Shown: positions 1 to 47,336 of the stretch, piece after piece | How the letters are laid out: the number at the start of each line of letters is the position of its first letter | How positions within the stretch are numbered: position 1 is the stretch's first letter | Assembly: GCA_014377485.1 (NCBI GenBank) | Contig: JACMPM010000001.1 | Location: forward strand, 1-47,336 | Direction of reading: 5' to 3' | DNA length: 47,336 nucleotides | From: Bacteriovorax sp. | GTDB lineage: Bacteria; Bdellovibrionota; Bacteriovoracia; Bacteriovoracales; Bacteriovoracaceae | Program-made: the position numbers and the translations under genes | The notes under the pieces: generated by a model | Database searches by the model: none | The model's input: only the letters and a program-made list of their open reading frames with translations | What the model was told of the DNA's origin: nothing

Positions 1-1
1 A

Positions 2-949
2 AAAGAATGGGAAGAATCAATTCATTTTAATGGATATTGCAATTTAGCCGCTACCGTTCAACAAGAGCTTGAAAAAGATTATCATTCTCTGCTGATAAGT
101 ATGAAGCAAAAGTTTCCTGCTTATGAGAATATTATTTTAACAGGCGGTTGCGCCCTCAACTGCACTAATAACGCCAAGATTTTAGACAGTAAAATGTTTA
201 ATAAAATTTATGTACTTCCTTTTCCGGGGGATGAGTCAATCAGTTTGGGGTTAGCGTCTCAGATGTACTATCAAGATAATTTTCAAATATGGGAACCTTT
301 GAGCTTTGAGAAACAGGTGGCATACTTAGGACCAATTTCATCGATGCCAAATGAAGAGAAACTGGTTTCTATTTTGGAAACGAAAAAAATAAAATTTATT
401 TTTTCTGAAGATATAATTTCAAATGCTATAGATGATTTGATTACTGGCAAGATTATAGGGTGGTTTCAAGGACGAAGTGAGTCTGGGCCTCGAGCGCTTG
501 GCAATAGAAGTATCTTGGCACGTCCAGATCGTAATGGACTCAAAGATTATCTAAACACTAACATAAAATTTAGAGAAAATTTCAGACCCTATGGGTGTTC
601 GGTGACCCATGAAAAAGCTTCTGAATATTTTGAAATTGATTCAGGATTTGATAATCCATATATGTCTTATGCTCTTAGAGTTCGTTCTCAGTTTAAAGAA
701 CTTCTGAACGAAGTAAGTCACACTGATGGAACTTCACGAATGCAAACAGTTCGAGAGAGTCAGAATCCATTATTTTATGAACTGATTTCCCGATTCGGAA
801 AATCTTCAAATCTTTATTGCTTACTTAATACAAGTTTAAATATTATGGGTGAACCCATTGTTGAGACGATGGAAGATGCAGTTAATTTTTTTGAAAAGAC
901 GAATGTAGACTCCATGTATATCGGAAAAATAAAACTCATTAGGTATTAA
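2..949 (+). CDS. Carbamoyltransferase, NodU/CmcH family, C-terminal part (5' end outside window)
   Basis: The frame is open to the left edge of the window, so the N-terminal catalytic part is missing and an ATG at 101 is only an internal methionine. The visible part begins with the end of the YrdC/Kae1-like carbamoyltransferase domain (GGCALNC motif near 145) and continues into the carbamoyltransferase C-terminal domain, whose hallmark GRSESGPRALGNRS lies around 472-515. These enzymes use carbamoyl phosphate and ATP to carbamoylate hydroxyl groups of sugars, Nod factors or antibiotics. The stop codon directly abuts the start of the radical SAM gene, so the two are surely co-transcribed. With the glycosyltransferases downstream, a glycan or secondary-metabolite tailoring role is likely. 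The substrate cannot be read from the sequence. Confidence 0.88.
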   Translation, partial: KEWEESIHFNGYCNLAATVQQELEKDYHSLLISMKQKFPAYENIILTGGCALNCTNNAKILDSKMFNKIYVLPFPGDESISLGLASQMYYQDNFQIWEPLSFEKQVAYLGPISSMPNEEKLVSILETKKIKFIFSEDIISNAIDDLITGKIIGWFQGRSESGPRALGNRSILARPDRNGLKDYLNTNIKFRENFRPYGCSVTHEKASEYFEIDSGFDNPYMSYALRVRSQFKELLNEVSHTDGTSRMQTVRESQNPLFYELISRFGKSSNLYCLLNTSLNIMGEPIVETMEDAVNFFEKTNVDSMYIGKIKLIRY

Positions 950-2050
950 ATGTTTAAAGACTTAAAAAAGATTAAAGAAAGTGTAGTGATTGCGGATGAA
1001 CATATTAAGTCGCAAGGCTTTCTTCCAAAATCCTTTTGCATTGTTCCTTTTACCAATATTATTCTCGAGCCAAATGGATCGGTAGGGGTCTGCCGTCAAA
1101 AAGGAAATAAGTTTTCAATTGGAAATATTAAAGAAAATACCATTGTCGAAATTTGGAATAATGATTTGATAAGAAGCTGGCGAAGAGAGTTCCTGGAAGG
1201 GAAGCCCACAACTTGCAAAGTCGATATAAAGCATGAACAGTGCAACCGTTGTCCTGATAATAACAAACTGTTGCCCCATGTCGAATTTAGTGAAATTCAA
1301 CATGGCCCTATTTTAAAATTAACGGCAAATTTTAACGGACGCTGTAATCTGCAATGTCAGATGTGTGATGTCTGGAAGCTCCCCAACGGACTATATGACG
1401 AAATTAATTTTTGGGAACCAGCCAAGAAAGAAATTTTCCCTCACTTGAAAGAAATTGACATGCTTTCAGGGGAGCCTCTTATTCAACCCGATACTTATCG
1501 ATTATTTGATGAAGTCACTGCTGTAAATCCAGAATGTGAATGGACTATAACAACCAATGTTCATTGGAAATTTAATAAAAAAATATCTGATAGCTTCGAT
1601 AAAATAAAATTAAAAACGCTTATAGTAAGTATCGATAGTTTAATCCCGGGGGTCTATGCCAAAATAAGATACCCTGGAAAACTAAGTACTGCATTGACTG
1701 CCCTTGATGAAATTTTGAATTATCGGAAAACAAAAAAAACATTTGAAATTCATTTAAACTTCCTGGTTCAAAAAGATAATTGGCAAGAAGTTTTTAAGGC
1801 TATTGATTTTTGTTACAAAAAAGAAATAAGACCTTTTCTTACGTTTTTATACGAGCCTGTCGAATTTTCAATTTTAACTGAATCTACTGAGAGCAAAATA
1901 ACAGTTTTAGAATATTATTTTTCTGAAATGAGTTTAATTCAAGCTGTTCATTTAAAGAGAATAATGATGCCAATTATTGATAGTTTGCCACTCATTGATC
2001 GTGCAAATTATCTTACTCAATTGCAGGAAATTTTAGTTAAGCAGCAATAA
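950..2050 (+). CDS. Radical SAM protein with N-terminal SPASM-type cysteine region
   Basis: 366 residues. The radical SAM cluster motif CNLQCQMC gives Cys132, Cys136 and Cys139, the CX3CX2C pattern that binds the catalytic 4Fe-4S cluster and SAM. Before it lies a cysteine-rich segment (Cys30, Cys48, Cys89, Cys98, Cys101) with the PNGSVGVCRQ and IGNI-type signature of SPASM/twitch domains, which bind auxiliary iron-sulfur clusters. SPASM domains usually follow the SAM barrel; here the order is reversed, as in some twitch radical SAM proteins near polysaccharide loci. The ATG touches the preceding stop codon, implying translational coupling with the carbamoyltransferase. Substrate unknown: peptide or sugar modification are both possible. 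The downstream neighbour is convergent, one base away. Confidence 0.85.
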   Translation: MFKDLKKIKESVVIADEHIKSQGFLPKSFCIVPFTNIILEPNGSVGVCRQKGNKFSIGNIKENTIVEIWNNDLIRSWRREFLEGKPTTCKVDIKHEQCNRCPDNNKLLPHVEFSEIQHGPILKLTANFNGRCNLQCQMCDVWKLPNGLYDEINFWEPAKKEIFPHLKEIDMLSGEPLIQPDTYRLFDEVTAVNPECEWTITTNVHWKFNKKISDSFDKIKLKTLIVSIDSLIPGVYAKIRYPGKLSTALTALDEILNYRKTKKTFEIHLNFLVQKDNWQEVFKAIDFCYKKEIRPFLTFLYEPVEFSILTESTESKITVLEYYFSEMSLIQAVHLKRIMMPIIDSLPLIDRANYLTQLQEILVKQQ

Positions 2051-2051
2051 T

Positions 2052-3296
2052 TTATTCACAATATGCGTTTAAAAATAATTGAGCCTTATAATCGTCGTAG
2101 GAAGTAAATACTCTTTGCATGTCGCCTAAAGATTCAAATTTCAATTGCTGTTTGTAAATTTCGCGAGCTATTTCACTTATATTAATGGGTTCTGCATTGG
2201 TGGAAATTCTTTCGAGGACGATAGCAAATTCTTTTGTAATGTGTTCTGGTAAAAAATATTGCGGTATGGGATGCAGGTCTAATTTATCAAAAATAATTCG
2301 GGAATGCTTAAGCACTTTTTGCATTTGATCTTTAAAAATTAAGGAATCGGGCCTTGGGCGTGAGGTTTTAAATGCCACCGGCACTGTCCATACCTTATGA
2401 GGACACTTTTCTTTAAATGGTATATGCCCACCCCAATGAGAAACAAGTGCGATAGCACCCATCGAAAGTGATCGTAAAAGCGCCATTCCAAAATTTTCGT
2501 CAGAATGAGTACTGGCAGATAAGAAAATATGCTTGCTGCCAAGTTCACCGTATATTACTTCACGTGATTGAAACCCTTTGAAAATTATTTTTTCAGTAAG
2601 ATTATATTTTTGGATTTGCTCTTTTAAATATTTCAAGTAATCGGTGGATGGGATTCCCATATTGGGACTTCCGAAATAATCTTCTTTTCCATAAATCAAA
2701 AAAGCTGGAAGATTCTCATTTTCTAGGCTTAGTAAGTAATAGGCTTCAATTAAAATATCTATATTTTTTTGATCCGAAATTCGTCCGATATAAGCAAATT
2801 TTATTTTGTCATCAATGAGTTTTGAGGAATCAATTTCGATCGGGAAATAAGGATATGGTATATCAAAAGTTAAAAAGTTTTCGCCTGTCAATTTCATGCA
2901 TTTTATGTCGCCTGGACATGTACCTATGAAAGCATCTCCCGAAGTCATTATTGATAAAACATTAAATCGGTTTTGAGGCCAAAGGCCAAGCGAGGCGTGT
3001 CCATAAAGATGCAGTACAAAAGGCATAGGAAGATTGAGCGTAGCTCTGACTTCTCTCATAAAGCGTGCGATTGTTTCGTTGAAGGCTATGATAATTATAG
3101 CATCACATTGAAACAGATAATTGATAAAATTTCTCAAAGGCTCAACGTCTACGTTAATAATTTTTGATTCTGCTTTGATTTCGAATGCTGTTTGTTCCCA
3201 GCATTTTTCAATGGATGGGAGAACCTCTTGCATACTGATCCACTTATAGTTTTGGTGAGTGGTAATAATAGCTATTTTTTTAATTTTTTTTGTCAT
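2052..3296 (-). CDS. GT-B fold glycosyltransferase, group 1 (GT4-like)
   Basis: 414 residues, no signal peptide, so cytosolic or membrane-peripheral. The C-terminal half is the GT4 nucleotide-sugar binding domain: YIGRISDQKN at 169-178 is the usual start of this domain, and SDENFGMALLRS near 265-276 occupies the position of the EX7E motif. The first Glu (267) is kept, but the second position is Arg275. WGG follows at 288-290, a feature shared with the divergent neighbour gene. It probably transfers a sugar in surface-glycan or metabolite assembly. The ATG is preceded by AAAGGGA with a short spacer. Its stop lies one base from the stop of the convergent radical SAM gene. Family assignment is firm; donor and acceptor are unknown. 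Confidence 0.82.
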   Translation of the reverse strand: MTKKIKKIAIITTHQNYKWISMQEVLPSIEKCWEQTAFEIKAESKIINVDVEPLRNFINYLFQCDAIIIIAFNETIARFMREVRATLNLPMPFVLHLYGHASLGLWPQNRFNVLSIMTSGDAFIGTCPGDIKCMKLTGENFLTFDIPYPYFPIEIDSSKLIDDKIKFAYIGRISDQKNIDILIEAYYLLSLENENLPAFLIYGKEDYFGSPNMGIPSTDYLKYLKEQIQKYNLTEKIIFKGFQSREVIYGELGSKHIFLSASTHSDENFGMALLRSLSMGAIALVSHWGGHIPFKEKCPHKVWTVPVAFKTSRPRPDSLIFKDQMQKVLKHSRIIFDKLDLHPIPQYFLPEHITKEFAIVLERISTNAEPINISEIAREIYKQQLKFESLGDMQRVFTSYDDYKAQLFLNAYCE

Positions 3297-3349
3297 ATTC
3301 CCTTTATAATAATGATAGCTTGAAATCTCATAGAGACAATAATAAAAAA

Positions 3350-4411
3350 ATGAATAAAAGAGACGTTAGTTATAAAAGTATTGGGATGCTTCAAAAAAGA
3401 TTTGCGAGTCAACTCAAGCAAGATGTTTGGGTTCCAGACTGGGGTGACTCTTTTGATGTTGAAAATAATCACACTGTTAATGTTTTTATAATGGGTAGTT
3501 ATTTTGAAAGAATATTTCAACTCCGTTTCTGGCCAAACCAAAAGTTCAATATGTACTGTCTCTCTCCTCAAGTAAAAAAAATATTGATAGAGGTGTTTGG
3601 CTTTGATTCTGAAGTTGTAGGATGTTTATCTCGTTATCAAATTTTCCCAAAATCGGTGTTACTTGAAGAGAAATATGAAGTTCTAAAAGATTCACATCTT
3701 TATTATGCCGGACGAATTTCACCGCAAAAAAATATTGAATTTATTATTTTAACAATTTTTCACATACAAATTCTTTATTCAGCTGATATTAAACTTACAC
3801 TTTTTGGTGATTTCGATAATGAATATCACAAAGACATTTTAGGTTGTCATTTTATAGATTATTCCCAAAAAATATTTAATTTGATTGAAAGTTTACCTTG
3901 GGCAGGAGAGCCTCCAAAATTCGTACATGGTTTAAATGAGGAGGAGTGGTTGCAAGAGATTCCAACTAAGGGGATATTTCTTTCTGCTTCGAATTTAATC
4001 AGTGAGGATTTTTCAGTAGTAGCAGCTCAACTTCAAAATATTGGAAGATCCCTTATAATTCCCAAATGGGGAGGACTTAGAGATGTTAGAGGTGAAAATG
4101 TACGGCATTATCAAGTTGATCTTATTGGTCACTCGCACGAAAAAATAAGGGCTATCAGTCAGAAAGCTAAAAAATTTGCAAAGAGTTTGTTTGAAAATAT
4201 TGGACTGGAAACCTTGTCAATCAAAGGGCCTGAAAGTTTTTTTCCTATGCATAGTATAGATCGCGATTATTTACAGCAAAGAATCGATTTAAATAAAGCA
4301 AAATGGGGAGAGTCTATCGAGCTTTTGGTTCAAATGAACTTGCCAGCATTTATGGCCACGGAGGAAGGGCAAAGAGTCATACTTAATTGTCGCAGATGTT
4401 TTGCTGAATAA
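3350..4411 (+). CDS. GT-B fold glycosyltransferase-like protein
   Basis: A start at the ATG at 3350 gives 353 residues. A longer reading from a TTG at 3290 would overlap the divergent glycosyltransferase and adds a low-complexity N-terminus, so I reject it. YAGRISPQKN at 119-128 matches the same C-terminal-domain entry motif as its neighbour. The SEDFSVVAAQLQNIG segment with following WGG sits where GT4 enzymes carry EX7E; here the second Glu is Gln. The two genes are therefore distant paralogues arranged head to head with about 50 bases between starts. No clear Shine-Dalgarno sequence precedes 3350; TATAAT at 3305-3310 could be a -10 box. Activity may be altered, since the nucleotide-sugar contact residue is missing. 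Confidence 0.72.
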   Translation: MNKRDVSYKSIGMLQKRFASQLKQDVWVPDWGDSFDVENNHTVNVFIMGSYFERIFQLRFWPNQKFNMYCLSPQVKKILIEVFGFDSEVVGCLSRYQIFPKSVLLEEKYEVLKDSHLYYAGRISPQKNIEFIILTIFHIQILYSADIKLTLFGDFDNEYHKDILGCHFIDYSQKIFNLIESLPWAGEPPKFVHGLNEEEWLQEIPTKGIFLSASNLISEDFSVVAAQLQNIGRSLIIPKWGGLRDVRGENVRHYQVDLIGHSHEKIRAISQKAKKFAKSLFENIGLETLSIKGPESFFPMHSIDRDYLQQRIDLNKAKWGESIELLVQMNLPAFMATEEGQRVILNCRRCFAE

Positions 4412-4498
4412 GTTCTACAAAACAATCTAAGTCACTCATCCAAGTGATTGACATTACATCGTTTTAAAAAAATCCAGAGGAAAATTTTCTGTATAATA

Positions 4499-4524
4499 TT
4501 GACACTTATCCGTTTATTCCCACC
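4499..4524 (+). promoter_or_regulatory. Possible heat-shock-type promoter of grpE-dnaK
   Basis: TTGACA at 4499-4504, a 14-base spacer and CCCACC at 4519-4524 resemble the sigma-32 layout (TTGAAA, 13-14 bases, CCCCAT). A TATAAT at 4492-4497 has no convincing -35 partner. No CIRCE inverted repeat is visible here, so HrcA control is not supported. Weak pattern match only. Confidence 0.25.
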
Positions 4525-4561
4525 TTCAGTAAGAAGATTTAATTAAGTAAAGGATATGAGC

Positions 4562-5095
4562 ATGACTGAACAAACTGACCAAGAAGAGGCATTAAGGGTA
4601 GATGGCGAAGTAATAGATGTGGTTGAAGAAGAAATTAAACATCATGAAACTCTTAAAGAAGGCAACGATGATTTCAAGGCAAAGTATTACTACCTAGCTG
4701 CTGAAGTCGAAAATATGAGAAAACGTTCTGAGCGCGAAAAAGAAAACCTTCTTAAATATGGTAATGAGAAAGTTCTTTCATCACTAGTTAATGTAATGGA
4801 TAACTTTGACTTAACAGTTAACGCTCTAAAAAATGATAACGATGATAAAGTTCAAAATATAGTTAAAGGTATCGATATGATCCGTTCTCAATTTTTGGAT
4901 GTTTTAAAACAGAGTGGGCTTACACAAGTCGAAACTGTTGGAAAAATTTTTGATCCAAATTTCCATGAAGCCGTGGCACAAGCACCAGCTCCAGGAAAAG
5001 CTGATCAAGAAATTATCACTGAGTATCAACGTGGGTATCTTTTGAATGGTCGATTGCTTCGAGCACCAAAAGTAGTAGTTGCAAATAATAATTAA
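4562..5095 (+). CDS. grpE: GrpE, nucleotide exchange factor of DnaK
   Basis: Two ATGs lie six bases apart (4556 and 4562). AAAGGA at 4549-4554 is one base from the first but seven from the second, so 4562 is the likelier start, giving 177 residues. The protein has the GrpE plan: an acidic N-terminus, a long charged helix with AEVENMRKRSEREKE that forms the dimeric coiled coil, a four-helix segment, and a C-terminal beta domain with the PNFHEAVAQ signature. GrpE releases ADP from DnaK in the cytosol so that folding cycles continue. dnaK begins about 40 bases downstream, with dnaJ behind it, the classical chaperone order. Confidence 0.95.
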   Translation: MTEQTDQEEALRVDGEVIDVVEEEIKHHETLKEGNDDFKAKYYYLAAEVENMRKRSEREKENLLKYGNEKVLSSLVNVMDNFDLTVNALKNDNDDKVQNIVKGIDMIRSQFLDVLKQSGLTQVETVGKIFDPNFHEAVAQAPAPGKADQEIITEYQRGYLLNGRLLRAPKVVVANNN

Positions 5096-5134
5096 AACGT
5101 AAGCAGATTTTAGAATCATATTAAGGAGAATTGT

Positions 5135-7069
5135 ATGGGAAAAATTATCGGTATCGACTTAGGAACAACTAACTCATGTGTAGCAGTTTTAGAAAACGGA
5201 ACTTACAAAGTTATAGCAAACGCTGAAGGACACAACACAACTCCATCAATCGTTGGTTTTGCCAACAATGGTGAAATTCTAGTTGGTCAGGTTGCAAAAA
5301 GACAATCTGTTACAAATCCAAAGAAAACACTTTTTGGTATCAAGAGATTGATTGGTAGAAAAGCTGACGCACCAGAAGTTAGAAAATTTAAAGAAGTTGC
5401 TCCATTTGAAATCATTGCAAATAAAAACGGTGACGCTTGGGTAAAAGTTGATACAAAAGAAATGTCACCTCAAGAAGTTTCGGCAAGAATTCTAGAGAAA
5501 TTAAAAAAAGCAGCAGAAGACTATCTTGGGCAACCGGTAACTGAAGCTGTTATTACAGTTCCGGCTTATTTTAACGATGCTCAAAGACAAGCAACTAAAG
5601 ATGCAGGACGAATCGCGGGACTTGATGTAAAAAGAATTATCAACGAGCCAACAGCAGCAGCTCTTGCTTACGGACTTGATTCTAAGAAAGACCAAAACAT
5701 CGCAGTTTTCGACTTAGGTGGTGGTACTTTCGATATCTCAATTCTTGAAATTACATCTGACGGTGTTTTCGAAGTAAAAGCAACTAACGGCGATACATTC
5801 TTAGGCGGGGAAGACTTCGACTATAGAATCATCAACTATCTTGCTGAAGAATTTAAAAAAGAAACTGGTATCGAATTAAAGAACGATACTATGGCACTTC
5901 AACGTCTGAAAGAAGCTGCTGAAAAAGCAAAACATGAACTCTCTAACGTGAGCCAGACCGAAGTAAACCTTCCATTCATTACTGCTGACGCAACTGGACC
6001 GAAACATTTAAATGTAAATATTACGAGAGCAAAATTTGAACAATTGATTGGTGATTTAATTGAAAAACTAATCGTTCCATGCACAACTTGTATTAAAGAT
6101 TCTGGTCTTTCTCTAAAAGATATTCACGAGGTAGTGCTTGTTGGGGGATCAATCAGAATCCCACTTGTTCAACAAAAAGTTAAAGAAATTTTCGGGAAAG
6201 AGCCTTCAAAAGGCGTTAACCCGGATGAAGTTGTTGCTGCTGGTGCAGCTATTCAAGGGGGAGTTTTATCTGGAGACGTAAAAGACGTTCTTCTTTTAGA
6301 TGTAACTCCATTGTCTCTTGGAATTGAAACTCTTGGTGGCGTATCTACAAAAATCATCGAGAAAAATACAACTATTCCAACTAAAAAATCTCAAGTCTTC
6401 TCAACTGCTCAAGACAATCAACCAGCAGTTTCGATTCATGTACTTCAAGGGGAAAGAGAATTTGCTAAAGACAATAAAACTCTAGGTAAGTTCGATCTTT
6501 CAGGAATTGCTCCAGCTCCACGTGGTGTTCCACAAGTTGAAGTAACTTTTGATATTGATGCAAACGGTATCGTGCACGTATCAGCTACTGACAAAGCAAC
6601 TGGAAAATCTCAGGAAATTAAAATCACTGGTGGGTCTGGATTAACTGAAGAAGAAATTAAAAGAATGGTTCAAGATGCAGAATTAAACAGAACTGCTGAC
6701 GTTGAAAGACGCCAGATTGTAGATACTAAAAACAGCCTTGATGGACTAATCTTCGCGACAGAAAAAATGATTAAAGATGGCGAAGGGAAAATTTCTGGTC
6801 AATCAAAAGCAGAGCTAGAAGCTGCAGTTGTTGAAGCAAAAACTAAATTGAACATCGAAAACCTTGATGAGTTAAAAGCTGCAGTTGAAAGACTTCAAAA
6901 TGTTTCTCATAAAGTTGCGACTGAAATGTACCAGGCCGGTGGCGCTCCGGACGCTGAGCAACAAGCACATCCAGGTGGCAATGGTCATGGAGAAGCTCAA
7001 AGTGGAGCTGATGCAGGGTCAGCGAAAAAAGATGACGATGTAGTTGATGCAGATTATAAAGAAGTCTAA
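5135..7069 (+). CDS. dnaK: DnaK, Hsp70 molecular chaperone
   Basis: 644 residues, the usual length. The N-terminal ATPase domain starts [13 protein letters not shown], with the second phosphate loop [11 protein letters not shown] near 190 and the adenosine motif VGGSIRIP near 335. The interdomain linker [13 protein letters not shown], near 385-397, leads into the substrate-binding beta domain and helical lid. The tail is rich in Gly, Ala and Asp and ends DADYKEV, like the conserved DnaK C-terminus. A strong AAGGAG-type ribosome site precedes the ATG. DnaK binds unfolded segments with GrpE and DnaJ, both flanking. A rho-independent terminator follows at 7094-7123, so dnaJ may be reached by read-through or by its own promoter. 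Confidence 0.98.
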
Positions 7070-7093
7070 CTAAACGAAGACATTTAAGAATAT

Positions 7094-7123
7094 AAAAGTC
7101 TCTCCTTCGTGGGAGACTTTTTT
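7094..7123 (+). terminator. Rho-independent terminator after dnaK
   Basis: A stem of AAAAGTCTC (7094-7102) with GAGACTTTT (7113-7121), extended by T-G and C-G pairs around a loop containing TTCG, is followed by a T run. It lies between dnaK and dnaJ, so it probably sets the dnaJ level below that of dnaK rather than separating unrelated genes. Confidence 0.85.
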
Positions 7124-7155
7124 ATAAGAATTATTTTAGGACGGATTTATTATTT

Positions 7156-8283
7156 ATGAGTACTAAACGTGACTACTACGAAGTTCTTGGGGTTCAGAAA
7201 GGGGCTGCTAAGGATGATATCAAAAAAGCCTATCGCAAACTTGCGATGCAATTCCATCCAGACAGAAATCCAAACAATCCAGAGGCTGAAGCTAAATTCA
7301 AAGAAGCTTCGGAAGCTGCCGACGTCTTATTAGATGATGAGAAAAAAGGTCGTTACGATCAATTTGGTCATGCTGGTGTAAGTGGAGCTCAAGGCGGAGG
7401 ATTTCAAGGCAGTGGTGACTTTGGAGATTTCGGAGATATCTTCGGTGATATTTTCGGCGATATGCTCGGAGGCGGAAAACGTCGTGGCGGCGGTGGCGGA
7501 CGCTCTCGTGGTCGTCCTGGTGACGATCTTCAAATGGGTATTGATATAACATTTGCTGAAGCAGCATTTGGATGCGAAAAAACCATTTCTCTTACTAAAA
7601 ATGTAAAATGTGAAATATGTAGTGGATCAGGTGCAAAAACTGGATCAGCTCCTACGACCTGTGATTATTGTAATGGCCATGGTGAAGTTCGTCGCCAGCA
7701 AGGATTTTTTACTGTTTCGTCTACTTGTCCAAAATGCAGCGGTACAGGTCAGATGATTAAAGATCCGTGTCTGACATGTAATGGAGCTGGAAAAAAGAAA
7801 AAGAAAGTCGATCTTCAAGTAAAAATTCCTGCAGGTATTGACCAAGGTCAGCGTTTAAAACTTTCTAACGAAGGGGACGCCGGAACGAGTGGTGGACCTA
7901 ATGGAGATCTTTATGTAGTGATTAATATAAAGGCTCATGATATTTTTGAACGCGATGAATTTGATGTTCATTGCATGGTGCCGATAAGTTTCTCCCAGGC
8001 CGCTCTTGGGGCCGAGATGGAAGTGCCGACGCTTTCTGGAAAAGTTGCATTGAAAATTCCTGCTGGAACTCAGTCGGGAGTTAAGATGAGACTCAAAGGG
8101 AAGGGGATTCAGCGTTTGGGTGGATACGGTTTAGGCGATCAAATTGTTACTGTTCACGTAGAAACACCGACTAAATTATCAAGCGAGCAAAAAGAATTAT
8201 TCAAACGTCTCTCGGAAGTGGATCATAATTCCAACCCAATGAGTCGTGGTTTTTTTGATAAAGTTAAAGATTTATTTCAATAG
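7156..8283 (+). CDS. dnaJ: DnaJ, Hsp40 co-chaperone (class A)
   Basis: 375 residues with every class A feature. The J domain (1-70) carries the HPD triad at 34-36 that stimulates the DnaK ATPase. A Gly/Phe-rich linker with repeated FGDIFGD follows at 74-118. The zinc region has four CXXCXGXG repeats at 152-159, 169-176, 191-198 and 205-212. The C-terminal substrate-binding barrels and dimerisation tail complete it. It works in the cytosol with DnaK and GrpE encoded just upstream. The next gene's preferred start lies 14 bases past the stop. Confidence 0.97.
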   Translation: MSTKRDYYEVLGVQKGAAKDDIKKAYRKLAMQFHPDRNPNNPEAEAKFKEASEAADVLLDDEKKGRYDQFGHAGVSGAQGGGFQGSGDFGDFGDIFGDIFGDMLGGGKRRGGGGGRSRGRPGDDLQMGIDITFAEAAFGCEKTISLTKNVKCEICSGSGAKTGSAPTTCDYCNGHGEVRRQQGFFTVSSTCPKCSGTGQMIKDPCLTCNGAGKKKKKVDLQVKIPAGIDQGQRLKLSNEGDAGTSGGPNGDLYVVINIKAHDIFERDEFDVHCMVPISFSQAALGAEMEVPTLSGKVALKIPAGTQSGVKMRLKGKGIQRLGGYGLGDQIVTVHVETPTKLSSEQKELFKRLSEVDHNSNPMSRGFFDKVKDLFQ

Positions 8284-8296
8284 TCCAAGGACTTCA

Positions 8297-9166
8297 GTGA
8301 AATTTATTGCGCTAATGCTTCCATTTATTGCACTTAGTTTATTTGCAGAAGATTTTGCCGGTAAAAATTCAATGAATGGAATTTCATTTAAAAATTACAA
8401 AAATTTCAATAAAAAATGGAAATTGGTAGTTGTGCGCTATCGTAAGGACACAGAAGAATTGCGTTTTACTTACGCCAATCCGCTTGCCTATAAAACGTTG
8501 TTGGCTAATTCAGTTCATTTTCCAGAAGGCTCGGCTTTCGGGAAGATAGGGGTAAAGACAAATCCAGACCCGTTGTTTGAAAGTTCGGTGGTGCCTAGTG
8601 GTGCTCGAAGATATCAATTGATGATTAAAAATAATAAATTTAAAAATGAACATGGATGGGGATACGGTTTATTTGACGAAAATGGAAAAACCTTTCCAGG
8701 CAATCCTCAGGAACAAGTCCAAGCATGTTCTGCTTGCCACGAAGCAGCTGAGTCTCGAGGTTTTGTCTTTTCTCAATTAATGGATAATCTGGATTTAAAA
8801 AAAAATCATGGCATAACGAAATTAAATTTTAAACTGATTGAAAGGGAATCATTGCCTAAAAATATTCAAGAACTCATTCCACCTGTTTTTAAATTTTTAA
8901 AGTTATTAGATGAAAAAATGGCAAAATATGCTTTTGAAGGAACCTTGGAAGAAGTTCGACCATTTTTATCACTCGAAGTTTTAAAATCTAAAATGCCGGC
9001 CCTATTACTCAATGAGAGAAAAGATATGTATAGTATTGTCGTTCCAGAAAATCTTGGTTCTCGTTGCCAGGATGGACTAAAAAATGGAATCTATATGAAA
9101 TCAATTTATTCTCAGCTAAACTCTAAAAATGAAAATAAAACTCTTCATTATTGTTACACTTATTAA
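8297..9166 (+). CDS. Cytochrome P460-like exported c-type haem protein
   Basis: The start is taken as GTG 8297 because AAGGAC at 8287-8292 is correctly spaced and the product then begins with a clean signal peptide (FIALMLPFIALSLFAE). An ATG at 8246 would overlap dnaJ and lacks this. The 289-residue protein carries one c-type haem motif CSACH (Cys144, Cys147, His148), preceded by GWGYGLFDENGKTFPG, which matches the layout of the cytochrome P460/c'-beta family where the haem site is near the C-terminal part of the fold. Family members oxidise hydroxylamine or bind NO in the periplasm; here the C-terminal half is longer than in typical members and unassigned. It overlaps the next lipoprotein gene by 38 bases, so the two are coupled. 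Haem attachment is well supported, catalysis is not. Confidence 0.72.
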   Translation: MKFIALMLPFIALSLFAEDFAGKNSMNGISFKNYKNFNKKWKLVVVRYRKDTEELRFTYANPLAYKTLLANSVHFPEGSAFGKIGVKTNPDPLFESSVVPSGARRYQLMIKNNKFKNEHGWGYGLFDENGKTFPGNPQEQVQACSACHEAAESRGFVFSQLMDNLDLKKNHGITKLNFKLIERESLPKNIQELIPPVFKFLKLLDEKMAKYAFEGTLEEVRPFLSLEVLKSKMPALLLNERKDMYSIVVPENLGSRCQDGLKNGIYMKSIYSQLNSKNENKTLHYCYTY

Positions 9167-9596
9167 TCTAAGTCTTCTGTCATGTTCTTCTTCATCCAAT
9201 TCAAAAATAGAAAATTTTTACGACAAAAAAATAATTAGAGAAGAATTTACAAGACGAGAAGAAGCAAAAGATTTTTTTCTTAGTAAAAGATTAGAATATG
9301 TTCGCATGTATGAATTAACTTCGGAACCCTATTTTGGAACTCCTACACAGCAATTATGCGACAACAATATAGACAATAAGGCTGAAATCAAGTCATTTGG
9401 TGAAAACGAATTTTTCTATCTTAGAATGTTGGCAAATAAATATGATGTTATCGGAGATTGTTTGAAAGAAAACAATGATCACTATGTGATTTATGAATTT
9501 GAACTTTGTGGATTTAAAGTTATTAATAAAAGATATAAGTTTTTATATGAAAATTTAAAATATAAAACACCAGAAAAGATTTGTTCGGAAAATTAA
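9129..9596 (+). CDS. Small predicted lipoprotein, unknown function
   Basis: 155 residues starting with a lipoprotein signal: MKIKL, a hydrophobic stretch and the lipobox LLSC followed by a serine run. The mature part is charged, with FTRREEAKDFFLSKRLEYV and several cysteines that could pair outside the cytoplasm. The gene starts inside the last 38 bases of the P460-like gene, so expression is coupled and the product may be its membrane-anchored partner. It overlaps the convergent gene at its stop by four bases. I do not recognise the family. Confidence 0.7.
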   Translation: MKIKLFIIVTLINLSLLSCSSSSNSKIENFYDKKIIREEFTRREEAKDFFLSKRLEYVRMYELTSEPYFGTPTQQLCDNNIDNKAEIKSFGENEFFYLRMLANKYDVIGDCLKENNDHYVIYEFELCGFKVINKRYKFLYENLKYKTPEKICSEN

Positions 9597-10654
9597 TATG
9601 GAATATTGAATTTTATAAAAGAAGCAAGGTCATAAGCTTTCATTTCCTGGACTCCCTTCAGGAGTGATGGCCATTTTATATTAAAAGTTTTTATAAGTTC
9701 ACCCTTTTTGTTAATATAATGAACTTTTGAATGATCGTTTATAATTTCAGAATATAAAAAAGTTCCGTCGCTAAAAAACTGAACCCCACCGGCGATCTTA
9801 GATAAAAATCTTTCTGGATTTTCCCGGGTGTAGCTGAATAAAGTTTTTTCAAAATTAGAATCATAAATTTCAATTTTAGAAAGAGGATTTTTATCGTGAA
9901 CATTATAATTATTATAGACAATTAGTTCTCCATTCGGCGTTGGCTGAACGTCATGTATTATTGAAAAAAATTTAATTCTATTTTTGTCTTTAACTTTGGG
10001 AATTAGGGCTACAATTTTATCTAAAGATTCATTTAAAACGAAGACATGAGATGCGTTACTGGAATTGACCACATAGTTGTTTTCTTTGAAGAATTTATTT
10101 GAGTTTATTTTATTTTGTTTTGGGATTTGATAAAAAGAATTTACATGTAACAACTCTAAATGGTTTTCAGTATAGCTTGAATTCTCAGGAATTTGATCAA
10201 AAGTATCCTCTGAAAGGATATTATTTTTGATTAAAAAATCTAGTGACTGCTGGAAAGAAAATTTTTTAAGAATTTCACCTTTTGGTGAAATAATATATAA
10301 GACATCCATCCGAACTAACTTTTGTTTAATTTGAACGGTATCAGACCCCATAATTAACAAATTCATATTATTGCTGAGATTGATCTGATGATGTGGATAA
10401 ATTTTAACTAATTTTAAAATCTCTCGATTTCTTTCATTTCTTTTTATTAGGTCGGATTTATGAGCAACAAAGTAAGAGCCATCAGGAAAAAAATGACAAA
10501 TATGCCCATTAAAGTTACGGATTGGCTCACCCGACAAATTAAAAACTACGCAATGAGAAACCAGATAATTAGAGCTTGAATTAAGATATAAAAAATTGTT
10601 TTCTGCCAATAATAAAGTAAAAGAAATTAGCATTATTATTAACTTTATAACCAT
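9593..10654 (-). CDS. Exported beta-propeller-like protein, distantly arylsulfotransferase-like
   Basis: I place the start at the ATG near 10654, giving 353 residues that begin with a signal peptide (MVIKLIIMLISFTLLLA). A TTG seven codons upstream is possible. The chain has repeated short segments with aromatic-Gly turns such as FFPDGSYF, ISPKGEIL, PTPNGELIVY and FFSDGTFLY, as in propellers, and IIHDVQPTPNGEL recalls the His-containing blade of bacterial arylsulfate sulfotransferases. I cannot see the full set of catalytic residues, so a sulfotransferase activity is only a suggestion. No Shine-Dalgarno sequence precedes the ATG; a promoter-like pair ends about six bases before it. It is convergent with the lipoprotein gene. 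Confidence 0.6.
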   Translation of the reverse strand: MVIKLIIMLISFTLLLAENNFLYLNSSSNYLVSHCVVFNLSGEPIRNFNGHICHFFPDGSYFVAHKSDLIKRNERNREILKLVKIYPHHQINLSNNMNLLIMGSDTVQIKQKLVRMDVLYIISPKGEILKKFSFQQSLDFLIKNNILSEDTFDQIPENSSYTENHLELLHVNSFYQIPKQNKINSNKFFKENNYVVNSSNASHVFVLNESLDKIVALIPKVKDKNRIKFFSIIHDVQPTPNGELIVYNNYNVHDKNPLSKIEIYDSNFEKTLFSYTRENPERFLSKIAGGVQFFSDGTFLYSEIINDHSKVHYINKKGELIKTFNIKWPSLLKGVQEMKAYDLASFIKFNIPY

Positions 10655-10660
10655 GGAAAA

Positions 10661-10689
10661 ATCATAACGAAGCAAGCTAAATTTAGCAA
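10661..10689 (-). promoter_or_regulatory. Predicted promoter immediately before the propeller-like gene
   Basis: On the minus strand TTGCTA (about 10684-10689) and TATGAT (about 10661-10666) are separated by 16-17 bases. The -10 box lies six bases from the ATG, so transcription would begin at or within a base or two of the start codon. Positions are accurate to about one base. Confidence 0.4.
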
Positions 10690-10737
10690 TTCAATTAGGC
10701 TTAAATTATTGATCATTTTGCTCTGATATTAACTTCT

Positions 10738-10765
10738 TTGATTAAGCGGCCTTGCTTGTTAGAAT
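10738..10765 (+). promoter_or_regulatory. Sigma-70-type promoter of the LpoA-like gene
   Basis: TTGATT at 10738-10743 and TAGAAT at 10760-10765 with a 16-base spacer form a good vegetative promoter. Transcription would start near 10772, leaving a leader of about 33 bases containing AGGAAA before the ATG at 10805. Confidence 0.5.
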
Positions 10766-10804
10766 CAATCACAATTAATTCATCTATTCTTTAGGAAAAC
10801 GAGA

Positions 10805-12772
10805 ATGAAAAATGTTGCCATAACAGTCCTCTTTTTAATGATTTCTACTTCTTGTTCGGGAGTCAAAATGATTACTCCGAATAGAAAATTAGCTGAGAAA
10901 GTAGATACTTCAAAATTATACAAACAACCTTTTCTTCAAAAAATGAATGAAGTGAAAGAAAAATTTCGACAAGGTAGAGCTGACGTCGCCTTGAAAGAAT
11001 TAACTTCGATGAAAGAAGAAGGCTTAAGTACAGCGGAGCGAAGTACCAGGAAAAATCTCATCGGTGTAATTAATTTTTCTAAAAAAAATTACGAGAGTGC
11101 ATCTAAGAATTTTGAAGAAGCACTCGCCCTGTCAAAAGAAGACCCTGGTCTTGAATCCCAAGTTTATTTAAATCTTGGTAGTGCTTATTATAAAATGAAT
11201 CAAAACGAAAAAGCCCTGGCTACATTATCAATGGCCGAATACCATAATCTACAAGACAACGAAGCAAAGAAATACCATCAGCTATACGCTCTACTTTCTC
11301 AACAACTTGGAAAAAAAGAACAAAGTTTAACAGCACTTATTCGTTCCTTAGAAGATAAAAAATCTATTGGCGATTTAAAAAGTGAAGCCCGATATACTCA
11401 AGCCGAAGAATTGTTTTTTAAATTAACTCTTACGGAGAGAAGCCGCTTATTAGAGGATTTTGATTCTGAAAAAAACCTGGCAGTTCCTTACTTAGCTTAT
11501 AAAGAGGCAGAAATTGCTTTTAAAGAAAACAATAAACAAAAAGTTCAAGACTACTCTACTTGGATTGAAAAACGATACGGCGACAACAGTGAAATAATGA
11601 ATTTGATGAAGAATCTTGGTATAAGAAGTGAAAATGACAATGTAAAAATAGATCTTCGATATATCGGTATCGCACTACCATTAAGCGGTGACAGAAAATC
11701 TTTAGGTGAGAGAGCGCTTTCAGGAATAGATGTTGCTTTAGAAGAATTGGCACAGGATCCGACAAAAAAATATCGAGTGGAGATGAAAGACACTCAAGGC
11801 TCGGCAGCAACTGCAGCCTTCGCCGTGAAGGATTTAATCGAAGTGAATAATGTTTCTGCTGTCATCGGTGGCTTAACTCCCAATTCAGCGACTAAAGAGT
11901 ATTTAGAAGCAAAAAAACACGGAGTCCTTTTCATTTCACTTTCTCCGGTATTTTTGCCTAAAGAAGAAAAAAATCATTTACTAATTGAGGTGCCAGCTTC
12001 TATTGAATCACAGGTAAATCATCTTTTTTCACCAAAAATGATCGCAAAATTAGGAAGTCGCCCGGCCATTATTTATCCTAAAAATGAACTTGGTGAAGCT
12101 TATGCCAATGAGTTTTGGAGACGTTCTAAAAAACAAAATCTCGATGTCACCGGATTGATTTCTTATGACCGCAACGCCACTGATTTTAGAGAACCTGTTA
12201 AAAATATTTTGGGAATAAAATTCACTCGTGAGCGCGAGGAAGAATTAGCTATCGTTAATGACATTGCTAATCTTGAAAAAAATAAAAGTATAAAACGAAT
12301 TCAAAATCTTCAACCACAAATTGATTTTGACTGGGTATTTGTTCCGGCACTTCCAAAAGAAGTTGTACAAATTCTGCCAAACTTTAATTACTTCGATGCT
12401 TTCAATTTGAACTATGTCGGAGTGCCAAGTTGGAGATCGGAATTAATGACCAATGAAGGTTATCGGTACGGAAATGTTTTCTTCATGGATGAATCTCTTG
12501 GTACTAATGAAACTGCATTCACACAAAAATTTTCCGCAAAATTTAATAAGCAACCTAAGTTTGTTGAAACCATTTCCTACGATTCTTTGAAAATAGTTTC
12601 GACTATTATTGAAGCAGAACCATCGATGAGTACACGCCAGGATCTCGACTTGGCATTGGCAAAGAAGACGAGCATTCAAGGTGAAAGTGGTCTGTGGAAA
12701 TTAGACGAAGATATCTGGATGAAGGATATGGCGACTTTTAAAATCAAACGCGATGGTGTTGAAGCTTTATAA
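10805..12772 (+). CDS. LpoA-like lipoprotein: TPR region plus periplasmic-binding fold
   Basis: 655 residues. The lipoprotein signal ends at the lipobox STSC (Cys17). Residues about 35-270 form TPR-like helical repeats (for example LNLGSAYYKMNQNEKALATL). From about 287 (YIGIALPLSGDRKSLGERAL) the sequence turns into a type I periplasmic-binding fold, with VIGGLTPNSA and LFISLSPVF segments. This order of TPR domain then binding fold is that of LpoA, the outer-membrane lipoprotein that activates the peptidoglycan synthase PBP1a, and of related amino-acid-type receptors. It would be anchored in the outer membrane, facing the cell wall. The gene stands alone with its own promoter and a hairpin downstream. 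LpoA-type family membership is likely; direct PBP activation is inferred. Confidence 0.75.
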   Translation: MKNVAITVLFLMISTSCSGVKMITPNRKLAEKVDTSKLYKQPFLQKMNEVKEKFRQGRADVALKELTSMKEEGLSTAERSTRKNLIGVINFSKKNYESASKNFEEALALSKEDPGLESQVYLNLGSAYYKMNQNEKALATLSMAEYHNLQDNEAKKYHQLYALLSQQLGKKEQSLTALIRSLEDKKSIGDLKSEARYTQAEELFFKLTLTERSRLLEDFDSEKNLAVPYLAYKEAEIAFKENNKQKVQDYSTWIEKRYGDNSEIMNLMKNLGIRSENDNVKIDLRYIGIALPLSGDRKSLGERALSGIDVALEELAQDPTKKYRVEMKDTQGSAATAAFAVKDLIEVNNVSAVIGGLTPNSATKEYLEAKKHGVLFISLSPVFLPKEEKNHLLIEVPASIESQVNHLFSPKMIAKLGSRPAIIYPKNELGEAYANEFWRRSKKQNLDVTGLISYDRNATDFREPVKNILGIKFTREREEELAIVNDIANLEKNKSIKRIQNLQPQIDFDWVFVPALPKEVVQILPNFNYFDAFNLNYVGVPSWRSELMTNEGYRYGNVFFMDESLGTNETAFTQKFSAKFNKQPKFVETISYDSLKIVSTIIEAEPSMSTRQDLDLALAKKTSIQGESGLWKLDEDIWMKDMATFKIKRDGVEAL

Positions 12773-12782
12773 TTAAGTATTT

Positions 12783-12831
12783 ACTTCCATTGTCTTACTT
12801 TTTTAATCAAGTAATAATAGGCAATGGAAGT
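12783..12831. terminator. Nested hairpin between converging genes, possible two-way terminator
   Basis: Outer arms ACTTCCATTG (12783-12792) and CAATGGAAGT (12822-12831) pair perfectly over 10 bases. Inside them TTACTT (12795-12800) and AAGTAA (12809-12814) form a second stem. It lies between the LpoA-like gene and the small minus-strand ORF ending at 12851. There is no strong T run on either side, so termination is plausible but unproven; it may instead stabilise a 3' end. Confidence 0.5.
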
Positions 12832-12850
12832 TAAATTTATTCGAAAAAGA

Positions 12851-12955
12851 CTATTTTTTTGCAGCAGCAATTTTCTTTTTGATACGAAGTTTTTTCTTTA
12901 ATTGTGCAGTTTTTCTTTTCATTTTTAGTTCAAGTTGTTTTCTACCTTGGCCCAT
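12851..12955 (-). CDS. Tiny lysine-rich basic protein (34 residues)
   Basis: A small ORF fills most of the gap before the AMP nucleosidase gene. It begins ATG at 12955, ends TAG at 12851-12853, and encodes MGQGRKQLELKM followed by a run with KRKTAQLKKKLRIKKK and ending AAAKK. About half of its residues are Lys or Arg. AAAAAGGA stands about ten bases before the ATG, a good ribosome-binding site for so short a frame. The composition suggests binding to nucleic acid or ribosome, like small basic ribosomal or histone-like peptides. I do not recognise the family. The frame could be fortuitous in AT-rich DNA, but the ribosome site, the uninterrupted basic pattern and the flanking hairpin argue for a real gene. 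Confidence 0.55.
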   Translation of the reverse strand: MGQGRKQLELKMKRKTAQLKKKLRIKKKIAAAKK

Positions 12956-13095
12956 GGTCTCTTTATCCTTTTTGGTCAGTTATTATTGAACCCACATAGT
13001 ATTCAAATCATCAGGGGAAATCTAGTATTTAATTGTTGTATCCAACCGACTGAAATGATAAATTTTACTATAAACGATTTAGTTTGTAGAAAGTA

Positions 13096-14064
13096 ATGGA
13101 TCTGACAATGAGTGTTGTAAAAAAAGTCGCGAAGAAAGTTGCGTTAAAAAAAGTCGCGTTAAAAAAAGTAGTGGCAAAAAAGTCTCGTGATAAGACAATT
13201 GCGAGTCATAGTGCGAAAAAACGTATTGAAGTGCTAAAAGAAATCGAAGATCTTAAAGAAAAATTACGTGCACGTAGAATTCACGGCAATGAAGATAAGA
13301 AAAAGATCGCTCGCGATATGCTTGAGCGATACACCGGCCACGACATCAAAGACTTCCAAAAACAAATTATTTTGACAAATTTTCACTATTACGTAGAGCG
13401 CTTTAACGCTCTTCTACCTGATAGCCACTATACGCAAGGCTCAGCGTTTAAAGCATCTTCTTCTGCGAAGGCCCAAGTAACCATCATAGAATTTGGGGTA
13501 GGATCTGCTATGGCCGCTCTAATTGGAGAGTTATTGGCAGTAGTTGAACCCAAGGCAGTATTGTTCTTAGGTTTGGCGGGCGGAGTGCATCCTTCTCTCG
13601 AAGTAGGTGATTTTGTTCTTCCTATCGCATCTATTAGAGGTGAAGGAGTAACCCAACACTTCCTGCCAGAGCAGGTACCGGCTCTTCCAACCTTTAAGGT
13701 ACAAAAATTTGTCTCGCAAATTTTAGTAGAGCATGGGTTAGAGTATAGAACAGGAACAATTCACTCAACGGATTACCGTTTTTGGGAGTTTGATGATCGT
13801 TTTAAGTTAAATTTATTAGAGCAAAGAGTTCTGGCTGTAGAAATGGAAACGGCAGCACTTTTCGTTTCGTGTTTTGTGAGTAAAGTAAATATTGGAGCTC
13901 TACTTCTGATTTCTGATCATCCATTAAAACGTGGTGGCATTAAAACGAAGAAGTCGGCAAAAGCGGTCTTTAGAAAATTTACCGACATTCATATTGAATT
14001 AGGTATTGAAGCTATGGCCGATATTGCGGAAAGAGGGGAAGCGATACGGCACTATCAATGGTAA
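13096..14064 (+). CDS. amn: AMP nucleosidase with lysine-rich N-terminal extension
   Basis: 322 residues. From about residue 75 (RDMLERYTG) onward the sequence follows short-form AMP nucleosidases: ILTNFHYYVERF, IIEFGVGSAMAALIGELL, the nucleoside-phosphorylase core PKAVLFLGLAGGVHPSLEVG, RGEGVTQHFLPEQVPALP, VEMETAALF and the catalytic-loop region LLLISDHPLKRGG. The enzyme hydrolyses AMP to adenine and ribose-5-phosphate in the cytosol. The first 35 residues are unusual: three copies of a Lys-Lys-Val-Ala-Leu-type unit, like histone H1-like tails. Two ATGs are possible (13096 and 13108); the second has GGA seven bases upstream. mreB starts 24 bases after the stop, perhaps in the same transcript. 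Function is firm, tail function unknown. Confidence 0.85.
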   Translation: MDLTMSVVKKVAKKVALKKVALKKVVAKKSRDKTIASHSAKKRIEVLKEIEDLKEKLRARRIHGNEDKKKIARDMLERYTGHDIKDFQKQIILTNFHYYVERFNALLPDSHYTQGSAFKASSSAKAQVTIIEFGVGSAMAALIGELLAVVEPKAVLFLGLAGGVHPSLEVGDFVLPIASIRGEGVTQHFLPEQVPALPTFKVQKFVSQILVEHGLEYRTGTIHSTDYRFWEFDDRFKLNLLEQRVLAVEMETAALFVSCFVSKVNIGALLLISDHPLKRGGIKTKKSAKAVFRKFTDIHIELGIEAMADIAERGEAIRHYQW

Positions 14065-14084
14065 AAACTAAGTAAGGAATATGA

Positions 14085-15122
<1,038 letters not shown>

Positions 15123-15152
15123 TTAGGGTAACTAGATAAAAGGCAGGCTTTC

Positions 15153-16028
15153 ATGGTGGAAAGCTCACGAGCAAAAATTAATTTCACAAAACTCACTTCA
15201 CAAGAGCTATCGTCCAAGATAGCTCTTTTAGTTTCTAATCACGACCGAGTGATTTTTTGGAAAAGCTCCCCACGTTATTTTGAGGGACAAGCTTCTTCTT
15301 TCGAAGTGAAAAATCATATCTATTTAACTCTTGAAAGAGTTGGTATACCCATTCGTGTAATGAATGAAACGATCTGTTTAAATTTTACTTTGAACGAGAT
15401 CGATTATTATTTACGAGGGAAAGTTGTTGATCAAACTGATGATGATCCAAAAATAAAAATAGAACTTGAAGAGCATTGCTTCCGTGTAGAAAAAAGATCA
15501 CGTGAACGTCTTCTTACGTATCCGGTGTATGAAGTGTATGCCTATTTGAAATTTCAAAAAGCAAATAATCCGAACGTAATCTTTTTTAACAAAGGTGAAC
15601 AGAAGACCAGAGATTTTTTTTCAGAAATAGATAATCTCCAAAAAAATAAAATAGCTGTAATGTCACAAGACCTTTATGCCGGCGATGAAGAAGATTTGAT
15701 TGGTTTTAGAGTTGAAGATCTCTCTTCAAACGGATTAAGTTTTTTTGCCAGCGCAAAAGAAAAAGAATTAGTTCTTGATGAGCTACAAAAAGTTTCATTT
15801 TCATTAGTACTCAACTTTGAAATGCAGGTCTTTAATCTTGAAGAAGCAGTAATAGTTTATAAGATGAACTATATCAATGCTCAGTTCTCAGGCGTGCCTA
15901 TGTATAAAATAGGAATAAATTTTAAACACAGCCCAAATCTAAAAAGAAAAATTGAAGATGTTTCCGGCATTACAATTGACCTGGTTGATTATCAGAAAGA
16001 ATTTGAAGAGTTTATAAAGAATGAATAA
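15153..16028 (+). CDS. PilZ-domain protein, probable c-di-GMP receptor
   Basis: 291 residues, no membrane segment. The two parts of the c-di-GMP binding signature are visible: RSRER at 115-119 (RXXXR) and DLSSNG at 189-194 (DXSXXG). Residues 1-110 form an N-terminal beta-rich domain, as in YcgR-like two-domain proteins. The gap between the two motifs is about 70 residues, far longer than the 20-30 usual in PilZ domains, so an extra loop (about 140-180) is inserted. Its place directly after mreB and before a lipoprotein suggests that c-di-GMP controls growth, shape or envelope assembly. The stop overlaps the next gene by eight bases. Ligand binding is a strong inference from the motifs. Confidence 0.78.
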   Translation: MVESSRAKINFTKLTSQELSSKIALLVSNHDRVIFWKSSPRYFEGQASSFEVKNHIYLTLERVGIPIRVMNETICLNFTLNEIDYYLRGKVVDQTDDDPKIKIELEEHCFRVEKRSRERLLTYPVYEVYAYLKFQKANNPNVIFFNKGEQKTRDFFSEIDNLQKNKIAVMSQDLYAGDEEDLIGFRVEDLSSNGLSFFASAKEKELVLDELQKVSFSLVLNFEMQVFNLEEAVIVYKMNYINAQFSGVPMYKIGINFKHSPNLKRKIEDVSGITIDLVDYQKEFEEFIKNE

Positions 16029-16848
16029 AGGTGTTCTACTCCTCATTTTATGTTTTCTCGCAACCTCTTGTGCAAGCAACAGGAATACTCATCTCAAAAA
16101 AGAATTGGTTCGCGGTGAAGAACGTTTTTCATATACAGATAAAAATGGTCAGTTTTTAGTAAAACTTTCTTCAGGATTTAATAAAAAAGAAAATACTTTT
16201 TTTACAAAACGGATTTTAGAAGTTCCCAACAAAGAAACGGATAATGTTTTAGAGCAGAGTGTAGCCTTATCTGATATTGGAACTATTAAAAAGAAAAAAA
16301 CTATTTTGCGTCCAAAACTTTCTCAATACAATGTTTGGTTTGAAGGCAAAAAATATTTTTCAGAACTTAAAATCAATTCCCTAAAAAAATCTATTGATGT
16401 AAAAATGGTCAGTCCTGAAACTCAATGGAATGGGACAAAACAAATAAAGTTACCAAACACAAAGGCACTTTATTGTTTTTTTTCTCAAGTTGTAGAATGT
16501 GCTAAGACCATTGGCTTTTTAAGTGAAGCTATTAAAAAAGAAACGGGCAGTATGAACTTCTATGTCATCTGGGAAGGCTATCCTTATTTAAATGAAACAT
16601 TTTCTGATTTTCCGTCAGAGCTTTTATCGAAAGCTCAATTAGAATATGACGGGAAAACAAAAGAAGATGAAAGAAGGTTTAATTTAAAAGTGGGCGGTCA
16701 ATCAATTTTTTATATTGTCGACAAAAATGAACAAATGAAAAAAATGTTCTGGGTCTCACAGGGAATATCCATGGTTAGTAGGCTTGCAAAAAAATCCGAA
16801 AAAACTGATGATGGGGACCTAAAAGAGTCCGGAGGAAGTCTTGAGTAA
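16021..16848 (+). CDS. Predicted lipoprotein in the mreB operon, unknown function
   Basis: 275 residues. MNKGVLLLILCFLATSCAS is a lipoprotein signal with lipobox ATSC. The mature part alternates beta-like stretches (FSYTDKNGQFLVKLSSGF, YNVWFEGKKYFSELKI) and ends in an acidic tail. No catalytic signature is seen. It overlaps the PilZ gene by eight bases at its start and the permease gene by eight at its end, so all three are translated together. It could be an outer-membrane-anchored partner of the permeases or of the MreB system; no function can be assigned. Confidence 0.7.
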   Translation: MNKGVLLLILCFLATSCASNRNTHLKKELVRGEERFSYTDKNGQFLVKLSSGFNKKENTFFTKRILEVPNKETDNVLEQSVALSDIGTIKKKKTILRPKLSQYNVWFEGKKYFSELKINSLKKSIDVKMVSPETQWNGTKQIKLPNTKALYCFFSQVVECAKTIGFLSEAIKKETGSMNFYVIWEGYPYLNETFSDFPSELLSKAQLEYDGKTKEDERRFNLKVGGQSIFYIVDKNEQMKKMFWVSQGISMVSRLAKKSEKTDDGDLKESGGSLE

Positions 16849-17752
16849 GTTTTTTAATAAATTTCTTTACGCTGTTCTCACAATATTTATGGCCTTAACT
16901 GCTATCTTTTTTGTTATTCGCCTTTCTCCAGGAGATCCAGTTGAAACAGTCTTGGGACAAAGAGCAACCCAAGAAGAAATTATTAAACTTAAAACTCAGT
17001 TGGGTTTAAATCTTCCTCTAATGTCTCAGTATAAAGTGTTTCTCACCGGTCTTGCCAAAGGAGACTTAGGGAAAACTATTTTTGGTGCAAAGGACGTTAA
17101 AGGGCTTTTAAAAGAAAGAATGAAACCTACGATAGTCTTAGCTGCTGTTTCTGTAACTCTTTCAGCTTCAATAGGAATGTTCCTGGGGGTTTTGGCCGGT
17201 TATAAAAAAAATAAAGGCTTTGATAAATTTTCAAGGATAATTTCGCTCTTTGCGCTCTCATTTCCCATCTTTTCATTAGCTCCATTACTAGTCTTATTAT
17301 TTTCTATTAAATTAAATCTTTTTCCCGTTTCAGAATGGGGAGATTTAAAGCATCTTTTTTTACCAATTCTTTCTTTGGTCATCCCACTTAGTGCCATAAT
17401 CATGCGCGTGACTCGCAACAAATATCTTGAAGAAGCCAACTCGCAATGGGTAATGGTCGTTAAGGCTAAAGGAATGGGCGAAGTCTCAATTCTACTAAGA
17501 ATTTTAAAAGTTTGTTTACCGACAATTTTAAATATTGTTTCAATACAGCTTTCTGTGGTTATTGCTGGAACAATGATTACTGAAACAATTTTTGATATAC
17601 CTGGAATGGGGTCGTTATTATTTGATGGCATTCAAAATAGAGATTATCCAATCGTTCAAGGAGTAATTATTTACTCAACTGTAACCTATATGTTGATTTA
17701 TTTTATTATTGATTACGTCAATGAATGGATAGATCCACGGACACAGAGCTAG
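16841..17752 (+). CDS. ABC transporter permease, DppB/OppB family
   Basis: 303 residues. The start is a TTG at 16841, chosen because GGAGGAAG at 16831-16838 lies just before it. The N-terminal helix and IRLSPGDPVETVLGQRAT segment are typical of OppB/DppB proteins, and the EAA loop that contacts the ATPase is VVKAKGMGEVSILLRILKVCLP. About six membrane helices are seen, ending with the IIDYVNEWIDPR signature. The partner permease follows ten bases later. No solute-binding protein or ATPase gene is nearby, so those must be elsewhere or shared. With nagZ downstream and mreB upstream, murein peptides are a plausible cargo, but dipeptides or nickel cannot be excluded. Confidence 0.88.
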   Translation: MSKFFNKFLYAVLTIFMALTAIFFVIRLSPGDPVETVLGQRATQEEIIKLKTQLGLNLPLMSQYKVFLTGLAKGDLGKTIFGAKDVKGLLKERMKPTIVLAAVSVTLSASIGMFLGVLAGYKKNKGFDKFSRIISLFALSFPIFSLAPLLVLLFSIKLNLFPVSEWGDLKHLFLPILSLVIPLSAIIMRVTRNKYLEEANSQWVMVVKAKGMGEVSILLRILKVCLPTILNIVSIQLSVVIAGTMITETIFDIPGMGSLLFDGIQNRDYPIVQGVIIYSTVTYMLIYFIIDYVNEWIDPRTQS

Positions 17753-17761
17753 GATGATTAT

Positions 17762-18595
17762 ATGAGTAGAAAACTAACTAAAGAAATGAAATGGGGAGGA
17801 GGAATTCTCTCTTTATATGCTATTTGGGCGCTGTGCTGGTTTGTGTACAGATATTTTCTTAAAGGATCTATTGGCCAACCTTACGTTCCGACATTGGATA
17901 TGCAAACAGAATTAGCATTGCCTTTTTCAAAAGGTCTTTTTTTAGGAGCTGATTTATTAGGAAGGTCGCTGCTGGAAGTTTTATCGGCAGGATTAACTTA
18001 CTCTTTAACAATCTCAATCATAGTAACATTTGCAACTGCATCGATTGGAATTTTTATGGGCTACATGGCAGTAAAAGGACCAAATTGGGTTAAGCTAGGC
18101 TTTGATCTTTTAATTAATTTAATATTTATTTTTCCAAGTATCCTCATTGCGATCATGATTATGGCCGTCACTGGACAGTCGATGAAGGGGTTAATTTTTG
18201 CATTAATCGTTACTGGCTGGACTGGATATGCAAAAATTGCACGGGGAGAATCTAAACGCGTTTTGGCACTTACTTATGTTGAAGGTGCACGTGCAATTGG
18301 AATTGGAGAGATTAGATTGTTTTTTAGAATTATCATTCCTGCTATATTACCTGTAATGATTGTTAATATGGTTTTAGGAATAAGTGGAGTTATCATCAGT
18401 GAAGCCTCTTTGGGTTTTTTAGGACTTGGAGCAAGTCCCTACTCTTGGGGAGCTATGCTTGGTGCTGCAAAAACAGTTTTATTAGAAGCACCACATATCG
18501 CAATGATTTTAAGTCTTACGATGGCGGGACTAATTATAGGATTAAACCTATTAGGTGATGGACTTAGAGATTACCTCGACCCAAATGAAAATTAA
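17762..18595 (+). CDS. ABC transporter permease, DppC/OppC family
   Basis: 277 residues with about six membrane helices. FLGADLLGRSLLEVLSAGLTYSL is the expected periplasmic and first-core segment (the usual form is GTDxxGRDxxSR; several residues differ). The EAA loop is VEGARAIGIGEIRLFFRIIIP, and ISEASLGFLGLGASPYSWG is the C-terminal OppC hallmark. It pairs with the preceding permease to form the membrane channel of an oligopeptide-type importer. It is encoded directly between that gene and nagZ, which starts 26 bases later. Substrate unknown; see the partner gene for the reasoning on murein peptides. Confidence 0.88.
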   Translation: MSRKLTKEMKWGGGILSLYAIWALCWFVYRYFLKGSIGQPYVPTLDMQTELALPFSKGLFLGADLLGRSLLEVLSAGLTYSLTISIIVTFATASIGIFMGYMAVKGPNWVKLGFDLLINLIFIFPSILIAIMIMAVTGQSMKGLIFALIVTGWTGYAKIARGESKRVLALTYVEGARAIGIGEIRLFFRIIIPAILPVMIVNMVLGISGVIISEASLGFLGLGASPYSWGAMLGAAKTVLLEAPHIAMILSLTMAGLIIGLNLLGDGLRDYLDPNEN

Positions 18596-18621
18596 AAAAT
18601 AGTAATATATGAAGGAAATTT

Positions 18622-19707
18622 ATGACTCAATTAGGACAACTTGTTTTTACCGGTGTTAGCGGATTAACTCTTACTGAAGAAGAAAAAAAGTTTATTGAAA
18701 AAGAAGATATTGGCGGAGTAATTCTTTTTTCAAAAAATTTCGAATCTCCAGCTCAACTAGCAGAGTTGGTTAATAATATTCAAATGCTTCGTAAAGAATA
18801 TCCTCTTTTTATTTGTACTGATCATGAAGGAGGGAGGGTCGTGAGATTTAAAACTCATTTCACTCAATTTCCTCCAATGTTAGATATCGCCAGACTAGAT
18901 TCACCAAAATTATTTTTTGATGTAGCGACTATTATGTCGGAAGAACTTTTAGCTTGCGGAGTAAACCTAAACCTGGCACCAGTGTGTGATATTTGGAATA
19001 ACGAACAAAATAAAGTTATTTGGGATCGTGCTTTTGGTTCGGATCACGAAACTGTTTCAAAATTTATATCTTCTATGATTCGGGGCTTTCAAACTAATGG
19101 AATACTCTCTTGCGCTAAACATTTTCCGGGTCATGGGAACACTGTTAAAGATTCTCACTACGATCTTCCAATTGTAAAAAAGCCTTTAGATAAAATTCGT
19201 GAAGAAGAGTTTCAGCCTTTTATTAAAGCGATCAAAGCTCGTGTTGATATCATCATGATGGCTCATATAATTGTTGAAGAAATTGATTCAGAACTACCAT
19301 GTTCACTATCAGCCAAAGCTCACGATATATTGCGAAATGAATTAAAATTTAAAGGTTTGATTCTTTCAGATGATATGCAAATGAAAGCCATTACTGACCA
19401 TTATGGGACTGGCGAAGCTGCGATGATGGCGATAAGAGCAGGAAGTGATTTAGTAGAGTATCGTGATATGGAAGAAGCGGTGCTTGGATTAGAAGGGCTA
19501 AAGAAAGCTCAAAAAGATAAGACTATCAAGGCCCATGAGTTTACAGACCGCTTAAGCCGAATCGAAGAGACTAAGAAAAATTATTTCACAGACTACAAAC
19601 TTATTTATGCACCAGACATCGAAAAGAAATTTAATCGAAAAGCTAGTCAGACCTTCGTTGAAGACCTTCGAAGAAAAATTGCTGATAAAATTGCTCAGAA
19701 ATCCTAG
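18622..19707 (+). CDS. nagZ: NagZ-type beta-N-acetylhexosaminidase (GH3)
   Basis: 361 residues, no signal peptide, so cytosolic like E. coli NagZ. GH3 landmarks are clear: FICTDHEGGRVVRF near 63-76, KHFPGHGNT at 166-174, the flexible-loop His of DSH (177-179) that acts as general acid/base, and the nucleophile region ILSDDMQMKAI (Asp250/251). NagZ removes GlcNAc from anhydro-MurNAc muropeptides during cell-wall recycling. GNT replaces the more usual GDT in the signature. It closes the mreB-PilZ-lipoprotein-permease operon and fits with the nagK-nagA-nagB genes at 40.8-43.8 kb, which would consume its product. Confidence 0.9.
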   Translation: MTQLGQLVFTGVSGLTLTEEEKKFIEKEDIGGVILFSKNFESPAQLAELVNNIQMLRKEYPLFICTDHEGGRVVRFKTHFTQFPPMLDIARLDSPKLFFDVATIMSEELLACGVNLNLAPVCDIWNNEQNKVIWDRAFGSDHETVSKFISSMIRGFQTNGILSCAKHFPGHGNTVKDSHYDLPIVKKPLDKIREEEFQPFIKAIKARVDIIMMAHIIVEEIDSELPCSLSAKAHDILRNELKFKGLILSDDMQMKAITDHYGTGEAAMMAIRAGSDLVEYRDMEEAVLGLEGLKKAQKDKTIKAHEFTDRLSRIEETKKNYFTDYKLIYAPDIEKKFNRKASQTFVEDLRRKIADKIAQKS

Positions 19708-19787
19708 ACGGGATAATATTTCCTTATAATACGCAGCTCATTAAATTTTGCTTTTATCTGATATCATAAAGTTATGATGGTGATAGA

Positions 19788-21134
19788 GTGAAAAAAGTCT
19801 TTTTAAGCTTGTCTCTTTTTTTATTCATTTTTAATTCAGGAATCCTGAAAGCGATTGAATTTGAAGAATTGTCGGCCGACAATAAATTTGAAATTTATAA
19901 AGAGTCTTGTGATCAAGGTCAGATGGCCAATTGTTATCAAGAAGCAATCTGGTATAAAAAAAATCAAAGATTAGATACTAATGAAGCTAATAAATTTCGC
20001 TCAACGCTTGAAAGTTTAAAGGCTAAGCGGAAAGAATTAAGAAAAGATAATCCCACTGCAGAATTAGAAGAAGACGATTCGACTAATTTAAAAATTGCGG
20101 CGACTTCACTTGGTGAAGAAGAGCAAAAACGAATTGCGCAATCAAGATACATCACTCTTAGAGACTCTGCTTGTAAAGGGGGAGAGACGGCTGCTTGTAA
20201 TGAAAAAGAAGGAAAAAATGATAACACCGGATCGGGTCTTCTTTATTACACCTCACTGTTGTTAATTGGTTTAGCTGTTTTTCTCATTGCTAAAACTATT
20301 TTCCAAGACGAAGACACATTTCAGGCACAAGAAAAACTCGACGAAAATAATAAGCTTGATGAGATCGCAAAACACGGAATTATATTGCGTTACTCCCGTC
20401 CATTTTTTAAACGTTACTTCAGTCCAATTGTTTCGGGAATGAAGAATAAAAAAGGACTTAAAGAAAAATATCGAAGAACTTTAGCGGCTGCCGGTTTAAC
20501 CAGCATTTTAACTCCCGAAGATTTTTTTGCTTTCAAGTTATTTTTAATTTTAGGATTTCCCATTATTTTTATTATTATGAAAACTTTTCTAGAAGCGGAT
20601 TGGAGTTTAATGCTTATTCCTGTTTTAGCTTTAGTTGGATTCTTTTATCCGGATCTTTGGATAAGTGGAAAAATTCAACAACGACAAAAAGATGTAATCA
20701 TGAGCATGCCTTTTTGTGTAGATATGTTGGCGTTGTCGGTTGAAGCAGGGTTGGATTTTGTCGCTGCTATGGCAAAAGTTATAGAAAAAGCAAAAGTGAA
20801 TGCCTTGACGGAAGAGTTTGATACTGTAATTCGAGAAATTAAAATAGGTTCAAGCAGAGCCGATGCTCTTAGAAATTTTGCATGGAGAGTTGATCTAATT
20901 CAAATTTCTTCATTTTGTGCAACTCTAATAGCGGCGGATTCTGTAGGGGCATCGATTGGTCCTATCTTAAAATCGCTGGCCGTAGAAATTCGCCAAAAAA
21001 AATCTGCTGAAGTAGAAAAAGCAGGGGCTACTGCCGCAACCAAGATTTTATTTCCGATGATGTTTCTTATTATTCCTTCTGTTTTGTTGATTGTCTTTGC
21101 ACCAATTGTCCTGGAGATGATTGGTGCAAAATAA
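19788..21134 (+). CDS. TadC-like type II secretion F-domain protein with exported cysteine-rich N-terminus
   Basis: 448 residues from a GTG start. Residues 1-22 look like a signal peptide. Residues 25-145 would lie outside the cytoplasm and contain two matching elements, SCDQGQMANC and ACKGGETAAC, each Cys-X7-Cys as in Sel1-like repeats. A membrane helix follows at about 150-172. The rest (about 240-448) is a T2SSF domain of the TadC kind, with helices at about 247-295 and 420-445 and PFCVDMLALSVEAGLDFVAAM in the conserved cytosolic helical part. TadB/TadC form the inner-membrane platform of Tad/Flp pili. No tadA, tadB or pilin lies here; instead FHA genes follow. The exported domain is absent from ordinary TadC proteins, which are about 300 residues. 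Confidence 0.8.
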   Translation: MKKVFLSLSLFLFIFNSGILKAIEFEELSADNKFEIYKESCDQGQMANCYQEAIWYKKNQRLDTNEANKFRSTLESLKAKRKELRKDNPTAELEEDDSTNLKIAATSLGEEEQKRIAQSRYITLRDSACKGGETAACNEKEGKNDNTGSGLLYYTSLLLIGLAVFLIAKTIFQDEDTFQAQEKLDENNKLDEIAKHGIILRYSRPFFKRYFSPIVSGMKNKKGLKEKYRRTLAAAGLTSILTPEDFFAFKLFLILGFPIIFIIMKTFLEADWSLMLIPVLALVGFFYPDLWISGKIQQRQKDVIMSMPFCVDMLALSVEAGLDFVAAMAKVIEKAKVNALTEEFDTVIREIKIGSSRADALRNFAWRVDLIQISSFCATLIAADSVGASIGPILKSLAVEIRQKKSAEVEKAGATAATKILFPMMFLIIPSVLLIVFAPIVLEMIGAK

Positions 21135-21492
21135 AATTTATATTTTGAAAGACCAAGCCGCGAATATCATTTGCAAAAAAATGATTGTCGTCAATCAGTC
21201 TTTTGACCGCATGAAGGGGTTGATGTTTTCATCTGAAATGCCAGATTGCGACGGTTTTTTAATTACTGGTGCTTTGCCATGTAATTCAATTCACACATTT
21301 TTTATGCTTTATAGCCTGGACATCTTATTTCTCGATAAGAACTTTACGGTTGTAAAAGCTATATATGACCTTTCGCCATGGAGAATAACCTGGATGTATT
21401 TCAAAGCTCATCAGGTATTAGAAATGCAGGCCGGAACCATGAAGAAAGATATAAAAGTTGGAGATAAGTTAGAGGCGATATGTATAAATTAG
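21124..21492 (+). CDS. DUF192 family protein
   Basis: 122 residues when started at GTG 21124, which has GGAG seven bases upstream; a TTG one codon earlier is too close to it. The pattern RMKGLMFSSEMPDCDGFLI, then IHTFFMLYSLDILFLD, and FKAHQVLEMQAGT is the DUF192 signature. Family members are small beta-rich proteins, often exported, of unsettled function; this one lacks a signal peptide. It overlaps the TadC-like gene by 11 bases and the first FHA gene by 13, so it belongs to the same translational unit. DUF192 genes are often seen near pilus and secretion loci. Confidence 0.8.
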   Translation: MQNKIYILKDQAANIICKKMIVVNQSFDRMKGLMFSSEMPDCDGFLITGALPCNSIHTFFMLYSLDILFLDKNFTVVKAIYDLSPWRITWMYFKAHQVLEMQAGTMKKDIKVGDKLEAICIN

Positions 21493-23045
21493 TTGTTGTC
21501 GGTGGTAAATCAAGAGGTCAAGAGTTCGTGTTAAAAACAGGGGATAATACTCTTGGGCGCGATAGTTCCTGTGATATCCATTTTCAAGTCGAAGGAGTTT
21601 CAAAAAAGCATCTTACCATGACTGTAACAGATGATGTTGTCTACCTTCAGGATATGGGCAGTGCCAATGGAACATTTCTCAATGGAAAAATAATTAAACG
21701 GGCAACAGTTAAGGGTGGAGATAAAATTGGTCTTCCCAATGCCATTTTGCAGTTGGTTCATGTTCAAGAGAAAAAAGTTGTTATTAAAAAGAAAGTTGGA
21801 AACCTTAGAGAGCGTGAAGAATCAATCGATGATATTTTAAGCGGTGGAGCACTTCCAGAGAGTTTAGTCGGAAAAGTTTTTTGGCTTTTTAAATATAAAT
21901 TTATGCCTGCACTTCACGGGATTAATCAAGAATACGAATGGAAAGTTCTGTTAGCTATTTTCACAGCAGCCTTTGCTCTTATTACTATTACCTTAACTAT
22001 TTTTCCAGTCCTTCAAGATTCAAAGGAAGTTCTGGTTACGGAAATTGCCAATAGGGGAGCACATTACGCTGAAGAAATCGGGCGAATGAACGCAGCAGCT
22101 CTGGAACAAAAAAATCTAGAAAGAATTGACACGACTTTTCTCGACAGTGAAGAGGGCGTAGTTTCGTACGAATTGTTTGACCTGGATGGACGAATTGTTA
22201 GACCGATTTCTCGTTTAAATGAATACACCAACGATCCATTTTCTGTTCAGACGAGAGAGTGGTTTTCGGTCAATAAAAATAGCAAAGTTAAAAAACAGCT
22301 CTTAGAAAATAGTCAAATTGGAATTGGAAAGATTATTTTAGCCTATAACACTCGAACGGGAACACCAGAGCCTGTTGGGATTATTGCTATTCGATTTGCT
22401 CCCCGAACCTTAGCTGTTGAAGCAACGAAGAGTTCCAAGCTGTATTTCGAATCCCTCATCACCTCCTTTTTAGTGGCGATTCTTTATTTCGGAGTTGTTT
22501 ATTACTTAACACTGAAACCTATTGAAGAAATTCGTTACCAAACGGAAGAAGCTCTAAGAGGTAAAAGAAGAAACATTGAAAGTAAGCTCTTGTTTGAAGA
22601 ACTTAATCCTGTCAGGAATGCGATCAATACTGGTCTTCAGCGAATACGTGAATTGCAGCGAGATGAATCTGCAATAGATCCAAATGACATCGAAAGTGAT
22701 GATGCTTACGTCACTACACTCGTGGAATTTATGATAGGTGCTCAAGGTCCGGTGATTGTTCTTAACTCTAATAAAAATTTAATAAAGCTTAACAACCAAG
22801 CTGAAGATATCTGTGGAATTCGTTTATCAATGGCTGAGGGAATGAACATTCTGGATATTACCAAGGAAAGAGGATTTGCAGCGACTCTAATCGAATTGTG
22901 CGACAATTCGGCTAATAATTCAGGCACATCACAACAGGGACATTATGAACTGCAAGGAAAGCAATACGGTATTTTTGTAACTTCTTTAATGGGTAAAGAT
23001 GGATTTGCGAAAGGTTTTTATATAACTTTCGTTCAGGACGCATAA
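21480..23045 (+). CDS. Membrane FHA-domain sensor protein with periplasmic loop and PAS-like end
   Basis: 521 residues. An N-terminal FHA domain (2-97) has the phosphothreonine-binding residues: LGRD (25-28), S41 and H44 of VSKKH, and NGTFLNG at 63-69. A membrane helix follows at 154-176, then an exported domain of about 145 residues (180-323) and a second helix at 324-345. After a short HAMP-like linker, a cytosolic region with NSNKNLIKLNNQAEDICGI resembles a PAS domain (about 430-520). So it looks like a receptor that has FHA and PAS parts inside and a sensor outside, without a kinase. GAGG precedes the ATG. It is joined by overlap to the DUF192 gene and lies five bases from the next FHA gene. 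Confidence 0.82.
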   Translation: MYKLVVVGGKSRGQEFVLKTGDNTLGRDSSCDIHFQVEGVSKKHLTMTVTDDVVYLQDMGSANGTFLNGKIIKRATVKGGDKIGLPNAILQLVHVQEKKVVIKKKVGNLREREESIDDILSGGALPESLVGKVFWLFKYKFMPALHGINQEYEWKVLLAIFTAAFALITITLTIFPVLQDSKEVLVTEIANRGAHYAEEIGRMNAAALEQKNLERIDTTFLDSEEGVVSYELFDLDGRIVRPISRLNEYTNDPFSVQTREWFSVNKNSKVKKQLLENSQIGIGKIILAYNTRTGTPEPVGIIAIRFAPRTLAVEATKSSKLYFESLITSFLVAILYFGVVYYLTLKPIEEIRYQTEEALRGKRRNIESKLLFEELNPVRNAINTGLQRIRELQRDESAIDPNDIESDDAYVTTLVEFMIGAQGPVIVLNSNKNLIKLNNQAEDICGIRLSMAEGMNILDITKERGFAATLIELCDNSANNSGTSQQGHYELQGKQYGIFVTSLMGKDGFAKGFYITFVQDA

Positions 23046-23050
23046 ATTAA

Positions 23051-24109
23051 ATGAGTAAAGGTGAAAACGTAAAAATTACCAACGAACTAAAGAATCCGTC
23101 GTCGCCGGGAACTCACTATCGTTTTCTTTGCATGACTGGTCCGAACAAGGGAAGAGTTTATTACTTAATTGGGAAAAGAGTAATCATTGGGCGTGGGGAA
23201 AATGCAGACATTCAAATTGTAGATGTAAAAATCTCAAGAGAGCATGCCGAGCTATCTTTTTCAGACAATGGCTACACTATTACAGATCTTGGCGCTGAAA
23301 ACGGTATTATTGTTAATGACACTAAAATTAAGCAGAAAAAATTAGCTGAAGGTGAAAAAGTTGTCATCGGCCAAACCGTCTTTAAATATAATATTATCGA
23401 AGTTACCAATACAGATCTGGCAGTCCTCGACGAAGACAATGGAGTTGCTTTATTAAAAGATTCAAAATCCAGTAAAGCGAAAGTTCAGCTTAAAGCAAAT
23501 ATTGGCAGTGGAGACTCGTTCTCTAATAAAAAAACAAATATTACTGAGAAAAAAAGTAACTCCAAAGTACTGGTGATGGCCGGTGTGGTGGGAATTGTGT
23601 TGTACGTTTTAATGGGAAGTAATGAACCTGCAAAACAAACCAAAACACGCAATGTGAACGCCGTGTCTGATTTTGATGCTCCAGACACTACTCCTAAAAA
23701 AGCCAGTCAGGATGATGCAGAAATTAAAAAGAAATTAGAAAATTATATACATAGTGGCCGTCGTGAATTTGGCGAAGGAAATTATTTTCGTGCGATGGAA
23801 GACTTTAGGTTAGCCTTGTTATTGAGTCCCAATAATGGGCATGCCAGTTTTTATCTTGCGAAAGCAAAACAAAGACTTGATGAAGATATCGAGAAGAACT
23901 TTTTAAAAGGTAAGCAGGAATACGAATCAAAAAAACTCCAGGCATCTATTGTTTCTTATTGTGGAGTTGTACAATTAATACAAAATTACCCAAATGATGA
24001 GCGCTATAAAAATGCAATGCTGAAAATAAGCGCCATTGAATCAGAATTGGGTTTGGAGAAAGGTGAAGTTAAGTGTTTTGAAGAGAAACCAGCCGATTCA
24101 AAAAATTGA
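23051..24109 (+). CDS. Membrane FHA-domain protein with TPR tail
   Basis: 352 residues. An FHA domain at about 24-118 keeps IGRG (46-49), S62 and H65 of SREH, and a degenerate ENGIIVND turn (83-90). One membrane helix (172-189, VLVMAGVVGIVLYVLMG) separates it from a C-terminal TPR-like region (about 215-335, for example YFRAMEDFRLALLLSPNNGHASFYL) that should lie in the periplasm. It would read threonine phosphorylation inside the cell and hold partners outside it. It shares this plan with the next gene, whose start lies within its last 47 bases. No clear Shine-Dalgarno sequence precedes its ATG, so it may depend on the upstream gene for translation. Confidence 0.82.
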   Translation: MSKGENVKITNELKNPSSPGTHYRFLCMTGPNKGRVYYLIGKRVIIGRGENADIQIVDVKISREHAELSFSDNGYTITDLGAENGIIVNDTKIKQKKLAEGEKVVIGQTVFKYNIIEVTNTDLAVLDEDNGVALLKDSKSSKAKVQLKANIGSGDSFSNKKTNITEKKSNSKVLVMAGVVGIVLYVLMGSNEPAKQTKTRNVNAVSDFDAPDTTPKKASQDDAEIKKKLENYIHSGRREFGEGNYFRAMEDFRLALLLSPNNGHASFYLAKAKQRLDEDIEKNFLKGKQEYESKKLQASIVSYCGVVQLIQNYPNDERYKNAMLKISAIESELGLEKGEVKCFEEKPADSKN

Positions 24110-26381
24110 TTTAGGCAAAGACGTTCTCGCATTTGATTATTCAGAAACAGTATTTTTGATCGGAAGATCAAAAGACTGTCATGTTGTTCTTGATGACAAA
24201 CAAGTCTCGAGAGAACACGTGCGCATCATTCACAAAAATGGTAAATGGTTAGCTGAAAAAACAGCTGAACATAATGCCTGTCTTCATAATGGTGAAGAAT
24301 TTAATCGTGCCGAATTGGACGATGGAGATTCATTAACGATTGGAAGTTTTACAATCAATATCGAAAACTCCTCTGAAAATACAGTTGAATTTTCTGCGGC
24401 TACAACTCCGGTTCCAGTGATTAATCCTATTGTTGAAGCACAGAGTGCTGTAACTACAAATATTGCAACTGCAACTGTCGTTACATCTAGCGCTGTTCCC
24501 GCGACCAGACAGGATTCAGATGCGACGAGAGAAATTGATCCGACAGAATTAACTAATGAAATTCCAAATCCATTATTAGCTTCTTCCGGTGAAGCCACTT
24601 CTGATATTGAGCTTCCGTCAGATTTTGAATCTTCGGATCAGTCTTCGAAAAATGAAAACGATGAATTTAACTATGAAGAAAATACTGAACATGAAGCAGA
24701 AGTTGCACTTGGATTAAATTCAGACTCTCAAGCCGAAGAACAAAATTCTATGATGGAAAGCGATGAAAACTTGTCGTATTCCCTTGAAAATATCGACAGC
24801 GGAAATGATGATGAAAGCACTAAAGTTATTCAATCTTTTTCCAAAGTCCAGTTAGAGCTTTTTGGTGAGACTGCTCCTTACGATAAATATCTTATTGAAA
24901 GTGAAAAGACCTATATTGGTCGAGATGCTTCCAAATGTCAGATTGTCTTAAACGATTCAGAAGTTTCATCTATTCATGCTGTTATTACAAAAAATAATAT
25001 AATGATCACTCTTGAAGATTTGAATTCTTCCAATGGAACTATTTTAAATGGTGACCGAATTAATAAGGCTACTCTTAATCATAATGATGAATTCGTTATT
25101 GGCGGAGTTACTTTTACCGTAAAAGTCCGTTCAGATTTCTTGAAAGAAGAAAGTTCAACTTTAATGGCGGTTGATGAAAATCAAACAGTCGAAGTTGAAG
25201 AAGTTGTCGAAGTTCAGGCAGAAGAAGGTGAAAATCTCGATGCTTTGGGTGGAATGATCAGCGATGGGCCTCTAGAGAAATCTATTCTTAAAAGAATCTG
25301 GAAAGATGAAGAGAAGAGAAAAAAACTTATTTATGGAGCTGTAATTTTAGTTGGTGCATGGGTTATGTTTGGAGATGATAGTTCTACCAAGCCACCAGTA
25401 ACAACAACAAATAAACCTAAAAAAGCAATCGTCAAAACTGAAACTTCAATTAATAAGTTTACTGGAAAAAAATTAAATGAAGATGAGAGGCGAGCTTTAT
25501 CTGCCCGATATGAAATTGGAAAAAATCATTATTATAACGGTCGTTACCGTGAAGCTCTAGATGAGTTCCAAAAAATTTCAGCGACTGATCCCAATTTTAA
25601 CTCTTCACTGCAGTCTCTCATGGCTCTTTCAAAAGAAGGATTGAGCAAACTTGAAGAACAAGAAAAGAAAAGAATTGCTGAGCAGACTGCAGCAGAGAAA
25701 AAAATTAAAGTCAAAGAACTGGTGGAAAGAGCTACTGGCTTTGTTAAAGACCGAAGAGTCGAATTGGCTCAAGATGTATTTAATGAAATTGCCAAAATAG
25801 ACCCAGAAAATATTGATGTTACCAAAATGAAGCTGGAGCTTGAAGATTGGCAAAAAGAAAAAGCTAAAAAAGAATTGGAAGAAGCATCTAAAAAGAAAGC
25901 TAGAGAAGATAAAGTTGAAAAACTAAAACCCGGAAAAGCATTATTCATTCAAAAAGAATGGTTTAAAACTATTGGTAAATTGGATGATTTTTTAAAAATA
26001 AAAGATATGGACGAAGACTTGACCAAAGAGGCTTCAGAAATGTTGAAAACATCACGGGATGAAATCAGTGCTGCCGTAGCCCCTCTTATCGGAAAAGCAA
26101 AATCGTTGATGGAAGGGCAAGATTTAAAAGGTGCCTACGAAGTCTACCAACAAATTTTAAAGATAGAGCCTTCAAATGCAGAATCCCTAAATTCAACGGG
26201 AGAAATTAAAGAGCAGCTTTCAAATAAAGCTCGCAAAATTTATCGAGAAGCCATTATTTCTGAGTCGTTAAGTTTATTTCAAGACGCCAAAGAGAAATTC
26301 CAGGAAGTTCAGCAAGTCTCTCCAGTTGATAGCGATTATTACAAAAAAGCCTCTGATAAACTTAAAGATTATTTGGAATAA
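24063..26381 (+). CDS. Large membrane protein with two FHA domains and TPR tail
   Basis: Started at GTG 24063 (GGAG four bases upstream), which gives 772 residues; a TTG at 24036 is less likely. A first FHA domain at about 2-100 has IGRS and SREH but a poor NG turn. A long acidic linker rich in Ser, Thr, Glu and Asp (about 105-265) offers many phosphorylation sites. A second, canonical FHA domain (about 270-365) has IGRD, SSIH and NGTILNG. A membrane helix at about 417-434 leads to a periplasmic TPR/coiled-coil region to the end. It probably arose from the same ancestor as the previous gene. It overlaps that gene by 47 bases and ends three bases before the phosphatase. Confidence 0.83.
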   Translation: MKLSVLKRNQPIQKIDLGKDVLAFDYSETVFLIGRSKDCHVVLDDKQVSREHVRIIHKNGKWLAEKTAEHNACLHNGEEFNRAELDDGDSLTIGSFTINIENSSENTVEFSAATTPVPVINPIVEAQSAVTTNIATATVVTSSAVPATRQDSDATREIDPTELTNEIPNPLLASSGEATSDIELPSDFESSDQSSKNENDEFNYEENTEHEAEVALGLNSDSQAEEQNSMMESDENLSYSLENIDSGNDDESTKVIQSFSKVQLELFGETAPYDKYLIESEKTYIGRDASKCQIVLNDSEVSSIHAVITKNNIMITLEDLNSSNGTILNGDRINKATLNHNDEFVIGGVTFTVKVRSDFLKEESSTLMAVDENQTVEVEEVVEVQAEEGENLDALGGMISDGPLEKSILKRIWKDEEKRKKLIYGAVILVGAWVMFGDDSSTKPPVTTTNKPKKAIVKTETSINKFTGKKLNEDERRALSARYEIGKNHYYNGRYREALDEFQKISATDPNFNSSLQSLMALSKEGLSKLEEQEKKRIAEQTAAEKKIKVKELVERATGFVKDRRVELAQDVFNEIAKIDPENIDVTKMKLELEDWQKEKAKKELEEASKKKAREDKVEKLKPGKALFIQKEWFKTIGKLDDFLKIKDMDEDLTKEASEMLKTSRDEISAAVAPLIGKAKSLMEGQDLKGAYEVYQQILKIEPSNAESLNSTGEIKEQLSNKARKIYREAIISESLSLFQDAKEKFQEVQQVSPVDSDYYKKASDKLKDYLE

Positions 26382-26384
26382 AAT

Positions 26385-27125
26385 ATGATTGAACTTAAAA
26401 GTTATGGAATGAATTCTCATCAGGGCCCTCATCTCAATTTGAATGAGGATTATGTGGAAGTTGATTTGGTGAATAATCTTTTTATGGTTATTGACGGCTT
26501 CGGCGGATCCAATATTGGGGACAAGGCAGCTTTGATGATTCGAGATACTCTTAAGCGTTCTTATACTAAAATTGCCAACGACCCAGATTCTACTTTGCCT
26601 TTTTTTTTCAGCCATAAATATTTAATTGAAGGTAACGCTCTCATAAATGCCCTTCATGTTGCACACCAAAATATATCCAGAGAAAACGAAAGCAAGTCTA
26701 TAAACAGTCGCGGTGGAGGATCAGTTCTTTCTGCAGCAATGGCCGAAAATATTCTGACCTTAGTTTCAACTGGAAATTGTGGAGCTTATCTTTACCGCAA
26801 AGGACATTTGACCTGCGAAATCTTGCCAGATTCTCTAAGAAGCCTGAGCAGAGATCGTTTTACTTCTTATCTACATACTGTCCCGATGAGCGGAGTTGGG
26901 TTGTTTGAGGACCTCCATTATCAAGTCAAAGAATTAAAAATTTCTGGCGGGGATATAGTCATTCTCTTAACCGATGGGGTCTATGCCAGGCTAGAAGAGA
27001 GTGAAATAAAATATACAGTTGAAAAGAATCTAGAGAGTGAATTGGAAATTATAAAAGAACTTTTTAAACTCGCCAACGACCGGGGTAATCTGGATAATCA
27101 GACCGCTTTAATACTTCAGTTTTAA
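26385..27125 (+). CDS. PP2C-family serine/threonine phosphatase
   Basis: 246 residues, cytosolic. Metal-binding motifs of PP2C enzymes are present: NEDYVEVD with Glu21/Asp22, VIDGFGGSNIGDKAA (Asp37, Gly38), LLTDGVYARL and NLDNQTALI with the last conserved Asp. These hold the two Mn/Mg ions that hydrolyse phosphothreonine or phosphoserine. Its position three bases after the double-FHA gene makes the FHA proteins or their ligands the obvious substrates. The matching kinase is not in the window. The last gene of the tight cluster; the response regulator follows after an 88-base gap. Confidence 0.85.
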   Translation: MIELKSYGMNSHQGPHLNLNEDYVEVDLVNNLFMVIDGFGGSNIGDKAALMIRDTLKRSYTKIANDPDSTLPFFFSHKYLIEGNALINALHVAHQNISRENESKSINSRGGGSVLSAAMAENILTLVSTGNCGAYLYRKGHLTCEILPDSLRSLSRDRFTSYLHTVPMSGVGLFEDLHYQVKELKISGGDIVILLTDGVYARLEESEIKYTVEKNLESELEIIKELFKLANDRGNLDNQTALILQF

Positions 27126-27213
27126 TAATCGAGTAATTTAGTATGGCTTCTCTGTAAAAATAGCATTGATTAAGACCTACTTTTAGTTGAGAATAGTTCC
27201 AAGAGGATTGCAA

Positions 27214-28368
27214 ATGACTTCAAGAGTTTTAGTAGCTGACGATAGTTTAACCATTCAGAAAGTAATTGGTATAACACTAGCAAATAGTGGATATGAACTT
27301 ATCGAATGTTTAAATGAAGCTGAACTGTTCAGAAAAATTCAGTCAAATCAATTTGATCTGATTCTACTAGATTTCAATCTCTCAGATTCACATTCAGGTT
27401 ATGAACTCTCAAAGCAAATACATCACGCAATGCCTGAAGCCGCAATTATTGTGATGCTCGGAACCTTTGATACAGTTGATGAATTACAATTTGAAGCTTG
27501 TGGCATCTCTGATAAAATCGTTAAGCCTTTCGAGAGTACTAAGTTTATTAAAAAATGCCGTGATTTGCTTGAGGGGGCCCGTCCTTCAATTGCTCTTAAA
27601 AAAGAAAATACAGAAGAAGAATCTCAAGAAAATTCAACTGAAGATAAATATAGCAAATCCGATGACCTCGATCTTTGGCAAGTGGATGCTCCTCAAATGC
27701 TGTCTAGCGAATCTCATTCTGAAGAAGAGGAAGAGTTCCTGAAAGATCATTCTATGGACAGCGCTCTCGATCCCTTGAGTAGTGAAATTGAAGGATGGGG
27801 ATTTACTCCCAGCAATTCTTTGGAAGAAAAATTTCAAAAAGTTTTTCCTCCAGTTATTGAAGAAGCTTCTGATGTGAGTATAATTGACAGACTTCAATCA
27901 TCTTCACAATTTGTTAATGATGATTTTAATAAAGATGACGAAGACCTGGATGCAACTGATCCGTCATTTGAAGTACCTGAAGATTTAAACCGCAATCTCT
28001 TAAACGAAATTGAAGATGAAATTTCAGCCGAAGCTTTTTGGGCAGTCGATGAAGTGGTTCCTGTAAAATCTGAAGAAGAAGATGATATAGGTGATACTAA
28101 TCTTGATGAAGTGACTGCTGATTTAACAGAAACTTTACAAACTTTTAAAGAAAAAGAGTCTTCCAATAGTATCCAAATAGACAAGAGTATCAATCAAGAC
28201 GAACTTGTAGAAAAACTCAAAGTTGCTTTGAGACCGATGATTGAAGAAATGGTAAAAGAATTTTGCCGTCAAAGCGCTGAGAAAGTAGCTTGGGAAGTGA
28301 TTCCTGATTTAGCAGAAAATCTTATTCGCAAAGAAATTAAAGAAATTTCAGATTCAGTTCAACACTAG
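27214..28368 (+). CDS. Response regulator with long acidic linker and PopZ-like C-terminal helices
   Basis: 384 residues from ATG 27214, which has AGAGG seven bases upstream; a TTG at 27187 is rejected. The receiver domain (1-125) has Asp9/Asp10, the phosphoacceptor Asp53 in ILLDFNLSD, Thr84 and Lys104 of IVKPF. Residues about 130-315 are acidic and probably disordered. The last 70 residues contain RPMIEEMVKEFCRQ and VAWEVIPDLAENLIRKEI, an arrangement resembling the C-terminal helices of PopZ/DUF2497 proteins and of response regulators in delta-proteobacteria. There is no DNA-binding domain, so it likely acts by protein contact, perhaps at a cell pole. No histidine kinase lies nearby. The PopZ comparison is tentative. 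Confidence 0.78.
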   Translation: MTSRVLVADDSLTIQKVIGITLANSGYELIECLNEAELFRKIQSNQFDLILLDFNLSDSHSGYELSKQIHHAMPEAAIIVMLGTFDTVDELQFEACGISDKIVKPFESTKFIKKCRDLLEGARPSIALKKENTEEESQENSTEDKYSKSDDLDLWQVDAPQMLSSESHSEEEEEFLKDHSMDSALDPLSSEIEGWGFTPSNSLEEKFQKVFPPVIEEASDVSIIDRLQSSSQFVNDDFNKDDEDLDATDPSFEVPEDLNRNLLNEIEDEISAEAFWAVDEVVPVKSEEEDDIGDTNLDEVTADLTETLQTFKEKESSNSIQIDKSINQDELVEKLKVALRPMIEEMVKEFCRQSAEKVAWEVIPDLAENLIRKEIKEISDSVQH

Positions 28369-29072
28369 TTTAAAATAGTGAGCGAACTTGAAAGAAAAGA
28401 ATGAATTGTTGAATCTATATCAACTAAAGCTTCTCCGTTATCCCCAATTCCAATAAATTTGCCGATATGATCTTTTTCATCTTCGAAGATGAAAACATCC
28501 TTATTCATATGAAAACAATGCTTATTAAATGATTCTTTTAGATCCTTTGGACTTTCAAATCGTTCAAGAAGAAGATTGTTATAAAGTTCATTTGAAATTT
28601 TTTCTTGATCAAATGTTTTAAGTTCAAGCGTCTGATCAACACTTCCAAGACCGTGGCGGTAACTACTTTTTTCTGGAGCTTCAATTTTACCGAGATTGAT
28701 TCCGAGTCCGACAACTACCGTCTCTTGATCAACGTACTGGCAAAGTATTCCACCACATTTTTTTCCATCGCTAGTAAGTAAATCATTAGGCCATTTCAAA
28801 AATAAATCTTTATTAAATTTCTTTTTAAAATAGTTAATGGTGATGAGACCGATTTCAAGCGGAGTGAGAGTAGCATTCTCATTAGGTTTCAAAGTAAAAG
28901 ACATCGCTAAACTATTGGGATATGTATCCCAGCAATTTCCTCTTCTCCCGATCCCTTGAGTTTGCTCAGAACAGGAAATAAGTACGTTTTTCTGTTTAGA
29001 TTTTAGCGTTTCTAAATTATCTTTCAGATAAATTTGAGTGGAGGGAATGATATTAAAATGTTGGTGATACAT
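28365..29072 (-). CDS. birA: Biotin-protein ligase (BirA without DNA-binding domain)
   Basis: 235 residues. The catalytic-domain signatures are clear: EQTQGIGRRGNCWD for the biotinyl-AMP loop, FLKWPNDLL, KKCGGILC and VVGLGINLG. It lacks the N-terminal helix-turn-helix of E. coli BirA, so it is a monofunctional ligase that attaches biotin to the carrier protein of acetyl-CoA carboxylase and is not a repressor. NC follows GRRG where RxW is usual, a mild deviation. It converges on the response regulator with a four-base overlap. No Shine-Dalgarno sequence precedes the ATG; TATAGC sits 11 bases before it. Confidence 0.92.
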   Translation of the reverse strand: MYHQHFNIIPSTQIYLKDNLETLKSKQKNVLISCSEQTQGIGRRGNCWDTYPNSLAMSFTLKPNENATLTPLEIGLITINYFKKKFNKDLFLKWPNDLLTSDGKKCGGILCQYVDQETVVVGLGINLGKIEAPEKSSYRHGLGSVDQTLELKTFDQEKISNELYNNLLLERFESPKDLKESFNKHCFHMNKDVFIFEDEKDHIGKFIGIGDNGEALVDIDSTIHSFLSSSLTILN

Positions 29073-29148
29073 TGTTTTTAATCGCTATACAGTTTATTAT
29101 TCAATACATAAAAATTATTAAAACGAACCTTAGCGCATAGGAAAAACA

Positions 29149-29865
29149 ATGTCATTAACTTCAAGTCTTATAGTAAGAAGCAATCCAAGAACCATAAAAT
29201 ACACAATAAACCCAAATCCTTACGCGAAAGGCTCTGTCATTGTTGAATGTGGAAATACAAAAGTTTATGTAACAGTTACAGTCGATGACGGCGTTCCTCC
29301 ATTTCTAAAAGGCAAAGGGGAAGGCTGGCTAACTGCTGAATACTCGATGCTTCCTTCTGCCACTCATTCACGCAATAAACGCGAAAGAAATGGACCTAGC
29401 GGGAGGACTCAAGAGATCCAACGTTTAATTGGTCGTTCACTTCGCTCAATTATCGATTTAAAAAAAATCGGTGAACGCACAGTTCAAATTGACTGCGATG
29501 TTATGGTAGCTGATGGCGGAACTCGTACTACATCTATTTCTGGTGCTTATGTAGCGCTGGCAATAGCGATGAAAAAATTAATGAACGAAGGGGCGATCAA
29601 AGAAAATCCGCTTAGCGAACAACTAGCGGCCATCAGTGTTGGTGTGACTAAAGATGGAAAAATTATTGCAGATCTTAACTACGAAGAAGACTCGAGTTGT
29701 GCAACTGATATGAATATCGTTATGACAAAATCAGGAAAATTTGTTGAAGTTCAAGGAACAGCTGAAGGTCATCCTTTTTCCCATGAAGAATTAATGGCGT
29801 TACTTGATTGTGCTAAAACTTGCATGGATACGGTTTTTGCAAAACAAACAGAAGCGCTTCAATGA
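29149..29865 (+). CDS. rph: Ribonuclease PH
   Basis: 238 residues, the standard length. RNase PH trims the 3' ends of tRNA precursors using phosphate. Signatures seen include GWLTAEYSMLPSATHSR, the phosphate-site GRTQEIQRLIGRSLR and the catalytic DCDVMVADGGTRTTSISGA. ATAGGAAAA precedes the ATG. The next gene, rdgB, starts within its stop codon (ATGA), a common pairing of these two genes in bacteria. A tRNA gene lies further downstream. Confidence 0.96.
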   Translation: MSLTSSLIVRSNPRTIKYTINPNPYAKGSVIVECGNTKVYVTVTVDDGVPPFLKGKGEGWLTAEYSMLPSATHSRNKRERNGPSGRTQEIQRLIGRSLRSIIDLKKIGERTVQIDCDVMVADGGTRTTSISGAYVALAIAMKKLMNEGAIKENPLSEQLAAISVGVTKDGKIIADLNYEEDSSCATDMNIVMTKSGKFVEVQGTAEGHPFSHEELMALLDCAKTCMDTVFAKQTEALQ

Positions 29866-30443
29866 TCGAACTCATTTTAGCTTCTAGCAATACTCATAAA
29901 GCAGAAGAATTTTCAGAACTTTTTGATTCAAAAATAGTAATAGTGCGGCCAGCTACGAAGAAGCTTGATGTAGTAGAAGATGGGCTAAGCTATTTCGAAA
30001 ATGCTCTGCTTAAGGCCCAGGCTTATTATAAAGAATTCAAAACTCCAGTCCTCGCTGATGACTCAGGTTTAAATGTCCAAGCCCTCTCAGAGGAGCTAGG
30101 CATACACTCTGCTCGTTTTGGTGGAGACGGTTTAACCGATAAAGAGCGTGCACTTCTTTTACTAAAAAAAATGGAAGGTAAAAGTGATCGCGAAGCTTAT
30201 TTTACATGCGTTTTATGTGTGTATTTAAATGAAAAAGAGATTTTTTATTTTGAAGGACGAATGAATGGCCAAGTGGGTTATACATATCGTGGCGAAGGTG
30301 GATTTGGTTACGATCCAGCTTTCATTCCTACTGATGGAGGAGGAGAACTGACAGTTGCCGAGCTTAGTGAATGGAAAAACAAGAACTCACACCGGGCCAT
30401 GGCCACGGGACTGGCCCAAAAGTTTTTCTCACAGAGAAGTTAA
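29862..30443 (+). CDS. rdgB: XTP/dITP diphosphatase (RdgB/HAM1)
   Basis: 193 residues from the ATG at 29862, which overlaps the rph stop as ATGA; a start at 29820 would add a spurious tail. The family's motifs are all there: LASSNTHKAEEF at the N-terminus, LADDSGLNVQAL, SARFGG, GFGYDPAFIP and the C-terminal SHRAMA. The enzyme hydrolyses non-canonical purine triphosphates such as dITP and XTP to monophosphates, keeping them out of DNA. There is no strong ribosome site, consistent with re-initiation after rph. Confidence 0.95.
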   Translation: MIELILASSNTHKAEEFSELFDSKIVIVRPATKKLDVVEDGLSYFENALLKAQAYYKEFKTPVLADDSGLNVQALSEELGIHSARFGGDGLTDKERALLLLKKMEGKSDREAYFTCVLCVYLNEKEIFYFEGRMNGQVGYTYRGEGGFGYDPAFIPTDGGGELTVAELSEWKNKNSHRAMATGLAQKFFSQRS

Positions 30444-30449
30444 AATCCG

Positions 30450-30478
30450 TTGCCAATCGATCATTTTTAAACTATAAA
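30450..30478 (+). promoter_or_regulatory. Promoter of the tRNA-Pro gene
   Basis: TTGCCA at 30450-30455, a 17-base spacer and TATAAA at 30473-30478 make a strong sigma-70 promoter directly after the rdgB stop. Transcription would begin near 30485, about 24 bases before the mature tRNA. Confidence 0.6.
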
Positions 30479-30508
30479 AGTGAACTATCTTTTTGATTTC
30501 TTTTTTGT

Positions 30509-30585
30509 CGGAGCGTAGCGCAGTTTGGTAGCGCATCTGCTTTGGGAGCAGAGGGTCGGAGGTTCGAATCCTCTCGCTCCGACCA
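30509..30585 (+). tRNA. tRNA-Pro (anticodon TGG)
   Basis: A complete 77-base cloverleaf. The acceptor stem pairs CGGAGCG (30509-30515) with CGCTCCG (30575-30581), followed by encoded ACCA. The anticodon stem TCTGC/GCAGA encloses loop TTTGGGA, with anticodon TGG at 30543-30545. The T arm contains GGTTCGAATCC. A good promoter lies just upstream. After it, 30586-30878 holds no gene; it is rich in CTCTT-like pyrimidine runs and contains the presumed smc promoter and the AAGGA ribosome site of smc. Confidence 0.97.
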
Positions 30586-30878
30586 TTTAAGAATCATTTT
30601 GATCTCCAGCTTCAGTAATCAATTCAAATACACCATTCTAAAATCGTAAAAATTAAATCTCTCCGCCTGAAATTCTTAATAGTGACCATTCTGTTTCAAT
30701 CCTTCGAACCTCTTTAACAATAACTCTTCAAAAATCAGACTTTTCCCTCTGAAAATGGCTCTCTTACATTCTCTTAACTCACTACTTTTGTCGTGTACTC
30801 TTCGAATCATTTATGTCAAATTTATGAGGCTTTCACAGAGACACACAATATAAACAACACACAGCAAAGGACGCGCTT

Positions 30879-33800
30879 GTGAAGTTAAAAAGACTTATTC
30901 TCCATGGTTTTAAATCTTTTAAAGATCGCACGATAATTCATTTCGATGAAGGAATCACTGGGATCGTAGGCCCGAACGGTTGTGGTAAATCCAACGTCGT
31001 TGATGCCCTTTTTTGGGTAATGGGCGAGCAGTCAGCAAAGCACTTACGTGGTGCAAACATGAAAGATTTAATCTTTGCTGGTTCTTCAAAATACACTCCA
31101 GCGGCATTCGCTGAAGTTTCTTTAGTGCTTGAAAACGATGAGGGAAAACATATCCACATTGGTCATCAAGTTAGTTCTCCAACCGAAATTCAATTAACAA
31201 GAAAACTTTATCGCAATGGTGAAACTGAATACCGAATTAACGATGTACCTTGTCGTCTTCGCGATATCCAGGAAGTTTTCATGGATACCGGTGCCGGTGC
31301 AAAATCTTATTCTATTATTGCCCAAGGTGAGATCAACCGTTTAGTGCAAGCTAAACCAGAAGAGCGCCGAGTAATGATCGAAGAAGTTGCCGGGATCACA
31401 AAATTTAAAGTGAGAAAAAGAGAGTCGCTTAAAAAAATTGAGCAGACGGAGCAAAACCTTGCACGCTTGAATGATCTTCAGCAAGAAATCGAGAAAAATT
31501 TAAAAGCACTTGAGAAGCAAGCCGAGAAAGCTGAACGGGCGCGTGATTTAAAAGAAAAAGTTCAAAGATACGATCTTGTCGTCCATGCTCATAAAGAATT
31601 TGATCTTCTTAAAACTTTCAAAGACGGAAAGAGCATTGTCGATGCTAGATCAGAAGAAAATGAAAACTTTTTTAGTCGCAAAAATGTTATTGAAATTGGT
31701 CTTGAAGAAGAGCGCTTTCGTAAAGATGACGAAACTTCACGAATTGATGAACTTCAAAAAGAATTCAATATTATTTCAAAAGAGCTAGCAGCAAGTGAAG
31801 AGCGTTTAGTTTACTTATGTAAAACTCAATCAGAAAAAGAAAAATTGATTGAAACTCGCGAAGCTGAAATCGTATCAGTTAATCTTGAACTAACTGGGCG
31901 CTTAGAAAAGTTAGAAGGATTACAAACGGAACTAGATACTTGGGAGCGCAAAGGTGAAGAAGACAACGACTTTGCTTTATTAGAAGAAAGAGTTGAACAC
32001 CTAAAAGAAGAATTGGATTTTAAAACTCAAAGCTTCAATGACCTCAAAGAAGAAATTGAAAAAGAGAAAGAAGCTTTCAATAAGATCGATCTAGATCTTT
32101 TCAGAAACACTTCACGCTTGGAAGAATATGCAGCTCAGTTACAAGATTTAACAAAAGAAATTGAAGCGCTAGAAGCTCAATATTCTGGAGTTAATACTCA
32201 GATCGTAAGTGAGAGAGACGCAGTTACTTCTGCTGAAAAAGTGTCTACTGAATTAAAAGAAAAAGAAATGATTTTACGTGGTCACATCGAAGAAGCGACT
32301 ATTAAAGTTAGAGAGCAAGAACAAAGTTTTGCCATAAAATCAAAAACACTTATTCAGTCGGATTCTAAACTTCAGTCATTGATTGAAGTGAATAAGTCGC
32401 TTGAAGGAAAAAAAGAAGGGATCTCAGCGTTCTTGAAAGAAAACGCAGAGGGATTTTCTCTTTTAGGAAATCTTGTAAAGTGTGATGAAAAATACACAAA
32501 AGCAGTTCAGTTTTTGTTGGCTGAATTTTTAGAAACATTAGTAGCGACAGCGGATGCAGATAGCGATTTGTTTTCTTGGATTGAAAAAAACGAAAAGAAT
32601 CTTGATTATCTGAAAATGGTAAACACGGAAAAACTTTCTAGCGAGACAGTGGCACGCATGAAAATGTCTCTTGGTGATGATCTCGTATCATTAACTGATA
32701 TTCTTGAAATGAATTCAGAACTTAAAAACAAAATGGCTTCTTTCTTAGATGGTTATTTTGTAGCATCAGAATTAAATGGTGACGTGATGACTTCATTATC
32801 TGCTGAAATCCGTTTTAAAGCGGTTGCAAGCTTAAACGGGACTCGTAAAATAACTAACCTCAATGGCGCCAAGCTTATTTCTATTCAGGCATCAACTGAT
32901 GAAGCTCAAGGATTTGTTGCCCGTAATAATTTAATTGAAGAATTAAAAGCAACAACAACTTTGCTTACAGCTGAAGTGCAAATTCTTGAAACTAACTCAA
33001 CAGCTGAACGTGCTTCGCTAGAAGCCAAAAAAGCAGAGTTTGATGTGTTACGTGATCAAGTTGCAGAGGCACGCGCAACATTCTCTGCCAAGAAATCTGC
33101 ATTAGACGCAAAACTTTCTAACTTTGAATCTGGATTTACACGTCTGGAAATCTTAAAAAATAGAAAGCAAGAAATTTCAAAATCTCGCCTGGACATGATT
33201 GAGTCAGAAGAAACATTATCTCGTAAAAAAGAAGAATTGACTTCTACCCTGTCTGATAAGTCTTCTCGTTTTGATGAGATTCAAGAAGAAGTTGAAATCC
33301 AAAAATCGTCATTCGAAGACGAAAGAGCTGAACTTTTACAAAAACAAGTTGAAGCTCGCTCATTTGAATCAACACTTAAGAGTTTAAACTCTCAAATTGA
33401 AGATTTAAACGGCCAGATTGAGCGTCTAAATCAACGTCTTGAATCTAATATTGCTTTGGTGGCCAACTACAATACTGAAATAGATCAGATCATAATTGAG
33501 CTGGAAGAACTTGAAGCTTCTAACAAAGAAACGTCTATTGTTTTAAGTGATAAAGAAGATGTCTTGAACCTACTCAAAGACAGCCTTGGACAACTTCTAC
33601 TTTCAATGAAAGATCGTGAAGACGAAGTTAAAACGATTACTGCTTCGATTAATAAAAATCAAAGAGAAATCGTTGAACTTGAAGTTAAGCTATCTCAATA
33701 TGTTATTGAAGAAGAGCAGAACGTTCGCAATATTTTTGAAAAATATCAAATTGATCTTCGTAATACTCTTGGAGGATTTTTATCTTACAGCGAATCTGAT

Positions 33801-34553
33801 TACCAGGAACTTAAAGATGTTAATTCAATGTTCTGGATGGAGTCTGAAGTTGGTTTAAAAGAAATTGATAAGAAAGATTTTGAATTCGTTCGTCGTTATG
33901 GCCAAGACCTAAAAGAATGTAACGATAAACTAAAAAATTATAAGCTTGAATTTGGTCGCCTTGGCGATATTAACTGGCAAGCGATTGAAGATTACGATCG
34001 TCAAAAATTACGTGCTGACTTCCTTCGCGTTCAAGAAATTGAACTCAAATCTTCACTTGAAGATCTTCAAAAAGCGATTGCTCATATCGACGAAAAATCT
34101 AAAGCTCGCTTTCAGGCAGCTTACGATGAAGTAAATATGCGCTTCCAGAAAGTGTTTCCAATTATTTTTGGCGGTGGAAGTGCCGATCTTAAAATTGTTG
34201 GGGATATTAACGATGCTGAATGCGGAATTGATATTGTTGCTCAACCACCTGGAAAGAAAATGCAAAATATAAACTTGATGTCAGGTGGTGAAAAAGCCAT
34301 GACTGCCGTAAGTTTAATTTTCTCAATCTTCCTAGTTAAGCCTTCGCCTTTTTGTTTATTAGATGAGGTAGATGCACCCCTTGATGATGCCAACGTTGGA
34401 CGCTTTAATGAGCTTTTAAGAGAGATGAGTTCAGATTCTCAGTTTATTCTTATCACTCATAATAAAAAGACCATGGAGCTCAACGACACTCTGTACGGCG
34501 TTACTATGCAAGAGCCGGGTGTTTCTAAAGCAGTATCAGTTCAATTACACTAA
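30879..34553 (+). CDS. smc: SMC chromosome partition protein
   Basis: 1224 residues from a GTG start with AAAGGA about seven bases upstream. The ATPase head halves lie at the ends: Walker A GPNGCGKSN near 31-39, and C-terminal signature LMSGGEKAMTAVSL followed by Walker B FCLLDEVDAPLDDA. Between are two long coiled coils (about 170-495 and 680-1030) split by a hinge at about 500-670 (ISAFLKENAEGFSLLG onwards). SMC dimers with ScpA/ScpB compact and separate chromosomes; neither partner is in this window. The gene seems monocistronic, with a strong terminator after it. Confidence 0.97.
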   Translation: MKLKRLILHGFKSFKDRTIIHFDEGITGIVGPNGCGKSNVVDALFWVMGEQSAKHLRGANMKDLIFAGSSKYTPAAFAEVSLVLENDEGKHIHIGHQVSSPTEIQLTRKLYRNGETEYRINDVPCRLRDIQEVFMDTGAGAKSYSIIAQGEINRLVQAKPEERRVMIEEVAGITKFKVRKRESLKKIEQTEQNLARLNDLQQEIEKNLKALEKQAEKAERARDLKEKVQRYDLVVHAHKEFDLLKTFKDGKSIVDARSEENENFFSRKNVIEIGLEEERFRKDDETSRIDELQKEFNIISKELAASEERLVYLCKTQSEKEKLIETREAEIVSVNLELTGRLEKLEGLQTELDTWERKGEEDNDFALLEERVEHLKEELDFKTQSFNDLKEEIEKEKEAFNKIDLDLFRNTSRLEEYAAQLQDLTKEIEALEAQYSGVNTQIVSERDAVTSAEKVSTELKEKEMILRGHIEEATIKVREQEQSFAIKSKTLIQSDSKLQSLIEVNKSLEGKKEGISAFLKENAEGFSLLGNLVKCDEKYTKAVQFLLAEFLETLVATADADSDLFSWIEKNEKNLDYLKMVNTEKLSSETVARMKMSLGDDLVSLTDILEMNSELKNKMASFLDGYFVASELNGDVMTSLSAEIRFKAVASLNGTRKITNLNGAKLISIQASTDEAQGFVARNNLIEELKATTTLLTAEVQILETNSTAERASLEAKKAEFDVLRDQVAEARATFSAKKSALDAKLSNFESGFTRLEILKNRKQEISKSRLDMIESEETLSRKKEELTSTLSDKSSRFDEIQEEVEIQKSSFEDERAELLQKQVEARSFESTLKSLNSQIEDLNGQIERLNQRLESNIALVANYNTEIDQIIIELEELEASNKETSIVLSDKEDVLNLLKDSLGQLLLSMKDREDEVKTITASINKNQREIVELEVKLSQYVIEEEQNVRNIFEKYQIDLRNTLGGFLSYSESDYQELKDVNSMFWMESEVGLKEIDKKDFEFVRRYGQDLKECNDKLKNYKLEFGRLGDINWQAIEDYDRQKLRADFLRVQEIELKSSLEDLQKAIAHIDEKSKARFQAAYDEVNMRFQKVFPIIFGGGSADLKIVGDINDAECGIDIVAQPPGKKMQNINLMSGGEKAMTAVSLIFSIFLVKPSPFCLLDEVDAPLDDANVGRFNELLREMSSDSQFILITHNKKTMELNDTLYGVTMQEPGVSKAVSVQLH

Positions 34554-34562
34554 AATAAATTT

Positions 34563-34591
34563 AAAAAAGGCTCCTTCGGGAGCCTTTTTTT
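34563..34591 (+). terminator. Rho-independent terminator after smc
   Basis: Perfect stem AAAAAAGGCTCC (34563-34574) with GGAGCCTTTTTT, closed by a TTCG tetraloop and ending in a run of seven T. It begins ten bases past the smc stop codon, and the next gene has its ribosome site just after it. Confidence 0.93.
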
Positions 34592-34612
34592 GTTTCTTGA
34601 GGAGAATTATAG

Positions 34613-35077
34613 ATGAAAAAAATATTACTCTTAGTTATGCTTTTAACTTCTTGGTCAATAAGTGCTCAAACCACTTTTTCTGCAACCCTCATTAAAAATG
34701 GAACCTATCTATTAATTCATTTGTCTGATGATCATCTTATTCCTCCGTTTGAAGCTGGAGAGTTGTGGAAAATCTTGAAGGGAAATGAGCAGCTGAAAAT
34801 GATTAATGAAAAAGAATTGAAAATTAATTGCAATGCTTTCACTAATCAAACAGAAGATATTATCGGAGAATGTACAATCTTGATGCCGTATAACTTATTT
34901 CAAAAAATCGATAATGAAATGGTTTTTAAAGCAACAGGTAATACTGCCACCAGGCTAAATCGTTATTTCATCGACAGTGCTTATCTTTCAATTCAAAGAA
35001 ATCAAGTTTACCTTTCCTCTTACAATACCAGAAGATTGTTTTTCCTTGGTATTACTGAAAATCTTATACAAAAGTAA
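34613..35077 (+). CDS. Small exported protein of unknown function
   Basis: 154 residues. MKKILLLVMLLTSWSISAQ is a clear signal peptide, so the mature protein of about 135 residues is periplasmic or secreted. It is mixed alpha/beta, with two cysteines about 30 residues apart (NCNAF and GECTI) that may form a disulfide. GAGGAG sits well before the ATG. The next gene, a membrane VOC-type protein, starts three bases after its stop, so the two are co-transcribed. No family recognised. Confidence 0.7.
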   Translation: MKKILLLVMLLTSWSISAQTTFSATLIKNGTYLLIHLSDDHLIPPFEAGELWKILKGNEQLKMINEKELKINCNAFTNQTEDIIGECTILMPYNLFQKIDNEMVFKATGNTATRLNRYFIDSAYLSIQRNQVYLSSYNTRRLFFLGITENLIQK

Positions 35078-35080
35078 TCT

Positions 35081-35785
35081 ATGAAAAGTCATTTATGGTT
35101 TAGAAGAAAAACTTATGGTTGGGGCTGGACTCCAATCACTTGGCAAGGCTGGGCAGTTACTGCTTTGTGCCTGGTCATTCCTTTAAGTATAAAATTAATT
35201 ACAAAGTCTTTGGAATTATCCAAGAATGAACAAAACTTTTTTGTATTTGCGACACTTCCATTAGTTGTCGTTGCTCTGGTTTTTGTTTGTCTTCGTTATG
35301 GAGAGAAACCAAGATGGCAATGGGGAATTAAGACAACAAAACTTTCTCATATCGAACTTTCTGTTTCAAATTATCGTGAAAGCATTATTTTTTATGATCT
35401 CATTCTACTTTCATTAGGGTGGGAACGTTTAGTTACTCGAACTGAACATACCACTTATTCGGATGGAACTTTAAAAATTGTTTTATGTCCGGTGGAAGAA
35501 GAATATTTGAAAGATGGGTATCACCGAAAACGCATAGGCCTTAACCACCTGGCTTTTTATACCAAGACAAAAGAACTTGTTGATCAGTTTCACAAAGAAA
35601 TTCTATTGGCCAACAATATCCCCGTACTTTATGAAAAGTGTCCAAGTGGAGATAGTAATTATTATTCAGTTTATTTTGAAGATCCAGATCGTATAAAATT
35701 GGAAGTTGTCTTTGCTCCTCATTACTGTGAGAAAGCCTATTGGCCTAATACAGTCGAAAATACTTACGATCCTTATCAGCCTTAA
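35081..35785 (+). CDS. Membrane protein fused to a VOC/glyoxalase-type domain
   Basis: 234 residues in two parts. Residues 1-85 hold a Trp/Gly-rich start (RKTYGWGWTPITWQGW) and two membrane helices (about 22-42 and 50-70), like small inner-membrane proteins of unknown role. From about 88 a vicinal-oxygen-chelate domain begins: KLSHIELSVSNYRESIIFYD, LNHLAFYTKTKELVDQF and YFEDPDRIKLEVVFAP. His in the first and third strand segments and Glu in the last match three of the metal-ligand positions of glyoxalase/dioxygenase enzymes. Such enzymes are normally soluble; tethering to the membrane is unusual. The reaction is unknown. It follows an exported protein gene by three bases. Confidence 0.78.
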   Translation: MKSHLWFRRKTYGWGWTPITWQGWAVTALCLVIPLSIKLITKSLELSKNEQNFFVFATLPLVVVALVFVCLRYGEKPRWQWGIKTTKLSHIELSVSNYRESIIFYDLILLSLGWERLVTRTEHTTYSDGTLKIVLCPVEEEYLKDGYHRKRIGLNHLAFYTKTKELVDQFHKEILLANNIPVLYEKCPSGDSNYYSVYFEDPDRIKLEVVFAPHYCEKAYWPNTVENTYDPYQP

Positions 35786-35867
35786 TAGAATTTATGATCA
35801 CTAGAATTCGAGATTTTTATTATAATGTTCGAGTTATGATCGTGCTGAGAAATTTTATACTGAAATA

Positions 35868-37262
35868 TTATCGTTGTAAGCTATTGCAGAACTGATTAGC
35901 TTGCAAATTTTTATTACTAACCTTTATTTGAATATGTTTGTCCGACTTTAAAGTCACAAAGCCTTTCATTTTAACATTTGTTTGTGTAGTGCTTACTCGA
36001 TTATTTTTAAAGAAGTGAATAGCAAACATCGCAATTTCCAGAAGGGCAAATCGAGAGCCAATGCAATTTCTTCTCCCGATACTAAAAGGAATAAATGCAT
36101 TTTTCGGAGCTTGATGAAAAAGAGCATGTCCTTCCAAAAATCTTTCCGGAATAAATTCATCTGGATTACTCCACCACCTAGGATCTCTTTGGGTAATCAG
36201 AGGAGAAACTGCAACAGTGCTCCCTTTTTTTACTCTAAAACCACCAACTGTTGCTTCTTCCGCTGCACTTCGGGCCAGGATCCAACCTGAAGGATAAAGT
36301 CTCATGGTTTCATTTATAGTGGCCATTAGATAGGTATATTGAGATAGGGCCAGAGAGTTTTCAAATTGAAAATTATTTTTTACACATTCTTCTGCGATCT
36401 TTTCCTGGATTTCAGGATTTTGTGCAAGGAGATAAAAAAACCAACTCATAGTAAGTGCTGTGGTTTCATGGCCGGCAATGAGAAAAGATAAAATTTGATC
36501 CCAGACTTCATCTCGAGTTAATTTTTTATTTCCACCTTCCGTGTCCTGAGCTTTCATCAAAAGATCAAGCATGTCATTTGCTGGAGAATCAGAGATTTTT
36601 AATCTGGAATTGTAAATTTCTTCCACTGTATTTTTCAGATAAAGAAATGATTTTCTAAATTGGCGGTGCTCTTTTAAAGGGAAATACATTGGAGGATTGA
36701 TGACATTGGACATTCTTTTAGAGATAAGCCGAATGCAAGCCGAAGAGGCTTTGAGTAATTCTTCTTTTTGATCGGGAGAAGAACTAGCGCCAAAAAAAGA
36801 AGCAAAGGCTACTTCCAAGGTGTACTCAAACATATACTTGGTCCAATTAATCTCTTCATTAATTTTTGGTGTACTGTATTTTTCTGAAATGCGGTCAATA
36901 TGAGTCAAAAGAATATCCATTCCTTCTTTTCCAAAAAGAGGACTAAGCATTCTTCTTTGTTTGCTCCAATTTTGTCCTGTCGAAGTTAGAAGTCCATTTC
37001 CCAGTAACAGTCGAAGTGGTTCGTACTGAGCGCCCTTAATAAATTGATCAGGCTTATCAACTAAAACTTCTTTATTATGTTCCGGATTAAAGAATAGATA
37101 AACGGTTTGGTGTCCAAATTTAATCCTTAAAGCGTCCCCATGATCTTTGCTCATTCTTGTATAAAAATAGACTCCTTCTTTTTTTGCATCTATGAGATGC
37201 CCTAAAAAAAAATTACCTTTTATTAATGGGGGTTCGATAATTGGAGACGTGGTCAATTTCAT
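35868..37262 (-). CDS. Cytochrome P450
   Basis: 464 residues with all P450 landmarks: the I-helix oxygen motif AGHETT at 263-268, the ExxR pair (Glu318, Arg321) and the haem loop FSIGRRNCIG with ligand Cys400. The sequence (GNGLLTSTGQNWSKQRRMLSP) resembles the CYP4/CYP102/CYP110-like bacterial group that often hydroxylates fatty acids. No N-terminal membrane anchor is present, so it is soluble. No ferredoxin or reductase lies nearby. It is divergent from a condensation-like gene, with starts only 21 bases apart and a shared -10 region. That pairing suggests a role in making or modifying a lipid or acylated metabolite. Confidence 0.92.
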   Translation of the reverse strand: MKLTTSPIIEPPLIKGNFFLGHLIDAKKEGVYFYTRMSKDHGDALRIKFGHQTVYLFFNPEHNKEVLVDKPDQFIKGAQYEPLRLLLGNGLLTSTGQNWSKQRRMLSPLFGKEGMDILLTHIDRISEKYSTPKINEEINWTKYMFEYTLEVAFASFFGASSSPDQKEELLKASSACIRLISKRMSNVINPPMYFPLKEHRQFRKSFLYLKNTVEEIYNSRLKISDSPANDMLDLLMKAQDTEGGNKKLTRDEVWDQILSFLIAGHETTALTMSWFFYLLAQNPEIQEKIAEECVKNNFQFENSLALSQYTYLMATINETMRLYPSGWILARSAAEEATVGGFRVKKGSTVAVSPLITQRDPRWWSNPDEFIPERFLEGHALFHQAPKNAFIPFSIGRRNCIGSRFALLEIAMFAIHFFKNNRVSTTQTNVKMKGFVTLKSDKHIQIKVSNKNLQANQFCNSLQR

Positions 37263-37269
37263 GGTCTAA

Positions 37270-37278
37270 TGCTATAGT
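37270..37278 (+). promoter_or_regulatory. Extended -10 promoter for the first condensation-like gene
   Basis: TGCTATAGT at 37270-37278 is an extended -10 box (TGN before TATAGT); a -35 box is not needed for this type. It lies five bases before the ATG at 37284, so a transcript starting seven bases downstream would have no leader. It shares the palindrome CTATAG with the oppositely oriented P450 promoter. Confidence 0.4.
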
Positions 37279-37298
37279 GGAGCATGTACAATCGTCAA
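37271..37298 (-). promoter_or_regulatory. Promoter of the P450 gene
   Basis: On the minus strand TTGACG (37293-37298) and TATAGC (37271-37276) are separated by 16 bases. The -35 box lies inside the first codons of the divergent condensation gene. The expected start site, near 37264, is two bases from the P450 ATG, and no Shine-Dalgarno sequence is present. Confidence 0.5.
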
Positions 37299-38552
37299 AT
37301 TTCAAAACCTATAGAACTCTCTTTTCAAGACCGATATATTTTGGCTTTTGAAAGTGAAACAATCAATTTTAACAGCAGTCTTGTTTTGGAGATTGAAGGT
37401 GATATTGATGAATCAAAAATAATTTCAGCTTTTAAGCAGTTAATTTCGGTTGAGCCCCTTACATGGATAATTCCAGATATAAGGACGGGACGATTTCACC
37501 AAAAATCTTTTGATTCAATTTTGTTTGAAAATCAAATAAATATTTTAAACGAAGTGGAACTTGAAAATTATTGGGATAAAAAATTTAAATTTCCTGAAGA
37601 CATTGCTGTTCGCATGGCCCTGGTTAAAAAAAATAATATATTCACTAAAATCGTTATCGTCTTTCATCATGCTCTTTATGATGGACACGCACAGTTTAAT
37701 TTCCTGAAAGATTTATCAGATATTTATAATGGTAAGGATTACCAACCTAGAACTCTTAATGATGTCTATAAATTCAGAAAATATTTTGTTAAAACTTCTC
37801 CAGTGTGGTTTATAAAACAGGTTGCAGAATTTATTAAAATTAATAAAAAGAAAAATAGAGTAAAGATCGCTCGCTTATTTGACTTTGAACCTGTTAACCG
37901 AAAAGTTGATATGGAGCTGGTTGAACTCGATCGTAGTGTTATGGATACTCAGGCAAGAAAGCTTGCTCTCTCAAGCAGTGCTTTTATTTCTTTAATAGGC
38001 GCCAGAGTCATGCATAAAATATTGTTGGAACGAGGCGAGAGTGAAAAACCAATTGTTATCTATATAACCAAGAGCATGCGGTTCGAATTAAAAATTATGA
38101 GAGCCTATCAGAACTTGTTGGGTTTTATCTGGATGAAAATTAATCGTGATGATATTTCGAAAGATAATTTTGCTTTAAAATTCCGTGACACTTACAAATT
38201 TAGAAGCGGGGAAGATGAAGTTAAAAAAACGCTTCTGCTTGCTGGAATTATCGTAAAACTTAAATCATTTTCAAACTTAAGGAAGATGTTAAAGTTTAAA
38301 GAAGAAAAAATTCACGACTGTACTCTACTAGTAAGCAGTGGAAGAACTCCACCTGATATGCAATTTCCAGAAGAATGGAAAATCACTAAGCTCTATGCCA
38401 AAGGTAGCATGCACAGATCCCCTGGAATCGGATTGTTAGTCACTAGTTTTAAGCAGAAAGATTTTATTTGTATTGAGTATTTAAGAGAATCCTTTAAACC
38501 TGAAACAATAAAACGATTTAAAGAACTACTGCTGCAAGAATTAGGTTTATGA
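37284..38552 (+). CDS. Stand-alone condensation-domain-like acyltransferase (first copy)
   Basis: 422 residues, cytosolic. The active-site motif HHALYDG at 128-134 fits HHxxxDG of the condensation/WS-DGAT/PapA acyltransferase superfamily, in which the second His removes a proton from the acceptor. The fold continues to the C-terminal part, with LLVSSGRTPPD and GSMHRSPGIGLLVTS. There are no adenylation, carrier or thioesterase domains, so it acts on free or CoA-bound acyl donors rather than in a peptide synthetase line. It is a clear relative of the gene at 39451. It ends overlapping the convergent acyltransferase gene by six bases. Confidence 0.78.
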   Translation: MYNRQISKPIELSFQDRYILAFESETINFNSSLVLEIEGDIDESKIISAFKQLISVEPLTWIIPDIRTGRFHQKSFDSILFENQINILNEVELENYWDKKFKFPEDIAVRMALVKKNNIFTKIVIVFHHALYDGHAQFNFLKDLSDIYNGKDYQPRTLNDVYKFRKYFVKTSPVWFIKQVAEFIKINKKKNRVKIARLFDFEPVNRKVDMELVELDRSVMDTQARKLALSSSAFISLIGARVMHKILLERGESEKPIVIYITKSMRFELKIMRAYQNLLGFIWMKINRDDISKDNFALKFRDTYKFRSGEDEVKKTLLLAGIIVKLKSFSNLRKMLKFKEEKIHDCTLLVSSGRTPPDMQFPEEWKITKLYAKGSMHRSPGIGLLVTSFKQKDFICIEYLRESFKPETIKRFKELLLQELGL

Positions 38553-39362
38553 GTAAATATTGTCCATAATTTCACCTACAGCTTCTTCTAGACTGGCCTG
38601 ATCCTTAAAGTTTTTTGGTTTTAATGGCTGATGAATTTTCATTTTAATTGGACAAGGAAATATTAGTGAAAGCGGAGTAAGAACAAATACCAGATAAGCG
38701 ATTATGATGTTTAAAAGAATTGGTGTATGCAATAATTTAAGAAGATAAAAACTCACAAGCGCAGAAAGAATTTGTCCTATTGAAATAGAAGTCCACTTAA
38801 GACCAAGCATCCATGGCAATATTAAAATTTTTGAAACCCATTCACCGCTCAGAAGCACTGGGTTCACAAAGTGCGATCCACTAAAAGATATAGGAATGAC
38901 TGGTACATTATGTTCAAAGGCTATTTTGGCCCAGCCATGACTCCATCTAAAGTGATTATCACGATAGTTCCAGATTGATCGCAAGGCTTGACGATTTCCT
39001 CCAGGAAAAATCATTAATGAGTGGCCATTTTTAAAGACTTCATCGGCCACTTCATAAGTCGCAGGTACAGCACCAATCCATTCGAAATAATGCTTTATAC
39101 CTGGCAATTTAAAAATACTTGGGTGGGTAAATCCATAGACAATTGAATTTGGACCTAACTTCTCTTGAAGTATGAATAGTGAAGAATGGCTTTCTAAGAG
39201 GGCTCCAATATTATGATTGGAAACAAAAAGTAGGGGACCAATTGAGGGAACATTTTCAAGTCCTTCGGTTTTTAATTGAAATATACGGCGTATTATCGGC
39301 CACAGGGCAAACTTAAGAACCTTTATTAAGGCACTGCTACGCTTTTCAAGTACGTTAGTCAT
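38547..39362 (-). CDS. DGAT2/PlsC-like membrane acyltransferase
   Basis: 271 residues. VSNHNIGALLESHS at about 48-61 and MIFPGGNRQALRS (117-129) place it with the lysophospholipid/DGAT2-like acyltransferases. The standard NHX4D box is modified: His50 is present, but Leu stands at the Asp position and Glu57 follows seven residues after the His, as in the NH-GG-type subfamily. Two hydrophobic stretches at about 170-235 suggest membrane association. It would acylate a glycerolipid or alcohol. The start is ATG 39362; no Shine-Dalgarno sequence is seen, and TATACT lies seven bases before it (39370-39375). It converges on the first condensation-like gene. Confidence 0.8.
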   Translation of the reverse strand: MTNVLEKRSSALIKVLKFALWPIIRRIFQLKTEGLENVPSIGPLLFVSNHNIGALLESHSSLFILQEKLGPNSIVYGFTHPSIFKLPGIKHYFEWIGAVPATYEVADEVFKNGHSLMIFPGGNRQALRSIWNYRDNHFRWSHGWAKIAFEHNVPVIPISFSGSHFVNPVLLSGEWVSKILILPWMLGLKWTSISIGQILSALVSFYLLKLLHTPILLNIIIAYLVFVLTPLSLIFPCPIKMKIHQPLKPKNFKDQASLEEAVGEIMDNIYS

Positions 39363-39450
39363 AGTCTTAAGTATATATGAGGCAGGGCCATTTCTGTAGA
39401 AATATTACATACTAAACTCTGAAGATTTGGTTCTATGTTAGCATTTTTAC

Positions 39451-40767
39451 ATGTTAATTTTTAGTAGAAAAAAACGTTCAATTCCTTTGAATTCTCTTGA
39501 GAAATTCATGCTTGCGCATGAATCGGAATACGTTTCATACAATAGTCAGATTATTGTAGAGTTCAAGGGCGATGTACGCCAAGAAGATATGAGAGCTGCA
39601 ATTGATAAGGCCATTAGAGAGATACCGCTGCTTAGGTCTCACATAGAAGAAACAGCATTCAATTTTAAACGATTTTATAAAACGGAAGCTGATTTTAATT
39701 CAAAGCAAGTTGTTGAACTTCGCGATGAAGTACTAGATCAAGATACAATAGATCAATTTTGCCAGAAAAAATTTGATCTATCGAAGTCACCAGCGTTTAA
39801 ATTCTTAATTGGGAAGACATCTGCAAAAAAAAACATTTTGTTATTCAATGTTCATCATACTCTTTGCGATGCTGCCGGACAGTTTCATTTATTGGAAGAA
39901 GTATTTAGAGCAATGAATGGAATGGAAATTCGTGAAGGAGCAAAAACTGATAAAGTTTTTCGCTACCGTACTTTATGGAAGCACATGGGGTGGAAATGGT
40001 TCTTCGGGCATATTTATTCTCAGCTTCGTCCTTTAAGTAAACAACGCCAATACCAAATGGCGACCTTAATTGATCATCACAACAAACCGCAACGATTTGT
40101 GACTTCAACAACAATGCAATTATCATTTTCTGAACAGGATAAAATAAGGGTGACATGCAAGAAGTTTGATATTTCAATCACAGAGTATTTAACCTATTGC
40201 TGTTTCAAAGCCCTGGATACCAGTTTAAAGAAACGAGGAGATCATAAAACTCCTATCATGGTTTATCTTCCAAAAACATTACGACCTCTTTTAAAGATTC
40301 GTTATTCTCTACAAAATATATTAACAACAGTATGGATAGTAGGAAAAAGGGATGAAATTCACGAATTAAAATTTCTTGGTAAAGTAAAACACATCATTAA
40401 TTCACACAAGATGGATAAAGCAGCTAAATTTATTTTTGGAACACTTTGGGCGTCTTCTGTATTAAAACCAAAAATGTTGAAAAATATTTATCAGAAATTT
40501 GACCGAGATCCAAAATCAATTTCAAGTTCATTGCTTATCAGTGCAGGGAGAGTTCCTAGGTCTTATACTTTCCCAGAAGGCTGGAGTGATATCAGTGTAT
40601 GGGCCAGAGGAACAATGCTTAAATCACCTGGAGTGGGAGTCATTTTTACGGGAGTAGCTGGAGCTGAGACACTGACAATTGAGTATCTAAAAGATCTTAC
40701 TGAAAAAGATACGATTGAAAATTTCAAAACGAATTTATTAGATGAACTCTTAAGAGTCACTCGTTGA
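39451..40767 (+). CDS. Stand-alone condensation-domain-like acyltransferase (second copy)
   Basis: 438 residues. HHTLCDA at 135-141 corresponds to HHxxxDG, with the final Gly changed to Ala. Its N-terminal phrase LNSLEKFMLAHESEYVSYNS lines up with LSFQDRYILAFESETINFNS of the gene at 37284, and the C-terminal ARGTMLKSPGVGVIFT with AKGSMHRSPGIGLLVT, so the two are ancient duplicates. It is also without carrier or adenylation domains. It probably forms an ester or amide bond on a small acceptor. No Shine-Dalgarno sequence is present; TATGTT lies 11 bases before the ATG. It converges on the SIS gene eight bases away. Confidence 0.78.
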   Translation: MLIFSRKKRSIPLNSLEKFMLAHESEYVSYNSQIIVEFKGDVRQEDMRAAIDKAIREIPLLRSHIEETAFNFKRFYKTEADFNSKQVVELRDEVLDQDTIDQFCQKKFDLSKSPAFKFLIGKTSAKKNILLFNVHHTLCDAAGQFHLLEEVFRAMNGMEIREGAKTDKVFRYRTLWKHMGWKWFFGHIYSQLRPLSKQRQYQMATLIDHHNKPQRFVTSTTMQLSFSEQDKIRVTCKKFDISITEYLTYCCFKALDTSLKKRGDHKTPIMVYLPKTLRPLLKIRYSLQNILTTVWIVGKRDEIHELKFLGKVKHIINSHKMDKAAKFIFGTLWASSVLKPKMLKNIYQKFDRDPKSISSSLLISAGRVPRSYTFPEGWSDISVWARGTMLKSPGVGVIFTGVAGAETLTIEYLKDLTEKDTIENFKTNLLDELLRVTR

Positions 40768-40775
40768 TTCTTATC

Positions 40776-41798
40776 TCAGTTTGTCTTTGTAACTTTTGAC
40801 AGATGCTTCTGTAGATCAGGATTTAATCCTAAACTTCTAGAAAGCTCTTCTGCCATAAGATAAAACGATTGAACAGCAGTGATTATATCTAACTCTTCTG
40901 CGTGAGTTGTCTGAATTTCAAGTTGCTTGTCTTTTACAAAAGGAGGTGCCGCTAAAATAACATTTGCTCCACGAGCTTTCATGTCGGCAGCCAGGTCAAG
41001 CATGCTGAGTAGGGCGGGACCACGATTGGCAAAAATCAGAAGTGGGTAGCCTTCTTCAATTAAAGCTTGAGGGCCGTGTTTAATTTCAGCCGCACTAAAC
41101 GCTTCCGCTTGAATAGAACATGTTTCTTTTAATTTTAAAGCAGCTTCGAGTGCTAAGGCCAATCCATAACCGCGGCCAACTATCATTATTCTTTTTGCTT
41201 CTTTCAAAGTGTTAATTGGCGAAGTCCAGTCGAGATTTTGTGCCTTCAGTAAATCGTCGGGTAAGTGATGTAGACCTCGAGTGAGTTCTAAATCATTTTT
41301 CCATGCTGCAATTAAACCAGCACTGGCAGTAAGTGAAGCGATAAAGCTTTTAGTTGCAGCGACAGCTTTTTCTGGCCCAGCATGTAGGGGAATGGTCCAC
41401 TCAGCAGCTTTTGCCAATGGTGAATGAATATCATTAACTAATGCGAATGTCGGTGCATTACGTGATCTCATATATTCAATAGGCTTGATGACATCGGGAC
41501 TTTGTCCTGATTGTGAAATTGCCACTCCCACTGATTTACTTACATCAAGCTCACTTTGATAAAGTGTAAGAGCTGACATAGATAATGATGTTGTGAGTTT
41601 TCCCATCTTAGCAGTTATAAGATAATTTAAATATTGAGCAGCATGATCAGAACTGCCACGAGCAATACTTACGACAGAGTATGGATTTTTTTGATTTAAA
41701 TATTGAGCTACTTCATCCAGGAGCTGCTGATTTTCACTGAATTGTTCTTCTACAACACGAGGAGCTTCAAGTGCCTCTGTTTTCATCAGTGTTGTCAT
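40776..41798 (-). CDS. nagB-II: SIS-domain glucosamine-6-phosphate deaminase, NagB-II type
   Basis: 340 residues with two sugar-isomerase (SIS) domains, like the isomerase half of GlmS without the glutaminase half. Domain one has SIARGSSDHAAQY, ISQSGQSPDVI and AVAATKSFIASLTAS; domain two has VGRGYGLALALEAALKLKE and AEAFSAAEIKHGP, the AgaS/NagB-II hallmarks. It would convert glucosamine-6-phosphate into fructose-6-phosphate plus ammonia. It overlaps nagA by four bases and is the last gene of the nagK-nagA-nagB-II operon, the order known from alternative GlcNAc pathways such as that of Shewanella. A GlmS-like reverse reaction is less likely without a glutaminase domain. Confidence 0.85.
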   Translation of the reverse strand: MTTLMKTEALEAPRVVEEQFSENQQLLDEVAQYLNQKNPYSVVSIARGSSDHAAQYLNYLITAKMGKLTTSLSMSALTLYQSELDVSKSVGVAISQSGQSPDVIKPIEYMRSRNAPTFALVNDIHSPLAKAAEWTIPLHAGPEKAVAATKSFIASLTASAGLIAAWKNDLELTRGLHHLPDDLLKAQNLDWTSPINTLKEAKRIMIVGRGYGLALALEAALKLKETCSIQAEAFSAAEIKHGPQALIEEGYPLLIFANRGPALLSMLDLAADMKARGANVILAAPPFVKDKQLEIQTTHAEELDIITAVQSFYLMAEELSRSLGLNPDLQKHLSKVTKTN

Positions 41799-42886
41799 AT
41801 CTTTTCCCCTTCAATGTAAATTTCTTTTAACGTGAGATCATCATTCATTACCAGTAGATCAGAATAATTTTGTTCTTTGATTATTCCCCGATCAGTTGCG
41901 CCAATTAATTCTGCAGGTATTTGCGAGAGTCTCTTGCTTGCTTCAGCAATACTAAGTCCTATACTTACTAAATTGCGAAGGGCTTGATCCATAGTAAGAG
42001 CACTACCTGCAAGTGTTCCATCTTTGAGGCGCACACCACCCAAACATTTGTGAACTGTTTGAGTTCCCAATTTATAATCACCATCTGGCATCCCTGTGGC
42101 CGAAGTTGCATCCGTCACAAAATAAAGATTAGGGATTGACCTAAGCGCAGCTTTGATAGCTCCTGGGTGTACATGCAAAAGATCAGGAATAAGTTCTGCA
42201 TGATTGGCGTGAGCCAAAGCTGCGCCAACCATTCCTGGTTCGCGATGATGAAATGAAGACATGGCATTAAAGAGATGAGTAAAACTTTTTGCACCAAGAT
42301 TTATGGCCTTTACTCCATCTTCATAACTTCCATTCGTATGCCCTATTTGAACCATGATATTCATGGCAATCAGGTTGCTTATGATTTCCAAATTCTTAAA
42401 AACTTCAGGAGCTAAAGTGAGCGTTTTAATAGGAACAATTTCATTTAATTTTTCTATTTCATATATTGTGGCAGCTCTTGCAAAATCCGGTTGAGCGCCA
42501 AGTTTTTGTGAGCTAATAAACGGACCTTCCAAGTGTACACCCAGGAGGCGAGCTTCTTTTTTACCTCGACTAACAAAATTATTTTTCATGGCCAGAAATG
42601 ATTTTTCCAGGTCTTCAAAAGGAGCGGTCATAGTAGTTGCTAAAAAACTAGTCGTCCCAAAACGGGCATGGGTACGAGCAATTGTTTCAGCTGCATTTCC
42701 GCTTTCCATGATATCAGCTCCACCGCCGCCATGAACATGGAGATCAATAAAACCAGGAATAATTTTGGGAAGCTTAAAATTGCCCGGCCCTATTTTTTTA
42801 ATTGAATGAATTTTATCGCTAAATTCAATCTCGGCTTCGATGAAAGAATCATTAATTAATATATTTCCATGAAGTTTATTTTTCAT
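41795..42886 (-). CDS. nagA: N-acetylglucosamine-6-phosphate deacetylase
   Basis: 363 residues of the amidohydrolase fold. Recognisable parts are PGFIDLHVHGGGGADIM (44-60), the metal-binding Glu in LEGPF, HTNGSYEDGVKAINLGAKSFTHLFNAMSS with both metal His, and the catalytic Asp in VTDATSATGMPDG. NagA removes acetate from GlcNAc-6-phosphate to give GlcN-6-phosphate in the cytosol. Both ends overlap their neighbours by four bases, so the three genes are translated together. Confidence 0.95.
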   Translation of the reverse strand: MKNKLHGNILINDSFIEAEIEFSDKIHSIKKIGPGNFKLPKIIPGFIDLHVHGGGGADIMESGNAAETIARTHARFGTTSFLATTMTAPFEDLEKSFLAMKNNFVSRGKKEARLLGVHLEGPFISSQKLGAQPDFARAATIYEIEKLNEIVPIKTLTLAPEVFKNLEIISNLIAMNIMVQIGHTNGSYEDGVKAINLGAKSFTHLFNAMSSFHHREPGMVGAALAHANHAELIPDLLHVHPGAIKAALRSIPNLYFVTDATSATGMPDGDYKLGTQTVHKCLGGVRLKDGTLAGSALTMDQALRNLVSIGLSIAEASKRLSQIPAELIGATDRGIIKEQNYSDLLVMNDDLTLKEIYIEGEKI

Positions 42887-43773
42887 TTTATTTTTTGAGT
42901 TGTCGAGGTTGTAGTTATTAACTGTAGTGCTCCAAGCGTAGAATCTCCCTTGGCTTTTTGATTTCTTTTTTTGATATCTTCAGGCAAATAGGGAATAAGA
43001 GCTTCTCCCAGACGACCACATATGGACATTGGAAGTTCTGATTTTGGATCGAGGGTTTTAATCATCTGTGCGATTTCAAGGCCTGCTTTTTTTAAGAGTT
43101 CAAGTGCTTCATTATCAGTATCAGCACTTTGAAAAACAAGAGGAGCTAATTTGGCAAAAGCGTTTTGATGAGCATTTCCAAGCCACGCTAAAAAAGCGTT
43201 AGGAGTTTTACCGCAAAAGTTTTGGACGGCAAGACTCAAGGGAGAATGAGGTCTTCTTCCATCGATTGCTTTTTGAGTAAGAGCACAGGCCTTTAAGCCC
43301 AACCACGCTCCACTTGCTTCATCTCCTGAAGGAAACCCCCAGCCAGAAACATTTTCACGTTCGCCGGAATGTTTTAAAACCATTCCAACACTTCCAGTTC
43401 CAACAGCAACAATAACTCCAGGGGCTCCAAGATGAGCACCAAGTAAAGTTGTAAATCCATCTGTATCGATAATGATTTTTTTAAAACCAGGATTTCGAAA
43501 ATAGAATTCATTTTTCCAGATAATATTGTTTGCACCAGAAAGCCCTAAACCAATAGCACACTCTGAAAGCATTGGAGCAGGTATTTTTCCATTGGCAAAA
43601 GCGAGTGCAATGGTATCGAGTATAGAACGCCAGGCTTTTTCTATTCCTTGCCCGAGTGCTGATGGTGCACCATCCGCACTCGCAAGCGGCAACATATCTG
43701 GACCGGCCACAATTACGCGTGTTCCACTACCACCACCGTCAACGCCAATGAAATATTTAAAAGTTGAATCCAT
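42883..43773 (-). CDS. nagK: N-acetylglucosamine kinase, BadF/BadG family (NagK-like)
   Basis: 296 residues. The ASKHA fold is shown by the first phosphate motif FIGVDGGGSGTRVIV at the N-terminus, VAVGTGSVGMVL as the second phosphate loop, and GDEASGAWLGLKA, typical of GlcNAc kinases of the BadF/BadG/BcrA/D group. It phosphorylates GlcNAc, fed from NagZ or from degraded host or own cell wall, for NagA. It is first in its operon. No Shine-Dalgarno sequence lies before the ATG; its promoter's -10 box is only six bases away, implying a leaderless message. A start further in is impossible without losing the phosphate loop. Confidence 0.88.
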   Translation of the reverse strand: MDSTFKYFIGVDGGGSGTRVIVAGPDMLPLASADGAPSALGQGIEKAWRSILDTIALAFANGKIPAPMLSECAIGLGLSGANNIIWKNEFYFRNPGFKKIIIDTDGFTTLLGAHLGAPGVIVAVGTGSVGMVLKHSGERENVSGWGFPSGDEASGAWLGLKACALTQKAIDGRRPHSPLSLAVQNFCGKTPNAFLAWLGNAHQNAFAKLAPLVFQSADTDNEALELLKKAGLEIAQMIKTLDPKSELPMSICGRLGEALIPYLPEDIKKRNQKAKGDSTLGALQLITTTSTTQKIK

Positions 43774-43779
43774 GACTAA

Positions 43780-43808
43780 ATTTTAGGGGCTAGCTGTGTT
43801 CTCGTCAA
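43780..43808 (-). promoter_or_regulatory. Promoter of the nagK-nagA-nagB-II operon
   Basis: On the minus strand TTGACG (43803-43808) and TAAAAT (43780-43785) have a 17-base spacer, close to consensus. The start site expected 6-8 bases beyond the -10 falls at 43774-43772, exactly on the nagK ATG (43773). Confidence 0.6.
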
Positions 43809-43835
43809 TGAAAGGAAACTTGAGTGATTTTGTAT

Positions 43836-43867
43836 TAAAACAGGCGGACCTATAGATTCAGGTCCGC
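43836..43867 (-). terminator. Terminator after the cysteine-rich exported protein gene
   Basis: Arms GCGGACCT (43844-43851) and AGGTCCGC (43860-43867) pair perfectly over eight GC-rich bases with an eight-base loop. On the minus strand a short T run (TTTT, 43840-43837) follows the stem. It lies just past the stop of the gene ending at 43877 and shields the nagK operon from read-through. Confidence 0.75.
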
Positions 43868-43876
43868 TCTAGAAAA

Positions 43877-44830
43877 TTAATTATTTACTGTAATAGATCC
43901 AGATCGATTTAAGTCTGGCGTTTGGTTTAGAAGAGTTCCAGCTTCCATATTAACATCCAAGTTTACCTTGATGACATGTTTTTTATTGTCATTCATTCCA
44001 CCCAAAAGTTTATCAAAATTAACTTTTACAATTCCAAAACGTTCGTTGATTTTTTCAAACGTATATTCGGCTGGAGTGATACTGCGGTTGATGATAGTTT
44101 CATCTCCTTTTAACAAATGTCTTCTTTCAACATTTAGCTTTAGGTTGAAATTTGGATTTTTTGAAAGATCACCTGTTCTAAAAATAAGCACATGTCCGTC
44201 CAAATGCATTTCAGCGATCCCACCATCTAATGGAGCAAGAGTTTCTACAGCATCTAAAAGTTTTAGTGCAACATTATAGTTATGAATAACAGTTCCAGTA
44301 CGATCTACTTCTGTTGTTTTTTGCTCAGTAGAAAGGATTAAATATTTTGTGCAATCAGCATGTGATTTAATAACTTCACCTTCCATTGTAAATCCAACCA
44401 AGCAGCTTGTTGGATCCGTTGGCTCTTTTGGCTTGCGGGTTATTTTCACGTTGAAATTGGCTACAACCTGATGATCCACAACTTGATAAGGAGTTGTTAC
44501 GGTTTGGTAACATGTGTATGACACTTCTTTGTATTGAGGAAGCTGTTGGCATCTGTAAACCGGAACAGGATTACACACGCGTGCAGAGTCTCTTGTTTCA
44601 AAACATTGAACTTCAAGATAGTAATCACATGCATTTCTATAACCAGCAAGTTCAGAGCGCATGCAACTGTGAGCCATTGTTTCTTGACGATAAACCGTTC
44701 TAGTTTGGGTTGAATTAAGAAGAAAATTTTCTTCGGCTTCGGTGCCTAAAATTGGAAATGAGTGGCTATCAATTGATGAAGCCATTGCACTTGTTGCAGA
44801 CAATGCTAAAAAAATAATTAAACTTTTCAT
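43877..44830 (-). CDS. Exported cysteine-rich protein of unknown function
   Basis: The start is the ATG at 44830 with AGGAAC eight bases upstream; it gives 317 residues beginning with a signal peptide (MKSLIIFLALSATSAMA). A start 14 codons earlier is less likely. Residues about 45-130 contain at least seven Cys (CMRS, NACDYYLEVQCFET, CNPVPVYRCQQLP, YTCYQT) and would form disulfides outside the cytoplasm. The rest is beta-rich, with immunoglobulin- or lipocalin-like strands. No family recognised. It has its own terminator. Confidence 0.72.
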   Translation of the reverse strand: MKSLIIFLALSATSAMASSIDSHSFPILGTEAEENFLLNSTQTRTVYRQETMAHSCMRSELAGYRNACDYYLEVQCFETRDSARVCNPVPVYRCQQLPQYKEVSYTCYQTVTTPYQVVDHQVVANFNVKITRKPKEPTDPTSCLVGFTMEGEVIKSHADCTKYLILSTEQKTTEVDRTGTVIHNYNVALKLLDAVETLAPLDGGIAEMHLDGHVLIFRTGDLSKNPNFNLKLNVERRHLLKGDETIINRSITPAEYTFEKINERFGIVKVNFDKLLGGMNDNKKHVIKVNLDVNMEAGTLLNQTPDLNRSGSITVNN

Positions 44831-45043
44831 CGGAAAGTTCCTGGTAATAAGTATTAGTCTTATTTTGACCATATTAAAGAGAAAGACTTCAAGTCAACTA
44901 TTCGAGGATCTTGTCAGGATTTCGTGCTATCTTACAGAGCGATAAAAAACTTTAGTGTCATTTTGACCTTTAACGAATTGAGCTTTCATCACATATACGG
45001 CAATATACATTCAAGAACTTTATTGAATATTAAGGAGTCTTTA

Positions 45044-45658
45044 GTGAAACTAGTTTGGATTGTTTTTTTTAGTTTAAGTCTGCAAGTTGCTAAAGCAGAG
45101 TTTTTACCGCAAAGTTTTTCAGCAAAATTTGAACAGGAATATATCAGTATTCTAAAAGGCAATGTCAAAAAAGGACAAGGTGCAATCGATTATAAATATC
45201 CAAGCAATATCCGTTTTGAAACGTCTACTCCAAGCCAAATAATATTTGTCAGCAACGGAGTGAAGTCTTGGTATTACCGTGCACCCTTTATTGAAGGTGA
45301 AGATGGAGAAGTTTCTGAATCTCCTGCGAAAGACGGAAGCAGTGTTTATATTAAATTTTTTGATTCGTTAAAAAATGGTTTGTCGGCCAATTCACTTTAC
45401 GATGTTAAAAGTGCGGGAGATGGCATGCATGTTATTATTTTTAAGGCTAAAACGGCAAAAGAGTTTGGAATTAAAGAAGCTATTTTGACTTTCAATTCAG
45501 CCAAAGATAAAGATTTTTCTGAATTAAAAAAAATAGACCTTTTATTTCCCGATGGAAAAAAATCAACGCTGAGATTTATGGATTTAAAAGTAAATCCCAA
45601 TTTTGATGCCCAAAAATTTAATTTTGTAGCTCCACCAAAAACTAAAAAAACAAATTAA
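45044..45658 (+). CDS. lolA: LolA-like outer-membrane lipoprotein carrier
   Basis: Start GTG 45044, fixed by AAGGAG six bases before it; a far upstream ATG at 44924 would bury the signal peptide. The 204-residue product has signal peptide MKLVWIVFFSLSLQVAKA. Then come the LolA features: FSAKFEQEYIS, KKGQGAIDYKYPSNIRFET, IIFVSNGVKSWYYRAPF and repeated beta strands of the half-barrel that hides the lipid chains. LolA carries lipoproteins across the periplasm from LolCDE to the outer membrane; at least three lipoprotein genes lie in this window. The tail is lysine-rich. Family match good, exact name slightly less so. Confidence 0.82.
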   Translation: MKLVWIVFFSLSLQVAKAEFLPQSFSAKFEQEYISILKGNVKKGQGAIDYKYPSNIRFETSTPSQIIFVSNGVKSWYYRAPFIEGEDGEVSESPAKDGSSVYIKFFDSLKNGLSANSLYDVKSAGDGMHVIIFKAKTAKEFGIKEAILTFNSAKDKDFSELKKIDLLFPDGKKSTLRFMDLKVNPNFDAQKFNFVAPPKTKKTN

Positions 45659-45667
45659 TAAAATAAT

Positions 45668-47335
45668 TTAAAAGGGCTTGGCGAAGAAGTCTTTGTCGAT
45701 CATGAATTCTTCTTTGCCGGTGATTCTTTTGTAAGTCATATAATTTCTAAAAACTAATTTGATATAATTCCTGGTTTCTTCATACGGAATCATTTCGATA
45801 AATTCAATATAGTTGCCATTGAATCTTTCTTTTTCCCATACCATGATGACATTTTCGCTGGCATTATACGATGCTACTGTTTGGACAAATTTAGTATTAA
45901 ATTTTGCTCTTAAATCTTTTAATAGGGCCGTACCCAATTCTAAATTAGTATCCGGGTTATAGAGATCATTATGATCGCGATAAGGAATATCAAATTTTTT
46001 AGAAAGCTCCATTGCTTTCTCTGGAATCAATTGCATTAGTCCAAAAGCATCGGCCCATGAACGCTCACTCGGTACAAACGCGGACTCCTGTCTGGTAATT
46101 CCGAAAACTAATTCTTTGGGAACATTGTATTGACTGCCAAGCTTTTCAATTGAAGCAAGATAAGGAGTAGGGAAGACAACGTTTATGTATTTTTCAGTCA
46201 TAGCATTTCTAGAGCTCATTCTAAAATTATAAATCTGTCTCATACCCCCTTGGTACCACTGGGTTTGTGAGTAGAGGGACATTGCTCTTTCGCGCTCTGC
46301 TGGAGTTTTGAACTGAGAATCTATTTCTTTCATATATTTTTGCGAAAATATTTTTTCTTCCATTGCAATTAACCAGTCCAGGATTTGGAATCCCGTTAAG
46401 TCTGTATTAATAACTGTGGGAGGAATTGGAGTAAGCGGAATATTTAAATCAATTGTTGAAATAATACCATAATATCCAAATGGATCTGCTGCATTTACAA
46501 TGGCAAATGTCTCATTTGCTTCCAATGTTTTATCTAAACGCTGAAGTGCTTTGGCTTTCCAGTAATTTAACTTAGCTATAAAGTTTTGATTACTTGATTT
46601 TTTAACAAATAAATCGGCAAAGCTTACGACTTTTTTATCTCGTTTTAAAAGATAATTATTCCAGACAATGGCCCATTGTATATTTTCTCCGAGTGCCGCA
46701 TCCGTCACTTTAAATGTTCCGGCATTTTCAAAACTATTCAAAGCCTCCGTATTTTCTTTGCTTTCTTGTTGGAGAGAGCCATAAATCAACTGAGAATAGG
46801 CCTGCTGATTTACACTTCCTAGCTTTGAAGCAATGAGCTCATTGAGAATTTTACGGGCTTCTTTGTTTTTCTGATCTGTCCATACTGCTTTTGTCAAAGC
46901 TATTTTTGAATCAACCCAAAACTCAGTAAGTTTTTTATCGTCAGGATTTTTTCCCATTTCGCCTTTTAAAAATTTTTCCATTTCATAAGTTTTAAGTAAG
47001 AAAGTTTTTAAATCGCGGCTTATTTTATATGAAGTCCTGTAGGCATTATAAGCTTTAACTTTATCTTCGATGCTATACTCGCCATCGATTATTTGCTTGT
47101 ACAATGTACGAGCTGTATCGAATTTTCGGCTGGCTTCGAAGTCTTTAGCAATGGCGTATATGTTTTGTTCATTAATTTCTGTGTTATATCGCGGAGAAAT
47201 TTCTTTTAATCGATCAAGGTAGATTTTACTTTTTTCAGCATCTTTAAGTTTTTCAGCAATCTCAATAGCTCTGAGTATGAGTTTAATCTTTTCAGCTTGA
47301 ATAGGCCGATAAGCAATCAGGTCAAACGAAAACTG
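45668..47335 (-). CDS. Soluble lytic murein transglycosylase (Slt70-like), 5' end outside window
   Basis: The frame is open to the right edge, so the N-terminus with its signal peptide is missing and an internal TTG at 47104 is not a real start. In-window length is 555 residues. The first 400 are helical TPR-like repeats, as in the superhelical ring of Slt70. The SLT catalytic domain comes last: GITRQESAF with catalytic Glu (codon near 46086), then SWADAFGLMQLIP and VASYNASENV. It cleaves peptidoglycan glycan strands in the periplasm, giving anhydro-muropeptides that feed the NagZ/NagK route. It ends nine bases from the convergent lolA stop. Confidence 0.9.
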   Translation of the reverse strand, partial: QFSFDLIAYRPIQAEKIKLILRAIEIAEKLKDAEKSKIYLDRLKEISPRYNTEINEQNIYAIAKDFEASRKFDTARTLYKQIIDGEYSIEDKVKAYNAYRTSYKISRDLKTFLLKTYEMEKFLKGEMGKNPDDKKLTEFWVDSKIALTKAVWTDQKNKEARKILNELIASKLGSVNQQAYSQLIYGSLQQESKENTEALNSFENAGTFKVTDAALGENIQWAIVWNNYLLKRDKKVVSFADLFVKKSSNQNFIAKLNYWKAKALQRLDKTLEANETFAIVNAADPFGYYGIISTIDLNIPLTPIPPTVINTDLTGFQILDWLIAMEEKIFSQKYMKEIDSQFKTPAERERAMSLYSQTQWYQGGMRQIYNFRMSSRNAMTEKYINVVFPTPYLASIEKLGSQYNVPKELVFGITRQESAFVPSERSWADAFGLMQLIPEKAMELSKKFDIPYRDHNDLYNPDTNLELGTALLKDLRAKFNTKFVQTVASYNASENVIMVWEKERFNGNYIEFIEMIPYEETRNYIKLVFRNYMTYKRITGKEEFMIDKDFFAKPF

Positions 47336-47336
47336 A

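Follow-up and report, generated by a model that had tools for sequence, protein, structure and literature searches.

The window, which is the whole of contig C58 (47,336 nt) in a Bacteriovorax genome of 3.95 Mb and 147 contigs, harbors seven tightly spaced open reading frames at 19788-28368, all on the plus strand. These and one short motif are listed below.

19788..21134, + strand: TadC platform protein of the inner membrane (Pfam T2SSF 1e-16 in the C-terminal part of 448 aa)
21121..21492, + strand: DUF192 protein (Pfam DUF192 7e-16)
21480..23045, + strand: FHA_PAS, with FHA domain (2e-15), transmembrane segment, periplasmic sensor, second transmembrane segment, coiled coil and PAS-like part; orthologue of Bd0472
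23051..24109, + strand: FHA_TPR1, with FHA domain (7e-16), transmembrane segment (residues 173-191) and weak TPR-like part; orthologue of Bd0473
24036..26381, + strand: FHA2_TPR, with two FHA domains (1.5e-30) joined by an acidic linker, transmembrane segment and periplasmic TPR; orthologue of Bd0474; exact position of the start codon uncertain
24813..24830, + strand: ESTKVI motif of FHA2_TPR, a candidate phosphothreonine ligand; codon ACT of Thr262 at 24819-24821
26385..27125, + strand: PP2C-type Ser/Thr phosphatase (motifs NED, DGFGG, TDG and DN); orthologue of Bd0475
27187..28368, + strand: response regulator (Pfam Response_reg 5e-15)

Successive reading frames are spaced by -14, -13, +5, -74 and +3 nt, and the response regulator follows after 61 nt. 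The first-pass annotation had listed these genes in this order and at this place, with four FHA domains in three proteins, and all of this was confirmed, the domains by Pfam. TadC possesses an additional N-terminal part with a signal-like helix, which occurs mainly in close relatives, and alignments with homologues from outside the genus mostly cover residues ~150-445. The nearest named loci belong to Bacteriovorax and Bacteriovoracaceae genomes, and identity at TadC reaches 92%. Within the family the locus is flanked by a GH3 protein upstream and by biotin ligase and RNase PH downstream; this conservation makes a contaminant or an assembly artefact unlikely. A promoter scan yielded counts equal to those of shuffled sequences. 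Further downstream in the window, an SMC-family gene (30879-34553) is followed by two consecutive open reading frames (34613-35785) for which Pfam gives no match at 1e-5.

FHA_PAS crosses the membrane at residues 156-174 and ~322-348. The best match of its AlphaFold2 model (mean pLDDT 73.9) over the full length is the WalK sensor kinase, while the FHA part matches GarA, OdhI and DgcB. In the response regulator, a receiver domain, in which Asp and Lys are conserved, is followed by a variable acidic middle part and a strongly conserved C-terminal VAWEVIPDLAENLI motif, which is covered by no Pfam family. The WalK-like sensor layout and the presence of such a receiver next to the operon would be compatible with control exerted mainly by phosphotransfer between FHA_PAS and the response regulator and with FHA domains that do no more than recruit partners. 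This is improbable, as no histidine-kinase domain was detected by Pfam in the locus and the response regulator is confined to Bacteriovoracaceae loci, adjoining none outside this family, whereas the remainder of the locus occurs phylum-wide.

The genes for tadA, tadB and pilin were reported absent by the first-pass annotation. This is true for the window but not for the genome, as all of them are encoded on contig C23. The operon on C23 comprises a Flp-like pilin, a prepilin peptidase (CpaA), TadE-like proteins, RcpC/CpaB, a secretin (CpaC), a TadZ-CpaF fusion, TadB and a Rhs/YD-repeat protein; TadC is absent from it. The pilin (62 aa, ESGQTSTEYILLV, L013 9435-9623) was recognised by eye, and the TadZ-CpaF fusion (749 aa) contains no FHA domain according to Pfam. 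T2SSF matches in the whole genome number four: two in a single GspF-type protein, one in TadB on C23 and one in the TadC of the window, the latter two being the only TadB and the only TadC of the genome. One genome therefore holds a full Tad (type IVb) set of CpaF ATPase, secretin, RcpC/CpaB, TadB, TadC, prepilin peptidase and Flp-type pilin. Compared with the canonical Tad pilus of Caulobacter and Aggregatibacter, homologues of Flp, CpaA, CpaB, CpaC, CpaF, TadB and TadC are shared. However, TadZ is fused to CpaF, TadC is split off together with the FHA and PP2C genes, and the Rhs/YD-repeat protein follows TadB. The latter protein (L013 20-1648) is 33% identical to its counterpart in Bdellovibrio bacteriovorus HD100 (L097 4195-5847), which is located beside TadB and is probably Bd0109; almost every Tad operon of the phylum has a Rhs/YD-repeat protein after TadB. 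Contig C11 (L004 1237-2373) encodes another CpaF-like ATPase, a short one with no platform genes nearby. For HD100, the extra cpaF-type genes bd0793 and bd3307 have been reported (PMC3818213).

The six core genes from TadC to PP2C co-occur across genomes and are collinear and on one strand in all 33 complete loci, TadC always being followed by the DUF192 gene and this by the first FHA gene. Such an arrangement is not due to chance. Their relation to the Tad operon differs among families. Joined clusters of 12-22 kb were found in families f4, f8, f12 and f15 in the order TadC-DUF192-FHA-FHA-FHA2-PP2C, pilin-like, CpaB-CpaC-TadZ/CpaF-TadB, Rhs/YD-repeat, so that the PP2C gene forms the junction of the two halves. 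In f9 and f13 both halves are present on one contig within ~19 kb, some parts being matched more weakly. Within Bacteriovoracaceae, TadC and TadB are ~350-480 kb apart in four long contigs (G002, G009, G020 and G030), and also in G015 if this contig is circular. Split loci fall into two distinct clades of the TadC tree, namely Bacteriovoracaceae and the Bdellovibrio group, which are separated by joined clusters. Well-supported branches force at least two changes between split and joined states in this tree, which has no outgroup and contains some long branches. The simplest reading is that the joined state is ancestral and was split twice. The apparent absence of Tad genes from the window thus results from a split of the gene cluster, which probably happened twice in the phylum.

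The first-pass annotation had proposed a machine independent of the Tad pilus. The lack of tadA, tadB and pilin in 47 kb and the distance of 350-480 kb between the halves in the long contigs of Bacteriovoracaceae would fit such a free-standing machine. Against it stand the occurrence of one TadC and one TadB in the genome, the joined clusters in families f4, f8, f9, f12, f13 and f15, and the published phenotype of a Bdellovibrio tadC mutant. Genome-wide T2SSF counts and joined clusters in relatives rule out this reading, to which we assign next to no probability. Adjacency to a complete Tad operon, as seen in these relatives, had been named by the first-pass annotation itself as grounds for refutation. 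The window locus and the C23 operon are instead regarded as the halves of one Tad machine, whose identity as Tad is close to certain. What stands of the envelope machine that had been proposed is its arrangement, with FHA domains inside and TPR or sensor parts outside; its separation from Tad does not stand, and neither does the statement that no such system has been described.

The gene set is already described and linked to predation in Bdellovibrio, where it forms the operon Bd0470-Bd0475 (PMC12034629, PMC6561027). One of the genomes analyzed is taken by us to be HD100. The published bd0111 primer was matched in three genomes, including the one assigned to HD100 (PMC3818213). The six core genes correspond one to one and in the same order to Bd0470-Bd0475 of HD100 (locus L098). 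The fourth product of HD100 comprises 387 aa from the first start codon and the sixth 228 aa, compared with printed lengths of 386 aa for Bd0473 and 228 aa for Bd0475 (PMC12034629). Its fifth product agrees with the published description of Bd0474 (PMC12034629) in having a TPR part and, at the N-terminus, two FHA domains. FHA_PAS and FHA2_TPR are each 24% identical to the HD100 proteins. Here too, the partner Tad operon, the hit locus bd0108-0121, is located elsewhere in the genome (~97-106 kb, as compared with 439.8-446.7 kb for the tadC-FHA half) and ends with TadB and the Rhs/YD-repeat protein. HD100 differs in that no response regulator adjoins the locus and Bd0475 lacks the PP2C metal ligands. 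Transposon insertion in Bd0470 abolishes attachment to prey, while a Bd0474 insertion mutant attaches without killing or rounding its prey (PMC6561027). In a two-hybrid assay Bd0474 bound Bd0075, a TPR protein, and interactions among Bd0473-Bd0475 have been predicted (PMC12034629). That the Bacteriovorax analyzed here is itself predatory is inferred from its family.

The Kil system of Myxococcus xanthus is an FHA-rich, Tad-like apparatus encoded in two gene clusters that kills prey on contact, and Bdellovibrio homologues have been listed (PMC8460266). As in Kil, several FHA proteins are encoded with a Tad-like apparatus, namely three in the present locus, which are clustered with Tad genes in other families. 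However, KilF has an N-terminal FHA domain, whereas the ATPase found here is a ParA/TadZ fusion without FHA; the comparison with Kil is based on its description. Membership in Kil proper was rejected because of the lack of an FHA-fused ATPase. Assignment to a type VI or type III secretion system was also rejected, as the matches to YscD, TagH and GltG are all below the NCBIfam cut-offs.

The FHA domains were analyzed for their potential to bind phosphothreonine. In the window, three of the four FHA domains have the GR, S-x-x-H and NG residues, namely those of FHA_PAS and FHA_TPR1 and the second one of FHA2_TPR. Of these, the FHA_PAS domain and the FHA2_TPR domain keep the phosphothreonine-contacting Arg, Ser and Asn nearly phylum-wide, with single exceptions. 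FHA_TPR1 retains all three residues in Bacteriovoracaceae, with frequent loss of the Asn in the Bdellovibrio group, and the first FHA domain of FHA2_TPR lacks the NG Asn of the phosphothreonine loop in the window and in most loci. The linker between the two FHA domains of FHA2_TPR is long, acidic and poorly conserved (mean majority fraction 0.30). Of the 151 columns in this stretch (115-265), only Thr262 is invariant (22 of 22 family members), and no other linker column reaches 20 of 22. Thr262 is positioned 33 residues before the Gly of the GR in the second FHA domain. In 13 of 16 proteins from other families, among them Bd0474 with EKTMI, the pattern [DE]x(0-2)TxV/I/F is located 32-36 residues before this point. 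Shuffled stretches contained it in a mean of 2.7 and a maximum of 7 proteins (2000 trials), a comparison that describes the strength of the pattern and is not an independent trial, as the motif was picked with both the family alignment and the upstream stretches of the remaining families in view. The other proteins of the locus show only scattered matches to the FHA-ligand motif.

Threonine tails preceding an FHA domain occur in GarA and OdhI. In DgcB of Bdellovibrio, the pThr14 peptide is bound by the protein's own FHA domain and gates prey invasion (PMC6733907). Thr262 resembles the threonines of all three proteins in being located in an acidic stretch before an FHA domain and in being followed by hydrophobic residues; the FHA domain here, however, is part of a membrane scaffold protein and not of a soluble enzyme or inhibitor. 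This suggests how the machine might be switched on, namely via a conserved threonine of phosphorylation type, and judged from sequence a phosphothreonine switch is likely. Phosphorylation of Thr262 and its reading by an FHA domain are rated as the control step with somewhat better than even confidence.

The main alternative is that the FHA proteins form structural scaffold rings without phosphorylation, comparable to SctD/YscD of type III secretion or GltG of gliding motility, and that the PP2C is a leftover. These proteins share the architecture of a cytoplasmic FHA domain, a transmembrane segment and periplasmic repeats. The YscD cytoplasmic-domain model is matched by all three FHA proteins of the locus, and a GltG match from NCBIfam, at 1.8e-20, is far below its cut-off. 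The decay of the PP2C in several families also fits this explanation. A purely structural role does not account for the phosphothreonine-contacting Arg, Ser and Asn kept phylum-wide in two of the four FHA domains, the invariant threonine motif preceding one of these conserved domains, or the full PP2C metal site in Bacteriovoracaceae. It is thus considered rather unlikely, though clearly ahead of the other alternatives.

Pfam matches of the PP2C are near threshold, but the assignment is made firm by its fold. Its AlphaFold2 model (mean pLDDT 88.7) finds its best PDB matches in tPphA and PppA (E 3e-19 to 2e-18), in addition to an NCBIfam Stp1/PP2C match at 1.6e-20 and a phmmer match to PppA (6jkv, 5e-7). 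D22, D37, G38, D197 and D237 are invariant in 15 sequences, and the GDSR-type Asp is an Asn in most sequences. The metal residues are complete in Bacteriovoracaceae and f13 and partly lost in f4, f8, f12 and f15. They are absent in the Bdellovibrio group, including Bd0475, where homology is indicated by weak profile scores of 24-40 bits together with fixed position and shared motifs. The hypothetical protein Bd0475 thus appears to be a decayed phosphatase, and in Bdellovibrio and its kin the descendant of the PP2C is a dead protein, one that probably only binds. Since much of the phylum carries a dead PP2C, dephosphorylation by this protein is not a general part of the system. In the PpkA-PppA-Fha module of type VI secretion, an envelope machine is likewise controlled by kinase, PP2C and FHA, and the present PP2C matches PppA in both sequence and fold. 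The machine is a different one, however, and no kinase is encoded in the present locus.

The kinase had been expected outside the locus, and the sole Hanks-type Ser/Thr kinase of the genome is indeed encoded on contig C145 (L024 4112-6133). A DgcB-like FHA-GGDEF gene (12307-13215) is located ~6 kb from it. The N-terminal tail of the DgcB-like protein, DDATIVLTD, fits the Thr262-type motif. An orthologue of the kinase with 44% identity is encoded near 3.06 Mb in HD100, a position compatible with Bd3148, which has been discussed as a candidate DgcB kinase (PMC6733907). At least one Hanks-type kinase is present in all 49 genomes tested, so its co-occurrence with the locus is uninformative and not specific. 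The C145 enzyme is probably the Thr262 kinase, a claim that is made with less confidence than the phosphothreonine step itself.

Gene identities, synteny, the uniqueness of TadC, the FHA ligand residues, the threonine motif and the state of the PP2C active site point to the locus as the platform-and-control half of a predation-associated, Kil-like Tad machine with a switch composed of Thr262, kinase, FHA and PP2C, and we hold this to be reasonably probable. TadC would join TadB and the TadZ-CpaF motor encoded elsewhere. The FHA-TM-TPR proteins would form a scaffold across the inner membrane, and FHA_PAS may report an envelope or prey-contact signal. For the switch we infer phosphorylation, kinase identity, ligand pairing and motor control: a Hanks-type kinase, probably that of C145, would phosphorylate the double-FHA protein at Thr262 of its linker. 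Phosphorylated Thr262 would then be bound by the second FHA domain of the same protein or by a partner FHA, which would change scaffold assembly and license the Tad motor, and the PP2C would reset the switch in Bacteriovoracaceae. The control of an envelope machine by threonine phosphorylation that the first-pass annotation had envisaged is thus probably correct in outline.

More tentatively, and with slightly less than even confidence, the switch may extend to the whole phylum. Prey contact would lead to phosphorylation of Thr262 in the Bd0474 family by the Hanks-type kinase that also serves DgcB, and the adjacent FHA domain would read it, with the PP2C as an active eraser in Bacteriovoracaceae and a dead binder in Bdellovibrio. 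The proposal bears on the route from prey contact to attack in predatory bacteria, in which the FHA proteins of the Tad-like machines of Bdellovibrio and Myxococcus are a suspected link. With a single conserved threonine beside a conserved FHA domain, this link can be tested directly in a predator that is amenable to genetics. New here are the collinearity of 33 loci, the conservation of FHA residues, the Thr262 motif and the contrast between intact and erased PP2C. In the literature searched, we came across neither the conserved threonine nor the decay series of the phosphatase nor the joined cluster, and a search for a Bdellovibrio phosphoproteome returned nothing relevant.

Two further genomes were observed among the relatives. 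G061 (f14, L108), which is rated 100% complete, harbors a CpaB-CpaC-TadZ/CpaF-TadB-Rhs operon and no clear TadC, either because the entire TadC-FHA half was lost or because the assembly has a gap. In a record placed in Myxococcota, Deltaproteobacteria bacterium M0603, the locus (L070) is of the Bacteriovoracaceae version and groups inside that family; this genome is probably mislabelled.
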